Assembly: GCA_028687035.1 (NCBI GenBank)
Contig: JAQUAX010000010.1
Location: 62,001 to 126,000 of the forward strand
Source of the DNA: Dechloromonas sp.
Lineage (GTDB): Bacteria; Pseudomonadota; Gammaproteobacteria; Burkholderiales; Rhodocyclaceae
DNA length: 64,000 bases
Reading direction: 5' to 3'
This document shows, piece after piece, positions 1-64,000 of this stretch. The notes under the pieces were generated by a model, which made no database searches, was not told the DNA's origin, and worked only from the letters and a program-made list of their open reading frames with translations. The stretch's first letter is position 1; every line of letters begins with the position of its first letter. The position numbers and the translations under genes were made by a program.

Positions 1-2564
<2,564 letters not shown>

Positions 2565-2565
<1 letters not shown>

Positions 2566-3650
2566 TGACCCGTATCTGGAATTTCAGCGCCGGTCCGGCT
2601 GCGCTTCCGGAGGAAGTGCTGCGCCAGGCGCAGGAGGAGCTGCTCGACTGGCACGGCGCCGGCTGCAGCGTGATGGAAATGAGCCATCGCGGCAAGGAAT
2701 TCACGTCCATCATCGAGCAGGCCGAAGCCGATCTGCGCGAGCTGATGGGCATTCCCGAGCAGTACAAGGTGCTGTTCCTGCAGGGCGGCGCGACGCAGCA
2801 GTTCGCGCAGATCCCGATGAACCTGCTGGCCGGACGATCGGCCGACTACATCGTCACCGGATCGTGGTCGAAGAAGGCGTTCAAGGAAGCGCAGCGCTTC
2901 GGCAACGTCCGCTGCGCCGCCGATACCTCGGCCAGCAATTTCACCCGCCTGCCGACGGCCGACGAGATCAAGCTCGACCCGTTCGCCGCCTACCTGCACG
3001 TCTGCACCAACGAGACCATCCACGGCGTCGAGATTCCCGGCGAGCGCATCGCCGACACCGGCGTGCCGCTGGTCGCCGACATGTCGTCGCACATCCTGTC
3101 GCGCCCGGTCAATGTCGAGAAATTCGGCCTGATCTACGCCGGCGCGCAGAAGAACATCGGCCCGTCCGGCGTCACGCTGGTCGTCATCCACCGCGACTTG
3201 CTCGGCATGGCGCCGCTGACCATCCCGACGGTCATGGACTACGCGGTGATGGCCGACAACGGCTCGATGCTGAACACGCCGCCGACCTTCGGCATCTACA
3301 TCGCCGGCCTGGTCTTCCAGTGGCTGAAGCGGCAGGGCGGCCTTGAGGGCATCGCCGCGGTCAACGCCGAAAAGGCGCGCATTCTGTACGACGCCATCGA
3401 CGGTTCCGGCGGCTTCTACACCAACCCGGTCGATCCGGACTGCCGCTCGCGGATGAACGTCCCCTTCGTCCTCGCCGATGCCGGGCTCGACGCCGATTTC
3501 CTGGCCGAGGCCAAGGCGGCCGGCGTGCTCGGGCTGAAGGGCCACAAGTCGGTCGGCGGCATGCGCGCGTCGATCTACAACGCCGTGTCGCTGGAAGCGG
3601 TGCAGGCGCTGGTCGGTTTCATGAACGATTTCGCGAAGCGCCGGGGTTGA
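2565..3650 (+). CDS. serC: Phosphoserine aminotransferase
   Basis: SerC converts 3-phosphohydroxypyruvate and glutamate to phosphoserine, and it has a parallel step in pyridoxine synthesis. The 361-residue length is normal. The N-terminus [15 protein letters not shown] is the family signature, and the PLP lysine sits in [12 protein letters not shown]. The C-terminus carries the [15 protein letters not shown] phosphate-binding segment. The start overlaps the gyrA stop and follows a strong GAGGGAGG ribosome site inside gyrA, so the two are probably coupled. The gyrA-serC-pheA order is common in betaproteobacteria. Confidence 0.98.
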
Positions 3651-3654
3651 CCGC

Positions 3655-4758
3655 ATGAGCGAACAGCCACAAAACGACCTGCAGCAGGCCCTGGCCGGGG
3701 TGCGCGCCGACATCGACCGCATCGACGGCCAGCTGCTCGAACTGCTCAACGAACGCGCCCGCTGCGCGCAGAAGGTCGGCGAGATCAAGGCCGAACACGG
3801 CGAAGCCGGCCACATCTACCGGCCGGAGCGCGAGGCGCAGGTGCTGCGCCGGCTGCAGGACCTGAACCCGGGTCCGCTGCCCAACGAAAACGTCACCTTC
3901 TTCTTCCGCGAGGTGATGTCGGCCTGCCTGTCGCTCGAGGAGCCGCTCGGCATCGCCTTCCTCGGCCCGCTCGGCACCTTCTCCGAATCCGCGGCGACCA
4001 AGCATTTCGGCCATGCCGCGCGCTTGCTGCCGCAGGGCTCGATCGACGACGTCTTCCGCGAGGTCGAATCCGGTCACGCGCACTACGCCGTCGTGCCGGT
4101 CGAGAACTCGACCGAGGGCGCGGTCGGCCGGACCATGGACCTGCTGCTGTCGACGCCGCTGAAGATCTGCGGCGAGGTCGTCGTCCGCGTGCACCAGAAC
4201 CTGATGTCCAAAGAGACCGAGTTCGCCCGCATCACCAAGGTCTATTCGCATGCCCAGTCGCTGGCGCAGTGCCACGAATGGCTGAACCGCATGCTGCCGC
4301 ACGCGCAGCGCGTGTCGGTCGGCAGCAATGCGCTGGCCGCGCAGAAGGCGGTGGACGAACCGGGCACCGCGGCGATCGCCGGCGAAGCCGCCGCGGCGCG
4401 CTACCAGTTGCCGAAGCTGGCCGAGAACATCGAGGACGAGCCGAACAACACGACGCGCTTCCTGGTCCTCGGCAAGCACGATGCCGGTCCTTCCGGGCGC
4501 GACAAGACTTCGCTGATCATGTCGGCGCCGAACCGGACCGGCGCGCTGCACGAGCTGCTGCTGCCGCTGTCGACGGCCGGCGTGTCGATGTGCCGGCTGG
4601 AATCGCGGCCGGCCAGGAACGCGCTGTGGGAATACGTGTTCTATGTCGACATCGAAGGCCACCGCGACGCGCCCGAAGTCAGCGCCGCGCTCGAGCAGCT
4701 GGCCGCCCGCGCCGCCTACCTGAAAATCCTCGGCTCCTACCCGGTCGCCGTGTACTGA
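3655..4758 (+). CDS. pheA: Bifunctional chorismate mutase / prephenate dehydratase (P-protein)
   Basis: This enzyme carries out the two phenylalanine-branch steps, chorismate to prephenate to phenylpyruvate. Residues about 10-95 are an AroQ-type chorismate mutase (RADIDRIDGQLLELLNERA). Residues about 100-280 are prephenate dehydratase, opening with IAFLGPLGTFSESAA. Residues about 285-365 are an ACT regulatory domain containing the ESRP motif (RLESRPARNALWEYVFYVD), which in the family mediates feedback inhibition by phenylalanine. It starts 4 bp after serC and is the first of four aromatic amino-acid genes in a row. Confidence 0.97.
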   Translation: MSEQPQNDLQQALAGVRADIDRIDGQLLELLNERARCAQKVGEIKAEHGEAGHIYRPEREAQVLRRLQDLNPGPLPNENVTFFFREVMSACLSLEEPLGIAFLGPLGTFSESAATKHFGHAARLLPQGSIDDVFREVESGHAHYAVVPVENSTEGAVGRTMDLLLSTPLKICGEVVVRVHQNLMSKETEFARITKVYSHAQSLAQCHEWLNRMLPHAQRVSVGSNALAAQKAVDEPGTAAIAGEAAAARYQLPKLAENIEDEPNNTTRFLVLGKHDAGPSGRDKTSLIMSAPNRTGALHELLLPLSTAGVSMCRLESRPARNALWEYVFYVDIEGHRDAPEVSAALEQLAARAAYLKILGSYPVAVY

Positions 4759-4773
4759 ACAGAAGGAAATCGC

Positions 4774-5862
4774 ATGAGCCTCGCCGAACAGGCCCTGTCC
4801 TACGTCCGCGCCATCTCGCCGTACCAGCCGGGCAAGCCGATCACCGAACTGGCCCGCGAGATGGGCATTCCGGTCGACCGCATCGTCAAGCTGGCGTCCA
4901 ACGAGAATCCGCTGGGCATGAGCCCGAAGGCGAAGCGTGCGGTCGAGGCGGCGATCGCCGGCATCGAGCGCTATCCGGACCAGTTCGAACTGATCGCCAA
5001 GGTCGCCGCGCGCGCCGGCGTCGCGCCGAACCAGGTCGTGCTCGGCAACGGCTCGAACGACGTGCTCGACATCGTCGCCCGCGTCTTCCTGGCGCCCGGC
5101 CGCTCGGCGGTGTTCGCGCAGCACGCCTTCGCCGTCTACCCGATCGCGACGCTGTCGGCCGGCGGCGAGCTGATCTGCGTGCCGGCGAAGGACTACGGCC
5201 ACGACCTCGCCGCGATGCGCGCCGCGATCCGCCCGGACACCCGTGTCGTCTGGATCGCCAATCCGAACAACCCGACCGGCAACTTCCTGCCTTATCCGGA
5301 AGTGCGCGCCTTCCTCGACAGCGTGCCGAAGGACGTCGTCGTCGTGCTCGACGAGGCCTACAACGAGTACATCGCGCCGGAAGCCCGCGTCGATACCGCG
5401 TCGTGGATCGCCGATTTCCCGAATCTCGTCGTCTGCCGCACCTTCTCGAAGATCTACGGCCTGGCCGGCCTGCGCGTCGGTTATGCGCTGGCGTCGGCGG
5501 AAGTCGCCGACCTGATGAACCGCATCCGCCAGCCGTTCAACGTCAATAACCTGGCGCTCGCCGCCGCCGCCGCTGCGCTCGACGACGACGAGTTCGTCAC
5601 CGAGAGCTACGAGCTGAACCGGCGCGGCATGGCGCAGCTGGTCGAGGGCCTGGCCGGGCTCGGCTACGAGATCATTCCGTCGTCCGGCAATTTCGTGACC
5701 TTCCGCGCCGGCGACGCCGCCGCGATCAACCAGAAGCTGCTGCAGCAGGGCGTCATCGTCCGTCCGATCGGCGGCTACGGCCTGCCCGAGTGGCTGCGCG
5801 TGACGATCGGCACGGCAGCCGAAAACGCGCGCTTCCTCGAGGCGCTGGCGAAGGCGCGCTGA
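4774..5862 (+). CDS. hisC: Histidinol-phosphate / aromatic aminotransferase
   Basis: This is a class I/II PLP aminotransferase of the HisC family. It shows SNENPLG near the N-terminus, IANPNNPTGNF for cofactor binding, and the PLP lysine in RTFSKIYGLAGLRVGY. HisC enzymes use histidinol phosphate, but homologues placed between pheA and tyrA often also transaminate phenylpyruvate and hydroxyphenylpyruvate. The neighbourhood here favours an aromatic role; this is inference, because substrate choice cannot be read from the motifs. The gene abuts tyrA with no gap. AGAAGG precedes the ATG. Confidence 0.9.
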   Translation: MSLAEQALSYVRAISPYQPGKPITELAREMGIPVDRIVKLASNENPLGMSPKAKRAVEAAIAGIERYPDQFELIAKVAARAGVAPNQVVLGNGSNDVLDIVARVFLAPGRSAVFAQHAFAVYPIATLSAGGELICVPAKDYGHDLAAMRAAIRPDTRVVWIANPNNPTGNFLPYPEVRAFLDSVPKDVVVVLDEAYNEYIAPEARVDTASWIADFPNLVVCRTFSKIYGLAGLRVGYALASAEVADLMNRIRQPFNVNNLALAAAAAALDDDEFVTESYELNRRGMAQLVEGLAGLGYEIIPSSGNFVTFRAGDAAAINQKLLQQGVIVRPIGGYGLPEWLRVTIGTAAENARFLEALAKAR

Positions 5863-6738
5863 ATGGCGGCCGGTCTGCCCGAGTTCGGCAAGGTCGTCGT
5901 CTTCGGCACCGGCCTGATCGGCGGCTCGTTCGCGCTCGGCCTGAAGGAGGCGGGGGCGGTCGAGGAGGTCGTTGGCTTCGGACGGACGCCGGCGACGCTG
6001 CGTTCCGCGCAGGAACTGGGCGTCATCGACCGGGCCGGGATCAACCCGGCGCACGAGATCGGCGACGCCGACATCGTGCTGGTCGCGACGCCGGTCGCCC
6101 AGATGCCCGAGATCTTCTCGCGCATCGCGCCCTACCTGGGGCCGAAGACCATCGTCACCGACGGCGGCTCGACCAAGGGCGACGTCGTCGCCGCGGCGCG
6201 CGCCGCGTTCGGCGAGCGCGTCGCGCAGTTCGTGCCGGCCCACCCGATCGCCGGCGCCGAGAACAGCGGTCCGGCGGCCGCCCGCTGGGACCTGTACCAG
6301 GGCAAGAAGGTCGTCGTCACGCCGCTGCCCGAGAATCCGGACGACGCGCTCGACCACGTCAAGCGCGCCTGGGCGCAGTGCGGCGCCGACATCTACGAAC
6401 TGACGCCGGAAATGCACGACCGCGTGTTCGCCGCGGTCAGCCACCTGCCGCACCTGCTGTCCTTCGCGCTGGTGCACGACCTCGCGGTGCGGCCCGACGC
6501 CGACCTGTTCTTCACCTTCGCCGCGTCCGGCTTCCGCGATTTCACGCGGATCGCCGCCAGCCACCCGGAAATGTGGCGCGACATCTGCCTGGCCAACCGC
6601 GACGCGCTGCTCGGCGAACTGGACAGCTACCGGGCCCAGCTCGACGAACTGCGCGCGGCGCTGGCCGCCAACGACGGGTCGCGGCTCGAGGAAATCTTCG
6701 GCATCGCCCGCCAGGCGCGCCGCAACTGGGCCGGCTGA
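5863..6738 (+). CDS. tyrA: Prephenate / arogenate dehydrogenase
   Basis: TyrA oxidatively decarboxylates prephenate (or arogenate) to the tyrosine precursor. The 291 residues open with a Rossmann NAD(P) site, VVFGTGLIGGSFALGL, followed by the TDGGSTKGDVV and HPIAGAE motifs of the family. There is no fused chorismate mutase or ACT domain, so this is the monofunctional form; the mutase is supplied by pheA. The start directly follows the hisC stop. The stop overlaps the ATG of the next gene (TGATG), so the ligase gene is translationally coupled to it. Confidence 0.95.
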   Translation: MAAGLPEFGKVVVFGTGLIGGSFALGLKEAGAVEEVVGFGRTPATLRSAQELGVIDRAGINPAHEIGDADIVLVATPVAQMPEIFSRIAPYLGPKTIVTDGGSTKGDVVAAARAAFGERVAQFVPAHPIAGAENSGPAAARWDLYQGKKVVVTPLPENPDDALDHVKRAWAQCGADIYELTPEMHDRVFAAVSHLPHLLSFALVHDLAVRPDADLFFTFAASGFRDFTRIAASHPEMWRDICLANRDALLGELDSYRAQLDELRAALAANDGSRLEEIFGIARQARRNWAG

Positions 6739-7577
6739 TGCGCCGCGGGCTGCGCGCGCTGCTGCTCGGGCTGGCGCTGCTGCTGCCGCTCGCGGCGACC
6801 CGGGCCGACGCGCCGGCGCTGCTGCTGGCCAACGTCTATCGCGATGGCATCGACCCGGCCGGCTATCTGGTCAGCGAAAAGCTCGACGGCGTGCGCGCCC
6901 TGTGGGACGGGCAGCGCCTGGTTTCCCGCGGCGGCCGCGAAATCCGCGCTCCGGCGTGGTTCACCGCGGCGCTGCCGGCGCAGCCGGTAGACGGCGAGCT
7001 GTGGCTCGGGCGCGGCCGCTTCGAGCGCCTGTCCGGCATCGTCCGCCGCGAGGTGCCGGACGACGACGAATGGCGGGAAATCCGCTACATGCTGTTCGAA
7101 CTGCCCGGCGCGCCCGGCGGCTTCGCCGAACGCGCCGCCGCGCTCCGCGCCCTGGTGCGTGCGGTGAACCGGCCCTGGCTGGCCGAAATCGAGCAATTCA
7201 CGGTCGTCGACCGCGTCGAGCTGCAGCGCCGCCTGCAGGCCGTCGTCGCCGCCGGCGGCGAGGGGCTGATGCTGCACCGGGCCGATGCGCCTTACGAGAC
7301 CGGGCGCAGCGACGCGCTGCTCAAGCTGAAACCCTGGCTCGATGCCGAAGCGGTGGTTGTCGGCCACCTGCCGGGCAAGGGCAAGTACGCCGGCCGCGTC
7401 GGTGCCTTGCGCCTGCGCCGCCCGGACGGCGTCGAGTTCGATGTCGGCAGCGGCCTGTCCGATGCGCAGCGCAGCGATCCGCCGCGCCCCGGGACGACCG
7501 TGACCTATCGCTACCGTGCGCTGACCGCGCGCGGCCTGCCCCGTTTCGCGACCTTCGTTCGCGTCCGGGAAGACTGA
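6738..7577 (+). CDS. Small ATP-dependent DNA ligase with signal peptide (LigE/Lig E-like)
   Basis: This is a 279-residue minimal ATP-dependent ligase. The adenylated lysine lies in motif [12 protein letters not shown] (about residue 38). Motif III is VDGELW, motif IV EGLMLH, and motif V LLKLKPW. The OB-fold follows to the C-terminus. There is no BRCT or DNA-binding domain. The first 25 or so residues ([19 protein letters not shown] then ATRADA) look like a Sec signal peptide. Known Lig E proteins in competent proteobacteria share this layout and are thought to act on DNA outside the cytoplasm. The ATG overlaps the tyrA stop, so it is expressed with aromatic biosynthesis although its function is unrelated. 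Confidence 0.88.
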
Positions 7578-7605
7578 ATCCAATCCAACGATCGACGGTG
7601 ATTTC

Positions 7606-9543
7606 GTGAGCCAAGAATTTCTCGACCTTCCCCAGCTGGTTTCCGCCGCCGGCAGCGTCCGCCTGCCCGGCTCGAAGAGCATTTCCAACCGCGTGCTGCT
7701 GCTCGCCGCGCTCGCCGACGGCGTCACCGAGGTGCGCGACCTGCTGGCGTCCGACGACACCGAGCGCATGCTCGATGCGCTGAAGACGCTCGGCGTCGGC
7801 GTCGAGGCGCTGGGCGGCGAGGCCTGGAAGATCACCGGCTGCGCCGGCCGCTTCCCGGTCAAGCAGGCCGAACTCTTCCTCGGCAACGCCGGCACCGCCT
7901 TCCGCCCGCTGACCGCGGCGCTCGCGCTGGCCGGCGGCGACTACGTGCTGAAGGGCGTCGCCCGGATGCACGAGCGGCCGATCGGCGACCTCGTCGACGG
8001 CCTGCGCCAGTTGGGTGCCGACGTCACCTACCTCGGCAACGACGGCTACCCGCCGCTGCAGCTGCGGCCGGCGAGCATCCAGCCGGGCGGCGTGGTCAAG
8101 GTGCGCGGCGACGTCTCCAGCCAGTTCCTGACCGGCCTCTTGATGGCGCTGCCGCTGACCGGCGAGACGGTCGCGGTCGACGTCGTCGGCGAGCTGATTT
8201 CCAAGCCCTACATCGAGATCACGTTGGCGACCATGGCCCGCTTCGGCGTGATCGTCGAGCGCGACGGCTGGCAGCGTTTCACGGTCCGGGCCGGCAGCCG
8301 CTACGTGTCGCCGGGCACCGTCTATGTCGAGGGCGATGCGTCGTCGGCGTCCTATTTCCTCGCGCTCGGCGCCATCGGCGGCGGGCCGCTGCGTGTCGAG
8401 GGCGTCGGCCGCGATTCGATCCAGGGCGACGTGAAATTCGCCGAGGCGCTGGCGCAGATGGGCGCCGTCATCGAAACCGGGCCGAACTGGATGGAAGCCA
8501 AGGCGCCGGCCGGCGGCCTGGTCGCGGTCGACCTCGACTGCAACCACATTCCCGACGCGGCGATGACGCTGGCGACCGCCGCGCTGTTCGCCCAGGGCAC
8601 GACGACGCTGCGCAACATCGCCAGCTGGCGGGTCAAGGAAACCGACCGCATCGCGGCGATGGCGACCGAATTGAGGAAGCTCGGCGCCGGGGTCGAGGAG
8701 GGCGCGGATTTCATCCGGATCACGCCGTCGACCGTAAAACCGGCGGCGATCGACACCTACGACGACCACCGGATGGCGATGTGCTTCTCGCTGGCCGCGT
8801 TCGCGACGCCGCTGCGGATCAATGACCCGAAGTGCGTCGCCAAGACCTTCCCGGATTACTTCGAGCGCTTCGCGACGGTGACCCGGGCGGCGCCGGTGAT
8901 CGCCATCGACGGCCCGTCGGCGTCCGGCAAGGGGACGGTCGCCGCCCGCGTCGCTGCGGCGCTCGGTTTCGCCTACCTGGATTCCGGTGCGCTGTACCGG
9001 TTGACCGCGCTCGCCGCGCAGCGCGCCGGCGTCGCCTGGACCGACGAGGCCGCGGTCGCGGCGATCGCCGCGCGGCTCGATGTGGTGTTCACCGAATCCG
9101 ACATCCGGCTCGACGGCGTCCCGGTCGGCGACGCGATCCGCACCGAGGCCATGTCCTCCGGCGCGTCGCAGGTCGCCGCGCTGCCGGCCGTCCGCGAGGC
9201 GCTGCTGTTCCGCCAGCGCGCGTTCAACACGGCGCCCGGCCTGGTCGGCGACGGGCGCGACATGGGCTCCGTGATCTTTCCGCGGGCGCCCCTGAAAGTC
9301 TTCCTGACGGCGAGCGCCGAAGCGCGCGCCGAGCGGCGTTATAAGCAGTTGATCGACAAAGGTTTCTCTGCTAATCTCGCGGACCTCCTGTCGGACCTCA
9401 GGCAACGTGACGAGCGCGATTCGCAGCGCAGCGTGGCCCCGCTCCGCCAGGAAGCCGATGCCCGGCTGCTCGACACCACGCATCTCACCATCGAACAGGC
9501 GGTGAAGCAGGTGCTGGACTGGGCGACGGAAGCATTGCAGTAA
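7606..9543 (+). CDS. aroA-cmk: Bifunctional EPSP synthase / cytidylate kinase fusion
   Basis: Residues 1 to about 425 are 5-enolpyruvylshikimate-3-phosphate synthase of the shikimate pathway, with [23 protein letters not shown] and WRVKETDRI. Residues about 430-645 are CMP/dCMP kinase, starting with the P-loop [11 protein letters not shown] and containing [10 protein letters not shown]. One uninterrupted frame covers both, and no start with a ribosome site is evident at the junction near 8890. The two enzymes are separate adjacent genes in many relatives. This fused form is recognised in betaproteobacteria. The start is taken as GTG at 7606; no strong SD is visible. It sits directly upstream of rpsA, as cmk does in E. 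coli. Confidence 0.95.
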
Positions 9544-9628
9544 GGTGCAGCCGGCCGTGTGGCCGGCGGCGTGTTTCAACTCTCAACCCGCTGCGGCGTC
9601 AAACCCGTGGCAAGAAAGTCAGTCCGTA

Positions 9629-11305
9629 ATGGAATCCTTTGCTCAACTTTTTGAAGAATCCCTGGCTCGCCAGGAAATGCGTCAAGGCGAAGTCATCACT
9701 GCCGAAGTGGTGCTCATCGATCACAATTTCGTCGTGGTCAATGCCGGCCTGAAATCCGAATCCTACGTTCCCGTAGAAGAATTCCTGAACGACCAGGGTG
9801 AAGTTGAAGTCGCCGTCGGCGATTTCGTCCAGGTCGCCATCGAAATGCTGGAAGACGGCTACGGCGCCACCCGCCTGTCCCGCGATCGCGCCAAGCGCAT
9901 CGCCGCCTGGAACTACCTGGAACAGGCCCTGAACGACGGCGCGCTGGTCACCGGCACCATCACCGGCAAGGTCAAGGGCGGTCTGACCGTCATGTCGAAC
10001 GGCGTCCGCGCGTTCCTGCCGGGTTCCCTGGTCGACATGCGTCCGGTCAAGGACACCACCCCGTACGAAGGCAAGACCCTCGAATTCAAGGTCATCAAGC
10101 TGGACCGCAAGCGCAACAACGTCGTGCTGTCCCGCCGTGCCGTTCTCGAAGCCACCGCTGACAAGGATCGCGAAAAGCTCCTCGAGAACCTCAAGGAAGG
10201 CACCACCGTCAAGGGTATCGTCAAGAACATCACCGACTACGGCGCATTCGTCGACCTGGGCGGCATCGATGGCCTGCTGCACATCACCGACCTGGCCTGG
10301 CGCCGTGTCCGTCACCCGTCCGAAGTGCTGGCCGTGGGCGACGAAGTCACCGCCAAGATCCTCAAGTTCGACGCCGAGAAGAACCGCGTCTCCCTGGGCA
10401 TGAAGCAGCTGGGCGACGATCCGTGGGTCGGCATCGCCCGCCGCTACCCGGCCGGCACCCGCCTGTTCGGCAAGGTCACCAACCTGACCGACTACGGTTC
10501 CTTCGTCGAGATCGAACAAGGTATCGAAGGCCTGGTGCACGTCTCCGAAATGGACTGGACCAACAAGAACGTCCATCCGTCCAAGGTCGTTTCGCTGGGC
10601 GACGAAGTCGAAGTCATGATCCTCGAGATCGACGAAGACCGCCGCCGCATCTCCCTGGGCATGAAGCAGTGCATGCCGAACCCGTGGGACGATTTCGCGA
10701 TGAACCACAAGAAGGGCGACAAGGTCCGTGGCGCCATCAAGTCGATCACCGACTTCGGCATCTTCATCGGCCTGCCCGGCGGCATCGACGGCCTGGTTCA
10801 CCTGTCCGACCTGTCCTGGTCCGCGACCGGCGAAGAAGCGATCCGCAACTTCAAGAAGGGCGACGAAGTCGAAGCCGTCGTGCTCGGCATCGACGTCGAG
10901 AAGGAGCGCATCTCCCTGGGCATCAAGCAGCTCGAAGGCGATCCGTACACCAACTTCATCGCGACCCACGAGAAGAACAGCATCGTGCGCGCCACCGTCA
11001 AGTCGGTCGACGCCCGCGGCGCCGTGATGAGCATCGGCGGCGACAACGAAGGCTACCTGCGTGCTTCCGAGTTCTCCCGCGACCGCATCGACGACCTGTC
11101 GCAACACCTGAAGGTCGGCGACGAAGTCGAAGCCATGATCATCAACGTTGACCGCAAGACCCGCGGCATCAACCTGTCGATCAAGGCCAAGGATCAGGCC
11201 GAACAGCACGAGGCGATGCAGAAGTTTGCCGCCGAATCCTCCGCTGCTTCCGGCACGACCAACCTCGGTGCGCTGCTCAAGGCCAAGCTGAACCAGCAAG
11301 GCTGA
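9629..11305 (+). CDS. rpsA: 30S ribosomal protein S1
   Basis: S1 is the large mRNA-binding protein of the 30S subunit and helps unfold and load mRNA. The 558 residues contain six S1 (OB-fold) repeats. The later repeats are recognisable by recurring blocks such as [40 protein letters not shown] and [20 protein letters not shown]. The ATG at 9629 ([12 protein letters not shown]) matches the family N-terminus, although the frame is open 84 bases further upstream. No strong SD precedes it, as is usual for rpsA. The 85-base cmk-rpsA gap could hold a control leader. Confidence 0.98.
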
Positions 11306-11317
11306 TAGGCAGACAGC

Positions 11318-11602
11318 ATGACCAAATCCGAGCTCATCGCCCGGCTGGCGGAGCGTTTTCCCCAGCTGGTGGCGAAGGATGCCGATTTCGCGGTCAAGAT
11401 GATTCTCGATGCGATGTCCGACGCCCTGGTGCGCGGGGATCGTATCGAGATCCGCGGCTTTGGCAGCTTTGCGCTCAATTACCGGCCACCGCGGGTTGGA
11501 CGCAACCCCAAGTCGGGGGAGAAGGTCAGCGTCCCGGCCAAGTGGGTTCCCCACTTCAAGGCCGGAAAAGAATTGCGCGAACGGGTCGATCAGTCGATCT
11601 GA
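11318..11602 (+). CDS. ihfB: Integration host factor subunit beta
   Basis: IhfB is a 94-residue HU/IHF-family DNA-bending protein that acts as a heterodimer with IhfA. The N-terminus [17 protein letters not shown] and the beta-arm [20 protein letters not shown] with [19 protein letters not shown] are IHF-beta type. It lies 12 bp after rpsA, the conserved rpsA-ihfB order, and is followed by a strong terminator. The protein could also serve the prophage integrase further right, since many phage tyrosine recombinases use IHF; that link is inference. Confidence 0.97.
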
Positions 11603-11631
11603 AGCCGGGCTTGGCCCAATGTGGTAGATTC

Positions 11632-11661
11632 GGGGGCAGTGAATTTCACTGCCCCCTTTTT
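11632..11661 (+). terminator. Rho-independent terminator after ihfB
   Basis: An 11-bp perfect stem GGGGGCAGTGA / TCACTGCCCCC with a 3-base loop is followed by TTTTTATTT. It closes the rpsA-ihfB transcript just before lapA. Because lapA starts only about 14 bases later, some readthrough or a separate promoter must feed lapAB. Confidence 0.92.
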
Positions 11662-11674
11662 ATTTGTGAATGTC

Positions 11675-11956
11675 ATGACAGCGTTGAGCTGGGCCCTGCG
11701 GCTCGTCATCTTCTGCGTTCTGGCCGCGTTTGCGTTCCAGAATACCCAACCGGTCGACCTGCACCTGCTGCCCAGCCAGTCCTGGCAGGCGCCGCTGGTC
11801 ATCGTGCTGCTCGCCTTTTTCGTCGTCGGTGCGCTGCTCGGCGTGCTGTCGCTGCTCGGCGTCATCTACCGGCAGCGCCGCGAGATTTCCCGCCTGAAGC
11901 GCGAACAGGCCCGGCCCGCCGCGCCGGTCGTCGTCGAACCGCCCGCGGTGCTATGA
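11675..11956 (+). CDS. lapA: Lipopolysaccharide assembly protein A
   Basis: This is a 93-residue inner-membrane protein with two hydrophobic segments: residues about 5-21, WALRLVIFCVLAAFAFQNT, and about 37-62. A basic tail (RQRREISRLKREQ) follows. The QNTQPV segment after the first helix is typical of LapA (DUF1049). The ATG at 11675 is preferred to earlier in-frame starts, because those would place the terminator stem inside the coding region. It overlaps lapB by ATGA, matching the paired expression of LapA and LapB, which regulate LpxC turnover in enterobacteria. Confidence 0.9.
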   Translation: MTALSWALRLVIFCVLAAFAFQNTQPVDLHLLPSQSWQAPLVIVLLAFFVVGALLGVLSLLGVIYRQRREISRLKREQARPAAPVVVEPPAVL

Positions 11957-13125
11957 ACGAATTCTTCGATTACTGGCAGCTGCTGCTGATCCCGTTGTTC
12001 TTCGGCCTCGGCTGGGTCGCGGCCCGCGTCGACATGCGCCAGGTCGTCCATGAATCCAGCGCACTGCCGCGTTCCTATTTCCAGGGCCTGAATTTCCTGC
12101 TCAACGAGCAGCCGGACAAGGCGATCGATTCCTTCCTCGAAGTCGCCAGGGTCGACTCGCAGACCGTCGAGCTGCATTTCGCGCTCGGCAACCTGTTCCG
12201 CCGGCGCGGCGAGACCGACCGCGCGATCCGCATGCACCAGAACCTGATCGACCGCCCCGATCTCGACGAGGGCGTCCGCCTGCATGCGCTGTCGGAACTC
12301 GGCCAGGATTTCCTGAAGGCCGGCCTGCTCGACCGCGCCGAGGAAATCTTCGCCCGCCTGCGCGGCACGGCCTTCGACGAGGACGCCAAGCGCAACCTGC
12401 TCGAGATATACCAGGTCGAGAAGGAATGGCAGAAGGCGATCGACATCGCCGGCGAAATCGCCGAGGGCATCAGCCAGCAGCAGATCGCCGAATTCCACTG
12501 CGAGCTGGCCGCCAACGAGATCATGCGCTCGCGCCCGGATGCGGCGCGCGGCTATCTGGACGCCGCGATGCAGCAGAACCGCAAGTGCGTCCGCGCCAGC
12601 CTGCTGCTCGGCGACCTGCTGCTGCAGGAAGGGCAGGCCGAAGCAGCGATCGAGGCCTGGCAGCGCATCGAGCAGCAGGACCCGGCCTACCTGGCGCTGG
12701 TCGCCCAGCGCCTGCTCGAGACCTACCGCCGGCTCGACCGGCGCGACGAGGGCATCGCGCTGCTGCGCGGCTACCTCGAGCGCTATACCTCGCTCGACCT
12801 GCTCGACGTCGTCTACCAGCTGGTGCTCGAGAGCGAGGGCAACGAAGCGGCGTATCGCCTGGTCCAGGGCGAACTGCGGCGCAACCCGACGCTGCTCGGC
12901 CTGGAAAAGCTGATGAGCGCCCGCCTCCCGCTGGTCGCGCCCGAAGTCCAGCCGGACGTCGAGCTGGCCAAGACCATCATCCAGGGTTACACGAAACGCC
13001 TGTCGCGCTATCGGTGCGATAATTGCGGCTTCAAGGCCCGCCAGTTCTACTGGCGCTGTCCCGCCTGCGGCGGCTGGGAAACCTACCCGCCGCGACGCAG
13101 CGAAGAATTCGATCAATCCTTGTAG
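11953..13125 (+). CDS. lapB: Lipopolysaccharide assembly protein B (TPR protein with rubredoxin-type domain)
   Basis: LapB (YciM) is a membrane-anchored TPR protein that in E. coli helps FtsH degrade LpxC and so sets LPS level. The 390 residues start with one transmembrane helix ([20 protein letters not shown]), then carry several TPR repeats from about residue 40 to 330. The C-terminus is a rubredoxin-like metal knuckle, CDNCGF near residue 355 and CPACGGW about 14 residues later. The ATG overlaps the lapA stop. Confidence 0.95.
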
Positions 13126-13133
13126 GAAACAGC

Positions 13134-14456
13134 ATGAAAATCACCGTTGTCGGCACCGGCTACGTCGGTCTGGTCAGTGGCACCTGCCTGGCGGAAGTGG
13201 GCAACGACGTCCTGTGCCTGGACGTCGATCCGAACAAGATCCGCATCCTGGAAGAGGGCGGCATCCCGATCTACGAGCCGGGGCTGGAGGACATGGTCCG
13301 GCGCAACGTCGCGGCCGGCCGGCTGCATTTCACGACGGACATCGAGAAGGCCGTGCAGCATGGGACGATCCAGTTCATCGCGGTGGGCACGCCGCCGGAC
13401 GAGGACGGCTCGGCGGACCTGCAGTACGTGCTCGGCGCGGCGCGCAACATTGGCCGGCTGATGACCGACTACAAGGTGGTCGTCGACAAGAGCACGGTGC
13501 CGGTTGGGACCGGCGCCAAGGTGCGGGCGGCGATTGCCGACGAATTGCAGAAGCGCGCGGTGGACATCCCGTACAGCGTCGTTTCCAACCCGGAATTCCT
13601 GAAGGAAGGCGCCGCGGTCGAGGACTTCATGCGGCCGGACCGCATCGTCGTCGGCGCCGAGGACGAACAGGCGATCCACCTGATGCGGGCGCTGTACGCG
13701 CCGTTCCAGCGCAACCACGAGCGGCTGATCGTCACCGACGTGAAGAGCGCGGAACTGACCAAGTACGCCGCCAACGCGATGCTGGCGACGCGGATCAGCT
13801 TCATGAACGAACTGGCGAACCTGGCCGAAGTGCTCGGTGCCGACATCGAAATGGTGCGTCAGGGCATCGGTTCGGACCCGCGCATCGGCTACCACTTCCT
13901 GTACCCGGGCTGCGGCTACGGCGGCTCGTGCTTCCCGAAGGACGTCAAGGCGCTGATCCGGACGGCCAAGGACGACGCCGGCATCGACCTCAAGGTGCTG
14001 AACGCCGTCGAGGCAGCCAACGACGCGCAGAAGCACGTGCTGACCGGCAAGATCAAGGCGCGCTTCGGCGAGGACCTGACGGGGCGGCATTTCGCGCTGT
14101 GGGGCCTGGCCTTCAAGCCGAACACCGACGACATGCGCGAGGCGCCGAGCCGCGAGCTGATCGCCGACCTGTTCGCGGCCGGCGCCACGGTTTCGGCCTA
14201 CGACCCGGTCGCGATGCACGAGACGCAGCGCATCTTCGGCGACGAGGCGCGCCTGAGCTATGCGGAAAACCCGATGGGCGCGCTGAAGGACGCCGATGCG
14301 CTGGTCATCGTCACCGAATGGAAGGAATTCCGCAGCCCGGATTTCGACGCGATCAAGGCGGCGCTGAAGCAGCCGGTGATTTTCGACGGCCGTAACCTGT
14401 ACGACCCGAAGTTCGTGCGCGGCCAGGGCATCGACTACCGGGCGATCGGACGCTGA
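13134..14456 (+). CDS. ugd: UDP-glucose 6-dehydrogenase
   Basis: Ugd oxidises UDP-glucose to UDP-glucuronate for surface polysaccharides. The 440 residues begin with a Rossmann motif, [16 protein letters not shown]. The catalytic cysteine lies in [13 protein letters not shown] (about residue 263), and the middle-domain [20 protein letters not shown] segment is present. The ATG at 13134 follows AGGAAACAGC, only 9 bp after lapB. A longer in-frame extension into lapB is open but is not supported. There are no polysaccharide genes alongside, so its product pathway is not visible here. Confidence 0.96.
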
Positions 14457-14587
14457 ACCGCCTGCGCGGCGGCGCTGCCGCCGCCCGGGCCGGGCATGCG
14501 GCTTGCTGCACTGTCCGGCCGGCGAGGCGCGCGGCCCGGGCGGCGCGCTTCGCCGGCATCCACCAACTCTCGAGTGCAAGCTAGACC

Positions 14588-15487
14588 ATGTATAAAACCC
14601 TGCAGGATTTCGTCGGCAATACCCCGCTCGTCCGCCTGGTGCGCATCCCCGGCGCCGACAACGAACGGCGCGGCAACGTCATTCTCGCCAAGCTGGAAGG
14701 CAACAATCCGGCCGGCTCGGTCAAGGACCGGCCGGCGCTGTCGATGATCGCCCGCGCCGAGGCCCGCGGCGACATCAAGCCGGGCGACACGCTGATCGAG
14801 GCGACGTCCGGCAACACCGGCATCGCGCTGGCGATGGCGGCGGCGATCAAGGGCTACCGGATGATCCTGGTGATGCCCGAGAACCAGAGCATCGAGCGCC
14901 GCCAGAGCATGCGCGCCTACGGCGCCGAACTGGTGCTGACGCCGCGCGACGGCGGCATGGAACTGGCCCGCGACGTTGCCGAGAAGATGCGCGACGAAGG
15001 GAAGGGCATCATCCTCGACCAGTTCGCCAATCCGGACAACCCGCTCGCCCATTACGAAGGCACCGGCCCGGAAATCTGGCGCGATACCGAAGGGCGCGTG
15101 ACCCACTTCGTGTCGAGCATGGGAACGACCGGAACGATCATGGGCACCAGCCGCTACCTGAAGGAAATGAACCCGGCGATCGAGATCGTCGGCTGCCAGC
15201 CGGAAGAGGGCAGCCAGATCGCCGGCATCCGCAAGTGGCCGGAAGCCTACCTGCCGAAAATCTACGACCGGACCAACGTCGACCGCATCGAGTACGTCAG
15301 CCAGGCCGACGCCGAGGCGATGACCCGCCGGCTGGCGGTCGAGGAGGGCATCTTCGCCGGCATCTCGTCGGGCGGCGCGCTGGCCGTCGCGCTGCGCCTC
15401 GCGGAGCGGCTCGAGAACGCGGTGATCGTCTCCATCGTCTGCGACCGCGGCGACCGTTACCTGTCGACCGGCGTCTTCCCGGCATGA
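14588..15487 (+). CDS. cysM: Cysteine synthase B
   Basis: CysM makes cysteine from O-acetylserine and sulfide or thiosulfate using PLP. The 299 residues contain the PLP lysine in GNNPAGSVKDRPA, the substrate loop TSGNTGIALAM and the phosphate-binding GTTGTIMG. The sequence RRQSMRAYGAEL and the short length fit the CysM rather than the CysK branch. The 131 bases upstream (14457-14587) are very GC-rich with self-complementary stretches but no clear promoter. Confidence 0.94.
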   Translation: MYKTLQDFVGNTPLVRLVRIPGADNERRGNVILAKLEGNNPAGSVKDRPALSMIARAEARGDIKPGDTLIEATSGNTGIALAMAAAIKGYRMILVMPENQSIERRQSMRAYGAELVLTPRDGGMELARDVAEKMRDEGKGIILDQFANPDNPLAHYEGTGPEIWRDTEGRVTHFVSSMGTTGTIMGTSRYLKEMNPAIEIVGCQPEEGSQIAGIRKWPEAYLPKIYDRTNVDRIEYVSQADAEAMTRRLAVEEGIFAGISSGGALAVALRLAERLENAVIVSIVCDRGDRYLSTGVFPA

Positions 15488-16269
15488 AGCCCGTCCTCGT
15501 CTTCGACATCGAGACCATTCCGGACGTCGCCGGCCTGCGCCGGCTCGGCGACCTGCCGGCCGGGCTGTCCGACGACGAGGTCGCCGAACTCGCATTCCAG
15601 CAGCGGCGGGCGAAGACCGGCAACGATTTCCTGCCGCTGCACCTGCAGCGCATCGTCAGCATTTCCTGCGTGCTGCGCACCCTCGAAGGCTTCAAGGTCT
15701 GGTCGCTGGCCGAACCCGACCTCGACGAAGCGGCGATCATCCAGCGCTTCTTCGACGGCATCGAGAAATTCACGCCGCAGATCGTGTCCTGGAACGGCGG
15801 CGGCTTCGACCTGCCGGTGCTGCATTACCGCGGCATGCTGCACGGCGTCGCGGCGCCGCGCTACTGGGATCTCGGCGACGGCGACTACGCCGACTCGCGC
15901 GACTTCAAGTGGAACAACTACATCAGCCGCTACCACACGCGGCACCTCGACCTGATGGACCTGCTGGCGCTGTACAACGGCCGCGCCAACGCGCCGCTCG
16001 ACGACCTGGCCAAGCTGTTCGGCTTTCCCGGCAAGCTCGGCATGGACGGCAGCAAGGTGTGGGAAGCCTGGCAGGCCGGCCGGATTGCCGAGATCCGCGA
16101 CTATTGCGAGACCGACGTGGTCAATACCTATCTCGTCTACAATCGCTTCCGCCGGATGCGCGGTGAACTGACCGCCGACGAGGAAATCGCCGAGGCCGAA
16201 TTCGTCAAGGCCCAGCTCGCCCGCATCGCCGCACCGCACTGGACCGAATTCCTGGCCGCCTGGAACTGA
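15484..16269 (+). CDS. Predicted DEDDy-type 3'-5' exonuclease (PolB-like proofreading fold)
   Basis: This is a 261-residue protein of the predicted 3'-5' exonuclease family related to the PolB proofreading domain. Motif I is VFDIETIPD, motif [17 protein letters not shown], and motif [16 protein letters not shown], giving the four acidic DEDD metal ligands plus the tyrosine. No polymerase domain is attached. The ATG overlaps the cysM stop (ATGA), and this order (cysM then exonuclease) occurs in related genomes. Its substrate is not known from sequence. Confidence 0.9.
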
Positions 16270-16288
16270 TCCGGGGCGGCGTTATAAT
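16261..16288 (+). promoter_or_regulatory. Probable promoter of ppa
   Basis: A perfect -10 box TATAAT lies at 16283-16288, with a weak -35 TGGAAC 16 bases upstream inside the end of the exonuclease gene. Transcription would start about 30 bases before the ppa ATG. Confidence 0.55.
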
Positions 16289-16325
16289 CGCAAGTTCTCA
16301 AACCCAACCGAAGAGTGATAAAAAA

Positions 16326-16874
16326 ATGGCTCTTAACTACGTTCCCGCCGGCAAGTCCCTCCCCGAAGATTTCAACGTGATCATCGAGATCACGGCGCAT
16401 TCCGACCCGGTCAAGTACGAAGTCGACAAGGAAACCGGCGCGATCTTCGTCGATCGCTTCATGGGTACCGCGATGCACTACCCGTGCAACTACGGCTACA
16501 TCAACCACACCATCGCCGGCGACGGCGACCCGGTCGACGTGCTGGTCGTCACCCCGTTCGGCCTGCCGCCGGGCGTCGTCGTCCGCTGCCGCGCGCTGGG
16601 CATGCTGGCCATGGAAGACGAAGGCGGCCAGGACGCCAAGCTGCTCGCCGTGCCGGTGCCGAAGATCAGCCAGACCTACAACGACGTCAAGACCCACGAA
16701 GACATCCCGCAGATCCTGCGCGACCAGATCGAGCACTTCTTCTCGCACTACAAGGATCTGGAAAAGGGCAAGTGGGTCAAGGTCGTCGGCTGGCAGGGCA
16801 TCGAAGCCGCCCACAAGGAAATCATGGAAGGCGTCGCCCGCTACGAGGCCGAAGCCGCCGCCGAGGCCAAGTAA
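16326..16874 (+). CDS. ppa: Inorganic pyrophosphatase (family I)
   Basis: Ppa hydrolyses pyrophosphate and pulls biosynthetic reactions forward. The 182 residues contain the metal-binding signature [10 protein letters not shown] and the N-terminal [17 protein letters not shown]. The length is normal for bacterial family I enzymes. The leader is A-rich (GTGATAAAAAA) immediately before the ATG, and a TATAAT box lies about 38 bases upstream, in keeping with strong expression. nadE follows after 6 bases; NAD synthetase releases pyrophosphate, so the pairing makes metabolic sense. Confidence 0.97.
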
Positions 16875-16880
16875 GCTCCC

Positions 16881-18872
<1,992 letters not shown>

Positions 18873-18930
18873 TTTCTGCCGCCTTTCCGCGGTCGACCGC
18901 GGAAACAGCGCGAATTCCCGGCGGGGCGGC

Positions 18931-20878
<1,948 letters not shown>

Positions 20879-20940
20879 CGCCGCGTAACTCCATGAACGG
20901 AAACTGATTTCGTGTTTTTTTTCAAGCTTGTTGTGAAGCC

Positions 20941-23250
20941 ATGGTAAGCGTGCGAACCCGCCGGATGGAACGCCAGGGGCAGTTGCCGGACAAGATCGGC
21001 TCGCTGCTGCAGGAATCGCGCTGGCTCGGCGTCGGCGCCGTCGCGCTGTTCCTCGGCATGGCGCTGTGGGGATTCGACCGCCAGGACCCGGGCTGGTCGC
21101 ATTCGGTGGTCGGCGGCGCCACGCACAACCCGGCCGGCCGGGCCGGCGCCTGGTTCGCCGACCTGCTGCTCTACCTGTTCGGCCTGTCCGCCTGGTGGTG
21201 GATCGTGCTGTTCGGCATGTTCGTCTGGTGGGGCGTGCGCAAGTTCCACACCGCCGGCGAGCGCCAGGAACGGCCGCTGTACATCGCGCTCGGTGGCTTC
21301 GGTTTCCTGCTGGTCGCCAGTTCGTCGCTCGAGGCGCTGCGCTTCTATTCGCTGAAGGCCGAGCTGCCGCTGGCGCCCGGCGGTCTGTTCGGCGTCGAGC
21401 TGGGCGGCGCGCTGGCCGGACTGTTCGGCTACACCGGGTCGACGCTGCTGCTGCTGGCCATGCTGGCCGCGGGCTGGAGCGTGTTTTCCGGCATGTCCTG
21501 GCTGTGGGCTTTCGAGAAGCTGGGCCAGGGCCTGGAGGCGGGCCTGGCTTTCCTGTACGCACGGGTCGATGCCTGGCGCGACCGCCAGATCGGCCGCGAG
21601 GTCGCGCAGCAGCGCGAGGTCGTCGTCGAGGAGGAAAAGCGGCGCGGCGAACTGCACGAGCCGATCATCATCGAGACGCCGCCGCCCGAGGTGCCGGTGT
21701 CGAAGAAGGCCGAGGCGCGCATCGAGCGCGAGAAACAGGTCCCGCTGTTCCCCGAGGCCGTCGTCGGCGGCCAGCTGCCGCCGCTGCACCTGCTCGACCC
21801 GGCCCCCCCGGCGACCGAGACGGTCAGCCCGGAAACGCTGGAATTCACGTCCCGCCTGATCGAGCGCAAGCTCGCCGACTTCGGCGTCCAGGTCAAGGTG
21901 CTGGCCGCCTTGCCCGGCCCGGTGATCACCCGCTACGAAATCGAGCCGGCGGTCGGCGTCAAGGGCGCCCAGATCGTCAACCTGGCGCGCGACCTGGCGC
22001 GCGCGCTGGCGCTGGTGTCGATCCGCGTCGTCGAGACGGTGCCCGGCAAGTCGTGCATGGCGCTCGAACTGCCCAACCCGAGGCGGCAGACGGTCAAGCT
22101 GTCCGAAATCATTTCGAGCAAGCCCTACCACGACATGCACAGCCCGCTGACGGTCAGCCTCGGCAAGGACATCGGCGGCCAGCCGGTGGTCGCCGACCTG
22201 GCCAAGACGCCGCACCTGCTGGTCGCCGGCACGACCGGTTCCGGCAAGTCGGTCGGCGTCAATGCGATGATCCTGTCGATGCTGTACAAGGCCGAGCCGG
22301 ACCAGGTCCGGCTGATCATGGTCGACCCCAAGATGCTCGAACTGTCGATCTACGAGGGCATCCCGCACCTGCTGGCGCCGGTCGTCACCGACATGAAGCA
22401 GGCGGCCAACGCGCTGCACTGGTGCGTCACCGAGATGGAAAAGCGCTACAAGCTGATGGCGGCGATGGGCGTGCGCAACATCGCCGGCCTGAACGCCAAG
22501 ATCAAGGAAGCCGAGAAGAAGGGCGAGCACATCCCGAATCCGCTCAGCCTGACGCCGGAAACGCCCGAGCCGCTGAAGACCATGCCCTTCATCGTCGTCA
22601 TCATCGACGAGCTGGCCGACCTGATGATGGTCGTCGGCAAGAAGGTCGAGGAACAGATCGCGCGCCTGGCGCAGAAGGCGCGCGCTTCCGGCATCCACCT
22701 GGTGCTGGCGACGCAGCGCCCGTCGGTCGATGTGATCACCGGCCTGATCAAGGCCAACATTCCGACCCGGCTGTCGTTCCAGGTGTCGAGCAAGATCGAC
22801 TCGCGCACCATCCTCGACCAGATGGGCGCCGAAGCGCTGCTCGGCATGGGCGACATGCTGTACCTGGCGCCGGGCACCGGCTACCCGACCCGCGTCCATG
22901 GCGCTTTCGTGTCCGACGACGAGGTGCACCGCGTCGTCGAGCACCTGAAGGCGACCGGCACGCCGGAATACGTCGAGGACATCCTCACCGGCGGCGGTGG
23001 CGACGATGACGAGGGCAGCGGCGAATCCGGCGAGGGCAGCGGCGACGCCGAGGCCGATCCGCTGTACGACCAGGCCGTCGATATCGTGCTGAAGAACCGC
23101 CGGGCGTCGATCTCGCTGGTCCAGCGCCACCTGCGCATCGGCTACAACCGCTCGGCGCGGCTGATCGAGGCGATGGAAAAGGCCGGCCTGGTGTCGGCGA
23201 TGGACGCGCGCGGCGGCCGTGAAGTGCTGGCGCGCCGGGAGGCCGAATGA
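20941..23250 (+). CDS. ftsK: DNA translocase FtsK
   Basis: FtsK is a septal ATPase that pumps DNA and activates XerCD at dif. The 769 residues show N-terminal membrane helices up to about residue 185 and a short linker (about 190-290) much shorter than in E. coli. The RecA-type motor has Walker [15 protein letters not shown] and Walker [14 protein letters not shown]. The C-terminal gamma winged helix (about 700-765) includes [21 protein letters not shown] Gly/Asp-rich acidic hinge near residues 680-705 precedes gamma. The start is the ATG at 20941; a second in-frame ATG lies 24 bases later. Confidence 0.96.
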
Positions 23251-23870
23251 AATCGACCGGAAAATGGCTGTTGACCGCGGCCTGCCTGCTGCTGCCGCTG
23301 GCCGCCGACGCGGCCAGCGCGATCGACCAGCTGCACGTCTTCCTGAAGGGCACGCGGACGCTGAAGGCCGAATTCGCGCAGACGGTCGTCGCGCGCAGCG
23401 GCCGCAAGCCGCAGCAATCGGCCGGCACCGTCGCGATCTCCCGGCCGGGCAAGCTGCGCTGGGAAATCCTCCGGCCCTATCCGCAGCTGGTCGTCGGCGA
23501 CGGCGAGCGCATCTGGATTCACGATCCGGACCTGCAGCAGGTTACCGTGCGCAAGGCCGGCCAGGCCCTCGGCGCCTCGCCGGCCGCGCTGCTGGCCGGC
23601 AGCAACGAACTCGAGAAGAACTTCGCGCTGGCCGATGCCGGCGAGGCCGACGGCCTGGTCTGGGTCGAGGCGACGCCGAAAAGCGGCGACAGCGGCTTCG
23701 ATAAGGTCCGGATGGGTTTCGCCGGCGGCGAGCTGCGGGCGATGGAGCTGTTCGACAGCTTCGGCCAGACGACGCAGATCCGCTTCTCGCGCATCGAGCG
23801 CAACCCGGCGCTGCCGCCCGCCACCTTCAGCTTCCGGCCGCCGCCGGGCACCGACGTCGTCGGCGAGTGA
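23247..23870 (+). CDS. lolA: Outer-membrane lipoprotein carrier LolA
   Basis: LolA shuttles lipoproteins through the periplasm from LolCDE to LolB. The 207 residues start with a signal peptide ([17 protein letters not shown], cut near residue 22), followed by the LolA core with [15 protein letters not shown] and [19 protein letters not shown]. The ATG overlaps the ftsK stop by 4 bases. The ftsK-lolA-rarA-serS order is conserved in many proteobacteria; here an antisense acetyltransferase gene interrupts it. Confidence 0.94.
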
Positions 23871-23873
23871 GGC

Positions 23874-24392
23874 TCAGCCGGCCGGCCGCACCATGTAGCG
23901 GGCCGGTCCGGGGTAGCCGGCCAGCCGGGCCGCCTGCACCGGATCGGCGAGCCGCCGTTCGACGAAACCGGCGCGCTGCCAGAAGGGCAGCGCCTGCTGC
24001 ACGCAGACCAGCGCCACCGGCCAGCCCGGACGTACCGCCAGCGCGTGGCGCAGCAGATGCGACCCCAGTCCCCGGCCGCCGGCGGCCGGCGCCACCGCGA
24101 GGTCGTGCAGGTACAGGCAGTCGGGCGTCGCCGGCGGTTCGAAGCCGCCGCCCAGCGGCGTGACCTTGCCCAGCCGCGACGGGTAGCCGACCAGATAGGC
24201 CCGGATTTCGCGGTCGACCGCGGCGATCCACGCAAAATCCGGCGCCTGCGCCAGCCGCTCGCGCAGCACCGCGGCCGCTTCGTTCATTTCGGGCGGGTAG
24301 CAGGCGCGCTGCACGGCGAGCACCGCCGGCAGGTCGGCGGGCGTCATCGCGCGGATCACGGGCGGGCCGGAGAGGCGGGGGCGGGCGGTCAT
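23874..24392 (-). CDS. GNAT-family acetyltransferase
   Basis: This is a 172-residue N-acetyltransferase. The acetyl-CoA loop lies in [21 protein letters not shown], and the C-terminal [13 protein letters not shown] is the usual beta-5/alpha-4 segment. The substrate cannot be told. It is transcribed leftward between lolA and rarA. The ATG at 24392 (MTARPRLSG) is chosen over an open extension to 24551 because that extension is low-complexity and overlaps the upstream region of rarA. Confidence 0.8.
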
Positions 24393-24565
24393 GCGGAGGG
24401 CGGTGCGTGGGGTTCGGCGTCCATTGTCGCATGCGCCGCCGGTTTTCCCCGGACCGGGCCGGCGGCCGCGATTGGCGCGCCGCGCGAATCCGCATACCAT
24501 GCGCAGCTTGGCGGCAGCCGCCCGGTCGAGCCGGGCCGTCTCCGCAGGCATGGACTGGAATTCCC

Positions 24566-25876
24566 GTGAGCGATCTGTTTTCTCCCCCCGGCGTCGACCG
24601 CAACGCCCCGCTGGCCGAGCAGCTGCGGCCGCGCACCCCCGACGAAGTGATCGGCCAGCAGCACCTGCTCGGCCCCGGCAAGCCGCTGCGCCTGGCCTTC
24701 GCGTCCGGCCAGCCGCATTCGATGATCCTGTGGGGGCCGCCGGGCGTCGGCAAGACCACGCTGGCGCGGATGATGGCCAGCCAGTTCGACTGCGAGTTCA
24801 TCGCGCTGTCGGCGGTGTTCTCCGGCATCAAGGAAGTCCGCGAAGCGGTCGCCCAGGCCGAGGTCTGGCGCAGCCAGGGCAAGCGGACCATCCTGTTCGT
24901 CGATGAAATCCACCGCTTCAACAAGGCGCAGCAGGACGGCTTCCTGCCCTTCGTCGAGTCCGGGCTGTTCACCTTCATCGGCGCGACCACCGAGAATCCG
25001 TCCTTCGAGGTCAATTCGGCGCTGCTGTCGCGCGCCTCGGTCTATGTGCTGAAGTCGCTCGACGCCGCCGAAATGGGGCAGTTGTTCGACCGGGCCCGCG
25101 AGCGGGCGCTGGCCGATCTCGATTTCGACGCGACGGCGCGCGAACGCCTGGTCGGCCTGGCCGACGGCGACGCCCGGCGCCTGCTGAACCTGCTCGAGCA
25201 GGTGCGCACCGCGGCGCGCGCGGCCGGCACGGCGACCGTCGACGGCGATTTCATCGAGCAGGCGATGGCGCAGAGCCTGCGCCGCTTCGACAAGGGCGGC
25301 GACGCGTTCTACGACCAGATCTCGGCGCTGCACAAGTCGGTCCGCGGCTCCAGTCCGGACGCCGCGCTGTACTGGCTGTGCCGCATGCTCGACGGCGGCG
25401 CCGACCCGCGCTACCTGGCCCGGCGCATCGTCCGCATGGCCTGGGAGGACATCGGCCTGGCCGATCCGCGGGCGATGCAGATCGCCAACGACGCGGCGGC
25501 GACCTACGAGCGTCTCGGCTCGCCCGAAGGCGAACTGGCGCTCGGTCAGGCGGTGATCTACCTGGCCGTCGCCGCCAAGTCGAACGCCGGCTACAACGCC
25601 TACAACGCCGCGCGCGCCTTCGTCGCCAAGGCCGGTTCGCAGCCGGTGCCGGTGCATCTGCGCAATGCGCCGACCAAACTGATGAAGGAACTCGGCTACG
25701 GCAAGGCCTACCGCTACGCGCACGACGAGCCGGAAGCCTACGCCGCCGGCGAGACCTACCTGCCGGACGGCATGCCGGAGCCCGGCTGGTACCGGCCGAC
25801 GCCGCGCGGGCTGGAAGGCAAGATCGCCGAGAAGCTCGCCCACCTGCGCGAACTCGACCGCAAGGCCGGCAAGTAG
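24566..25876 (+). CDS. rarA: Replication-associated recombination protein A (AAA+ ATPase)
   Basis: RarA (MgsA) is an AAA+ protein related to clamp loaders that acts at stalled forks. The 436 residues have Walker [14 protein letters not shown], Walker [17 protein letters not shown] and sensor 1 [13 protein letters not shown]. The C-terminal tetramerisation and MgsA domains contain [11 protein letters not shown]. The start is the GTG at 24566 (VSDLFSPP); the upstream frame is open to 24407 but overlaps GNAT coding sequence and lacks family similarity. Confidence 0.93.
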
Positions 25877-25890
25877 GCCGCAAAAAGCAG

Positions 25891-25914
25891 AACGGCCGGA
25901 ATTCCGGCCGTTTT
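25891..25914. terminator. Bidirectional terminator between rarA and the M14 peptidase gene
   Basis: A perfect 22-bp palindrome (AACGGCCGGAA and its complement) ends with TTTT on the + strand and has an A-run on its left side, so it can serve both converging transcripts. Confidence 0.9.
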
Positions 25915-25935
25915 CAAGCGTCCACCGCGACAGTC

Positions 25936-26820
25936 TCAGGAGCGGGTCTGGCTGGCGATGTTGCGCCGCATCCAGGTCAGCATGTCCTGCCAGATTTCCT
26001 TCTGCTCGCGCAGCGGCGGCATCACCGTCGCGTGCGGCAGTTCGATGGTGATCACCGGCATGTTCTTGTGCAGGCCGCCGTAGTTGCCCAGCGAGCCCGG
26101 ATAGACGCCCAGCCGGTTCAGGTTCAGGTGGCCGAAGCGGCGCGGCTGGCGGGCCGGGCCGTCGTAGTCGAGCAGGCTGTACGGGGCGTGGATGCTGACG
26201 ATGACGTCCGGCTGGAAATCCTCGATCTGCTCGTTCAGCCAGCGCGTCTCGATCTCGGAACCGGCGCTGTCGCCCGGGTAGCGCCGCGGGTCGCGGTCGG
26301 TGCGCTTGGCCCAGTAGCTGTGCGCGTCGCGTTCCCAGTCCGGGGTCGGAAAATTGCGGTTCAGGTCGACGCCGTTGGCGTTGGCGCGCTGCGGCGGATC
26401 GGCCAGCAGGCCGTCCGGGTTGGCGACCGGGATGACGCGCCAGTGGTAGCGGCTGGCCTCGGGGTCGTCCATCCACTGCAGCCAGCGGAAGACGATCGAC
26501 GCCGAGGTCAGTTCGTCGCCGTGGATGCCGCCGATGACCAGCACGCGCGGCGCCTTGGCCCGGGCCGAGCCGCCGCTGGCGACCGGCTTCGCGGCGGGCG
26601 CGATGTCGCCGACCATCAGCGCGTGGCCGTTGTTGGAGCGGGCGCCCGGCGGCGCGAGATCGAGCTTGCGGCACTGGGCCAGCGAGACGCTGTGCAGCCG
26701 GCGGGCGATCGTCGCGCACCAGTCGTCCTGGGCCGCGTCTTCGCCGGAGTCGGCCCGGGCGCCGGCGCCGGCCAGCAGCAGGCCGAGGAGGAGCAAACGG
26801 GGGAGGAGGGGGTGTTTCAT
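25936..26820 (-). CDS. Exported M14-family zinc carboxypeptidase (MpaA-like)
   Basis: This is a 294-residue putative metallopeptidase. Zinc ligands are visible in GGIHGDELTSASI (H and E) and in the third ligand SIHAPYSLLDYD. The substrate-side VNRNF-type motif appears as GVDLNRNFPTPDW, and the late catalytic glutamate is in VITIELPHAT. A signal peptide (LLPRLLLLGLLLAGAGARA) suggests periplasmic action. MpaA-type enzymes trim murein peptides, so a role in cell-wall recycling is possible but unproven. It is divergent from serS. Confidence 0.85.
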   Translation of the reverse strand: MKHPLLPRLLLLGLLLAGAGARADSGEDAAQDDWCATIARRLHSVSLAQCRKLDLAPPGARSNNGHALMVGDIAPAAKPVASGGSARAKAPRVLVIGGIHGDELTSASIVFRWLQWMDDPEASRYHWRVIPVANPDGLLADPPQRANANGVDLNRNFPTPDWERDAHSYWAKRTDRDPRRYPGDSAGSEIETRWLNEQIEDFQPDVIVSIHAPYSLLDYDGPARQPRRFGHLNLNRLGVYPGSLGNYGGLHKNMPVITIELPHATVMPPLREQKEIWQDMLTWMRRNIASQTRS

Positions 26821-26911
26821 GACATTGGCAATGCAGGGGGGCAAGCCGTAATGATAAACGCCCGAGGCCGGTTTGCGAATTCCGGCGCGCCGGGGGCGGG
26901 AGGCTCTCGCG

Positions 26912-28584
<1,673 letters not shown>

Positions 28585-28609
28585 ATCGACGGGGGCTCCC
28601 CGCTGGAGC

Positions 28610-30034
28610 TCAGTGCCTGAGCTTCAGCCCGGGGGCGCTGCCGCCCTGCATCCCGATCATCCGTTCGACACCGGGCGCGACCGGGCGGGCCGGCAGTTCG
28701 TGGCGGACCAGGATGTCGTAATAGCTGCGGATGTTCTCGACCAGGATCACCGCTTCGCCGCCGCGGGCGCGGCCGGACTTCAGCCGCTCGTAATACTGCG
28801 GTTTGGCCAGCAGCGGCAGGATACGCTTCATCTCGTACCAGGCGTTCGGGTCGGCCTTCTGCTGGCGGGCCAGCGAACGCGCCGCGTTCAGATGGCCGGG
28901 CCCGATGTTGTAGCCGGCCAGCGCCAGCCACGTGCGGTCCGGCTCGGGGGCATCGAGCTGCTCCTTCAACAGGTTCAGGTAGCGGGCGCCGGCCAGGATG
29001 CTCTCGCGCGGGTCGAGACGGTTGCCGACGCCGAGCCGGTCGGCGGTTTCCTCGGTCAGCATCATGATGCCGCGGACGTTGGTCGGGCTGGTCGCGTTCG
29101 GGTCCCAGTGCGATTCCTGGTAGGCGATCGCGGCGATCAGCCGCCAGTCGATTCCGGTCACCGTCTCGGCCGCCTCGAAATGGCGGCGCAGCTTGGGCAG
29201 CGTCGTCTCCATCTGGCCCAGGAACTTGGTGACGTCGGCCTGGTTCAGCCGGTGGACGTGGCCGAGGTAACGCTCCTCGACGCGGGCCAGCGTGCCGTCG
29301 TGCTGGATGCGTTCGACGAAGGCGTTGGCGCGGGCCGCCAGTTCGGCGTTCGGGCGCGGGCCGAGCAGCCAGACCACCGGCTGTTCGTCGCTGAGCGCTA
29401 GCGAGGCGCGCAGGCTGGGCACGTACTGGTTGGCGATTTCTTCCAGCGTCTGGTCGATCGCGACGTATTCGACCTGGCGTTCGCCGAGCGCTTCGAGCAG
29501 GTCGAGGATGGTGCCCTGGCCGACCTCGACGACCTTCAGGTCGGGAATCTGCCGCGACAGCCGCTGCATCGTCGCGGCCTGCCGGGTGCCGGCCATCGCA
29601 TGTACGGTCTTGCCCTGCAGCTGGCCGAGGTCGGTCAGCGGCAGCGAGGCCTCGTGCTGGGCCAGCGTGTCGCGCGTCTGGAACAGCGGTGGGGTCGCCG
29701 CGTAGCCTTCGTCGGCGTGCGGCGACAGCCACGCTGCGGCGAGGTGGTAGCGGCCGTTGGCCAGTTCCGATTCCATCTGCTCGGGCGGCACGACGACGTA
29801 GCGGATGCCGACGCCCAGTTCCTGCGCGAACAGTTCGGCCAGGTCGTGCTCGATGCCCGCTGCGTTGCCCTGTTCGTCGGCGGTGTAGGTCAGCGCGCCG
29901 GGCCGGGTCAGCACGACCAGATCGTGCTGGGCCGGGGTCGGGAAGGGCAGCGGGCCACCGAAAGGCTGGTAGTCGCCGCAGGCCGCGACGACAAAAAGCG
30001 TTCCGATGAGTATCAATGTTGTTGTCCAGCGCAT
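28610..30034 (-). CDS. mltF: Membrane-bound lytic murein transglycosylase F
   Basis: MltF cleaves peptidoglycan glycan strands from the outer membrane. The 474 residues start with a lipoprotein signal whose lipobox LFVVAAC puts the modified Cys near residue 18. A periplasmic binding-protein-like domain (about 40-265) follows, then an SLT lysozyme-type domain with catalytic Glu in AIAYQESHWDP and the later MMLTEETADRLGV and LALAGYNIGPGH motifs. The ATG at 30034 is preferred; longer frames run through the tRNA-Ser gene. Confidence 0.93.
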   Translation of the reverse strand: MRWTTTLILIGTLFVVAACGDYQPFGGPLPFPTPAQHDLVVLTRPGALTYTADEQGNAAGIEHDLAELFAQELGVGIRYVVVPPEQMESELANGRYHLAAAWLSPHADEGYAATPPLFQTRDTLAQHEASLPLTDLGQLQGKTVHAMAGTRQAATMQRLSRQIPDLKVVEVGQGTILDLLEALGERQVEYVAIDQTLEEIANQYVPSLRASLALSDEQPVVWLLGPRPNAELAARANAFVERIQHDGTLARVEERYLGHVHRLNQADVTKFLGQMETTLPKLRRHFEAAETVTGIDWRLIAAIAYQESHWDPNATSPTNVRGIMMLTEETADRLGVGNRLDPRESILAGARYLNLLKEQLDAPEPDRTWLALAGYNIGPGHLNAARSLARQQKADPNAWYEMKRILPLLAKPQYYERLKSGRARGGEAVILVENIRSYYDILVRHELPARPVAPGVERMIGMQGGSAPGLKLRH

Positions 30035-30049
30035 TAGTTGTGCTATTAT
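30022..30049 (+). promoter_or_regulatory. Probable promoter of tRNA-Ser
   Basis: TTGTCC, 16 bases, TATTAT. The -10 ends 12 bases before the mature tRNA 5' end. The -35 overlaps the first codons of the divergent mltF. Confidence 0.55.
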
Positions 30050-30060
30050 TTCGGTCCCGC

Positions 30061-30148
<88 letters not shown>

Positions 30149-30158
30149 CTTCTGCAAT

Positions 30159-30184
30159 AAGCCCGTGATTTCACGGGCTTTTTT
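30159..30184 (+). terminator. Terminator after tRNA-Ser
   Basis: A 10-bp stem AAGCCCGTGA / TCACGGGCTT with a 2-base apparent loop is followed by TTTT. Confidence 0.9.
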
Positions 30185-30274
30185 GTTTTCCGGCATTGTA
30201 ACCCACATTGCCCGGATCGCGAACCGGGCGTGCCCGGCGTGTCCAAACCGCCGCTCCTTGGCATAATCCGGCCA

Positions 30275-31252
30275 ATGCTTGCCTACATCGTCCGCCGCCT
30301 GCTCTACGCCCTTCCCATCCTGATCGGCGTCAACCTGCTGACCTTCGCGCTGTTCTTCGTCGTCAATACGCCGGACGACATGGCGCGCATGCAGCTCGGC
30401 GTCAAGCGGGTGACGCCGGAAGCGATCGCGAAATGGAAGGCCGAGCGCGGCTACGACAAGCCGCTGTTCGTCAATTCGGCCGCCGCCGGGCTATCGACCG
30501 TGACCGACACGATCTTCTTCGAGAAATCGGCCCGGCTGTTCGTCGGCGATTTCGGCCGGGCCGAGGACGGCCGCGACATCGCCCGCGAGATCGGCGCCCG
30601 CATGGGGCCGTCGCTGGCCATCGCGTTGCCGACCTTCGTGCTCGGCCTGTTCGTGACCGTCAGCTTCGCGCTGATGCTGGCCTTCTTCCGCGCCTCGGCC
30701 CTCGATTTCTGGGGCGTCGTGCTGTGCGTCGCGATGATGTCGGTTTCCGGGCTGTTCTACATCATCGGCGGGCAGTACCTGGTCGCCAAGCTGTGGCGCC
30801 TGGTCCCGATTTCCGGTTTCGGCGAGGGAGTCGATGCCTGGCGTTTCCTGGTGCTGCCGGTGGTGATCGGTGTGATCGGCGGCATCGGCAGTTCGACGCG
30901 CTGGTACCGGACGATCTTCCTCGAGGAGGTCGGCAAGGATTACGTGCGCACCGCGCGCGCCAAGGGCCTGCCGGAAACGGCGGTGTTCTTCGGGCATGTG
31001 CTGCGCAACGCGCTGATCCCGATCCTGACCGGCGTCGTCGTCGTGATTCCGCTGCTCTTCATGGGCTCGCTGCTGACCGAATCCTTCTTCGGCATTCCCG
31101 GCCTGGGCAGCTACACGATCGACGCGATCAACGCGCAGGATTTCGCGGTGGTGCGCGCGATGGTCTTCATCGGCTCGGTGCTCTACATCGCCGGGCTGAT
31201 CCTGACCGACATCTCCTACACGCTGGTCGATCCGAGGATCCGTTTCCAATGA
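30275..31252 (+). CDS. Peptide-type ABC transporter permease 1 (YejB/DppB-like)
   Basis: This is a 325-residue inner-membrane permease of the oligopeptide/microcin C type. The N-terminal helix (LAYIVRRLLYALPILIGVNLLTF) is typical of DppB/YejB. The EAA loop that contacts the ATPase is VRTARAKGLPETAVFFGHVLRN. The C-terminal LLTESFFGIPGLG is family-specific. The ATG at 30275 is chosen because MLAYIVRRLL matches the family start. It overlaps the second permease by ATGA. Confidence 0.88.
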   Translation: MLAYIVRRLLYALPILIGVNLLTFALFFVVNTPDDMARMQLGVKRVTPEAIAKWKAERGYDKPLFVNSAAAGLSTVTDTIFFEKSARLFVGDFGRAEDGRDIAREIGARMGPSLAIALPTFVLGLFVTVSFALMLAFFRASALDFWGVVLCVAMMSVSGLFYIIGGQYLVAKLWRLVPISGFGEGVDAWRFLVLPVVIGVIGGIGSSTRWYRTIFLEEVGKDYVRTARAKGLPETAVFFGHVLRNALIPILTGVVVVIPLLFMGSLLTESFFGIPGLGSYTIDAINAQDFAVVRAMVFIGSVLYIAGLILTDISYTLVDPRIRFQ

Positions 31253-32655
31253 CCGGCTTCCAGATCGTCGTGCTGTGGTCGGACGTGCTGGTCTGGCTGC
31301 TCGTCGCCGCCGGCGTCGGGGTCGGCCTGCTGATCGCCCGCAATCCGCCGCTGCGCGCCGCCTGGCGGCGGGTCGGGGCGAGCCGGGCGGGCATGGCGTC
31401 GGCGACCGTGCTGGCCGCCTTCGTCGCCGTCGGCCTGCTCGATTCGCTGCATTATCGCGTCGCGCTGGACGGCGCGCCAGGGCAGAAGACGCGCTACGCC
31501 GTCGAGGTGCTGTCGGTCCTCGACGCGCTGGCGACGCCGCTGCGCACGCGCAACGAGAAGACCTACTCGGCGCCGTTCGCGACCCGGCTGTACGCCAAGG
31601 AGACGGTCGATGTCCCGGGCGTCGGCGCGGTGCGCGACTATCCGCCGCTGAAGCACGGCGGCAGCCATCTGGCCGGGCGCGACGACGAGGCGGCGGCGGA
31701 TGTCGCCTTCCGCGCCTTCCGCGGCGCGGTGATCGGCTTCCTGGCGTGGATGGCGATCGCGGCGCTCGTCGCCGCGGCGGTCCGCGCCGGCGATTCCGCG
31801 GTCGACGCGGCCGGCTGGCGAAAAATCTGGCGGCGCGAAACGGTCTTCGCGTGGGATGCGGTGCTGGCGACGCTGCTCGCGATGCTGCTGGCCGGCGTGC
31901 CGCTGCTGCTGCTGGCTGCGGATTACCACGTGTTCGGCACCGACAAGGTCGGCCAGGACGTGTTCTACCAGGTGCTGAAGAGCGTGCGCACCGGGCTGAT
32001 CATCGGCCTGGTGACGACGCTGGTGATGCTGCCGGTCGCCGTGCTGCTCGGCATCGTCGCCGGCTATTTCCGCGGCTGGGTCGACGACGTGATCCAGTAC
32101 GTCTACACCGTGCTGAACTCGATTCCCGGCGTGCTGCTGATCGCCGCCGCGGTGCTGATGATGCAGGTGGTCATCGACACGCACCCGCAATGGTTCGCCA
32201 CTGCCGCCGAGCGCGCCGACTTGCGCCTGCTGGCGCTGTGCTTCATTCTCGGCGTCACGTCGTGGACGGGGCTGTGCCGGCTGCTGCGCGGCGAGACGCT
32301 GAAGCTCCGGGAACTCGAATACATCCAGGCGGCGCAGGCCTTCGGCGTGTCGAGCTGGCGCATCATCGTCCGCCACATCCTGCCCAACCTGATGCACATC
32401 GTCATCATCGCGCTGGTCATGGATTTCTCCGGGCTGGTGCTGGCCGAGGCCGTGCTGTCCTACGTCGGCATCGGCGTCGATCCGACGATGACCAGCTTCG
32501 GCACGATGATCAACAACGCGCGGATGGAACTGGGCCGCGAACCGGTCGTCTGGTGGTCGCTGGCCGCCGCCTTCGCGGCGATGTTCGTGCTGGTGCTCGC
32601 CGCCAACCTGTTCGCCGACGCCGTGCGCGACGCATTCGACCCGAGGGCCGCCTGA
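31249..32655 (+). CDS. Peptide-type ABC transporter permease 2 (YejE/OppC-like, long)
   Basis: The 468 residues make it longer than typical OppC (about 300). The last 270 residues are the BPD permease core: YHVFGTDKVGQDVFYQVLKS, the ELEYIQAAQAFGVSSWRIIVRHILPN ATPase-contact loop, then EAVLSYVGIGV. The first 200 residues hold extra hydrophobic helices and a polar segment (about 60-155), the layout seen in YejE-type proteins. Coupled to the ATPase gene by TGATG. Confidence 0.86.
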   Translation: MTGFQIVVLWSDVLVWLLVAAGVGVGLLIARNPPLRAAWRRVGASRAGMASATVLAAFVAVGLLDSLHYRVALDGAPGQKTRYAVEVLSVLDALATPLRTRNEKTYSAPFATRLYAKETVDVPGVGAVRDYPPLKHGGSHLAGRDDEAAADVAFRAFRGAVIGFLAWMAIAALVAAAVRAGDSAVDAAGWRKIWRRETVFAWDAVLATLLAMLLAGVPLLLLAADYHVFGTDKVGQDVFYQVLKSVRTGLIIGLVTTLVMLPVAVLLGIVAGYFRGWVDDVIQYVYTVLNSIPGVLLIAAAVLMMQVVIDTHPQWFATAAERADLRLLALCFILGVTSWTGLCRLLRGETLKLRELEYIQAAQAFGVSSWRIIVRHILPNLMHIVIIALVMDFSGLVLAEAVLSYVGIGVDPTMTSFGTMINNARMELGREPVVWWSLAAAFAAMFVLVLAANLFADAVRDAFDPRAA

Positions 32656-34622
32656 TGCTGGAAGTCCGCAATCTCCGCCTCGGCTTCGCCGCCGGCCGCA
32701 GCACGCTGGCCGCGGTCGACGGCATTTCCTTCGCCATTTCCCGCGGCGAGACCTTCGCGCTGCTCGGCGAATCCGGCTGCGGCAAGTCGGCCACCGCGCA
32801 GGGCATCCTGCGCCTGCTGCCGGCGGCCGGGCGCCTGCTCGGCGGCAGCGTCCGGCTCGACGGCGAGGAGCTGCTCGCGCTGCCCGAGGCCGAGATGCGG
32901 CGCATCCGCGGCCACCGGATCGCGATGATCTTCCAGGAGCCGGCGACCAGCCTGAACCCGGTGCTGACCGTCGGCCGCCAGATCGGCGAGGTGCTCGAGC
33001 GCCATTCCGGGCTGGCCGGCGACGCGGCGCGCCCGCGCATGCTCGAACTGCTGCGCCAGGTCGGCATCGCCGATCCGGAGCGCCGGCTCGACGAATATCC
33101 GTTCCAGCTATCCGGCGGCATGAAGCAGCGGGTGATGATCGCCATCGCGCTGGCCGGCGACCCCGAGCTGCTGATCGCCGACGAGCCGACGACGGCGCTC
33201 GACGTCACCGTGCAGGCGCAGATCCTCGATTTGCTGGCCAAAATCCAGGTCGACCGCGGCATGGGCATGCTGCTGATCACCCACGATCTCGGCGTCGTCG
33301 CCCGGATGGCGCACCGGATCGGCGTCATGTACGCCGGCGAACTGGTCGAAGTGGCGAGCCGCGACGAATTCTTTGCCCGGCCGCGCCACCCCTACACGCA
33401 GGCGCTGTTCGCCGCCCTGCCCGATGCGGCGCGGCGGGGACGCCGGCTGGCGACGATTCCCGGCCAGGTGCCGGCGCTCGACGCGATGCCGGCCGGCTGC
33501 CGCTTCGCCGACCGTTGCCCGCAGGCCATGCCGGTCTGCCGGGAGCGCGCTCCGGCGTGGCGCGAGGTCGCCGGCGGCCATGCGCTGCGCTGCCACTGGC
33601 AGGGCGCTGGTGTCGCCGATGCGGCCGGTCACGCGGTCACCGAGCTGGCTATCGAGCCGGGGCGTCCCTTCCTCGAAGTCGCCGGGCTGCAGGTGCATTT
33701 CCCGATCCGCCGCGGGCTGCTGCAGCGTACCGTCGGCCACGTCCGCGCGGTCGACGGCGTCGACCTCGCCATTTCGCCCGGGCGCACGCTGGCGCTGGTC
33801 GGCGAGTCGGGTTGCGGCAAGACGACGGTCGGCAAGGCTCTGCTACAGCTGATCCGGCCGAGCGCCGGCAGCGTCCGGCTGGGCGGCGCCGATCTGGTCG
33901 GCCTGTCCGGGCGCCGGCTGCGCGCCGCGCGCCGCCACCTGCAGATGGTCTTCCAGGATCCGTTCGCGTCGCTGAATCCACGCCTGCGCATCGGCGAGAT
34001 CATCGGCGAGGGCATGGACGCGCTCGGCGTCGGCAGCGGCGGGGAAAGGCGGGAAGCGCTGGTCGCGCTGCTCGGGCAGGTCGGCCTGCCGGCCGCGGCG
34101 CTCGACCGCTATCCGCACGAGTTTTCCGGCGGCCAGCGCCAGCGCATCGCGATCGCCCGGGCGCTCGCCGTTCAGCCCGAACTGCTGGTCTGCGACGAGC
34201 CGACGTCGGCGCTCGACGTCTCGGTCCAGGCGCAGATCCTGAATCTGTTGAAGGAACTACAGGCCGAGCTGGGCGTCGCCTACCTGTTCATCACGCACAA
34301 CTTCGGGGTCGTCGACTATCTGGCGCACGACGTCGCGGTGATGTACCTCGGGCGCATCGTCGAGCGGGGTAGGGCGGAAGAGGTGCTCGGCGCGCCGCGT
34401 CACCCCTATACGCAGGCCCTGCTGTCGGCCGTGCCGAGTCCGCATCCGGGCGATGCCGGCGAGCGCATCCGCCTGCCCGGCGAGACGCCGTCACCGGCCA
34501 GTCCGCCGGCCGGCTGCCACTTCCACCCGCGCTGTCCGAAGGCCGTCGACGTCTGCCGCCAGTCGTATCCGGCCGCGACATTAATTTCCGGCACGCACGC
34601 GGTGCACTGCCACCGGGCGTGA
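32655..34622 (+). CDS. Fused double ATPase of the peptide ABC transporter (YejF-like)
   Basis: The 655 residues carry two complete ABC modules. Module 1 has Walker [13 protein letters not shown], signature [15 protein letters not shown] and Walker [13 protein letters not shown]. Module 2 has [27 protein letters not shown] and [12 protein letters not shown]. Each module is followed by an Opp/Dpp C-terminal cysteine-rich tail ([26 protein letters not shown]), which may bind an iron-sulfur cluster. No substrate-binding protein gene is adjacent. Confidence 0.92.
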
Positions 34623-34642
34623 AAATCGCCCGCCGGCCGCGG

Positions 34643-36184
34643 TCAACCGCGGCGGTGCGGGCTGTTGCGGGCGATCTTGGCCGGTGCGGCCTTCGCCGCC
34701 GGCTTGGCGGCGACGCGTCCGGGCTTGCCGGCGGCCGGCCTGGACAGGGCGACGCTGACCGTCTTGATGGCGGCCGGTTTGGCTGCGATCCGGGAGGTCG
34801 CCTTGCCGCCGGTCCGTTGCTCGGCCAGCGCCGGCTTGGCGGCGGCGCTGGCGGGGCGGGGCGCCGTCGCGACGCACAGGCGGCCGCCGCGCTTGCTCTT
34901 GATGCAGGTGCGGGCGACCGGCTCCGGTTCGATGACGTACTGCGGGGCTGACGCATTGAGCAGCGGCGTCAGGTTGCCCGAACTGCCGCTGCCCGGGACC
35001 AGCAGCGTCGAGCCGGCGCGCAGCCGGGCGTTTTCCGGCAGGCCGTTGGCGCGGGCCAGTTCGCCTGCCGAAATGCCGAACTGGCCGGCGATGTTGTTCA
35101 AGCGCTCGCTGGACTTCAGCGTGTGGGCCTGCCATTCGCTGAGCGGCGCCTGGTGGTTCTGCAGGTTGTGATGGAAGGTTTCCATCTTGTCGGCCGGAAT
35201 CACGACAGCCGATTCGGCCTTGATGATCGGGCGGTTGTGCGACGGATTCAGGCGCTGGAACTCGTCGACCGACATGTTGGCGAGACGGGCCGCGGTCTTG
35301 ATGTCGATCGTCCGCGGCGCTTCGAGCATCGCGAAATAGGGGCGGTTGGGAATGCGCGGCAGGTCCAGTTGGGAGACCAGCGCCGGATTGCCGAAGATGT
35401 TCTTAAGTGCCTGCAGTTTGGGCACGTAGTGCCGCGTCTCGTTGGGCATCGTCAGGTTCGGGTAGTCGGTCGGCAGGCCGCGCGATTCGTTCTTCTCGAT
35501 CGCCCGCTTCACCGCGCCTTCGCCCCAGTTGTAGGAGGCCAGCGCCAGATGCCAGTCGCCGTGCATGTCGTAGATGGTCTGCAGGTAATCGAGCGCGGCG
35601 GCAGTCGAGGCGACGATATCGCGGCGCTGGTCCTGCCACCAGTTCTGCTCCAGGTTGAAGCGCTTGCCGGTGGCCGGAATGAACTGCCACAGGCCGGCGG
35701 CATGGGAGCGCGAATAGGCCATCGGATTGAAGGAGCTCTCGACCATCGGCAACAGCGCCAGTTCGGTCGGCATGCCGCGCGCCTCGAGTTCCTCGACGAT
35801 GTGGTGCAGGTAGGGGCGGCTGCGCTCGACCATGCGGCGCAGCGCGTCCGGACGGGCCTGGTACCACTGCTGGTAGTACAGCACCAGGTCGTCGTTCAGG
35901 TTGGTCATCGCGAAGCCGTTGCGGATGCGTTCCCAGAGATTGTCGGTCGGGGCGGTCAGGTCGATGGTGCCCGGCAGTTGCGGCACTGCCTCGATTTCCT
36001 GCAGTGTCAGCGTGTCTTCGGCGATGCGTCTGGTCGGCTGGGCGGCGGCGGTCGGCGCCATCATCAGCGCGAGCAGGGGAAACTTGTCGGCCGGCTCGGC
36101 GAGGGCCGGGGCGTTGCAGGCCAGCGCGGCCAGCCCGGCACCGGCGAGGCGGCGAAGAAGCGACAGAACGTTGCGTTGCTGCAT
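34643..36184 (-). CDS. mltD: Membrane-bound lytic murein transglycosylase D
   Basis: MltD cleaves peptidoglycan. The 513 residues have a signal peptide (residues 1 to about 27, LLRRLAGAGLAALACNAPALA) and an SLT domain (about 110-220) with catalytic Glu in LPMVESSFNPMAYS, AAGLWQFIPATG and LALASYNWGEGAV. One clear LysM peptidoglycan-binding domain lies near residues 355-400. The last 75 residues are a basic Ala/Lys/Pro tail. The ATG at 36184 follows CAGGAGCC; a GTG 18 bases upstream is possible. Confidence 0.93.
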   Translation of the reverse strand: MQQRNVLSLLRRLAGAGLAALACNAPALAEPADKFPLLALMMAPTAAAQPTRRIAEDTLTLQEIEAVPQLPGTIDLTAPTDNLWERIRNGFAMTNLNDDLVLYYQQWYQARPDALRRMVERSRPYLHHIVEELEARGMPTELALLPMVESSFNPMAYSRSHAAGLWQFIPATGKRFNLEQNWWQDQRRDIVASTAAALDYLQTIYDMHGDWHLALASYNWGEGAVKRAIEKNESRGLPTDYPNLTMPNETRHYVPKLQALKNIFGNPALVSQLDLPRIPNRPYFAMLEAPRTIDIKTAARLANMSVDEFQRLNPSHNRPIIKAESAVVIPADKMETFHHNLQNHQAPLSEWQAHTLKSSERLNNIAGQFGISAGELARANGLPENARLRAGSTLLVPGSGSSGNLTPLLNASAPQYVIEPEPVARTCIKSKRGGRLCVATAPRPASAAAKPALAEQRTGGKATSRIAAKPAAIKTVSVALSRPAAGKPGRVAAKPAAKAAPAKIARNSPHRRG

Positions 36185-36267
36185 GAGTGAGGCTCCTGGC
36201 ACGAACGGGGTCGACTGAAAGGCGGAATTATAACCCAGGGCGATGAAGACCCTGCAGTGCCTAAGGG

Positions 36268-36297
36268 AAATGAAAAGACCAGCCGAAGCTGGTCTTT
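36268..36297 (-). terminator. Terminator of the tRNA operon
   Basis: A 10-bp perfect stem AAAGACCAGC / GCTGGTCTTT, with loop CGAA on the + strand, reads as a stable UUCG tetraloop in the leftward transcript. TCATTT follows. It ends the leftward Ala-Glu-Asp tRNA transcript. Confidence 0.85.
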
Positions 36298-36304
36298 GCA
36301 GGGT

Positions 36305-36381
36305 TGGCGGAGTGGACGGGACTCGAACCCGCGACCCCCGGCGTGACAGGCCGGTATTCTAACCGACTGAACTACCACTCC
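36305..36381 (-). tRNA. tRNA-Asp(GTC), copy 2 in transcript order
   Basis: 77 bases with CCA. The acceptor is GGAGTGG / CCACTCC and the anticodon loop CTGTCAC gives GTC. It is identical to the copy at 36658-36734. Confidence 0.96.
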
Positions 36382-36393
36382 GCGCTTTGATCT

Positions 36394-36469
36394 TGGCGTC
36401 CCCACGGGGATTCGAACCCCGGTTACCGCCGTGAAAGGGCGGTGTCCTAGGCCTCTAGACGATGGGGAC
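36394..36469 (-). tRNA. tRNA-Glu(TTC), copy 2 in transcript order
   Basis: 76 bases with CCA. The acceptor is GTCCCCA / TGGGGAC and the anticodon loop CTTTCAC gives TTC. It is identical to the copy at 36761-36836. Confidence 0.96.
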
Positions 36470-36501
36470 CCGGACTTGCAACAACTTGTCGGCTCGGCGC
36501 T

Positions 36502-36577
<76 letters not shown>

Positions 36578-36657
36578 GTGAGAGACAGCCGAACCGTTTT
36601 CGAACTCCCGGCCGGAGCCGGTTTTCCGAAAGAACCGGATTTCTCCGGCGTTTAGAT

Positions 36658-36734
36658 TGGCGGAGTGGACGGGACTCGAACCCGCGACCCCCGGCGTGAC
36701 AGGCCGGTATTCTAACCGACTGAACTACCACTCC
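36658..36734 (-). tRNA. tRNA-Asp(GTC), copy 1
   Basis: 77 bases, anticodon GTC, CCA encoded. It is part of the upstream Ala-Glu-Asp block of the duplicated tRNA operon. Confidence 0.96.
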
Positions 36735-36760
36735 GCGCTAAACCTGTACTGCTAAAACCT

Positions 36761-36836
36761 TGGCGTCCCCACGGGGATTCGAACCCCGGTTACCGCCGTG
36801 AAAGGGCGGTGTCCTAGGCCTCTAGACGATGGGGAC
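36761..36836 (-). tRNA. tRNA-Glu(TTC), copy 1
   Basis: 76 bases, anticodon TTC, CCA encoded. It lies between tRNA-Ala and tRNA-Asp in the first block. Confidence 0.96.
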
Positions 36837-36869
36837 CCGGACAAAATTTACTGCATTCTTTCGAGCTCT

Positions 36870-36945
<76 letters not shown>

Positions 36946-36961
36946 GTCGAAAGAAGGCCGC

Positions 36962-36990
36962 ATTATAGGTATCGTTTTTTACCTTGTAAA
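36962..36990 (-). promoter_or_regulatory. Strong promoter of the six-tRNA operon
   Basis: On the - strand TTTACA (36985-36990), 17 bases, TATAAT (36962-36967). This is near consensus with ideal spacing and lies just upstream of tRNA-Ala copy 1. Confidence 0.88.
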
Positions 36991-37007
36991 GGGCCTGCTT
37001 CGAATTT

Positions 37008-38402
37008 TTAGCTATTTGCCTGCAGTTTTGCGAGAACGCGCTCGCGGCCGATCAGCTCGACGACCGCATCGACCGACGGCGTCTGCGCCTGGCCGGTCAG
37101 GATCACGCGCAGCGGCATCGCCAGCTTGGGCATCTTCAGGCCATGCTGGCCGACGCATTCCTTGATCAGCGCATTGATCGCCGGCGCTTCCCAGGCCACT
37201 GTCGCGATGCCCGCCGCGAAATCGGCCAGCGCCGGGCGAACTTCGGCCGACAGGTGCTGGGCCAGCAATTCGGGATTCGGCGTCACGTGGGCATAGAAGA
37301 CCTCGACGGCGTCCGCCAGCACGTTCAGCGTGTTGCAGCGGTCGACATACAGCGCGACGGCTTTTTCCAGGCAGGGGCCGGCATCCGTATCGACGCCGCG
37401 GGCGGCAAGCCGCGGCTTGACCCGGGCAGCCAGCTCGGCGGCCGGCAGCTGCTTCATGTAGTGCTGGTTCAACCACAGCAGCTTTTCGGTATTGAACTGC
37501 GCGGCCGACGCGGTGATGTGATCGAGGTCGAACCATTCGACGAACTGCTGGCGCGAGAAGACCTCGTCGTCGCCGTGCGACCAGCCGAGGCGGGCCAGGT
37601 AGTTGATGACGGCTTCGGGCAGGTAGCCGTCCTCGTCGTACTGCATCACCGACACCGCGCCGTGGCGCTTGGACAGCTTGGCCCCGTCGTCGCCGAGAAT
37701 CATCGACAGGTGGGCGTAAAGCGGCACTTCGGCGCCCAGCGCGGCGAGGATGTTGATCTGGCGCGGCGTGTTGTTGACGTGGTCGTCGCCGCGAATCACA
37801 TGGGTGATGCCCATGTCCCAGTCGTCGACGCAGACGCAGAAATTGTAGGTCGGCGTGCCGTCGGCGCGGGCGATGATCAGGTCGTCGAGTTCGGCATTGG
37901 CGATCTCGATGCGGCCCTTGACCTGGTCGTCCCAGGCGACGACGCCATCCTTCGGGTTCCTGAAGCGGACGACCGGCGGCACGTCGGCCGGCGGCGTCGG
38001 CAGCGTCTTGCCCGGTTCGGGGCGCCAGCGGCCGTCGTAGCGGGGCTTTTCCTTCCGGGCTTCCTGCTCGGCGCGCAGCGCGTCGAGCTCCTCGCGCGTC
38101 GTGTAGCAGTAATAGGCGCTGCCGTCGGCCAGCATTTGCTGGATGACTTCCTTGTAGCGATCCATGCGCTGCATCTGGTAGAACGGACCTTCGTCGTGCC
38201 CCAGCGCCAGCCATTCCATGCCGTCGAGGATCGCCTGGACGGCCTCGGGCGTCGAGCGGGCGACATCGGTATCCTCGATGCGCAGCACGAACTGGCCGCC
38301 GTGACGGCGGGCGTAGGCCCAGGAGAACAGCGCGGTGCGGGCGCCGCCGATGTGCAGGTAACCGGTGGGGCTGGGGGCGAAACGGGTGCGGACAGGCTTC
38401 AT
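37008..38402 (-). CDS. gltX: Glutamyl-tRNA synthetase
   Basis: GltX is a class I synthetase that charges tRNA-Glu. The 464 residues have the HIGH-type motif [17 protein letters not shown] and the KMSKS-type motif [11 protein letters not shown]. The region around residues 98-125 has [14 protein letters not shown], where other GltX proteins bind zinc. Its 3' end lies just upstream of the promoter of an operon that includes two tRNA-Glu genes, its own substrate. Confidence 0.97.
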
Positions 38403-38455
38403 GAGGTACGGGATCGCTACGAAAACGAAAAACCGACATTCTAGCCGACTGACGT

Positions 38456-38483
38456 TTGACCCGCCGAACGACTTGTGTTTAAA
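38456..38483 (+). promoter_or_regulatory. Promoter of the host tRNA-Val locus
   Basis: TTGACC (38456-38461), 16 bases, TTTAAA (38478-38483), ending 16 bases before the tRNA-Val 5' end. The promoter survives although the tRNA behind it is cut, so it can now transcribe into the element-borne tRNA-Val at 38611. Confidence 0.7.
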
Positions 38484-38499
38484 TGCGCCCCTCTCGAGC

Positions 38500-38539
38500 G
38501 GGCGGTTAGCTCAGCGGTAGAGCACTGCCTTCACACGGC
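38500..38539 (+). pseudogene. 5' half of host tRNA-Val(CAC), cut by element insertion
   Basis: The acceptor 5' strand GGGCGGT, D arm (TAGCTCAGCGGTAGAG) and anticodon loop TTCACAC are intact, and the first three bases of the 3' anticodon stem (GGC) follow. Similarity to tRNA then ends: the bases GATGCGC cannot complete the stem, T arm or acceptor. The 3' half should lie at the far end of the element, outside the window. Confidence 0.85.
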
Positions 38540-38610
38540 GATGCGCTTTGCAGCAACCACGCGGGTTTCAGAAGGCCCGGTGTAAAAGTTGGTGTAAAAC
38601 GCAGCAGGAT
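38540..38610 (+). other. Left-end junction with GGTGTAAAA direct repeats
   Basis: This 71-bp stretch lies between the cut tRNA-Val and the complete one. It holds two direct copies of GGTGTAAAA at 38579-38587 and 38591-38599, 12 bases apart start to start. Such pairs near an attachment site are candidate integrase-binding sites. The exact core cannot be set without the right end. Confidence 0.55.
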
Positions 38611-38685
38611 GGGCGATTAACTCAGCGGTAGAGTGCCACCTTCACACGGTGGAAGTCACTGGTTCGATCCCAGTATCGCCCACCA
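38611..38685 (+). tRNA. Complete tRNA-Val(CAC), probably element-borne
   Basis: 75 bases with encoded CCA. The acceptor GGGCGAT pairs with ATCGCCC, anticodon stem CCACC / GGTGG, loop TTCACAC (anticodon CAC), T-loop GGTTCGATCC. It shares the anticodon loop and part of the D arm with the cut host gene. Its acceptor, anticodon stem and D-stem differ (TTAACTCAGC against TTAGCTCAGC), so it is not simply the host gene restored by phage sequence. Confidence 0.93.
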
Positions 38686-38704
38686 CCCAGCCTTCGTTGA
38701 TCTG

Positions 38705-38726
38705 GCCCGCGAGAGCGGGCTTTTTC
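38705..38726 (+). terminator. Terminator after the tRNA-Val genes
   Basis: A stem GCCCGC / GCGGGC with GAGA loop is followed by TTTTTC. It ends tRNA-Val transcription before the AT-rich region. Confidence 0.85.
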
Positions 38727-38891
38727 ATTTCCGGCGCCGACGGCGCCGCTGGATAAAGTCCAGACGGCCTCAGACCTGTCTTCGCCTGTTCCCCGCACCC
38801 CTCAAAGGGAATAGCGCGCCGCGCCTTTCGGCGCCTTCGGCAATCAATGAATGGGATGGCCGCAAATCAACCCTTGGGCATTCTCTGTAAA

Positions 38892-39255
38892 ATCCGTGGG
38901 ACTCCCTTTTTTTTCACGCAAGTCATTGATTTTTGAGAAGAACGCACCCACGGGTTCTTTCGTTTTTCCCACTGGTTAAGGTCTTTTATCCACTGGTTAG
39001 GCGTTTTTCTACACGGATCGGTTTTTCTTCCAACCCCCTTACTTTTCTTCTTAATTCTTGTAAACAAAGAAAAAATTAAGGAAATAGCCGAAGAAAAAAG
39101 GAATCTGAACATCCACGGGTTGAGATTGCTGCCTATTTTTTAATCCACGGGTTTTGCAGTGATCCACGGGTTAATCCGTGGATTCCGTGGATTTATAATT
39201 GCCGTGTATTCAATGACTTGGGGTTGGTTTTGGCCGCATCCACGCATCCACGGGA
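38892..39255 (+). repeat. Array of about ten 11-bp repeats (ATCCACGGGTT) upstream of the integrase
   Basis: The stretch 38686-39217 has no credible gene and is much richer in A+T than its surroundings. It holds forward copies at 38947, 38968 and 38989 (exactly 21 bp apart; two carry T for C inside), then perfect copies at 39111, 39143 and 39162. Inverted copies start at 38892, 39173 and 39183, and partial copies at 39238 and 39246 reach into the integrase frame. A TATAAT box at 39194-39199 sits right after the densest cluster. The array may bind the recombinase, a repressor or a replication initiator. Confidence 0.85.
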
Positions 39256-40288
39256 AAATCTGCTACCCCCCCCTGGGGGAGGCTCCGCCGACGCCCTGAT
39301 TGAGGCGTTTCTTGAGTTCAAACAGGTGTCCGAGGGACGCTCTGCCCGGACCGTCGAGCGCTATGCGCTGGCGCTTCGGCGCCTGGCCGCGTACATGGGC
39401 AACCGGTCGCTGCTGTCGGCGACGGGCGACGACCTTCTCTTCTTCGCCGGGAAATGGCTTTTCGAGCAGGGCGTCCGCGATCCGGTGTCGCGAAAGCCAG
39501 CCGTCGCCGCAGTTCGCGAGTTCTACAAGTGGATCCATCTGCGCGGCTGGCGTGATGATGATCCGGGCCGCCGGGTGCCTCATCCCAAATTCGGCCGGCG
39601 CTTGCCGGCGGTAATGACGCTCGCCCAGGCTGAGGCGCTGATGTTCATGCCGGACTATTCGACCTTCGAAGGTCTGCGCGATGCGACGATGATGGCGATC
39701 CTGCTCGGTACCGGGCTTCGGGTGTCGGCTCTGACCAGCCTCAACGAGTCGAGCATCCTCGATATTGTGGTCGACAAGAAGCCGCGGCTGGCGCTGCGCG
39801 TGCTCACCAAGGGCGGGAAGGAGAGCCAGAAGCCTCTGCCCGAGCAGGCCGCGCTTCTGCTGCGCCTCTACCTCGAGCACCCGACGATGCACGCGGTCGA
39901 CCGGTCGTTGCCAGATGGCGACAAGGTGCTGTTCATCTCAACGCGGAACAGCCATTGCCCGAAGCACGAATGGCACGGCGAGAAGCGGCGCATGAACCGC
40001 CACAGCGTGCACGGCATGATCGAGCGCTACGGCCGCCGCGCTGGCCTGCCGCCGAATGTGACGCACCCCCATGCGATCCGCCATCTGTTCGGCACCGAGT
40101 TGGCCGAGGACGACACGAACCTGAAGGAAATCGCCGAGCACCTGGACCATTCGAAGACCGAGACTTCCGCGGTCTATATCCACCTGGCCATGCGCAAGAA
40201 GACGGCCACAATCGACAAGTCGTCGGCGCTCAACAAGATCAAGACCCCGGTCTCCTCCCTGCTCGAGCAGCTGGGGCGCCGCCCGTAG
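39218..40288 (+). CDS. int: Tyrosine recombinase / phage integrase
   Basis: The 356 residues are XerC/XerD-like. The N-terminal SAM-like core-binding domain spans about 30-110. The catalytic domain has the box I arginine in LGTGLRVSALTSL, a lysine in the TKGGKESQK hairpin, HAIRHLFGTEL (H-x-x-R), LDHSKTET and the tyrosine nucleophile in AVYIHLAM. The longest frame opens at TTG 39218, with no clear SD and with repeat copies overlapping its first codons, so the true start may be a little downstream. It most likely integrates the element at tRNA-Val. Confidence 0.92.
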   Translation: MGLVLAASTHPRENLLPPPGGGSADALIEAFLEFKQVSEGRSARTVERYALALRRLAAYMGNRSLLSATGDDLLFFAGKWLFEQGVRDPVSRKPAVAAVREFYKWIHLRGWRDDDPGRRVPHPKFGRRLPAVMTLAQAEALMFMPDYSTFEGLRDATMMAILLGTGLRVSALTSLNESSILDIVVDKKPRLALRVLTKGGKESQKPLPEQAALLLRLYLEHPTMHAVDRSLPDGDKVLFISTRNSHCPKHEWHGEKRRMNRHSVHGMIERYGRRAGLPPNVTHPHAIRHLFGTELAEDDTNLKEIAEHLDHSKTETSAVYIHLAMRKKTATIDKSSALNKIKTPVSSLLEQLGRRP

Positions 40289-40510
40289 GCATTTCGATGC
40301 GCGCCGACGGGCGTTTTCCTCGACCAGATGAGGCACCGAACAGCCGGTCGGCGCGTCAGCGCATCGGCTCGAAGCGGCGTGGCTGTGTGAAGTCGGGGAG
40401 GCTCGCGTCTTATAGCAAAAGGCGGGCTATCTCTAAACTGTCCCGATTTCGCTTTTTGTCCATTTTGCGAAGTGGTTTAACGTGGCGATGCGGCTTCCGG
40501 GGGGAGTGAA
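40289..40510 (+). other. Gap between integrase and first late gene
   Basis: 222 bases without a supported gene. The right half is less GC-rich, and GGGGGGAGTGAA just before 40511 supplies the SD of the next gene. No terminator or convincing promoter was seen. Confidence 0.5.
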
Positions 40511-41056
40511 ATGGGTAAAAAGCGAAGTCATCGCGACGGTTTTGCAATCGGCGACCTGTTCGGCGATGCGGGTGGGCAAGGGGTGGGGGCTCGGCAAGGC
40601 GGGTCTGGTCCGGTCGGCGGGGGGGGCGGGTACCTGAAAATCTGCGGTGCCCAGAACTTTCAAATCCCGGATGAGTCGCCGGAAGACCCGAGATTTTTGG
40701 AGTTGGAGGCGATCGGCATGCCCGGCGCTTGGCTTCGCCTGGCGCGCCGGGTTGGTTTTGACGCCTTCCTCGACGTCTGGCGGATGATCAGCGAGGATGA
40801 ATCGACGCGGCATGACGGCGGCCGCCGCATGCCGAAGCTGCGCGAGTTCAGCGCCTACCAGCGCTATCAGCGCAACCGCTACGTAAAGAGCCTGGCCGAG
40901 CATGGGCTCAACCCGGATCAGATTCAGCGGATCGTGCAGCGTCACCTCGGCGAGAGGTTGAGCGTGTGCCACATCCAGGGGCTCGCGAAAGGCCTGTACC
41001 GCCGCCCCCAGTACGACCCCTACGACCGCCCCCACAAGCCAGCCGAAAAGCCCTGA
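40511..41056 (+). CDS. Phage protein, possibly Mor-like late transcription activator
   Basis: The 181 residues carry a Gly-rich, probably disordered stretch at about 18-38. The C-terminal half has an alpha-helical layout, WLRLARRVGFDAFLDVWRM, then YQRYQRNRYVKSLAEHGLN and DQIQRIVQRHLGERLS, which could form a helix-turn-helix. This loosely resembles the Mor/C activators of Mu-like phages, and its place just ahead of the late genes would suit an activator. The assignment is weak. Confidence 0.5.
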   Translation: MGKKRSHRDGFAIGDLFGDAGGQGVGARQGGSGPVGGGGGYLKICGAQNFQIPDESPEDPRFLELEAIGMPGAWLRLARRVGFDAFLDVWRMISEDESTRHDGGRRMPKLREFSAYQRYQRNRYVKSLAEHGLNPDQIQRIVQRHLGERLSVCHIQGLAKGLYRRPQYDPYDRPHKPAEKP

Positions 41057-41071
41057 CGGCGGCCCGCCTCC

Positions 41072-41085
41072 CCCCTTTTTTTGCC
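41072..41085 (+). repeat. 14-bp phage repeat CCCCTTTTTTTGCC, copy 1
   Basis: Exact copy of a motif also at 46634 and 53206. It lies 26 bases before the terminase small subunit-like gene, after a small GC-rich inverted repeat (GGCGG / CCGCC), so it could be part of a terminator. Confidence 0.7.
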
Positions 41086-41110
41086 CTGCGGATCGGCCAA
41101 AGTGTGGCCG

Positions 41111-42049
41111 ATGGCAAAACAGGATACTTACGCCCCCCTGACCGAAGTCACTTTCCGTTGCCCGGCATGCCGGGTGACGTGGAAGGCCGCCCCCGATCGC
41201 GTCGAAGACTGGACCGATGACGAAATCCACCCGTGGCGCTATTTCGCGGCGCACGAGTGCGGCCGCGAGTGCGAGCAGGCGCCGTTCGAGCGCGGCCTGC
41301 TGCGCGCCTGGCGCTCGGCGACGGGTCCGAAGACGCCGGAAGGCATTGCCGCCACGGCGAAGAACCTGGAAGGGCATCCGACGCCGGAAGAGGCGCTGAG
41401 AACCCGGTTCAACGGCATGAAGCACGGGCTGAATGCGCGGACAGCCAGCTACTTCCCGGCCAAGCCTGACGGTTACGCCTTCTGCTCGACGTGCAGCGTG
41501 GATCGGCCCTGGTGCAAGGAGCAGCCGGCCTGCGTGAAGCAGACGCAGCACTTCCTGCTGCACCACGCGGCCTTCGAGCAGCGCAATCCGAAGCACCTGA
41601 TGGGCATCTATGCGGACTTCCACGCGGCGCTGATGGCGACCGTCGCCGAGTGCCTGCGGCAGATCGTCGGTGACGGCGTGACGATCCGCACGCCGAAGAC
41701 CTACGTGGACAAGGATGGCCGCTGCCTGGTCGTTGAGTACCTGGACGACCAGGGCAACCGGCAGACGGTGCATGACGTCGAGGCGCATCCGCTGTTCCGG
41801 CCGGTGGCCGAGCTGATCACGCGCACCGGCATCGACCTGGCCAACCTCGGTATGACGCCGAAGCAGGCGCCGGAGGACGAAATCCAGCAGGGCAAGCTGG
41901 CCGACGACCGCGAGGCGGCATCGGTGCTGCAGGAACGCCAGGTGAAGGCGCTGGAAGACCTGCGAACGCTGATGGGCCGGGCGCAAGAGGCCGCCGGCCG
42001 TGATCCGGTGTTGATCGAGTATCAGCAACAGGTGGGGGATCAGGGATGA
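41111..42049 (+). CDS. Phage protein with zinc-ribbon-like cysteines, possible terminase small subunit
   Basis: The 312 residues carry two cysteine clusters: FRCPACRVTW with AAHECGREC about 35 residues on, and FCSTCSVDRPWCKEQPAC near residue 130. Both look metal-binding. Residues about 75-110 contain GPKTPEGIAATAKNLEGH and RFNGMKHGL, a signature common in phage proteins next to the large terminase. Position directly before terL supports a packaging role, but no helix-turn-helix is clear. The ATG at 41111 is preferred over a TTG inside the 14-bp repeat. Confidence 0.6.
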   Translation: MAKQDTYAPLTEVTFRCPACRVTWKAAPDRVEDWTDDEIHPWRYFAAHECGRECEQAPFERGLLRAWRSATGPKTPEGIAATAKNLEGHPTPEEALRTRFNGMKHGLNARTASYFPAKPDGYAFCSTCSVDRPWCKEQPACVKQTQHFLLHHAAFEQRNPKHLMGIYADFHAALMATVAECLRQIVGDGVTIRTPKTYVDKDGRCLVVEYLDDQGNRQTVHDVEAHPLFRPVAELITRTGIDLANLGMTPKQAPEDEIQQGKLADDREAASVLQERQVKALEDLRTLMGRAQEAAGRDPVLIEYQQQVGDQG

Positions 42050-42192
42050 AACGGGCAAAGCAACATCGGCGGGCGGTTGAAATGGCGAAACTGCGTGCCC
42101 GAGTGGCACGGGCAGCGCGGTTTTTCGCAGAGTGCCTTGGCATCCCCGCCGGTGAGGTGCTTCAGCAGGCCGGGTTGTCGCGATTTCAATGA
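42046..42192 (+). CDS. 48-residue basic phage protein between the terminase genes
   Basis: It starts MKRAKQHRRAVEMAKL and ends in LSRFQ. It overlaps the upstream stop by ATGA, and its own stop overlaps the terL ATG in the same way, so it is coupled on both sides. It is rich in Arg and Ala and predicted helical. Not recognised. Confidence 0.6.
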   Translation: MKRAKQHRRAVEMAKLRARVARAARFFAECLGIPAGEVLQQAGLSRFQ

Positions 42193-43769
42193 CCGCTCGC
42201 GTCTCCGCCGCCGCTCGTCGCCGCTCTGCCATCGTTGCCGAGGATGAAATCCTGCGTTTCGCCGGCGACCATGCGCTGTGGCACAAGCACGTCCACAACG
42301 TGACGCTGGACGCGGTGCAGATCCTGAAGATGATCGAGATGGACCAGCACGCGAACACGGTCGATTGGTCGTGCCGGCGGACGGGGAAGACCTTCTGCAA
42401 GGAGCTGCACTGCCTTGAGCACCTGGCCTGCAATGCGCACGAGGAAGAAGGGATCGTGGCGCCACGGGCGCAGCAGTCGCTGACGAACCTCGGGTACCAC
42501 ACCGATGCGATCCGGCGCTCGCCGATCCTCTCGGCCTTCATCGCGACGAAGAACGGCCGGCGCCAGCTGAAGGACACCGGCTACCAGTTCGCCAACGGCT
42601 CCGGCGCCTGGGCCTACGGGATCATGTCGAACATCGACGGCGACTCGCTGACGGTGGCCTCGCTCGAGGAGACCGACGACATGCCCTACGACCGGCTGAC
42701 CTCGCGCTTTCTGCCGATGCTCGGTTCGACGCGGCGGCCCGGGGTCGACCGCGAGATGAAGCCGAAAATCCGCATCACCGGCGTCTTCAAGGGCGCGGAC
42801 GTGCTGTCGTCGCTGATCAAGTCGGGGGCTTACCACTCGCTGCCGGTAGTCGATGTCTATCTCGGGCTGGAACTGGGGATCATCGGCCAGCAGTGGGCGG
42901 CCGACATGCGGACGCAGAACAGCGAAGGCGAGTGGATCCGGCAGTTCCTCTGCAGGAACATCGCGGCGCAGAACTGGATCTGGGAAAAGCACGTACGGCG
43001 GGCCAAGGCGATCGGCCTGCAGGCCGGAATCCAGATCGCCGAGCCGCTGCCGGGGGCGCGGTACAAGCGGCGCGGTCTGATTTCGTTCGGCTACGACCAC
43101 ACCGGCCACGGCGAGAGCGGCACGGCGTCGAAGTCGGCGCTGGTAGTGATGGAGCAGATCGGCAGCTTCGCGGTGATCGTATATTGCCGCACCTGGATGG
43201 CTGGTACCGACGACCGGGTGATCGAGCGCGACCTGGCCGGGTTGTGGGATTACTTCCGCCCGGATTACGCGATGGGCGACGCCTATGGCGTGGGCATGCT
43301 GACCAGCCTGAACGACCGGCTGTACGCCAACGGGCTGACCGATATCGACCGGCGCACGATCGGCGACGGGCAGAGCACGGCGAGCACCTGGGGACAGTGG
43401 CCGTTCGCGCCGATCCGATTCGAGGGGCAGACAAAGCACAGCATGGCCTCGATGCTGCGCCAGGCCTTTCACCACGGGCAGGCGGCGATTCCCGACTTCG
43501 ACGAGGACGATCCGGCGCATTACGCCGACTGGATCGCGCTGATGCGCCAGCTGCCAAACATGAAGGCGGACGCGACGAAGGCCGGCTACAGCAGCTTCAA
43601 GATGGCCGACCCGAAGATCGGCGACGACCTTTTCGACGCGGCCTGCGCGGCGGTGTGGGCGCTGGTGACGCGCGGCGCCGACGAGGTGCCGGTGGTCATT
43701 GGCCGGCGGACGCAGAGCCGGGAGGCGTTGCTGGGCACGCCGGGGCGACTGATCGAGGTGGCGACGTGA
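42189..43769 (+). CDS. terL: Phage terminase large subunit
   Basis: The 526-residue DNA-packaging motor has an N-terminal ATPase with Walker A-type DWSCRRTGKTFCKE near residue 60 and Walker B-type VASLEETDDMPYD near residue 155. The C-terminal RNase H-like nuclease has a first acidic residue in ISFGYDHTGHGES and later ones in YAMGDAYGVGM and DDLFDAACAAVWAL. The length is usual for tailed phages. Packaging strategy (cos or pac) cannot be told. Confidence 0.9.
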   Translation: MTARVSAAARRRSAIVAEDEILRFAGDHALWHKHVHNVTLDAVQILKMIEMDQHANTVDWSCRRTGKTFCKELHCLEHLACNAHEEEGIVAPRAQQSLTNLGYHTDAIRRSPILSAFIATKNGRRQLKDTGYQFANGSGAWAYGIMSNIDGDSLTVASLEETDDMPYDRLTSRFLPMLGSTRRPGVDREMKPKIRITGVFKGADVLSSLIKSGAYHSLPVVDVYLGLELGIIGQQWAADMRTQNSEGEWIRQFLCRNIAAQNWIWEKHVRRAKAIGLQAGIQIAEPLPGARYKRRGLISFGYDHTGHGESGTASKSALVVMEQIGSFAVIVYCRTWMAGTDDRVIERDLAGLWDYFRPDYAMGDAYGVGMLTSLNDRLYANGLTDIDRRTIGDGQSTASTWGQWPFAPIRFEGQTKHSMASMLRQAFHHGQAAIPDFDEDDPAHYADWIALMRQLPNMKADATKAGYSSFKMADPKIGDDLFDAACAAVWALVTRGADEVPVVIGRRTQSREALLGTPGRLIEVAT

Positions 43770-43855
43770 TCCGCATCGCCATCGAGTGGCCCGAGATCAT
43801 CGCTTTCGGGATGTGCCTGCTGATCTGGGCCTACGTTCGCTGGAGACTCAAATGA
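43766..43855 (+). CDS. 29-residue putative membrane mini-protein
   Basis: The GTG overlaps the terL stop (GTGA), and the TGA overlaps the next ATG (ATGA). The protein has a hydrophobic core, IIAFGMCLLIWAYVRW, able to span a membrane. It fits exactly between two coupled genes, which is why it is listed despite its size. Confidence 0.45.
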   Translation: MIRIAIEWPEIIAFGMCLLIWAYVRWRLK

Positions 43856-44097
43856 GCTACGCCAGCGCAAAAGGTCGGGCGCCCGGTTCGTTGAAGACGT
43901 TGAACCAGACGCCGGCACCGCCGCTTTCCGATGCCGAAAAGGCGGTCATCGCGGACCGGGCCAGGGCGGTCAAGGAGCATCTGCCGGAGGCCTGGGATTT
44001 CATGAAGGCGCTGCACGCCGAAGGCATGGTCGACGGCATGCGTTGCCTGGTATCGGTGACGGTTTTTGAAGGGGAAGATCATGGGTCTGATGACTGA
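43852..44097 (+). CDS. Small phage protein of unknown function
   Basis: 81 residues, MSYASAKGRAPGSLKTLNQ at the start and an acidic C-terminus (EGEDHGSDD). It lies between terL and portal and overlaps the portal start by 17 bases. Not recognised; a head-assembly or decoration role would suit its place. Confidence 0.65.
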   Translation: MSYASAKGRAPGSLKTLNQTPAPPLSDAEKAVIADRARAVKEHLPEAWDFMKALHAEGMVDGMRCLVSVTVFEGEDHGSDD

Positions 44098-45460
44098 CGT
44101 ATTGGCGAAGCTGCGCGGATTGGGCAGGAATTCGCCAATTCCCGCGGTCGACGCCGCCGGGGGCGGCAATTCCGAGCAGGGCAAGCGCCCGTCGCCGGAA
44201 AACTCGATGAAGTACCTCTACCGGGCCATGTGGGTCGATCCGGATGTCCGGCAGGCGATTCTCGACGTCCGGGAGATGGACCGCCTCGACGGCCGGGTGC
44301 GCCGCATCCACAACCGCATCGCCCGCGATGCGGTGAAGGGCGGGCTGGTGATGACGCAGACCAGCGCCTCGCCGACGATCCGCCGGGAGTGGTCGGCCTT
44401 CGTCGAGCGCCTGCAGCTGCGCAACCCCCAGAAGCTGAAGAGCGACGCGCGCGGGCTGGCCATGGAAGGCAATCTGCCGCTGCAGTGGGTGCTGGACGAA
44501 TCGCTGAACGTGGTCGCCGCCGTGCGCATGCCCAGCGAGACGCTGCTGCCGAACGTCGGCGACGACGGCCGCTTCAAGTCGGCCGCCGAGGCCTATTTCC
44601 AGATCGACCTGACGACGGGCAGCAAGATCGCCACGTTCCCGATGTGGCAGATGTTCCTGTGTCGCCTCGATCCGGATTCGTTCGACGACCAGGGGGCGCT
44701 GGGCCGCCCCTTCCTCGATGCGTCGCGCGATGTCTTGCGCAAGCTGCGGATGACCGAAGAAGACCTGGTGATCCGCCGCCGGCACCGGGCGCCGCTGCGC
44801 CTGGTGCACGTACTGGAGGGCGCCAGCCCGGACGAGCTGCAGGCTTACCAGGATCGCGTCGAGGCCGAGCAGGGCGAGATCACAGTCGACTTCTTCCTGA
44901 ACAAGCGCGGCGCCGTCAGCGCCGTGCAGGGCGATGCCGCGCTGGGCGAGATCGGCGACGTGGTGCACCTGCTCGACACCTTCTTTGCCGGATCGCCCTT
45001 GCCGAAGGGCTTGATGGGCTACACCGACGGCATGGCGCGCGACATCCTGGAGGATCTGAAGCGCGACTACTACGAGGAGGTCGACAGCTTTCAGGACACG
45101 CTGGCCTTCGGCTACGAGTTCGGCTTCCGTCTGCATCTGCTGCTGAAGGGGGTTGTGCTCGACCCGCAGGAAACCTGGATCGGTTTCGCCGAGCGCAAGA
45201 CCGAGACGCCGAACCAGCTGACCGACCGCATGCTGAAGTGGCTGGCGCTGGGCTACCCGCGCGCCATGATCTTCGAGGAAATGGGCAAGGACCCCGAGCA
45301 GGTGCGCCAGCGGATCGAGCAGGCGCAGCGCGACGGCGACCCTTACCCCGGCGGCGACGATCTGCCGGGGGGCGGCGTGCCGGGCGGGGTCAAGATCACG
45401 CCGGGAAATGCGCCCAAGGGCGAGAGCGCGACCAGCATCGGGAGCCGTAGCCAGAAATGA
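44081..45460 (+). CDS. Phage portal protein
   Basis: The 459 residues have MKYLYRAMWVDPDVRQAIL near residue 45 and the segment FFAGSPLPKGLMGYTDG, typical of portal crown/stem regions, and a Gly/Pro-rich C-terminus. Portals form the dodecameric ring at the capsid vertex through which terminase threads DNA. Its place between terL and the head morphogenesis gene agrees. The ATG at 44081 follows GAAGGGGA. Confidence 0.85.
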   Translation: MGLMTDVLAKLRGLGRNSPIPAVDAAGGGNSEQGKRPSPENSMKYLYRAMWVDPDVRQAILDVREMDRLDGRVRRIHNRIARDAVKGGLVMTQTSASPTIRREWSAFVERLQLRNPQKLKSDARGLAMEGNLPLQWVLDESLNVVAAVRMPSETLLPNVGDDGRFKSAAEAYFQIDLTTGSKIATFPMWQMFLCRLDPDSFDDQGALGRPFLDASRDVLRKLRMTEEDLVIRRRHRAPLRLVHVLEGASPDELQAYQDRVEAEQGEITVDFFLNKRGAVSAVQGDAALGEIGDVVHLLDTFFAGSPLPKGLMGYTDGMARDILEDLKRDYYEEVDSFQDTLAFGYEFGFRLHLLLKGVVLDPQETWIGFAERKTETPNQLTDRMLKWLALGYPRAMIFEEMGKDPEQVRQRIEQAQRDGDPYPGGDDLPGGGVPGGVKITPGNAPKGESATSIGSRSQK

Positions 45461-46344
45461 CGCCACGCGAACGGGAGGCGGCGATCCGCCGGGCGATGCG
45501 CGAGGCGCAGCGCGAACTGATCGACCTGGACGAAGAGGCGGCCGCCGCACTGATGCGGCTCTACCGGTGGGCTGCCGAGAGCATCGCGCAGGAAATCTTT
45601 CTGCGCGCCGATGGCGACGGCACGCTGGCGCTCGCCCAGCTGGCCGACCTGCGCCGGCAGATCGAGGCACGCCTGGCGCAGCTCGAGGCGGGCCGCAATA
45701 CCCTGCTCAACGAGGCGCTCGGGCAGGCCGCCCGGATCGGCGGCGAAACCTTCGTGCAGGCCGGCGTGGTGCCGGCGGCCTCGATGCGCCTGCCGGAAGA
45801 AGCGCTGCGCTTCGTGCGCGGCCTGGTCGCCGCCGATGGCCTGCAGCTATCCGACCGGCTGTGGCGGATCGACCGCGGTGCCCGCGACGCGGTGGTCAAT
45901 GCGCTCGAACGCGCGGTCGTCTTGGGGCACGGCGCGGTGCAGGCGGCCCGCGAATTCCTCGATGCGGCCCAGCCGGTACCGGCCGACATCCAGGCGAAGA
46001 TGAAATCGGCCGGCGCCTCGGCGATCGCCCGCGACACCCGGGCGCTGATGACCGGCGAGAAATCGGCCGGCGGGCCGCTGGCGCAATCGATGCGGGTATT
46101 CCGAACCGAGATCAACCGGGCGCACGGCGTCGCCTACATGAAGCAGGCCGAGGCCGTGCCCGGATTCGTCGGCATCCGCTTCACCCTGTCGCCGCAGCAC
46201 CCGAAGCCGGACATCTGCGACGAACTGGCCAAGGAAGACCGCTTCGGCCTGGGCGAAGGCGTTTTTCCGAGCGTCGACGAGTTCCTGAAGGTCTGGCCGG
46301 CGCACCCGAATACCTTCTCCTTCCCGGTCGCTGTGTTCGGCTGA
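45457..46344 (+). CDS. Phage head morphogenesis protein (Mu F / SPP1 gp7-like)
   Basis: The 295 residues have a long helical N-terminus and a C-terminal block of the Mu F family: FRTEINRAHGVAYMKQAEAV, RFTLSPQHPKPDICDELAK and WPAHPNTFSFPVAVFG, with conserved His, Asp and Cys. These minor head proteins sit near the portal. The ATG overlaps the portal stop. Confidence 0.85.
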   Translation: MTPREREAAIRRAMREAQRELIDLDEEAAAALMRLYRWAAESIAQEIFLRADGDGTLALAQLADLRRQIEARLAQLEAGRNTLLNEALGQAARIGGETFVQAGVVPAASMRLPEEALRFVRGLVAADGLQLSDRLWRIDRGARDAVVNALERAVVLGHGAVQAAREFLDAAQPVPADIQAKMKSAGASAIARDTRALMTGEKSAGGPLAQSMRVFRTEINRAHGVAYMKQAEAVPGFVGIRFTLSPQHPKPDICDELAKEDRFGLGEGVFPSVDEFLKVWPAHPNTFSFPVAVFG

Positions 46345-46350
46345 TCCATT

Positions 46351-46569
46351 TCACCAGCCCGGGACAGCGGACGATCCGAAGAATTTCAGCTTTTCAGGCT
46401 GCTGCAGAATTTCGGAAAGGCGCTGGCGCTCTGCTGTCAGCGCTTCCTTGTCTTCGATGGGAATATCCCCTTTCAGGCGCTGATCAATCTGGTCCAAAAG
46501 GCCCGGGTAGTACGACTTTTCCACCGACCGGATCAAGTTCAAGAGCGAGATTGTTTCGTTGAGCATCAT
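46351..46569 (-). CDS. 72-residue antisense phage protein (moron-like)
   Basis: This is the only leftward gene in the prophage part seen. MMLNETISLLNLIRSVEKSY leads into a helical, charged protein (LLDQIDQRLKGDIPIEDKEAL) ending SSAVPGW. CACGGAG lies 8 bases before the ATG pair. It is visibly less GC-rich than its neighbours and sits in the gap between two late genes, the usual pattern of a moron inserted by transfer. Not recognised. Confidence 0.65.
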   Translation of the reverse strand: MMLNETISLLNLIRSVEKSYYPGLLDQIDQRLKGDIPIEDKEALTAERQRLSEILQQPEKLKFFGSSAVPGW

Positions 46570-46633
46570 GGGCTCCGTGAGTTGAGGAGCCTCCTTTGTA
46601 ACGTCACGACGCTCGGACAAGAGCAAATCGGGT

Positions 46634-46647
46634 CCCCTTTTTTTGCC
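46634..46647 (+). repeat. 14-bp phage repeat CCCCTTTTTTTGCC, copy 2
   Basis: Exact copy of the motif at 41072 and 53206, 103 bases before the capsid fusion gene. It is followed by a GGGAGAAT stretch also seen, as CGGAGAAT, after copy 3. Confidence 0.7.
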
Positions 46648-46749
46648 GTCGCCGACCGGGAGAATGGGCCACGTCGCGGGAGTGCGCCGTTGGTATCTCC
46701 TCCCTCCCTCCCTCGCCCGGCCCTCCCGCGACACCTGAACGAGGGCGCG

Positions 46750-49320
46750 ATGCGACAGAACCGACATTTCCGACTTTCCGAGAAGAACCCCGACGGGCGG
46801 CGCATCCGTTTCCTGTCGAGCCTGCCTTCTTCGCTGTCCGAATCGCTGGGCGGCGATGCGCCGACCAGCTGGGTGACCGTGACCCGGACGGGCAAGTTTT
46901 TCGACCGCCGTTACGGCGAGTTCGAGATCACCCGGCAGATGTTGTCGGAGATGGTCAAGAACTTCGAGGCCGGCACCTACGGACAAGACATCTTCTTCGA
47001 CGTTTCGCACGAGCCCGACAAGGGGGCCGCGGCGAAGCTGCTGAAGCTGACGATCGAGGGCGACCGCCTGCGCGCCCTGGTCGAATGGACGCCCTACGGC
47101 GTCAAGGCGGTGAAGGAGCGTGGCTTCCGCTACCTCTCCGCCGAGTTTCACGAGAACTGGCAGGACAACGAACAACGCGCGACCCATGGATGCGTTCTCC
47201 TCGGGGCTGGCCTGACGACTCGGCCGGTGATCAAGCGCCTCGATCCGATTTCGTTGAGCGAGCAACCCGACGACGGCGCCGCCGCAGCAATCCTGCTGCA
47301 CCCGACGCTGCTTTCCGAACTGATTTCCGAGGTAAGGACCACCATGAAAAAGCATCTTGAACAACTCAAGGCGGCGCTGGCCGCGAAGAAACTCTCCGAG
47401 GCCGCCATTGCTTCGGTGCTCAAGGCCGCCGAGCAGGCGATGACCGGCATGACCGACGAGGCGCAGATGAAGGCGCTGTGCGACGCGCTGGAGGATGGCG
47501 CGGTGAAGCTGGCCGAGTCCGGCCAGACGCCGGGCAACATCAGCATTTCGCTGGGCATGAGCGATGCCGCCGTGGCCGATCTGGTCGCCAAGAAGCTGGC
47601 CGATGCCCAGTCCGACGCCAAGAAGCTCGCCGAAACCGCCGACTCGCGCCGCAAGCTGCTGGCCGATACGGTCGGCGAGAAGGTCAAGGATGCCGAGATC
47701 GTCGAACAGGTCTGCAAGCCGTTCGCCGCGCTGGTCGCCACGCTGTCCGAAGATGCCGTGAAGGCCGTCGCCGTCGAGGTGATCGCCCTGGCCGAGCCGC
47801 TGGCCGCCCAGAAGCAGCTGGCCGCGATGGGCTTCGGCGGTTTCCGCGGCAATGCCATCATCAGCGTGGATTCGTCGAACCAGGTCAAGGCGCTGCAGGA
47901 AGCGATCGACAAGCGACTGGGCATTGCCGGCATGCCGGCCCGCCGCCGCTTCGAGCTTTCCGGCGGCATCGAGGTCGCCGAAGGCAAGGCGCTGGCCGAG
48001 AAGGTGCTCGCCGAATTCGACCGCCGCAACGGCGCCCAGCTGCACGCCGAGCACAAGATGCTGGCCGGCGGCGACGGCATCATGTCGGATGTCGCCGTGC
48101 CGACGATTTTCGAGCGCACCGTGATCCGCGAAGTGCTGTACCAGATGGTCGGCATGTCGCTGGTGGACGTCGGCACCGATGCCTTCGCGCAGTCGGTCTC
48201 GATCCCCTACAGCTATCGCGACACGACCGCCGCCGGCAAGAACGACACCCGCACCTATGAAGGCCAGGGGGTGAAGCGCGCCGGCATCAAGCAAGCGATG
48301 GACATCGCTTACCCGATCCCGCAGAAGCTGGCCTTCGAGGTTTCGGACGAACTGCGCTACCTGATGGGCAACGGCCAGCTGAATTTCGACATCCTCGGCG
48401 AGAACGCCCGCAACGCGATCCGGATCATCGGCGAGGACACCGAGCGCCTGATCTGGAACGAGCAGGTGAACGCGGCCGACGAGTACGGCGCCGTGGCGGT
48501 GGCCAACGAAGGCCTGACCGGCGTCAACGGGGCGAACAAGATTTTCGTGCTGGCCAAGTTCCCGGTGGTCAAGCCGCGCAAGATCTTCGACCTGCAGGGC
48601 AACCAGGTCGGCAACACGATCAACCCGGTCTCCTGCGTCTTCGACGGCGCCGCCTGCCTCGAATACGACGGCACCGGCACCCAGGCCAACGGCACCTACT
48701 TCGTGCTGGACTACCAGCTGGGCGAAGTGCGCTTCGTCAATCAGGCAGGCGTCCTGCAGACCCCGGCCAACGCCAAGGTCATCACCCTGTCGTACAGCTA
48801 CGCCAGCAACGCGGCGACGTGGGATACCGACCTCGGCGGCCTGAAGACCAAGGAGCGCTACGACGACCTGCTGTACCGCATCGGCCTGCGCAAGGCGCTG
48901 CTCGAAGACCAGCGCAGCTACCCGGCATCCCAGATGCTGATGTCGGGCACGCTGATGACCGCCATCGAGCAGGCCGAGAGCTTCGGCGCCAACTTCGCCC
49001 GGCCCGGCACGACGCTGGACCAGAACGGCAACCTGGGCGCGGTCAAGGGCATCCCCGGCTTCAAGAGCTACGCGCCGGGCCTGCAGCTCGGCGATAACCG
49101 GATCGTGATCGGCCAGCGCGGCCTGACCCGCTTCCGGATGCTGAAGCCGTGGGCGCTCGGCCAGCTGCAGGACCAGAAGGACTCCAACGGCCGCTTCACC
49201 GGCAAGAAGGAAGCCTACGGTGACCAGTTCATCGCGCTGCACACCCCGTCCCCGCTCAAGGCGGGCCTCACGTCGATCGTGCTGTACAGCGCGACGGGCC
49301 GGGTGAATCGCGCGTCCTAA
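46750..49320 (+). CDS. Fused phage head protease, scaffold and major capsid protein
   Basis: The frame encodes 856 residues. Residues 1 to about 195 resemble Mu I-type prohead proteases (FFDVSHEPDKGAAAKLLK, GFRYLSAEFHENWQD). Residues about 199-400 are helical and charged like a scaffold (MKKHLEQLKAALAAKK, repeated Ala/Lys/Glu). Residues about 430-856 are the capsid-like part, with VAVPTIFERTVIREVLYQMV and LEDQRSYPASQMLMSG. An internal ATG at 47344 follows GAGGTAAGGACCACC, so a shorter scaffold-capsid product may also be made. The ATG at 46750 (GAGGGCGCG before it) is preferred over an open extension to 46582 that has odd composition. Confidence 0.82.
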   Translation: MRQNRHFRLSEKNPDGRRIRFLSSLPSSLSESLGGDAPTSWVTVTRTGKFFDRRYGEFEITRQMLSEMVKNFEAGTYGQDIFFDVSHEPDKGAAAKLLKLTIEGDRLRALVEWTPYGVKAVKERGFRYLSAEFHENWQDNEQRATHGCVLLGAGLTTRPVIKRLDPISLSEQPDDGAAAAILLHPTLLSELISEVRTTMKKHLEQLKAALAAKKLSEAAIASVLKAAEQAMTGMTDEAQMKALCDALEDGAVKLAESGQTPGNISISLGMSDAAVADLVAKKLADAQSDAKKLAETADSRRKLLADTVGEKVKDAEIVEQVCKPFAALVATLSEDAVKAVAVEVIALAEPLAAQKQLAAMGFGGFRGNAIISVDSSNQVKALQEAIDKRLGIAGMPARRRFELSGGIEVAEGKALAEKVLAEFDRRNGAQLHAEHKMLAGGDGIMSDVAVPTIFERTVIREVLYQMVGMSLVDVGTDAFAQSVSIPYSYRDTTAAGKNDTRTYEGQGVKRAGIKQAMDIAYPIPQKLAFEVSDELRYLMGNGQLNFDILGENARNAIRIIGEDTERLIWNEQVNAADEYGAVAVANEGLTGVNGANKIFVLAKFPVVKPRKIFDLQGNQVGNTINPVSCVFDGAACLEYDGTGTQANGTYFVLDYQLGEVRFVNQAGVLQTPANAKVITLSYSYASNAATWDTDLGGLKTKERYDDLLYRIGLRKALLEDQRSYPASQMLMSGTLMTAIEQAESFGANFARPGTTLDQNGNLGAVKGIPGFKSYAPGLQLGDNRIVIGQRGLTRFRMLKPWALGQLQDQKDSNGRFTGKKEAYGDQFIALHTPSPLKAGLTSIVLYSATGRVNRAS

Positions 49321-49336
49321 CGTCATGGGCGACTTC

Positions 49337-49369
49337 CCCCGGCCGGTTTGTCCGGTCGGGGATTTTTTC
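49337..49369 (+). terminator. Terminator after the capsid gene
   Basis: A 10-bp stem CCCCGGCCGG / CCGGTCGGGG (one G-T pair) with a 5-base loop is followed by ATTTTTTC. It can lower transcription of the downstream connector and tail genes relative to capsid. Confidence 0.88.
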
Positions 49370-49377
49370 AGGATGAG

Positions 49378-49779
49378 ATGATGAACAAGATCCCCGTTTC
49401 GAATTCCGGCGCGTCGGCGATGTTCGTCGGCAGCGCCATGGTGATGCCGGGCGAAACCCGGCTTTTCGACCCGAGCGAACTGCCGCCGGAGTACCGCCCG
49501 GTGGCGGCGGCTGTTGCCGAGGCGGCGCAGGACGATCCGCTGCTGGCCCTGGCCGACCTCTCGGTCGCCAAGCTGGCGGTCGGCCTGCCCGACCTATCCG
49601 ACGACGAACTGGTGCGCCTGGAAGCGATCGAGCAGGCCAAGGAGAAGCCGCGGGCTGGCGCGCTGGCCGAGATCGCCGCCGAGCGCCTGCGCCGTGCCGA
49701 GCAGAGCGCGCCCGGCGGCCTGTCGGACAGCACCGGCGAACCCGGCGACCAGTCCGGCGACGGCGGAGCCGGCGAGTAA
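49378..49779 (+). CDS. Phage protein of unknown function after capsid
   Basis: 133 residues. The N-terminal part has a beta-rich FVGSAMVMPGETRLFDPSEL. The middle is helical (LSDDELVRLEAIEQAKEK), and the C-terminus is a low-complexity Gly/Asp/Ser tail. Two ATGs in tandem at 49378 and 49381 follow AGGATGAG. A head-completion role is possible from position only. Confidence 0.7.
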   Translation: MMNKIPVSNSGASAMFVGSAMVMPGETRLFDPSELPPEYRPVAAAVAEAAQDDPLLALADLSVAKLAVGLPDLSDDELVRLEAIEQAKEKPRAGALAEIAAERLRRAEQSAPGGLSDSTGEPGDQSGDGGAGE

Positions 49780-49782
49780 GCC

Positions 49783-50391
49783 ATGCCCGGAACGATGTCC
49801 CGCGCCGATCTGGTGGCTGACCTGAAGGCCGCGCTGATGGATTCGGCGCGCACCTTCTCGGCGCCGGCCGATGCGGATTTCGTCCGGATGCTCGATATCG
49901 CCGCCGCCGACATGCACCGGGTGCGACCGCGCAGCCTGGTCGGCGCCATCAACCTGCAGGCCGACAAGGCGGACTATGCGGCCCCGGCCGACATGATCGA
50001 ACTGCGCTCGATGCTCTGGGGCGTCGGGCAGCGCGCGCAGCCGTGGGAAAGGCGCTACGCCGGCCGGTTGCCGACGGCGCGCCAGATCGGCACGCTGATC
50101 CTGCTGTCGCCGGCGCCGACCGAACGGCAGATCCTGCTACTCGGGGCGGAGTTCAAATTCCTGTATGTGGCGCGCGATGCGATCTCGGATAGCGCAGGGC
50201 AGACGACCATTCCCGCCGACGACCGGCACCTGCTGCTGCTGCGCGCCCAGGCCGAGGCGATGCTGATGCTGGCCCAGCGCGACAGCGTGCGGCCGGTGCA
50301 GTCGGCGGCCGGACACGGAAGCCAGGCGAAGACCGGCCTGCCGGTCGCGCTGTGGAAAGAACTGATGGCCGCCTGGCTGGAGGCGGCATGA
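49783..50391 (+). CDS. Putative head-tail connector (adaptor) protein
   Basis: 202 residues, mostly helical: SRADLVADLKAALMDSARTF, FVRMLDIAAADMHRVRP. The length and place, after capsid and before an HK97 gp10-like gene, match adaptor proteins. A family could not be named with certainty. Confidence 0.6.
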   Translation: MPGTMSRADLVADLKAALMDSARTFSAPADADFVRMLDIAAADMHRVRPRSLVGAINLQADKADYAAPADMIELRSMLWGVGQRAQPWERRYAGRLPTARQIGTLILLSPAPTERQILLLGAEFKFLYVARDAISDSAGQTTIPADDRHLLLLRAQAEAMLMLAQRDSVRPVQSAAGHGSQAKTGLPVALWKELMAAWLEAA

Positions 50392-50972
50392 ACCGGATCG
50401 ACATCCGGATCGACAGCCTGAAGGCGACGGCCGCTTTCCGGGCTGCGCCCGACGTCATGGAGCGCCACGTCGACGGCGGCCTGATGCGCGGCGCCGCAGA
50501 AATCGCCGGCGAGGCGAAGCGGAAAGCCCCGAAGTCGCTGTCTAACCTGGCCAATTCGGTGATCTTCGGCAAGATCGGCCCGCTGACCTACGAGGTTCGG
50601 CCGGGCGTCGATTACGCGCTCTGGGTGGAGTCCGGCAGCGGCCCGGCGGCCGGGCACGCGAAGTATTACCCCAACCCGGACAACCTGCTGGCCTACCTGA
50701 TGACCAGCCCGCGGGCGCGCGGCTTCGACCGCTGGAGCCGCAGCGAACGCGGCCGCCTTGAGCAGGAAATGGTCATCGCGCGCCGGGCGCAGGCCTTCGC
50801 CTGGTGGATCTACCAGCACGGCACCCGGCCGCAGCCATTCATGGCGCCGGCTGCCCAGGAAAAGCGCAGCGCCTGCGAAGACTTCGTGCGCGCCGCGGTC
50901 GACCGCGGGATTGCCGAGGTTTTCGGCGCCGGCACGGTGAGAGAGCGATGGGAACGCCGAACGACACGCTGA
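50388..50972 (+). CDS. HK97 gp10-like head-tail / minor tail protein
   Basis: 194 residues with the gp10-family layout: GAAEIAGEAKRKAPK at the N-terminal third, YALWVESGSGPAAG in the middle and GTRPQPFMAPAAQ near the C-terminus. These proteins join head to tail. The ATG overlaps the upstream stop after GGAGGCGGC. Confidence 0.78.
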   Translation: MNRIDIRIDSLKATAAFRAAPDVMERHVDGGLMRGAAEIAGEAKRKAPKSLSNLANSVIFGKIGPLTYEVRPGVDYALWVESGSGPAAGHAKYYPNPDNLLAYLMTSPRARGFDRWSRSERGRLEQEMVIARRAQAFAWWIYQHGTRPQPFMAPAAQEKRSACEDFVRAAVDRGIAEVFGAGTVRERWERRTTR

Positions 50973-51376
50973 ATGCGCTGCTCTCCGGGCTGCAGGCCGC
51001 TTTGCCTGGGCGCCTTGTGTCGCGCTCCCACGTCCCGCTTTCGCTGCGCCCGGTCGGCGATCTGGAAAAGGGCGTGCTCGCCCTGGTCAGCCTCGGCGAA
51101 GGGGACTACGCGAACTATCGCGGCCGGGAAGCGCAACTGGGGCGCATCAGCGCCCTGCTGATCGGGCATTTGATCGTAAGCGAGCAGGCCGAGGCGATCG
51201 CCGTCGAGCAGGCCGAGCTGGCGCTGGCCGAAGAGATCAAGGCATTCCTGCGCGGCAATCTGCCGACCGGCGTGAGCAGCTGCCTGGCCGATGGCTTCAA
51301 GCAGAGCGGGCAACTCGAGTTCCCGCGTGGATGGATCGTTTTTCAACTGGAGGTGCAAGGTGTCGAAGAAAACTGA
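50948..51376 (+). CDS. Putative tail terminator protein
   Basis: 142 residues; NDTLNALLSGLQAALPGRLV opens it and ALVSLGEGDYANYRGREAQ follows. Between gp10-like and tail tube genes, tail terminators (gpU/gp37-like) are expected. It overlaps the gp10-like gene by 25 bases. The family assignment is from position and size. Confidence 0.6.
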   Translation: MGTPNDTLNALLSGLQAALPGRLVSRSHVPLSLRPVGDLEKGVLALVSLGEGDYANYRGREAQLGRISALLIGHLIVSEQAEAIAVEQAELALAEEIKAFLRGNLPTGVSSCLADGFKQSGQLEFPRGWIVFQLEVQGVEEN

Positions 51377-51560
51377 AGCAGCCGCGGCCGAGCCGCTGGC
51401 CGAATCCCAAACCGCCGACGAGGCGCTGCCGGTCGCCGCGCCGATCGACCTCTATGCCGGCCAGGGCGGCAGCTACGTCGTCGACCCGAAAACCGGAGTG
51501 CGGACGCTCGTCGAGCGGACCGAGCATGTCGCCGAGACCGGCGGCGTCAACCAAAAGTGA
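51360..51560 (+). CDS. 66-residue phage protein before the tail tube
   Basis: It starts at GTG after CTGGAGGTGCAAG. It is Ala/Glu-rich at first, then GQGGSYVVDPKTGVRTLVER. It overlaps the preceding gene by 17 bases. Not recognised; small proteins with VxDPxTG cores are common ahead of tail tube genes. Confidence 0.6.
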   Translation: MSKKTEAAAAEPLAESQTADEALPVAAPIDLYAGQGGSYVVDPKTGVRTLVERTEHVAETGGVNQK

Positions 51561-51568
51561 GGTGAGCC

Positions 51569-52504
51569 ATGCCCAAGTTCCAGAACAAGAACGCCATCCT
51601 GGCGAAGATCGAAACCACCTACGGGACGGACGCCGTACCGACCGGCGCCGCCAATGCGATCCTGCTCGTCGATGAGCCGGAAATCGTCCCGCTCGATATG
51701 AGCACGGTGGATCGCAAGCTGATCCGCGAGTATTTCGGCAATTCCGAACAGCTGCCGACCGGCGTCTTCGCCCGCGTCAACCTGAAGTGCGAAATCGCCG
51801 GATCCGGTACCGCCGGTACGGCGCCGGCCTGGGGGCCGCTGCTGCGCGCCTGCGGCTTCGCGGAAATCATCACCGCCGCCACCAAGGTCGAGTACAAGCC
51901 GGTCACCAGCAACCCGGAAGCCTGCACCATCTACGCCAACAAGGACGGCCTGCTGCACAAGCTGACCGGCGCCCGCGGCAACGTGAAGCTGAATTTCGCG
52001 GTCGACGACATTCCGCGCTTCGATTTCTCTTTCATCGGCCTGTTCAACCCGGTGACGGATGTCGCGATGCCGGCCACGACGCTGACGGCCTGGAAGACCC
52101 CGCTCGCCGTGAACAAGGCAAACACGCCGACCTTCACGCTGCACGGCAATGCCGCGCCGCTGCAAAGCCTGGCGCTGGACATGGGGAACCAGAACGACTT
52201 CTACAGCCTGCCGAACGCCACCGAGTCGATCCTCTTCTCGGGCCGCCAGCCCAAGGGCCAGGTCTCGATGGAGGCGGTTTCCATCGCCGTGAAGGACTGG
52301 TTCACCACGGTGAAGAACGTGACGCTGGACACCCTGCAGCTCATCCACGGCACGGCCGCCGGCAACAAGGTGCAGATCGACGCGCCGAAGGTGCAGATCA
52401 ACAGCCCGAAGTACGGCGGATACAAGGGCGTGCTGATGCTCAACGGCGACCTCGCGCTGATGCCGAACGCCGGCAACGACGAACTCGTGATTACCGCGCT
52501 GTAA
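51569..52504 (+). CDS. Major tail tube protein
   Basis: The 311 residues open with NKNAILAKIETTYGTDAVPT, a typical start of siphovirus tube proteins, followed by a beta-rich body (LNFAVDDIPRFDFSFIGLF) and a C-terminal region with KSPKYGG-like INSPKYGGYKG. It precedes the chaperone pair and tape measure, as expected. AGGTGAG precedes the ATG. Confidence 0.82.
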   Translation: MPKFQNKNAILAKIETTYGTDAVPTGAANAILLVDEPEIVPLDMSTVDRKLIREYFGNSEQLPTGVFARVNLKCEIAGSGTAGTAPAWGPLLRACGFAEIITAATKVEYKPVTSNPEACTIYANKDGLLHKLTGARGNVKLNFAVDDIPRFDFSFIGLFNPVTDVAMPATTLTAWKTPLAVNKANTPTFTLHGNAAPLQSLALDMGNQNDFYSLPNATESILFSGRQPKGQVSMEAVSIAVKDWFTTVKNVTLDTLQLIHGTAAGNKVQIDAPKVQINSPKYGGYKGVLMLNGDLALMPNAGNDELVITAL

Positions 52505-52522
52505 GCGCAAGAAAGGAAAAGC

Positions 52523-52834
52523 ATGGCCAAGTTCACCATCGACCCGAACCCGACCTTCGCGGAGACCGTCACCTTCCGCATGCCCGGCGGAAAGACCGGA
52601 TCGATCCGCGTCGATTTCCGCTACATGGACGCCGAAGCCTACGGCGAGCATTTCCAGAAGATGAAGGGCTGCAGCGATGCCGAGATCGCAGAGAGCATCG
52701 CCAGCGGCTGGGATGCCGCCGACGAGTTCGGCAAGGCGGCGCTGGAGCGCCTTTTCAACGCCTACCCGACGGCGGCCCGCGCCTTCTTTGCCACCTTCCG
52801 CACGGCGATCTACGGGGCGGACGAAAAAAACTGA
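52523..52834 (+). CDS. Tail assembly chaperone, short form (gpG-like)
   Basis: 103 residues ending ...ADEKN just before TGA. FRMPGGKTGSIRVDFRYMD is followed by a helical region. Placed between tail tube and tape measure and ending on a slippery heptamer, it matches the lambda G role: guarding the tape measure during tail assembly. Confidence 0.82.
   Translation: MAKFTIDPNPTFAETVTFRMPGGKTGSIRVDFRYMDAEAYGEHFQKMKGCSDAEIAESIASGWDAADEFGKAALERLFNAYPTAARAFFATFRTAIYGADEKN
52825..52831 (+). promoter_or_regulatory. -1 programmed frameshift site A AAA AAC
   Basis: The heptamer is in the correct frame (GAA AAA AAC TGA): tandem slippage by -1 continues as CTG ACC GAG into the open frame to 53193. The stop of the 0 frame is the very next codon. 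Confidence 0.8.
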
Positions 52835-53193
52835 CCGAGGCGGCCCGCTTCTGGGCCAGCGGCGGGCGCGACTATACGTCGGCGCTCGCCGACCTCAAGG
52901 CGCTCGGCATCCAGGGTGACGACGCACTGCTCTGGCTGAAGGAGAGCGGCGCCGACGAGGTGTCGGACGAGTTTGCCGTGTGGCCGTGCAATGCCGAGGC
53001 CGTTGCGGTATTCGAGGCGCTGGCCGATTGCTGGGTGCATCCGCCGCTGGGCGGCGACCCGATCCGGATCGACCGCGGCGAAATGCTGGCCACCCTGCAG
53101 ATGCAGGGCATCGAGGCGAGCCGCTACCCGGTGTTGTTCCGCCAGCTGAGGCTCATGCAGCAGGCGGCGAAGGACGAGTGGGCGGGACGGTAG
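52831..53193 (+). CDS. Frameshift extension of the tail chaperone (gpGT-like T part)
   Basis: 120 residues read only after -1 slippage, giving a 223-residue fusion. It starts LTEAARFWASGGRDYTSAL and ends AKDEWAGR, with no start codon or SD of its own at the beginning. The W-x-A-x-G-G-x-x-Y pattern suits chaperone T domains. Confidence 0.78.
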   Translation: MTEAARFWASGGRDYTSALADLKALGIQGDDALLWLKESGADEVSDEFAVWPCNAEAVAVFEALADCWVHPPLGGDPIRIDRGEMLATLQMQGIEASRYPVLFRQLRLMQQAAKDEWAGR

Positions 53194-53205
53194 GGGCCGG
53201 GTCCG

Positions 53206-53219
53206 CCCCTTTTTTTGCC
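53206..53219 (+). repeat. 14-bp phage repeat CCCCTTTTTTTGCC, copy 3
   Basis: Exact copy of the motif at 41072 and 46634, 26 bases before the tape measure ATG. It follows a small stem GGGGC / GCCCC, so it may work as a terminator here. Confidence 0.7.
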
Positions 53220-53244
53220 TTGGCCGCTGCGGAGAATCGGGCGC

Positions 53245-56200
53245 ATGAAGAATTCATCCGCCTCTTCGAACAACAACGTCAACGTCATCATCGGCGCCGA
53301 TGTCTCCGGCTTGCGCGACGGGGCGAATGAGGCCGCCGGGATCGTCGAGGATCTCGGCAAAAAAACCGGCGAGGCCGGTGAAAAGGCGCGCGTCGGATCG
53401 CATGCCTTCGAACTGATCAGCGGAAAAATCCGCAATTTCGCGGCCGATGCCGTCGGGGCCGCCGCCGCCACCGCCGAATTGGCCATGGCCGCCGCCCGCA
53501 TGCCCGGGCCGTGGTTGATCGCCGCCGCTGCGGTGGGTACCTACGCCAAGGCATCCCACGACGCGATGGTCGAGACGCGCGCCATGGACAACGCCATGGC
53601 GATCACCAGCAACTACGCCGGCATGACTGCGGGAACGATGCGGCTGTTGGCCGAGGACGTGGCCGCTGCCGGTACCGCCACCATCGGGCAGTCGAAGGAG
53701 ATCGTCACCGCGCTGGTCGCTTCGGGGAAGATCGGGGCCGCCGCGATCGGCGAAGTCTCCCGCCTTTCCGACGATTACGCCGCGGCGACCGGGAAGACGG
53801 TCGGCAAGATCGCGCCCGACCTGGTTCGCCTCTTTGCCGACCCGGCCAAGGGGGCTCGCGAACTCAACGAGTCGATGCACTTCCTGACCGAGACGCAGAT
53901 CGACCACATCGAATCGCTGCAACGCCTCGGGGATGCGCAGGGCGCCCAGCTTGAACTGGCGCAGGCGCTGGCTAACCACCTGCCCAAGCATGCGGCGCAG
54001 CTGGGCACGCTGGAGCGCGCCTGGGATGGCGTGAAGAAAGCGGCATCCAGCGCCTGGGATTCGATGATGGGCGTCGGCCGCGAGTCGACGCCCGAAGCAA
54101 CGGCGCGCCAGCTTGCCAGCGAACTCGATGCCCTGGCGTCCGGGCTGGGGACGACGCGCGACAAGCTGGCGGCCAAGGTTGCCGGCACGACGATGGAGTC
54201 GCGCGTTGCCCAGCTTGAGGCCGGGTTGCGCGAGGCGACCCGGTGGGCGTCCGCCGCTGCGACGCGGGCTGCCGAACAGGCCGCCTCGGCCGCCGACAAT
54301 GACCGGCGGAATCAGGCGGCCGGATTGGTCGCCAAGTATTCGACGCAGGCCAAGGTCGACGAGCTGATGGCGCAGCGAAAGCTGCTCGAGGAGACCGGCG
54401 TCGCCGGCAGCGACGAGGCGATCAAGAAGATCGACGCCGAGATCGCCAAACTGCGCGAGGTCAAGAAGGAGCGGGCATCGGCCGCGGCGCAGCTGATCGA
54501 GTCGGTCCGCGAGCGTATCGCCATCGAGGAAGCGGCCGCCGGAACGACGGAGCGCCTGAGCGAAGGCGAGCGGATCGCGCTGCGCGTGCGAACGGCGCTG
54601 GCGAACGGCACGCTGAAGATGACCGCCACCCAGCGCTCTGTCGTGAATGCCGAGCTGGACCGCCTGATCGCCCTGGAAAAATCGAACGCCGCCGAGAAGG
54701 AGGCCGCGAAGATCGCCGCCGAACGGGCGGCGATGCTCGGCCGCATGCTCGCTGAAGAGTTGAAGCGCGATGAAACGATCGAGAAGGCCAACGAAAAGCT
54801 GCGCGACGAGATCGAGATGCTGGGCATCTCGAAGGATGCGCAGGGCGAGTACCGGGCGGCCAAGATCGAGACGCAGGCCGCCAGCGAAGCGGCGACGGCG
54901 GCAGCGATCGAGGAACAGGCCGAGATGTGGAAGACGCTCGGCGTGCTGCCCGATGTGATCGAGGGCTATCTCGCCCTGGCGGCGGCGAAGCGTGAGTCGG
55001 CGGCCGATCTGACCGAGCAGGCCCGCCTGCTGCGGGAGAAGGGCGTCAAGGAGGTAGCGGTCAAGGCCGCCGAAGACGCGACGCGCCGGTGGGCGGAAGC
55101 GGCGAATGATATTTCGCGCAGCCTGACCGATGCCCTGATGCGCGGCTTCGAGTCCGGACGCAGCATGGCTGAAAACCTGATTTCGGCGATCAAGTCGGCC
55201 TTCGGGACGATGGTGCTGCGGCCGATCGTGCAGGCCGTCGTGATGCCGATCAGCAACGCTGTGGGCAGCGCCATCTACGGGCAGGCCGCCAGCTCGGCGG
55301 TAAGCGGCGGCACCAATATCATTTCTTCCGCAAACGCCCTGAACAACCTCTACGACGGCATCACCAGCAGCTTCGGCAACCTCGGCAACGCCGTCGGCTC
55401 TTACGTCAGCTACGCGCAGACCGCCTCGGGCTATACCTACGGCACGGCGGCCGGCAGTCAGCAATCGATGATGCTGGCCGCGCAGGATGCCGGCCTCACG
55501 ACGACGGGCAGCGCCGCGACGATGGGCACTGCCGCCAGCTACCTCGGCGGCGCCCTGGCCGGCTACGCGCTGGGCAAAATGATCTCCGGCGGATATTCCG
55601 TCATCGGCAAGTCCGGCAACACGGCCGTCATGGTCGGTACCGCCATTGGCTCGATCTGGGGACCGATCGGAGCGGCGATCGGCGGCGCCATCGGCGGCCT
55701 GATCAACCGCGCATTCGGCATGGGGCCGAAGAAGGTCACCGCCTACGGCGTCACCGGCACCTTCGGCGACGGCGATTTCGAGGGCAAGCAGTTCCAGAAG
55801 TGGAAGCAGGACGGCGGCTTGTTCCGCTCGGACAAGAAGGGCACGAACTACAGCCCGCTGGCGGCCAGCGCCGACTACGCGCTGTCGATGACCTTCCGCG
55901 CCGTGCAGGACAGCGCCATCGCCTACGCCGAGGCGATCGGCCTGGGTACGTCGGCCATCGAGGCCTACAGCAAGTCGATCACGATCAACCTCAAGGGCCT
56001 TTCCGACGAGGAAAAGCAGGCCAAGTGGGACGAGCTGTTCGCGACGATGAGCAACGAGATGGCGGCGCTGGCCGGCAACATCACGGCCTTCGCGCACACC
56101 GGCGAAACCGCCTCGCAGGTGCTGGAGCGCCTGGCCACGAACCTGACCGCGGTCAATGCGGTGATGGACAGCCTCGGCGACAACGCCTTCGCGGTGTCGC

Positions 56201-58170
56201 TCAAGGGCGCCGGGCTGGCCAGCCAGCTGGTCGACCTGGTCGGCGGGCTGCAGAACTTCTCCAACCTGACCGGCAGCTACTACCAGAACTTCTACACCGA
56301 GCAGGAACGCTTCGACGCGGCGATCGTCTCGATGCGCAAGACGCTGATCGAGATCGGCGTGACGGCCATCCCGACCACCCGGCAGGCCTTCCGCGACCTG
56401 ATGGAGGCGCAGGACCTGACCACCGTCAGCGGCCAGGCGACCTATGCCGCGCTGCTCCAGGTGTCGTCCGGTTTCGCCACGCTGATCGGCAACATCGAGA
56501 ACCAGATCGCGCAGCTGGAAGCCGAGCGCCTGCGCCTGGCGCAGCAGATCCTGGACGAGCACGACAACCTGCTCGCCCGCGCCGCCGAGCTGACCGGCAA
56601 TACGCAGGCGCGGCTGGCCGCCGAACTGGCTGGCATCGACCCGCTCAACCGCTCGCTCTACCTCTACGTCGATGCGCTGGAACGTGCCCAGACGGCGACC
56701 GAATCGATCAGCGCCTCGTTCGACGCGCTGGCCGAGGCCGGCGGCGGGATCGCCTCGTTTGTGCAGAGCATCCGCCAATCGCTGATCGGGCTGGCCTCCG
56801 GCGCCTCGCTGAGCGCCACCCGCGCCGCCTACCGGGCCGACCTCGACCGCGCCCGGCAGGGCGACGTCAGCGCCAGCGGCACGATCACCGGCAGCGCGCA
56901 GGCCTATCTGGACGCCGCGCGCAGCCAATCGACCAGTCGCGCGCAGTACGCGGCCACCGTCGCCCGCGTCGCCGCCGAACTCGAGGCGCTGCCGGCCACC
57001 AAGAGCTATGCGCAGCAGCAGGTCGAGCTGCTGCAGCAGCTCAACGACGGCGCCAGCGACATCGAGCAGGCGCTGGCCACGCTGCAATCGGCGCTCTCCG
57101 ATGCGATGGCGGCCGGCTTCGGCCAGCTGGACGTCAACACAAACGGCCTGCTGACCTACGACGAACTGCGCGCCGGCTTGTCCGGCATCGCTACCGATGC
57201 CCAGCTGCGCGCCCTGATCGCCGCCGCCGACACCAACGCCGACGGCCAGATCAGCAAGCTCGAAGCCCAGGCCGCCGCCACCTCGGCCGTCGCCGACAAC
57301 ACGGCCGGCATGCCGCTGGACGCGCAGGAGCAGATCAACGAACTGCGCCGGCTGGTCGGCGAGACGATCACCAACAGCGGCCGCATCCTCGAGCTCAACG
57401 TCTCTCTGCAGTCGCTGCGCAACGCCATCGTCGAGATGACCGAGCAGGAGCGGACGCAGGCGGCGATCAACAACAAGAACCTCGAACTCGAGGCGCTGAC
57501 CAAGCTGCAGGAAGGCATGGTCGGCAGCGTGCTGGCCGGGATCGACTCGATCTGGTCGCTGGCCGCCGCCAACAAGGTGTTCCTGAACGCCGATGCGGGC
57601 GCCGCGCTGAAGAAGAACACGGCCATCTTCAACGTGGTCGACGGCACGTTCGTGTCGGATTACGACCAGATCACCGGCAGCGCGGCGAACATGGATGCCT
57701 TCAAGGCGGCGTTCTACGCGGCCGGCGGCGCCTACGAGCAGACCTACGGCATGGCCGACGACCTGCTCGCGCTCAAGGCCAAGATCGACGCCGCGCGCCA
57801 GGCGATCATCGCGCTCGGCGGCGTGCCGCAGTTCGCCCGCGGCATCAACGAGGTGCCGGCGGACATGCTGGCGATGATCCACAGCGGCGAGCGCATCCTG
57901 CCCGCCGCTGACAACCGCGCGCTGATCGCCGCGCTGGAAGAGCGCAACCGGCCGCAGGAAATCCGCCTGACCGGCCTGCCGCCGGTCGCCATGCAGCAGG
58001 ACGACACCCTGCGCCGCGAGATGCTGGCCGAGCTGCGCGCCCTGCGCGCCGAACTGGCCAATTCCCGCGCCGAATCGCGGTCGACCGCGCTGTCGACCTC
58101 GAAACTGGCCCGCCTGGTGGATCGGCTGATGCCGGACGGTGACGCGCTCTCCGTGAGGATCGCGGCATGA
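53245..58170 (+). CDS. Tail tape measure protein with EF-hand pair
   Basis: The 1,641 residues set tail length and help DNA entry. The N-terminal third is coiled-coil-like and Ala-rich. Residues about 785-830 are a Gly/Ala/Ile-rich hydrophobic segment (GPIGAAIGGAIGGLIN). Residues about 1085-1260 are again helical. Two canonical EF-hand loops occur at residues 1296-1307 (DVNTNGLLTYDE) and 1329-1340 (DTNADGQISKLE). The C-terminus has the ...GINEVPADMLAMIHSGERI block common in tape measures. The ATG at 53245 is preferred over a CTG/ATG-like extension to 53215 inside the repeat region. Confidence 0.9.
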   Translation: MKNSSASSNNNVNVIIGADVSGLRDGANEAAGIVEDLGKKTGEAGEKARVGSHAFELISGKIRNFAADAVGAAAATAELAMAAARMPGPWLIAAAAVGTYAKASHDAMVETRAMDNAMAITSNYAGMTAGTMRLLAEDVAAAGTATIGQSKEIVTALVASGKIGAAAIGEVSRLSDDYAAATGKTVGKIAPDLVRLFADPAKGARELNESMHFLTETQIDHIESLQRLGDAQGAQLELAQALANHLPKHAAQLGTLERAWDGVKKAASSAWDSMMGVGRESTPEATARQLASELDALASGLGTTRDKLAAKVAGTTMESRVAQLEAGLREATRWASAAATRAAEQAASAADNDRRNQAAGLVAKYSTQAKVDELMAQRKLLEETGVAGSDEAIKKIDAEIAKLREVKKERASAAAQLIESVRERIAIEEAAAGTTERLSEGERIALRVRTALANGTLKMTATQRSVVNAELDRLIALEKSNAAEKEAAKIAAERAAMLGRMLAEELKRDETIEKANEKLRDEIEMLGISKDAQGEYRAAKIETQAASEAATAAAIEEQAEMWKTLGVLPDVIEGYLALAAAKRESAADLTEQARLLREKGVKEVAVKAAEDATRRWAEAANDISRSLTDALMRGFESGRSMAENLISAIKSAFGTMVLRPIVQAVVMPISNAVGSAIYGQAASSAVSGGTNIISSANALNNLYDGITSSFGNLGNAVGSYVSYAQTASGYTYGTAAGSQQSMMLAAQDAGLTTTGSAATMGTAASYLGGALAGYALGKMISGGYSVIGKSGNTAVMVGTAIGSIWGPIGAAIGGAIGGLINRAFGMGPKKVTAYGVTGTFGDGDFEGKQFQKWKQDGGLFRSDKKGTNYSPLAASADYALSMTFRAVQDSAIAYAEAIGLGTSAIEAYSKSITINLKGLSDEEKQAKWDELFATMSNEMAALAGNITAFAHTGETASQVLERLATNLTAVNAVMDSLGDNAFAVSLKGAGLASQLVDLVGGLQNFSNLTGSYYQNFYTEQERFDAAIVSMRKTLIEIGVTAIPTTRQAFRDLMEAQDLTTVSGQATYAALLQVSSGFATLIGNIENQIAQLEAERLRLAQQILDEHDNLLARAAELTGNTQARLAAELAGIDPLNRSLYLYVDALERAQTATESISASFDALAEAGGGIASFVQSIRQSLIGLASGASLSATRAAYRADLDRARQGDVSASGTITGSAQAYLDAARSQSTSRAQYAATVARVAAELEALPATKSYAQQQVELLQQLNDGASDIEQALATLQSALSDAMAAGFGQLDVNTNGLLTYDELRAGLSGIATDAQLRALIAAADTNADGQISKLEAQAAATSAVADNTAGMPLDAQEQINELRRLVGETITNSGRILELNVSLQSLRNAIVEMTEQERTQAAINNKNLELEALTKLQEGMVGSVLAGIDSIWSLAAANKVFLNADAGAALKKNTAIFNVVDGTFVSDYDQITGSAANMDAFKAAFYAAGGAYEQTYGMADDLLALKAKIDAARQAIIALGGVPQFARGINEVPADMLAMIHSGERILPAADNRALIAALEERNRPQEIRLTGLPPVAMQQDDTLRREMLAELRALRAELANSRAESRSTALSTSKLARLVDRLMPDGDALSVRIAA

Positions 58171-59060
58171 AGTTCATCGAGCCCGTCAGCCTCGCTAGCG
58201 CCGCGCTGATCTCCTCGACCATCGCCGAGGCCGACTATCCGGCCTGGGATGTCGCGACCTCCTACACCGTCGGCGCCCGCGTCATCAAGACGGCGACGCA
58301 CCGCGTCTATGAGTCGGTCAAGGCGGACAACCTCGGCCATGACCCGGCCACGGACAAGACGGCGGAGTGGTGGGTGGATGTCGGCCCGACCAACCGCTGG
58401 GCGATGTTCGACGCCTCGGTCGGCAGCGTGAGCAGCGTGGCCGGCGCGCTGACCGTCGTCCTCGAGCCCGGGATCATCTCGGCGCTGGCGCTGCTCGACA
58501 TCGCCGGCACCGCGGTGCACGTGGTCATGGAATCCGGCGGCGCCACCGTCTACGACAAGACCTTCGACATCGCCGACGACGCCGAACTGCTCGACTGGTG
58601 GATGTACTTCTTCGGCCCGATCACGCCGGCCACCACGCTGATCGTCACCGACCTGCCGCCGTTCCACGCCGGCCGGCTGACCGTGAGCATCACCCCGGCC
58701 GGCGGCAGCGCCGCCTGCGGCACGCTGGCCGTCGGCGAACTGGTCGAGGTGGGCGACGTGGAGTGGGGCGCGCGGATCGGCGTCACCGACTATTCGCGCA
58801 AGGAAACGGACGAGTGGGGCGTGACGTCGGTCACCGAACGCGGCTACGCCAAGCGGCTGGAGCCCTCGGTCGAGATCCGCAAGACCGCCGTCGATTACGT
58901 CGCCCGCCGCTTCGCCGCCATCCGCGCCCGGCCGGTCGTCTGGATCGGCGTTCCGGACTACGAAAGCACGGTGATCTACGGCTGGCTGCGCGACTGGGGC
59001 ATCGCGATTTCGTACCCGACCTTCTCGGTCGCCCAACTCACCATCGAAGGCCTGACATGA
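58167..59060 (+). CDS. Phage tail tip / baseplate protein
   Basis: 297 residues. The N-terminal part has a carbohydrate-binding-like run of aromatic residues: YPAWDVATSYTVGARVIK, then HRVYESV and WWVDVGPTNRWAMFD. The C-terminal part has RPVVWIGVPDYE. Such proteins follow the tape measure in several siphoviruses and probably sit at the tail tip. The ATG overlaps the tape measure stop. Confidence 0.65.
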   Translation: MKFIEPVSLASAALISSTIAEADYPAWDVATSYTVGARVIKTATHRVYESVKADNLGHDPATDKTAEWWVDVGPTNRWAMFDASVGSVSSVAGALTVVLEPGIISALALLDIAGTAVHVVMESGGATVYDKTFDIADDAELLDWWMYFFGPITPATTLIVTDLPPFHAGRLTVSITPAGGSAACGTLAVGELVEVGDVEWGARIGVTDYSRKETDEWGVTSVTERGYAKRLEPSVEIRKTAVDYVARRFAAIRARPVVWIGVPDYESTVIYGWLRDWGIAISYPTFSVAQLTIEGLT

Positions 59061-59527
59061 CCACGATCACCGCCCTCCCGACGCCGCCCTCGCGGCTGGA
59101 CCCGGTCAATTTCCGCGACCGCGCCGATGCCTTCCTGGCCGCGCTGCTCCCCTTCACCGCCGAGGCCAACGCACTGGCCGCCGAAGTCAATGCCGACAAG
59201 GCGACGATCGTTGCCAAGGTCGATCTGGCGATGCTTTCCGGGCTCGGCAATGCCGCGGCCAATGCCGCGACCGCCGTTGCCAAGGCGGCCGAAGCCGTCG
59301 CCGCCGCGAGCGCCGCGCAGCAGGCGCAGACGCTGGCGACCGCCGCCTGGACGGCCGCGCTCGCCGCCAACCCGGACCTCAACCCGCCGGTGCGGCTCAA
59401 CCCGCACACGATCACTGCCAACCTCAGCATCCCGGCCGGCTACAACGCCCAGGCCGCCGGGCCGCTGACCATCGCCGAAGGCGTTGTCGTCGAGATCGCC
59501 GACGGCGCCAGCTTTGCCATCAACTGA
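59057..59527 (+). CDS. Phage tail protein with IPAGYNA / GVVVEIADG C-terminal module
   Basis: 156 residues. The N-terminal two-thirds are helical and Ala-rich (coiled-coil-like, ANAATAVAKAAEAVAAA). The C-terminal 40 residues, SIPAGYNAQAAGPLTIAEG then VVVEIADGASFAI, closely match the C-terminus of the 102-residue protein at 59960. It overlaps the previous stop by ATGA. Probably part of the tail spike base. Confidence 0.65.
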   Translation: MTTITALPTPPSRLDPVNFRDRADAFLAALLPFTAEANALAAEVNADKATIVAKVDLAMLSGLGNAAANAATAVAKAAEAVAAASAAQQAQTLATAAWTAALAANPDLNPPVRLNPHTITANLSIPAGYNAQAAGPLTIAEGVVVEIADGASFAIN

Positions 59528-59537
59528 GAGGACCGTC

Positions 59538-59807
59538 ATGGCCGAAAACCCCTTCAAATTCGATCCGCCAGGCCAGACCTCGCCGGCCCTCGCGCTGCTC
59601 GCCATCACGCCGTCGGACGCAGCCGACCTGCCGCGCATCGTCCGCGACATCCGCGTCGGCGCGCCAGGCGACGTGGCGCTGGTCGATACCGAGGGCAACA
59701 CCGTCAGCTTTAAGTCCTGCGTCATCGGCGAGCGCCTGGGGCCGTTCCGGGCCGCCCGCGTGCTGGCCACCGGGACGACCGCCGGCCAGCTGGTCGGCTA
59801 CGTGTGA
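59538..59807 (+). CDS. Spike base-like protein
   Basis: 89 residues, MAENPFKFDPPGQ then AITPSDAADLPRIVRDIRVG, GDVALVDTEGNTVSFKS and RVLATGTTAGQLVGYV. This pattern matches small phage spike base proteins (RCAP_Rcc01079-like). GAGAGGACC precedes the ATG. Confidence 0.72.
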   Translation: MAENPFKFDPPGQTSPALALLAITPSDAADLPRIVRDIRVGAPGDVALVDTEGNTVSFKSCVIGERLGPFRAARVLATGTTAGQLVGYV

Positions 59808-59817
59808 GGCGCCCGCC

Positions 59818-59955
59818 ATGCTCAGCCTTTCCATTTCCCTCACTGCCCGCCGCGCCGTACCGGACGCCATCCCCCACTGGGACGTGCTGACCGACGACCA
59901 GGGCGCCCCGATCACACTGGACGACGGCAGCAGCCTCGTCATCTACCTGGAGTAG
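59818..59955 (+). CDS. 45-residue phage protein
   Basis: MLSLSISLTARRAVPDAIP then DVLTDDQGAPITLDDGSS. The ATG is 10 bases after the spike base gene, and the next gene starts 4 bases after its stop. Beta-prone and acidic. Not recognised, but the tight fit between genes supports it. Confidence 0.55.
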   Translation: MLSLSISLTARRAVPDAIPHWDVLTDDQGAPITLDDGSSLVIYLE

Positions 59956-59959
59956 CGCC

Positions 59960-60268
59960 ATGAGCACCCTGCAGCAGATCCACGCCGACCCGGCCCGCCG
60001 CATCGGGCAACTGCCCGCCACGGCGCTCTTCCTGGTCGATGACGCCGGCAGCAGCAAGACGGCGACGCCGGCGCAGATCACCGCCTATGTGGCCGCCGCC
60101 ATCGCGGACAGCGCCGCCCTGCAGCCGGTCGCCCGCTTCAACCCGAACACCGTGCGCGACAACCTGACCATCCCGGCCGGCTACAACGCCGCGATGGTCG
60201 GCCCGATCACCCTGGCCGAGGGCGTCGTCGTCGACATCGCCGACTCGGCATCCCTCGCCATCCTCTAA
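59960..60268 (+). CDS. Small tail protein sharing the IPAGYNA module
   Basis: 102 residues. The last 43 residues (RFNPNTVRDNLTIPAGYNA, GPITLAEGVVVDIADSASL) are a paralogue of the C-terminus of the protein at 59057. The first half has LFLVDDAGSSKTATPAQI. It lies directly upstream of the DGR target, so it may form its attachment base. Confidence 0.65.
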   Translation: MSTLQQIHADPARRIGQLPATALFLVDDAGSSKTATPAQITAYVAAAIADSAALQPVARFNPNTVRDNLTIPAGYNAAMVGPITLAEGVVVDIADSASLAIL

Positions 60269-60280
60269 GGAGCCTCAACC

Positions 60281-61621
60281 ATGAGCGAACTTCGCACCCG
60301 CAGCATCGTCGGCAAGGACGGTGGCCCCGTCAGCTTCCCGAACGGCATCGTCATCGGTAGTGCCGGTACCTACGGCAACATCAACCACATCGGCACGCCC
60401 GGCCAGGCCGGCTTCGGCGTCGGCATCTGCCCCGGCCCGCTGCCGGACGGCATGCTGCCGCTGCCCGGCTACGCCGACCCGCTGGCCGAGAATTACGGCA
60501 ACTACAAGTACACGGACGGTAGCATCATGGTCTGGGTGCCGGCCTACTGGTACAAATGGGGCACGGGCGCCAACGGCCTGGCGGTCAATGAAGTGGATAT
60601 CAAGCCCTTCGCCGCCTACGCCAACCCGGCCGCCGCCACCGCCGCCGGCTACGCGCTGCACCGGGCCTTCTACGACGGAGGCGCGGTGAAGCAGGGCGTG
60701 TTCGTCGACAAGTACCAGTGCAGCAACAACGGCGGGATCGCCTCGTCGATCAAGCACGGCCTGCCGCTGACCTCGCATGCCACGCACAACCCGTTCGCCG
60801 GGCTGGCCGGCGCGCCGTCCAACACCTACGGCGGCGCGATCGCCGCGGCCAAGACGCGCGGCGCCAGCTTCTTCTGCAACTCGCGCTTCGTCTTCGCGGC
60901 CTTGGCCATGCTGTCCTATGCCCATGGCCGCGCCAGCGCAAGCACGACCTACAACGCCTGGTACGACGCCGCTGGAACGAAAAATTTCCCGAAGGGGAAC
61001 AACAACAACGCGCTCGGCGACGCCAGCGACGGCGCGATCCTCTACGTGTCGGACGGCTATCCGAACTGCGGCAAGACCGGCAGCGCCAACCTGTTCGCGC
61101 GGACCACGCACAACGGCCAGAACTGCGGCATCGCCGACCTCAACGGCAACCTGTTCGAGGTGACGCCGGGCCTGACTTCGGACGGCACGAACCTGTACGT
61201 CCTGAAGACCAGTGTCTCGATGAAGAACGTCACCGGCGGCAACACGCTGGCGACCGACCTCTGGGGCGCGACCGGCATCGCCGCGCAGTACGACGACCTG
61301 GGCATCGCCTACGAGGCATGGCGTGAAACCGGCGCTGACCGGACGACCTACTACGGCAACGCCAGCCAGGTGTTTTCGCACGCAACGAGCGGCAATGCGT
61401 GGGCCTGGGCTGGTGCAGGCGGAATGCTGGCCGGCGGCGATGGCGGCACCAATGCCTTCGGTAACGACCACTTCGCCGATTACAAGCCGAACGAGTCGTG
61501 TCCGGTCTCCGGCGGCACCTGGGGCAACGGTTCGCTCGCCGGCGTCTGGGCGTTGACCCTCACCACCGGCCGCGCGAACTCGAGCAGCAGCGTGGGCTTC
61601 CGCTCCGCCTTGTATTTGTAA
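60281..61621 (+). CDS. DGR target protein, putative receptor-binding tail protein with variable C-type lectin-fold C-terminus
   Basis: 446 residues. MSELRTRSIVGKDGGPVSFP opens a spike-like N-terminal region. From about residue 80 (SIMVWVPAYWYKWG) to the end the sequence has the layout of the FGE-sulfatase/C-type lectin fold used by DGR variable proteins, with GNLFEVTPGLTSDG and the closing SVGFRSALYL. Residues 407-443 are encoded by VR, and the positions that differ from TR are mostly Asn codons in TR. AAGGAGCC precedes the ATG. It probably contacts the host surface, so VR changes would alter tropism; this function is inference from known DGR phages. Confidence 0.9.
   Translation: MSELRTRSIVGKDGGPVSFPNGIVIGSAGTYGNINHIGTPGQAGFGVGICPGPLPDGMLPLPGYADPLAENYGNYKYTDGSIMVWVPAYWYKWGTGANGLAVNEVDIKPFAAYANPAAATAAGYALHRAFYDGGAVKQGVFVDKYQCSNNGGIASSIKHGLPLTSHATHNPFAGLAGAPSNTYGGAIAAAKTRGASFFCNSRFVFAALAMLSYAHGRASASTTYNAWYDAAGTKNFPKGNNNNALGDASDGAILYVSDGYPNCGKTGSANLFARTTHNGQNCGIADLNGNLFEVTPGLTSDGTNLYVLKTSVSMKNVTGGNTLATDLWGATGIAAQYDDLGIAYEAWRETGADRTTYYGNASQVFSHATSGNAWAWAGAGGMLAGGDGGTNAFGNDHFADYKPNESCPVSGGTWGNGSLAGVWALTLTTGRANSSSSVGFRSALYL
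61498..61610 (+). repeat. DGR variable repeat (VR)
   Basis: 113 bp aligned without gaps to TR (offset 565). There are 15 mismatches. 14 are at TR adenines: 7 A to G, 6 A to C, 1 A to T. The exception is T in TR at 62134 against G in VR at 61569. 14 of the 25 TR adenines are changed. The matching stretch ends 9 bases before the target stop codon. Confidence 0.97.
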
Positions 61622-61630
61622 CTTTGGAGG

Positions 61631-61650
61631 CCGGGCGCGGGAGCGCCTGG
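61631..61650 (+). promoter_or_regulatory. DGR hairpin/cruciform with GGGA tetraloop
   Basis: Stem CCGGGCGC / GCGCCTGG (8 bp, one G-T) closes a GGGA loop, fitting the GRNA tetraloop pattern of the DGR hairpin needed for retrohoming in the Bordetella phage. It starts 21 bases after VR. The SD GGAGG (61626-61630) lies just before it and the avd ATG 7 bases after it. Confidence 0.85.
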
Positions 61651-61657
61651 CATTGAA

Positions 61658-62059
61658 ATGAACCTGCACGCCGAAGCCAGCCTGAACCGGAAATTTGTCG
61701 AAATGGCCCAGTTGATGAACGTCTATCTGAACCACTTTCCGCGACACGAGAAGTACGCGCTGTCGCAACAGATCCGGACGGCTGCCTACGACGTGTATTC
61801 GCTCATCGTGGAGGCGCAGAAGCGCTACCACAAGAAAACCACGCTGACCCAGCTGGATATCCGCCATGAACAGCTTCGCATGCTGATCAACCTGGCTTTC
61901 GAACTCGGCTATTTCGCCTTCAAGGACGGAACGCCCAGCGAAGAAAAGCCGGCGAAGCTGGCGCGACATCGTCACCTGGCCATAAGCCGGCTCGTCGATG
62001 AGCTAGGGCGCATGATCGGCGGCTGGCTGGTTTCAGAGCGGCAACGGGAGGCGTCTTAA
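61658..62059 (+). CDS. avd: DGR accessory variability determinant (Avd-like)
   Basis: 133 residues, basic and almost wholly helical (FVEMAQLMNVYLNHFPRHEK, QIRTAAYDVYSLIVEAQKRY, RHRHLAISRLVDELGRMIG), the four-helix-bundle layout of Avd and the related S23 intervening-sequence proteins. Avd pentamers bind the RT and template RNA and are needed for cDNA synthesis. The gene lies between VR and TR as in canonical DGRs. Confidence 0.9.
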   Translation: MNLHAEASLNRKFVEMAQLMNVYLNHFPRHEKYALSQQIRTAAYDVYSLIVEAQKRYHKKTTLTQLDIRHEQLRMLINLAFELGYFAFKDGTPSEEKPAKLARHRHLAISRLVDELGRMIGGWLVSERQREAS

Positions 62060-62062
62060 CAT

Positions 62063-62175
62063 GTGTCCGATCTCCGGCGGCAACTGGAACAACAGTTCGA
62101 ACGCCGGCGTCTGGGCGTTGAACCTCAACAACGTCCGCGCGAACTCGAACAACAACGTGGGCTTCCGCTCCGACT
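62063..62175 (+). ncRNA. DGR template repeat (TR) RNA
   Basis: 113 bp starting 3 bases after the avd stop. In the VR frame it carries 11 AAC codons, the usual adenine-rich design that lets mutation reach many residues but no stop codon. The noncoding spacer 62176-62317 up to the RT start is presumably part of the same RNA. The open frame across TR is not taken as a gene. Confidence 0.95.
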
Positions 62176-62317
62176 CTGCTTCGCCTCGCACCCGGCAACG
62201 GGATGGTGGAACAAAGGGAGACGCTTTCCGGCGCGCGGCCGTTTCGGCGACCGCGGCGAAATCGGTGTGCTGCCGTTTTTCTGGTAGGGGCCGCAGGGCT
62301 CTCGAAGGTCGGACGAC

Positions 62318-63271
62318 ATGAAGCGCATCGGTCATCTGTACGAGCAGGCCTTTACGCCCGAGGCGCTGCTCACCGCTTTTTTCGACGCGTCGCGCCATAA
62401 GCGCATGACGCGCGCCTGCTTTCAGTTCGAGCGGCGGCTGGCCTACCACCTGGATCAGCTGCACGCCGAACTGCAAGACGGCAGCTACTGCCCGCGCCCG
62501 TATTTCAGCTTCATGGTCTACGAGCCGAAGCCGCGCCTGATCTACGCGCCGGCCTTCCGCGACCTGGTGGTGCAGCACGCGATCTACCGGTTGATCTATC
62601 CGCTTTTCAACCGGGGATTCATCGACCAGTCCTTCGCCTGCCGCAAGGGCAAGGGGACGCACGCGGCGGCCGATTACGCGCAGGCCGCACTGCAAAACTC
62701 GCCGGCCGACAGCTACACGCTGAAGCTGGATATCCGTCGCTTTTTCTACCGGATCGACCGCGCCACCCTGCGCCGGCAGATCGAGCGCAAGGTGAAGGAT
62801 CGCCGCTTCGTGGATCTGATGATGGCTTTCGCCGACCACGGCGAGCCGCGCGGCATCCCGATCGGCAACCTGCTGAGCCAGTTGTACGCGCTGATCTACC
62901 TCGACCCGCTCGACCATTTCATCAAGCGCGAACTGGGCGTCCGGCTGTACTGCCGCTATGTCGACGATTTCGTGCTGTTCGGCCTGACCCGCCGCCAGGC
63001 GGTCGAATACCGGTCGCGGATCGTCGCCTTTCTGGCCGAACGCATTGGGCTTGAACTCTCGCGCTCAACCATTGCACCGACCCGGCGCGGCCTCAATTTC
63101 GTGGGCTACCGCACCTGGGCCAGCCGCCGTTTCGTGCGCAAGCACAGCCTGTTCACCTTCCGCCGGTCGGTGCGCCGCGGCGACGCGGCCAGCATTGCCG
63201 CCTGCCTCGGCCACGCCCGGCGGACCCACTCTCTTGCCGCGATGCGGCGCTACCTGGAGCAATCGCAATGA
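62318..63271 (+). CDS. DGR reverse transcriptase
   Basis: 317 residues. The catalytic motif is CRYVDDFVLFG. The DGR-type motif GIPIGNLLSQLYALIYL replaces the retroviral QG box, and SYTLKLDIRRFFYRID gives the first catalytic Asp. Upstream motifs include IDQSFACRKGKGTHAA. There is no maturase or endonuclease domain, as in other DGR RTs. It copies TR RNA to cDNA with errors at adenines. The 3' end overlaps the next gene by ATGA. Confidence 0.96.
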   Translation: MKRIGHLYEQAFTPEALLTAFFDASRHKRMTRACFQFERRLAYHLDQLHAELQDGSYCPRPYFSFMVYEPKPRLIYAPAFRDLVVQHAIYRLIYPLFNRGFIDQSFACRKGKGTHAAADYAQAALQNSPADSYTLKLDIRRFFYRIDRATLRRQIERKVKDRRFVDLMMAFADHGEPRGIPIGNLLSQLYALIYLDPLDHFIKRELGVRLYCRYVDDFVLFGLTRRQAVEYRSRIVAFLAERIGLELSRSTIAPTRRGLNFVGYRTWASRRFVRKHSLFTFRRSVRRGDAASIAACLGHARRTHSLAAMRRYLEQSQ

Positions 63272-63699
63272 CCATCATCGCTTACCGCAAGCACATCACC
63301 CGCGACATCACCCGCGAGCTGCGCGGCCCCGAGGGCTGCATCGAACTCGCCACGGTGGACGGCGTCACTTATGTGTTTTTGCCCGCCAGCGCCACGCTCG
63401 GCGAGCAGCCGGCGGAGATCGCCGACAGCATCACCGAGGTGACGCTCGACGCCGTGACGCGCTCGGCCATCAAGGCGGCCAGCCCGCACTGCCGGCTGAT
63501 CGCCGACCGCATGCAGCAGCGCATCCGCGAGCGCTACAGCCTGGACGACGAGATGTATTTCAACCGCATCGGCTCTGCCGCCGCGCTCGATCTGTACCAG
63601 CCGACCGCCGACGAACTGCATGACCTGTCGGCCTTCAATGCGCACATCGATGACGTCCGCGACTGGGGCCGGCAGCAGCGCGCCGCGCTGGGGCTGTGA
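63268..63699 (+). CDS. Phage protein of unknown function after the DGR RT
   Basis: 143 residues. It starts with TIIAYRKHITRDITRELRG, is beta-rich at first (VTYVFLPASATLG), then helical (MQQRIRERYSLDDEMYFNRI) with an acidic C-terminus. It is coupled to the RT by ATGA. A tail-fibre assembly or chaperone role is possible from position; not recognised. Confidence 0.65.
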   Translation: MTIIAYRKHITRDITRELRGPEGCIELATVDGVTYVFLPASATLGEQPAEIADSITEVTLDAVTRSAIKAASPHCRLIADRMQQRIRERYSLDDEMYFNRIGSAAALDLYQPTADELHDLSAFNAHIDDVRDWGRQQRAALGL

Positions 63700-63701
63700 C
63701 C

Positions 63702-63998
63702 ATGGACTGGCACTCGATCCTGATCGCGCTGCTGATCCTGTTCGCGCTGCTGCAGCTGGCCGACGCCTGGACCACCGACCGCGGGCTGGCCCGCGGCCTG
63801 CGCGAGATCAACCCGGCCATGGCCTGGCTGATCGCCCGCTACGGCCGCCGTCCGGCATTGGCCGTCGCCAAGCTGGTGATGATCGCCATCGCCCTCGGCG
63901 CCACCGCCGCCGGCTGGATGCCCTGGCCGGTGCTGGCGGCGATCGATGCGGTGTACGCCGGCGTGGTCGTCAATAACGCGCTCAGGCTGCGTAGATAG
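63702..63998 (+). CDS. Small phage membrane protein
   Basis: 98 residues from ATG 63702, or 100 from a GTG at 63696 that overlaps the previous stop. Three hydrophobic segments (SILIALLILFALLQLADAW; VAKLVMIAIALGATAAGW; VLAAIDAVYAGVVVNNAL) with a basic C-terminus (LRLRR). It could be a holin-like or other membrane protein; the start of a lysis module would be expected here. The stop lies 2 bases before the window end. Confidence 0.65.
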   Translation: MDWHSILIALLILFALLQLADAWTTDRGLARGLREINPAMAWLIARYGRRPALAVAKLVMIAIALGATAAGWMPWPVLAAIDAVYAGVVVNNALRLRR

Positions 63999-64000
63999 GG

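Follow-up and report, generated by a model that had tools for sequence, protein, structure and literature searches.

At the end of a 64,000-nucleotide stretch of a Dechloromonas sp. genome (hereafter the window), a reverse transcriptase (RT) gene lies beside two closely matching repeats, TR and VR. This raises the question of whether the locus is a complete diversity-generating retroelement (DGR), and how the one mutagenic mismatch that does not fall on a TR adenine came about. We are highly confident that the locus is a complete DGR of the BPP-1 type, residing in a prophage integrated at tRNA-Val, which likely introduces mutations at adenines into the VR of a predicted tail protein and misreads TR uracils more weakly. 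Inspection of open reading frames and repeats places all parts of the element, intact and in one direction, on the forward strand in BPP-1 order. The target gene (60281..61621), encoding a predicted phage tail protein of 446 aa, carries VR (61498..61610) at its C-terminal end; it is followed by a hairpin or cruciform (61630..61651), the accessory variability determinant Avd (61658..62059, 133 aa), TR (62063..62175) and the RT (62318..63271, 317 aa), and all three frames are open.

Both the RT and Avd can be assigned to known families. The RT matches PF00078 (E 9.7e-16) and phrog_1423 (E 1.4e-101), aligns along its length with BPP-1 brt at 40% identity, and has intact IGNLLSQ and YVDD motifs. 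Its top solved relative is 8ub7 (E 1.3e-57), which we take to be the BPP-1 enzyme. The SQ and YxDD motifs are characteristic of DGR RTs according to the accessible part of PMC3521204. Identities as a group II intron RT or an antiviral RT (DRT, AbiA) were rejected, with scores far under the NCBIfam cut-offs (group_II_RT_mat 110 of 300, Drt3a 55 of 200, others lower). Avd is above the Pfam cut-off for PF22296 bAvd (67.4 bits, cut-off 40) and matches the PHROGs family phrog_3206, ‘Avd protein of DGR’ (E 9e-24); with NCBIfam NF033474 it reaches 75.6 bits, under the cut-off of 80. The hairpin folds as single-strand DNA with a z of -3.9. The DGR hairpin consensus set out in the available text of PMC3240598 comprises a GRNA loop on a 7-10-bp stem located 4-34 bp past VR, and the window hairpin agrees with it, having a GC-rich 9-bp stem, a GGGA loop and a position 19 nt after VR. 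In 67 of the 147 regions taken from relatives the top-ranking hairpin had a GRNA loop, compared with 8 of 147 after TR.

The repeats lie at an offset of 565 and, once their alignment had been extended from 110 to 113 bp, match without gaps over 113 bp. TR carries an adenine at 14 of the 15 mismatched positions, and the remaining mismatch is T to G; adenine makes up 25 of the 113 TR positions (hypergeometric P = 2.2e-10). One adenine mismatch, A in TR at 62173 and C in VR at 61608, lies where the repeats end on their 3′ side, TR reading GACT and VR reading GCCT. Of 109 unique pairs belonging to the same RT family, 103 show this very difference, so it is a fixed 3′-end mark that mutagenesis did not produce; it probably distinguishes IMH from IMH*, terms used in PMC3240598 and PMC12875486. 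The better count, leaving out the mark, is 13 of 14 mismatches at adenine (P = 1.2e-9). The coordinates and counts of the first-pass annotation were correct, and its attribution of 14 of the 15 mismatches to adenine mutagenesis stands for 13 of them and fails for 61608. According to the part of PMC8144416 open to us, at least 75% of mismatches lie at A nearly everywhere in DGRs. A search of the 3.3-Mb genome returned no second VR or TR, TR matching only itself and the VR at 61498-61610.

The VR sits in an open reading frame whose modelled structure is the C-type lectin fold seen in variable proteins of DGRs, as had been predicted from the letters alone. In structure comparison the target model (mean pLDDT 92.3) is close to TaqVP, a DGR variable protein of known structure, and matches Mtd and TvpA more loosely. 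A first model was poor (mean pLDDT 56) because the input alignment was too uniform, and the Foldseek match to TaqVP obtained from it is not our main evidence. The target family is large, with 3300 relatives among 7995 scored candidates, and includes a protein from a Rhodocyclaceae bacterium at 66%. Taken together, the Avd and RT families, the TR/VR pattern, the hairpin, the gene order and the target fold support the claim of a complete DGR. The description of its host as betaproteobacterial is consistent with the data: several of the nearest RT relatives are from Rhodocyclales, Nitrosomonadales or Comamonadaceae MAGs, and the target relative just named is from a Rhodocyclaceae bacterium.

The element’s location in a prophage, also claimed in the first-pass annotation, is supported because two tRNA-Val copies sharing about 78 identical bases stand 43.5 kb apart, an integrase precedes the right copy, and head, tail, tape measure and lysis genes (holin, endolysin) are found between them. 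The left att repeat is tRNA-Val(CAC) at 38611..38685 on the forward strand, and its identical copy is at C10:144087-144161, beyond the window. In an empty-site comparison, gltX and tRNA-Val were adjacent in genus relatives, matching the left flank, and the match on the right flank extended hardly beyond the tRNA. Between gltX and the intact tRNA-Val, a further, degenerate tRNA-Val copy limited to the 5′ half (85% to bases 1-39) is present at 38500-38538, where genus relatives carry their tRNA-Val; this half-copy is perhaps the scar of an earlier insertion. Three genes with phage integrase domains occur in or at the prophage (window 39218-40288, L142 9576-10556 and L142 16934-17905), the last of which is the only one adjoining the right tRNA-Val. 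A 912-aa frame at 46582-49320, the front part of which matches a head maturation protease and which is much longer than that model, is perhaps a protease fused to a capsid protein. A tRNA Asp-Glu-Ala cluster is present twice in tandem at 36305-36945.

The remaining mutagenic mismatch is a T in TR (62134) that reads G in VR at 61569, so that residue 430 changes from Val to Gly. It may have arisen by ordinary point mutation in one of the two repeats, without any error by the RT, an origin that is tenable though somewhat doubtful: the window holds a single event, G/T differences are frequent between related TRs themselves, and no sibling TR is at hand for the window phage to polarise the change. 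We counted mismatches across TR/VR pairs of at least 80 nt with at least 7 mismatches, at least 70% of them at one base, after cutting 10 nt from each end and merging repeated pairs. Automatic searching of 291 sequences gave an A-biased pair in 219 and no qualifying pair in 72; L001 and L142-L145 were left out. Some contigs appear under several locus identifiers (L126, L154, L251 and similar), and their pairs were merged before counting. The 178 unique pairs contain 2432 mismatches at A and 114 elsewhere, the latter comprising 57 T>G, 15 C>T, 11 T>C, 4 G>T and at most 7 of each other class. Against a point mutation stand this ratio of 57 T>G to 4 G>T, which is 43:4 once TR clusters are merged, the presence of at least one T>G in 45 of the 178 pairs, and a rate that is equal at synonymous and other sites. 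The ratio is 32:1 in the family of the window RT, 23:1 in the BPP-1 family and 2:2 in a mixed third group.

Two other sources of the excess were examined and rejected. Alignment edge effects do not account for it, the ratio going from 65:3 to 45:3 as trimming at the ends increases from 5 to 20 nt. As for mutation of TR, close sibling pairs retain T in TR and VR alike for 25 of the 57 events; 27 have no sibling and 5 are unsettled, and no case among those with siblings resembles a TR change. No link between T>G and the load of A mutations was found in the pair set. The 3′ neighbour has an effect in the first set, where A raises and G suppresses the change (TA 13/206, TC 22/998, TT 13/714, TG 2/1155), and this was repeated only in part in a later set (TA 2/261, TC 2/586, TT 7/421, TG 0/631). 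The later set consists of two clades fetched as a test and counted under the same rules, 125 of 160 loci having a pair. The T>G:G>T ratio is 3:1 in a gut set (58 pairs, not significant) and 8:1 in the other clade (62 pairs), or 11:2 for both together (P 0.02); T>G per T is lower than in the first two families (11/1960 vs 55/3008, P 1e-4).

A T>G leak is therefore supported and is uneven between clades. We propose that template U is misread, more weakly than A, through dC being placed opposite U in the cDNA, an error that would recur in the families of the window RT and BPP-1. C opposite A was the commonest A error in an E. coli reconstitution (59.3%, in the accessible text of PMC12875486), as it is, in the form of A>G, in the TR/VR pairs examined here; dC opposite template U would thus be the simplest, and likely, cause of T>G.

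As to the element as a whole, the RT, together with Avd, would likely reverse-transcribe the TR RNA with errors at adenines, and the resulting cDNA would replace the VR of the predicted tail protein. By analogy with known DGRs, the hairpin and the 3′ end of VR would direct such mutagenic retrohoming, which may alter the binding of host surface structures; a capacity to change host range, as proposed in the first-pass annotation, is a candidate consequence. Scans for relatives gave 59 genomic loci, to which others from viral contigs were added; in the whole-family search, 73 of 199 genomes had RT matches of some kind, and only two close matches were among those listed (73% and 59%; L296 and L297). 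Where TR and RT are identical, the differences between VRs fall almost exclusively on TR adenines. In the identical-TR group L086-L093, pairwise comparison of six VRs gives differences at 208 of 315 A positions against 5 of 1020 others, and none in 16050 pairwise downstream positions, and L076-L081 and L062-L064 are similar. The remaining identical-TR groups are less clean, some having diverged downstream sequence and one (L082/L083) lacking any A difference. This diversity fits an RT-dependent transfer from TR to VR, that is, retrohoming, as far as sequence comparison can indicate. Separately, Psychrobacter sp. 72-O-c carries three loci with relatives of the window RT (L014, L019 and L020) on two contigs, TR and VR being common to L014 and L019.

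A rival reading is that the element, once active, has fallen silent in this prophage, its VR marks being old and its RT, Avd or expression no longer working. Such silence would suit a locus known from one genome only and without another VR in that genome, yet we consider it improbable: the RT, Avd and target frames are open with their motifs intact, and the single mutagenic mismatch outside A indicates a VR without drift since it was last copied. The expectation that VR changes would be confined to TR-adenine positions holds in the relatives. The label ‘apparently active’ is accordingly borne out for the relatives, by their VR diversity, and is putative for this copy.

Weaker still is the idea that the T-to-G change was selected, with the new residue, here Gly 430, suiting the receptor surface. 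The change in the window is non-synonymous and one replacement, S>A (TCC to GCC), turns up 10 times; against this, T>G occurs at the same rate at synonymous as at other sites (11/652 vs 42/2550, P = 1.0) and its excess persists outside the recurrent ACTCC context (48:3), which leaves selection a very unlikely explanation. That the repeats reflect chance or an ordinary gene duplication without DGR function can be dismissed in view of the strand-specific A pattern (P 2e-10), the adjoining Avd and RT, and the recurrence of this arrangement, A-biased pairs included, in 219 of the 291 sequences scanned.

Returning to misreading by the enzyme, it is an evenly balanced proposition that BPP-1-type RTs in general are not adenine-only, with template U misread about thirtyfold more weakly than A and read as G (through dC), a purine-free 3′ neighbour other than G being favoured. 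Tail proteins in phages of proteobacteria would thereby gain diversity beyond adenine sites, and the strength of the leak would vary by DGR clade. No report of T>G was found in the literature searched, which comprised openly accessible papers. The available portion of PMC3521204 describes a requirement for exact non-A matches; elements specific for C or G were not found there, and the T hits all came from inverted elements. Surveys and programs with that demand, such as its DiGReF, would drop pairs containing T>G. A base-specific leak with a neighbour effect, if true, would also constrain models of why RTs of this kind misread adenine.

Set beside its closest parallels, the element is one more phage DGR in a good state of preservation, and its target belongs to a large family. 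The DGR of Bordetella phage BPP-1 (NC_005357.1) has the same order of parts. It differs in its target, Mtd, the window target being nearer to TaqVP in both sequence and fold; in the length of its repeats (134 bp vs 113 bp); in its Avd, which BLASTP aligns with that of the window over only 29 residues; and in its integration, the BPP-1 record noting tRNA-His where the window prophage lies in tRNA-Val. TaqVP itself, the Thermus aquaticus DGR variable protein (PDB 5VF4), has 16-18% identity to the target in Foldseek and, judged by the title of its PDB entry, is not a phage gene of the target’s kind. Among 50,697 phage records the nearest RT, at 61.6%, is that of Pseudomonas phage Bise (OR683401.1), in which a target, a four-helix-bundle (Avd-like) gene, TR and RT follow the window’s order and a 116-bp pair has 9 of 9 mismatches at TR A, as counted by eye; its target is barely related to that of the window by sequence (29.5 bits in phmmer). 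Loci from Rhodocyclales/Rhodocyclaceae and other proteobacterial MAGs (L004, L016 and IMG/VR relatives) share RTs at 72-73%, full-length target relatives and the same placement of VR and TR; none has a TR identical to the window’s, and they are members at the level of sequence only. The element is a new member of the kind already known from BPP-1, and its sole unusual point is the probable misreading of some T (U) by its enzyme lineage.
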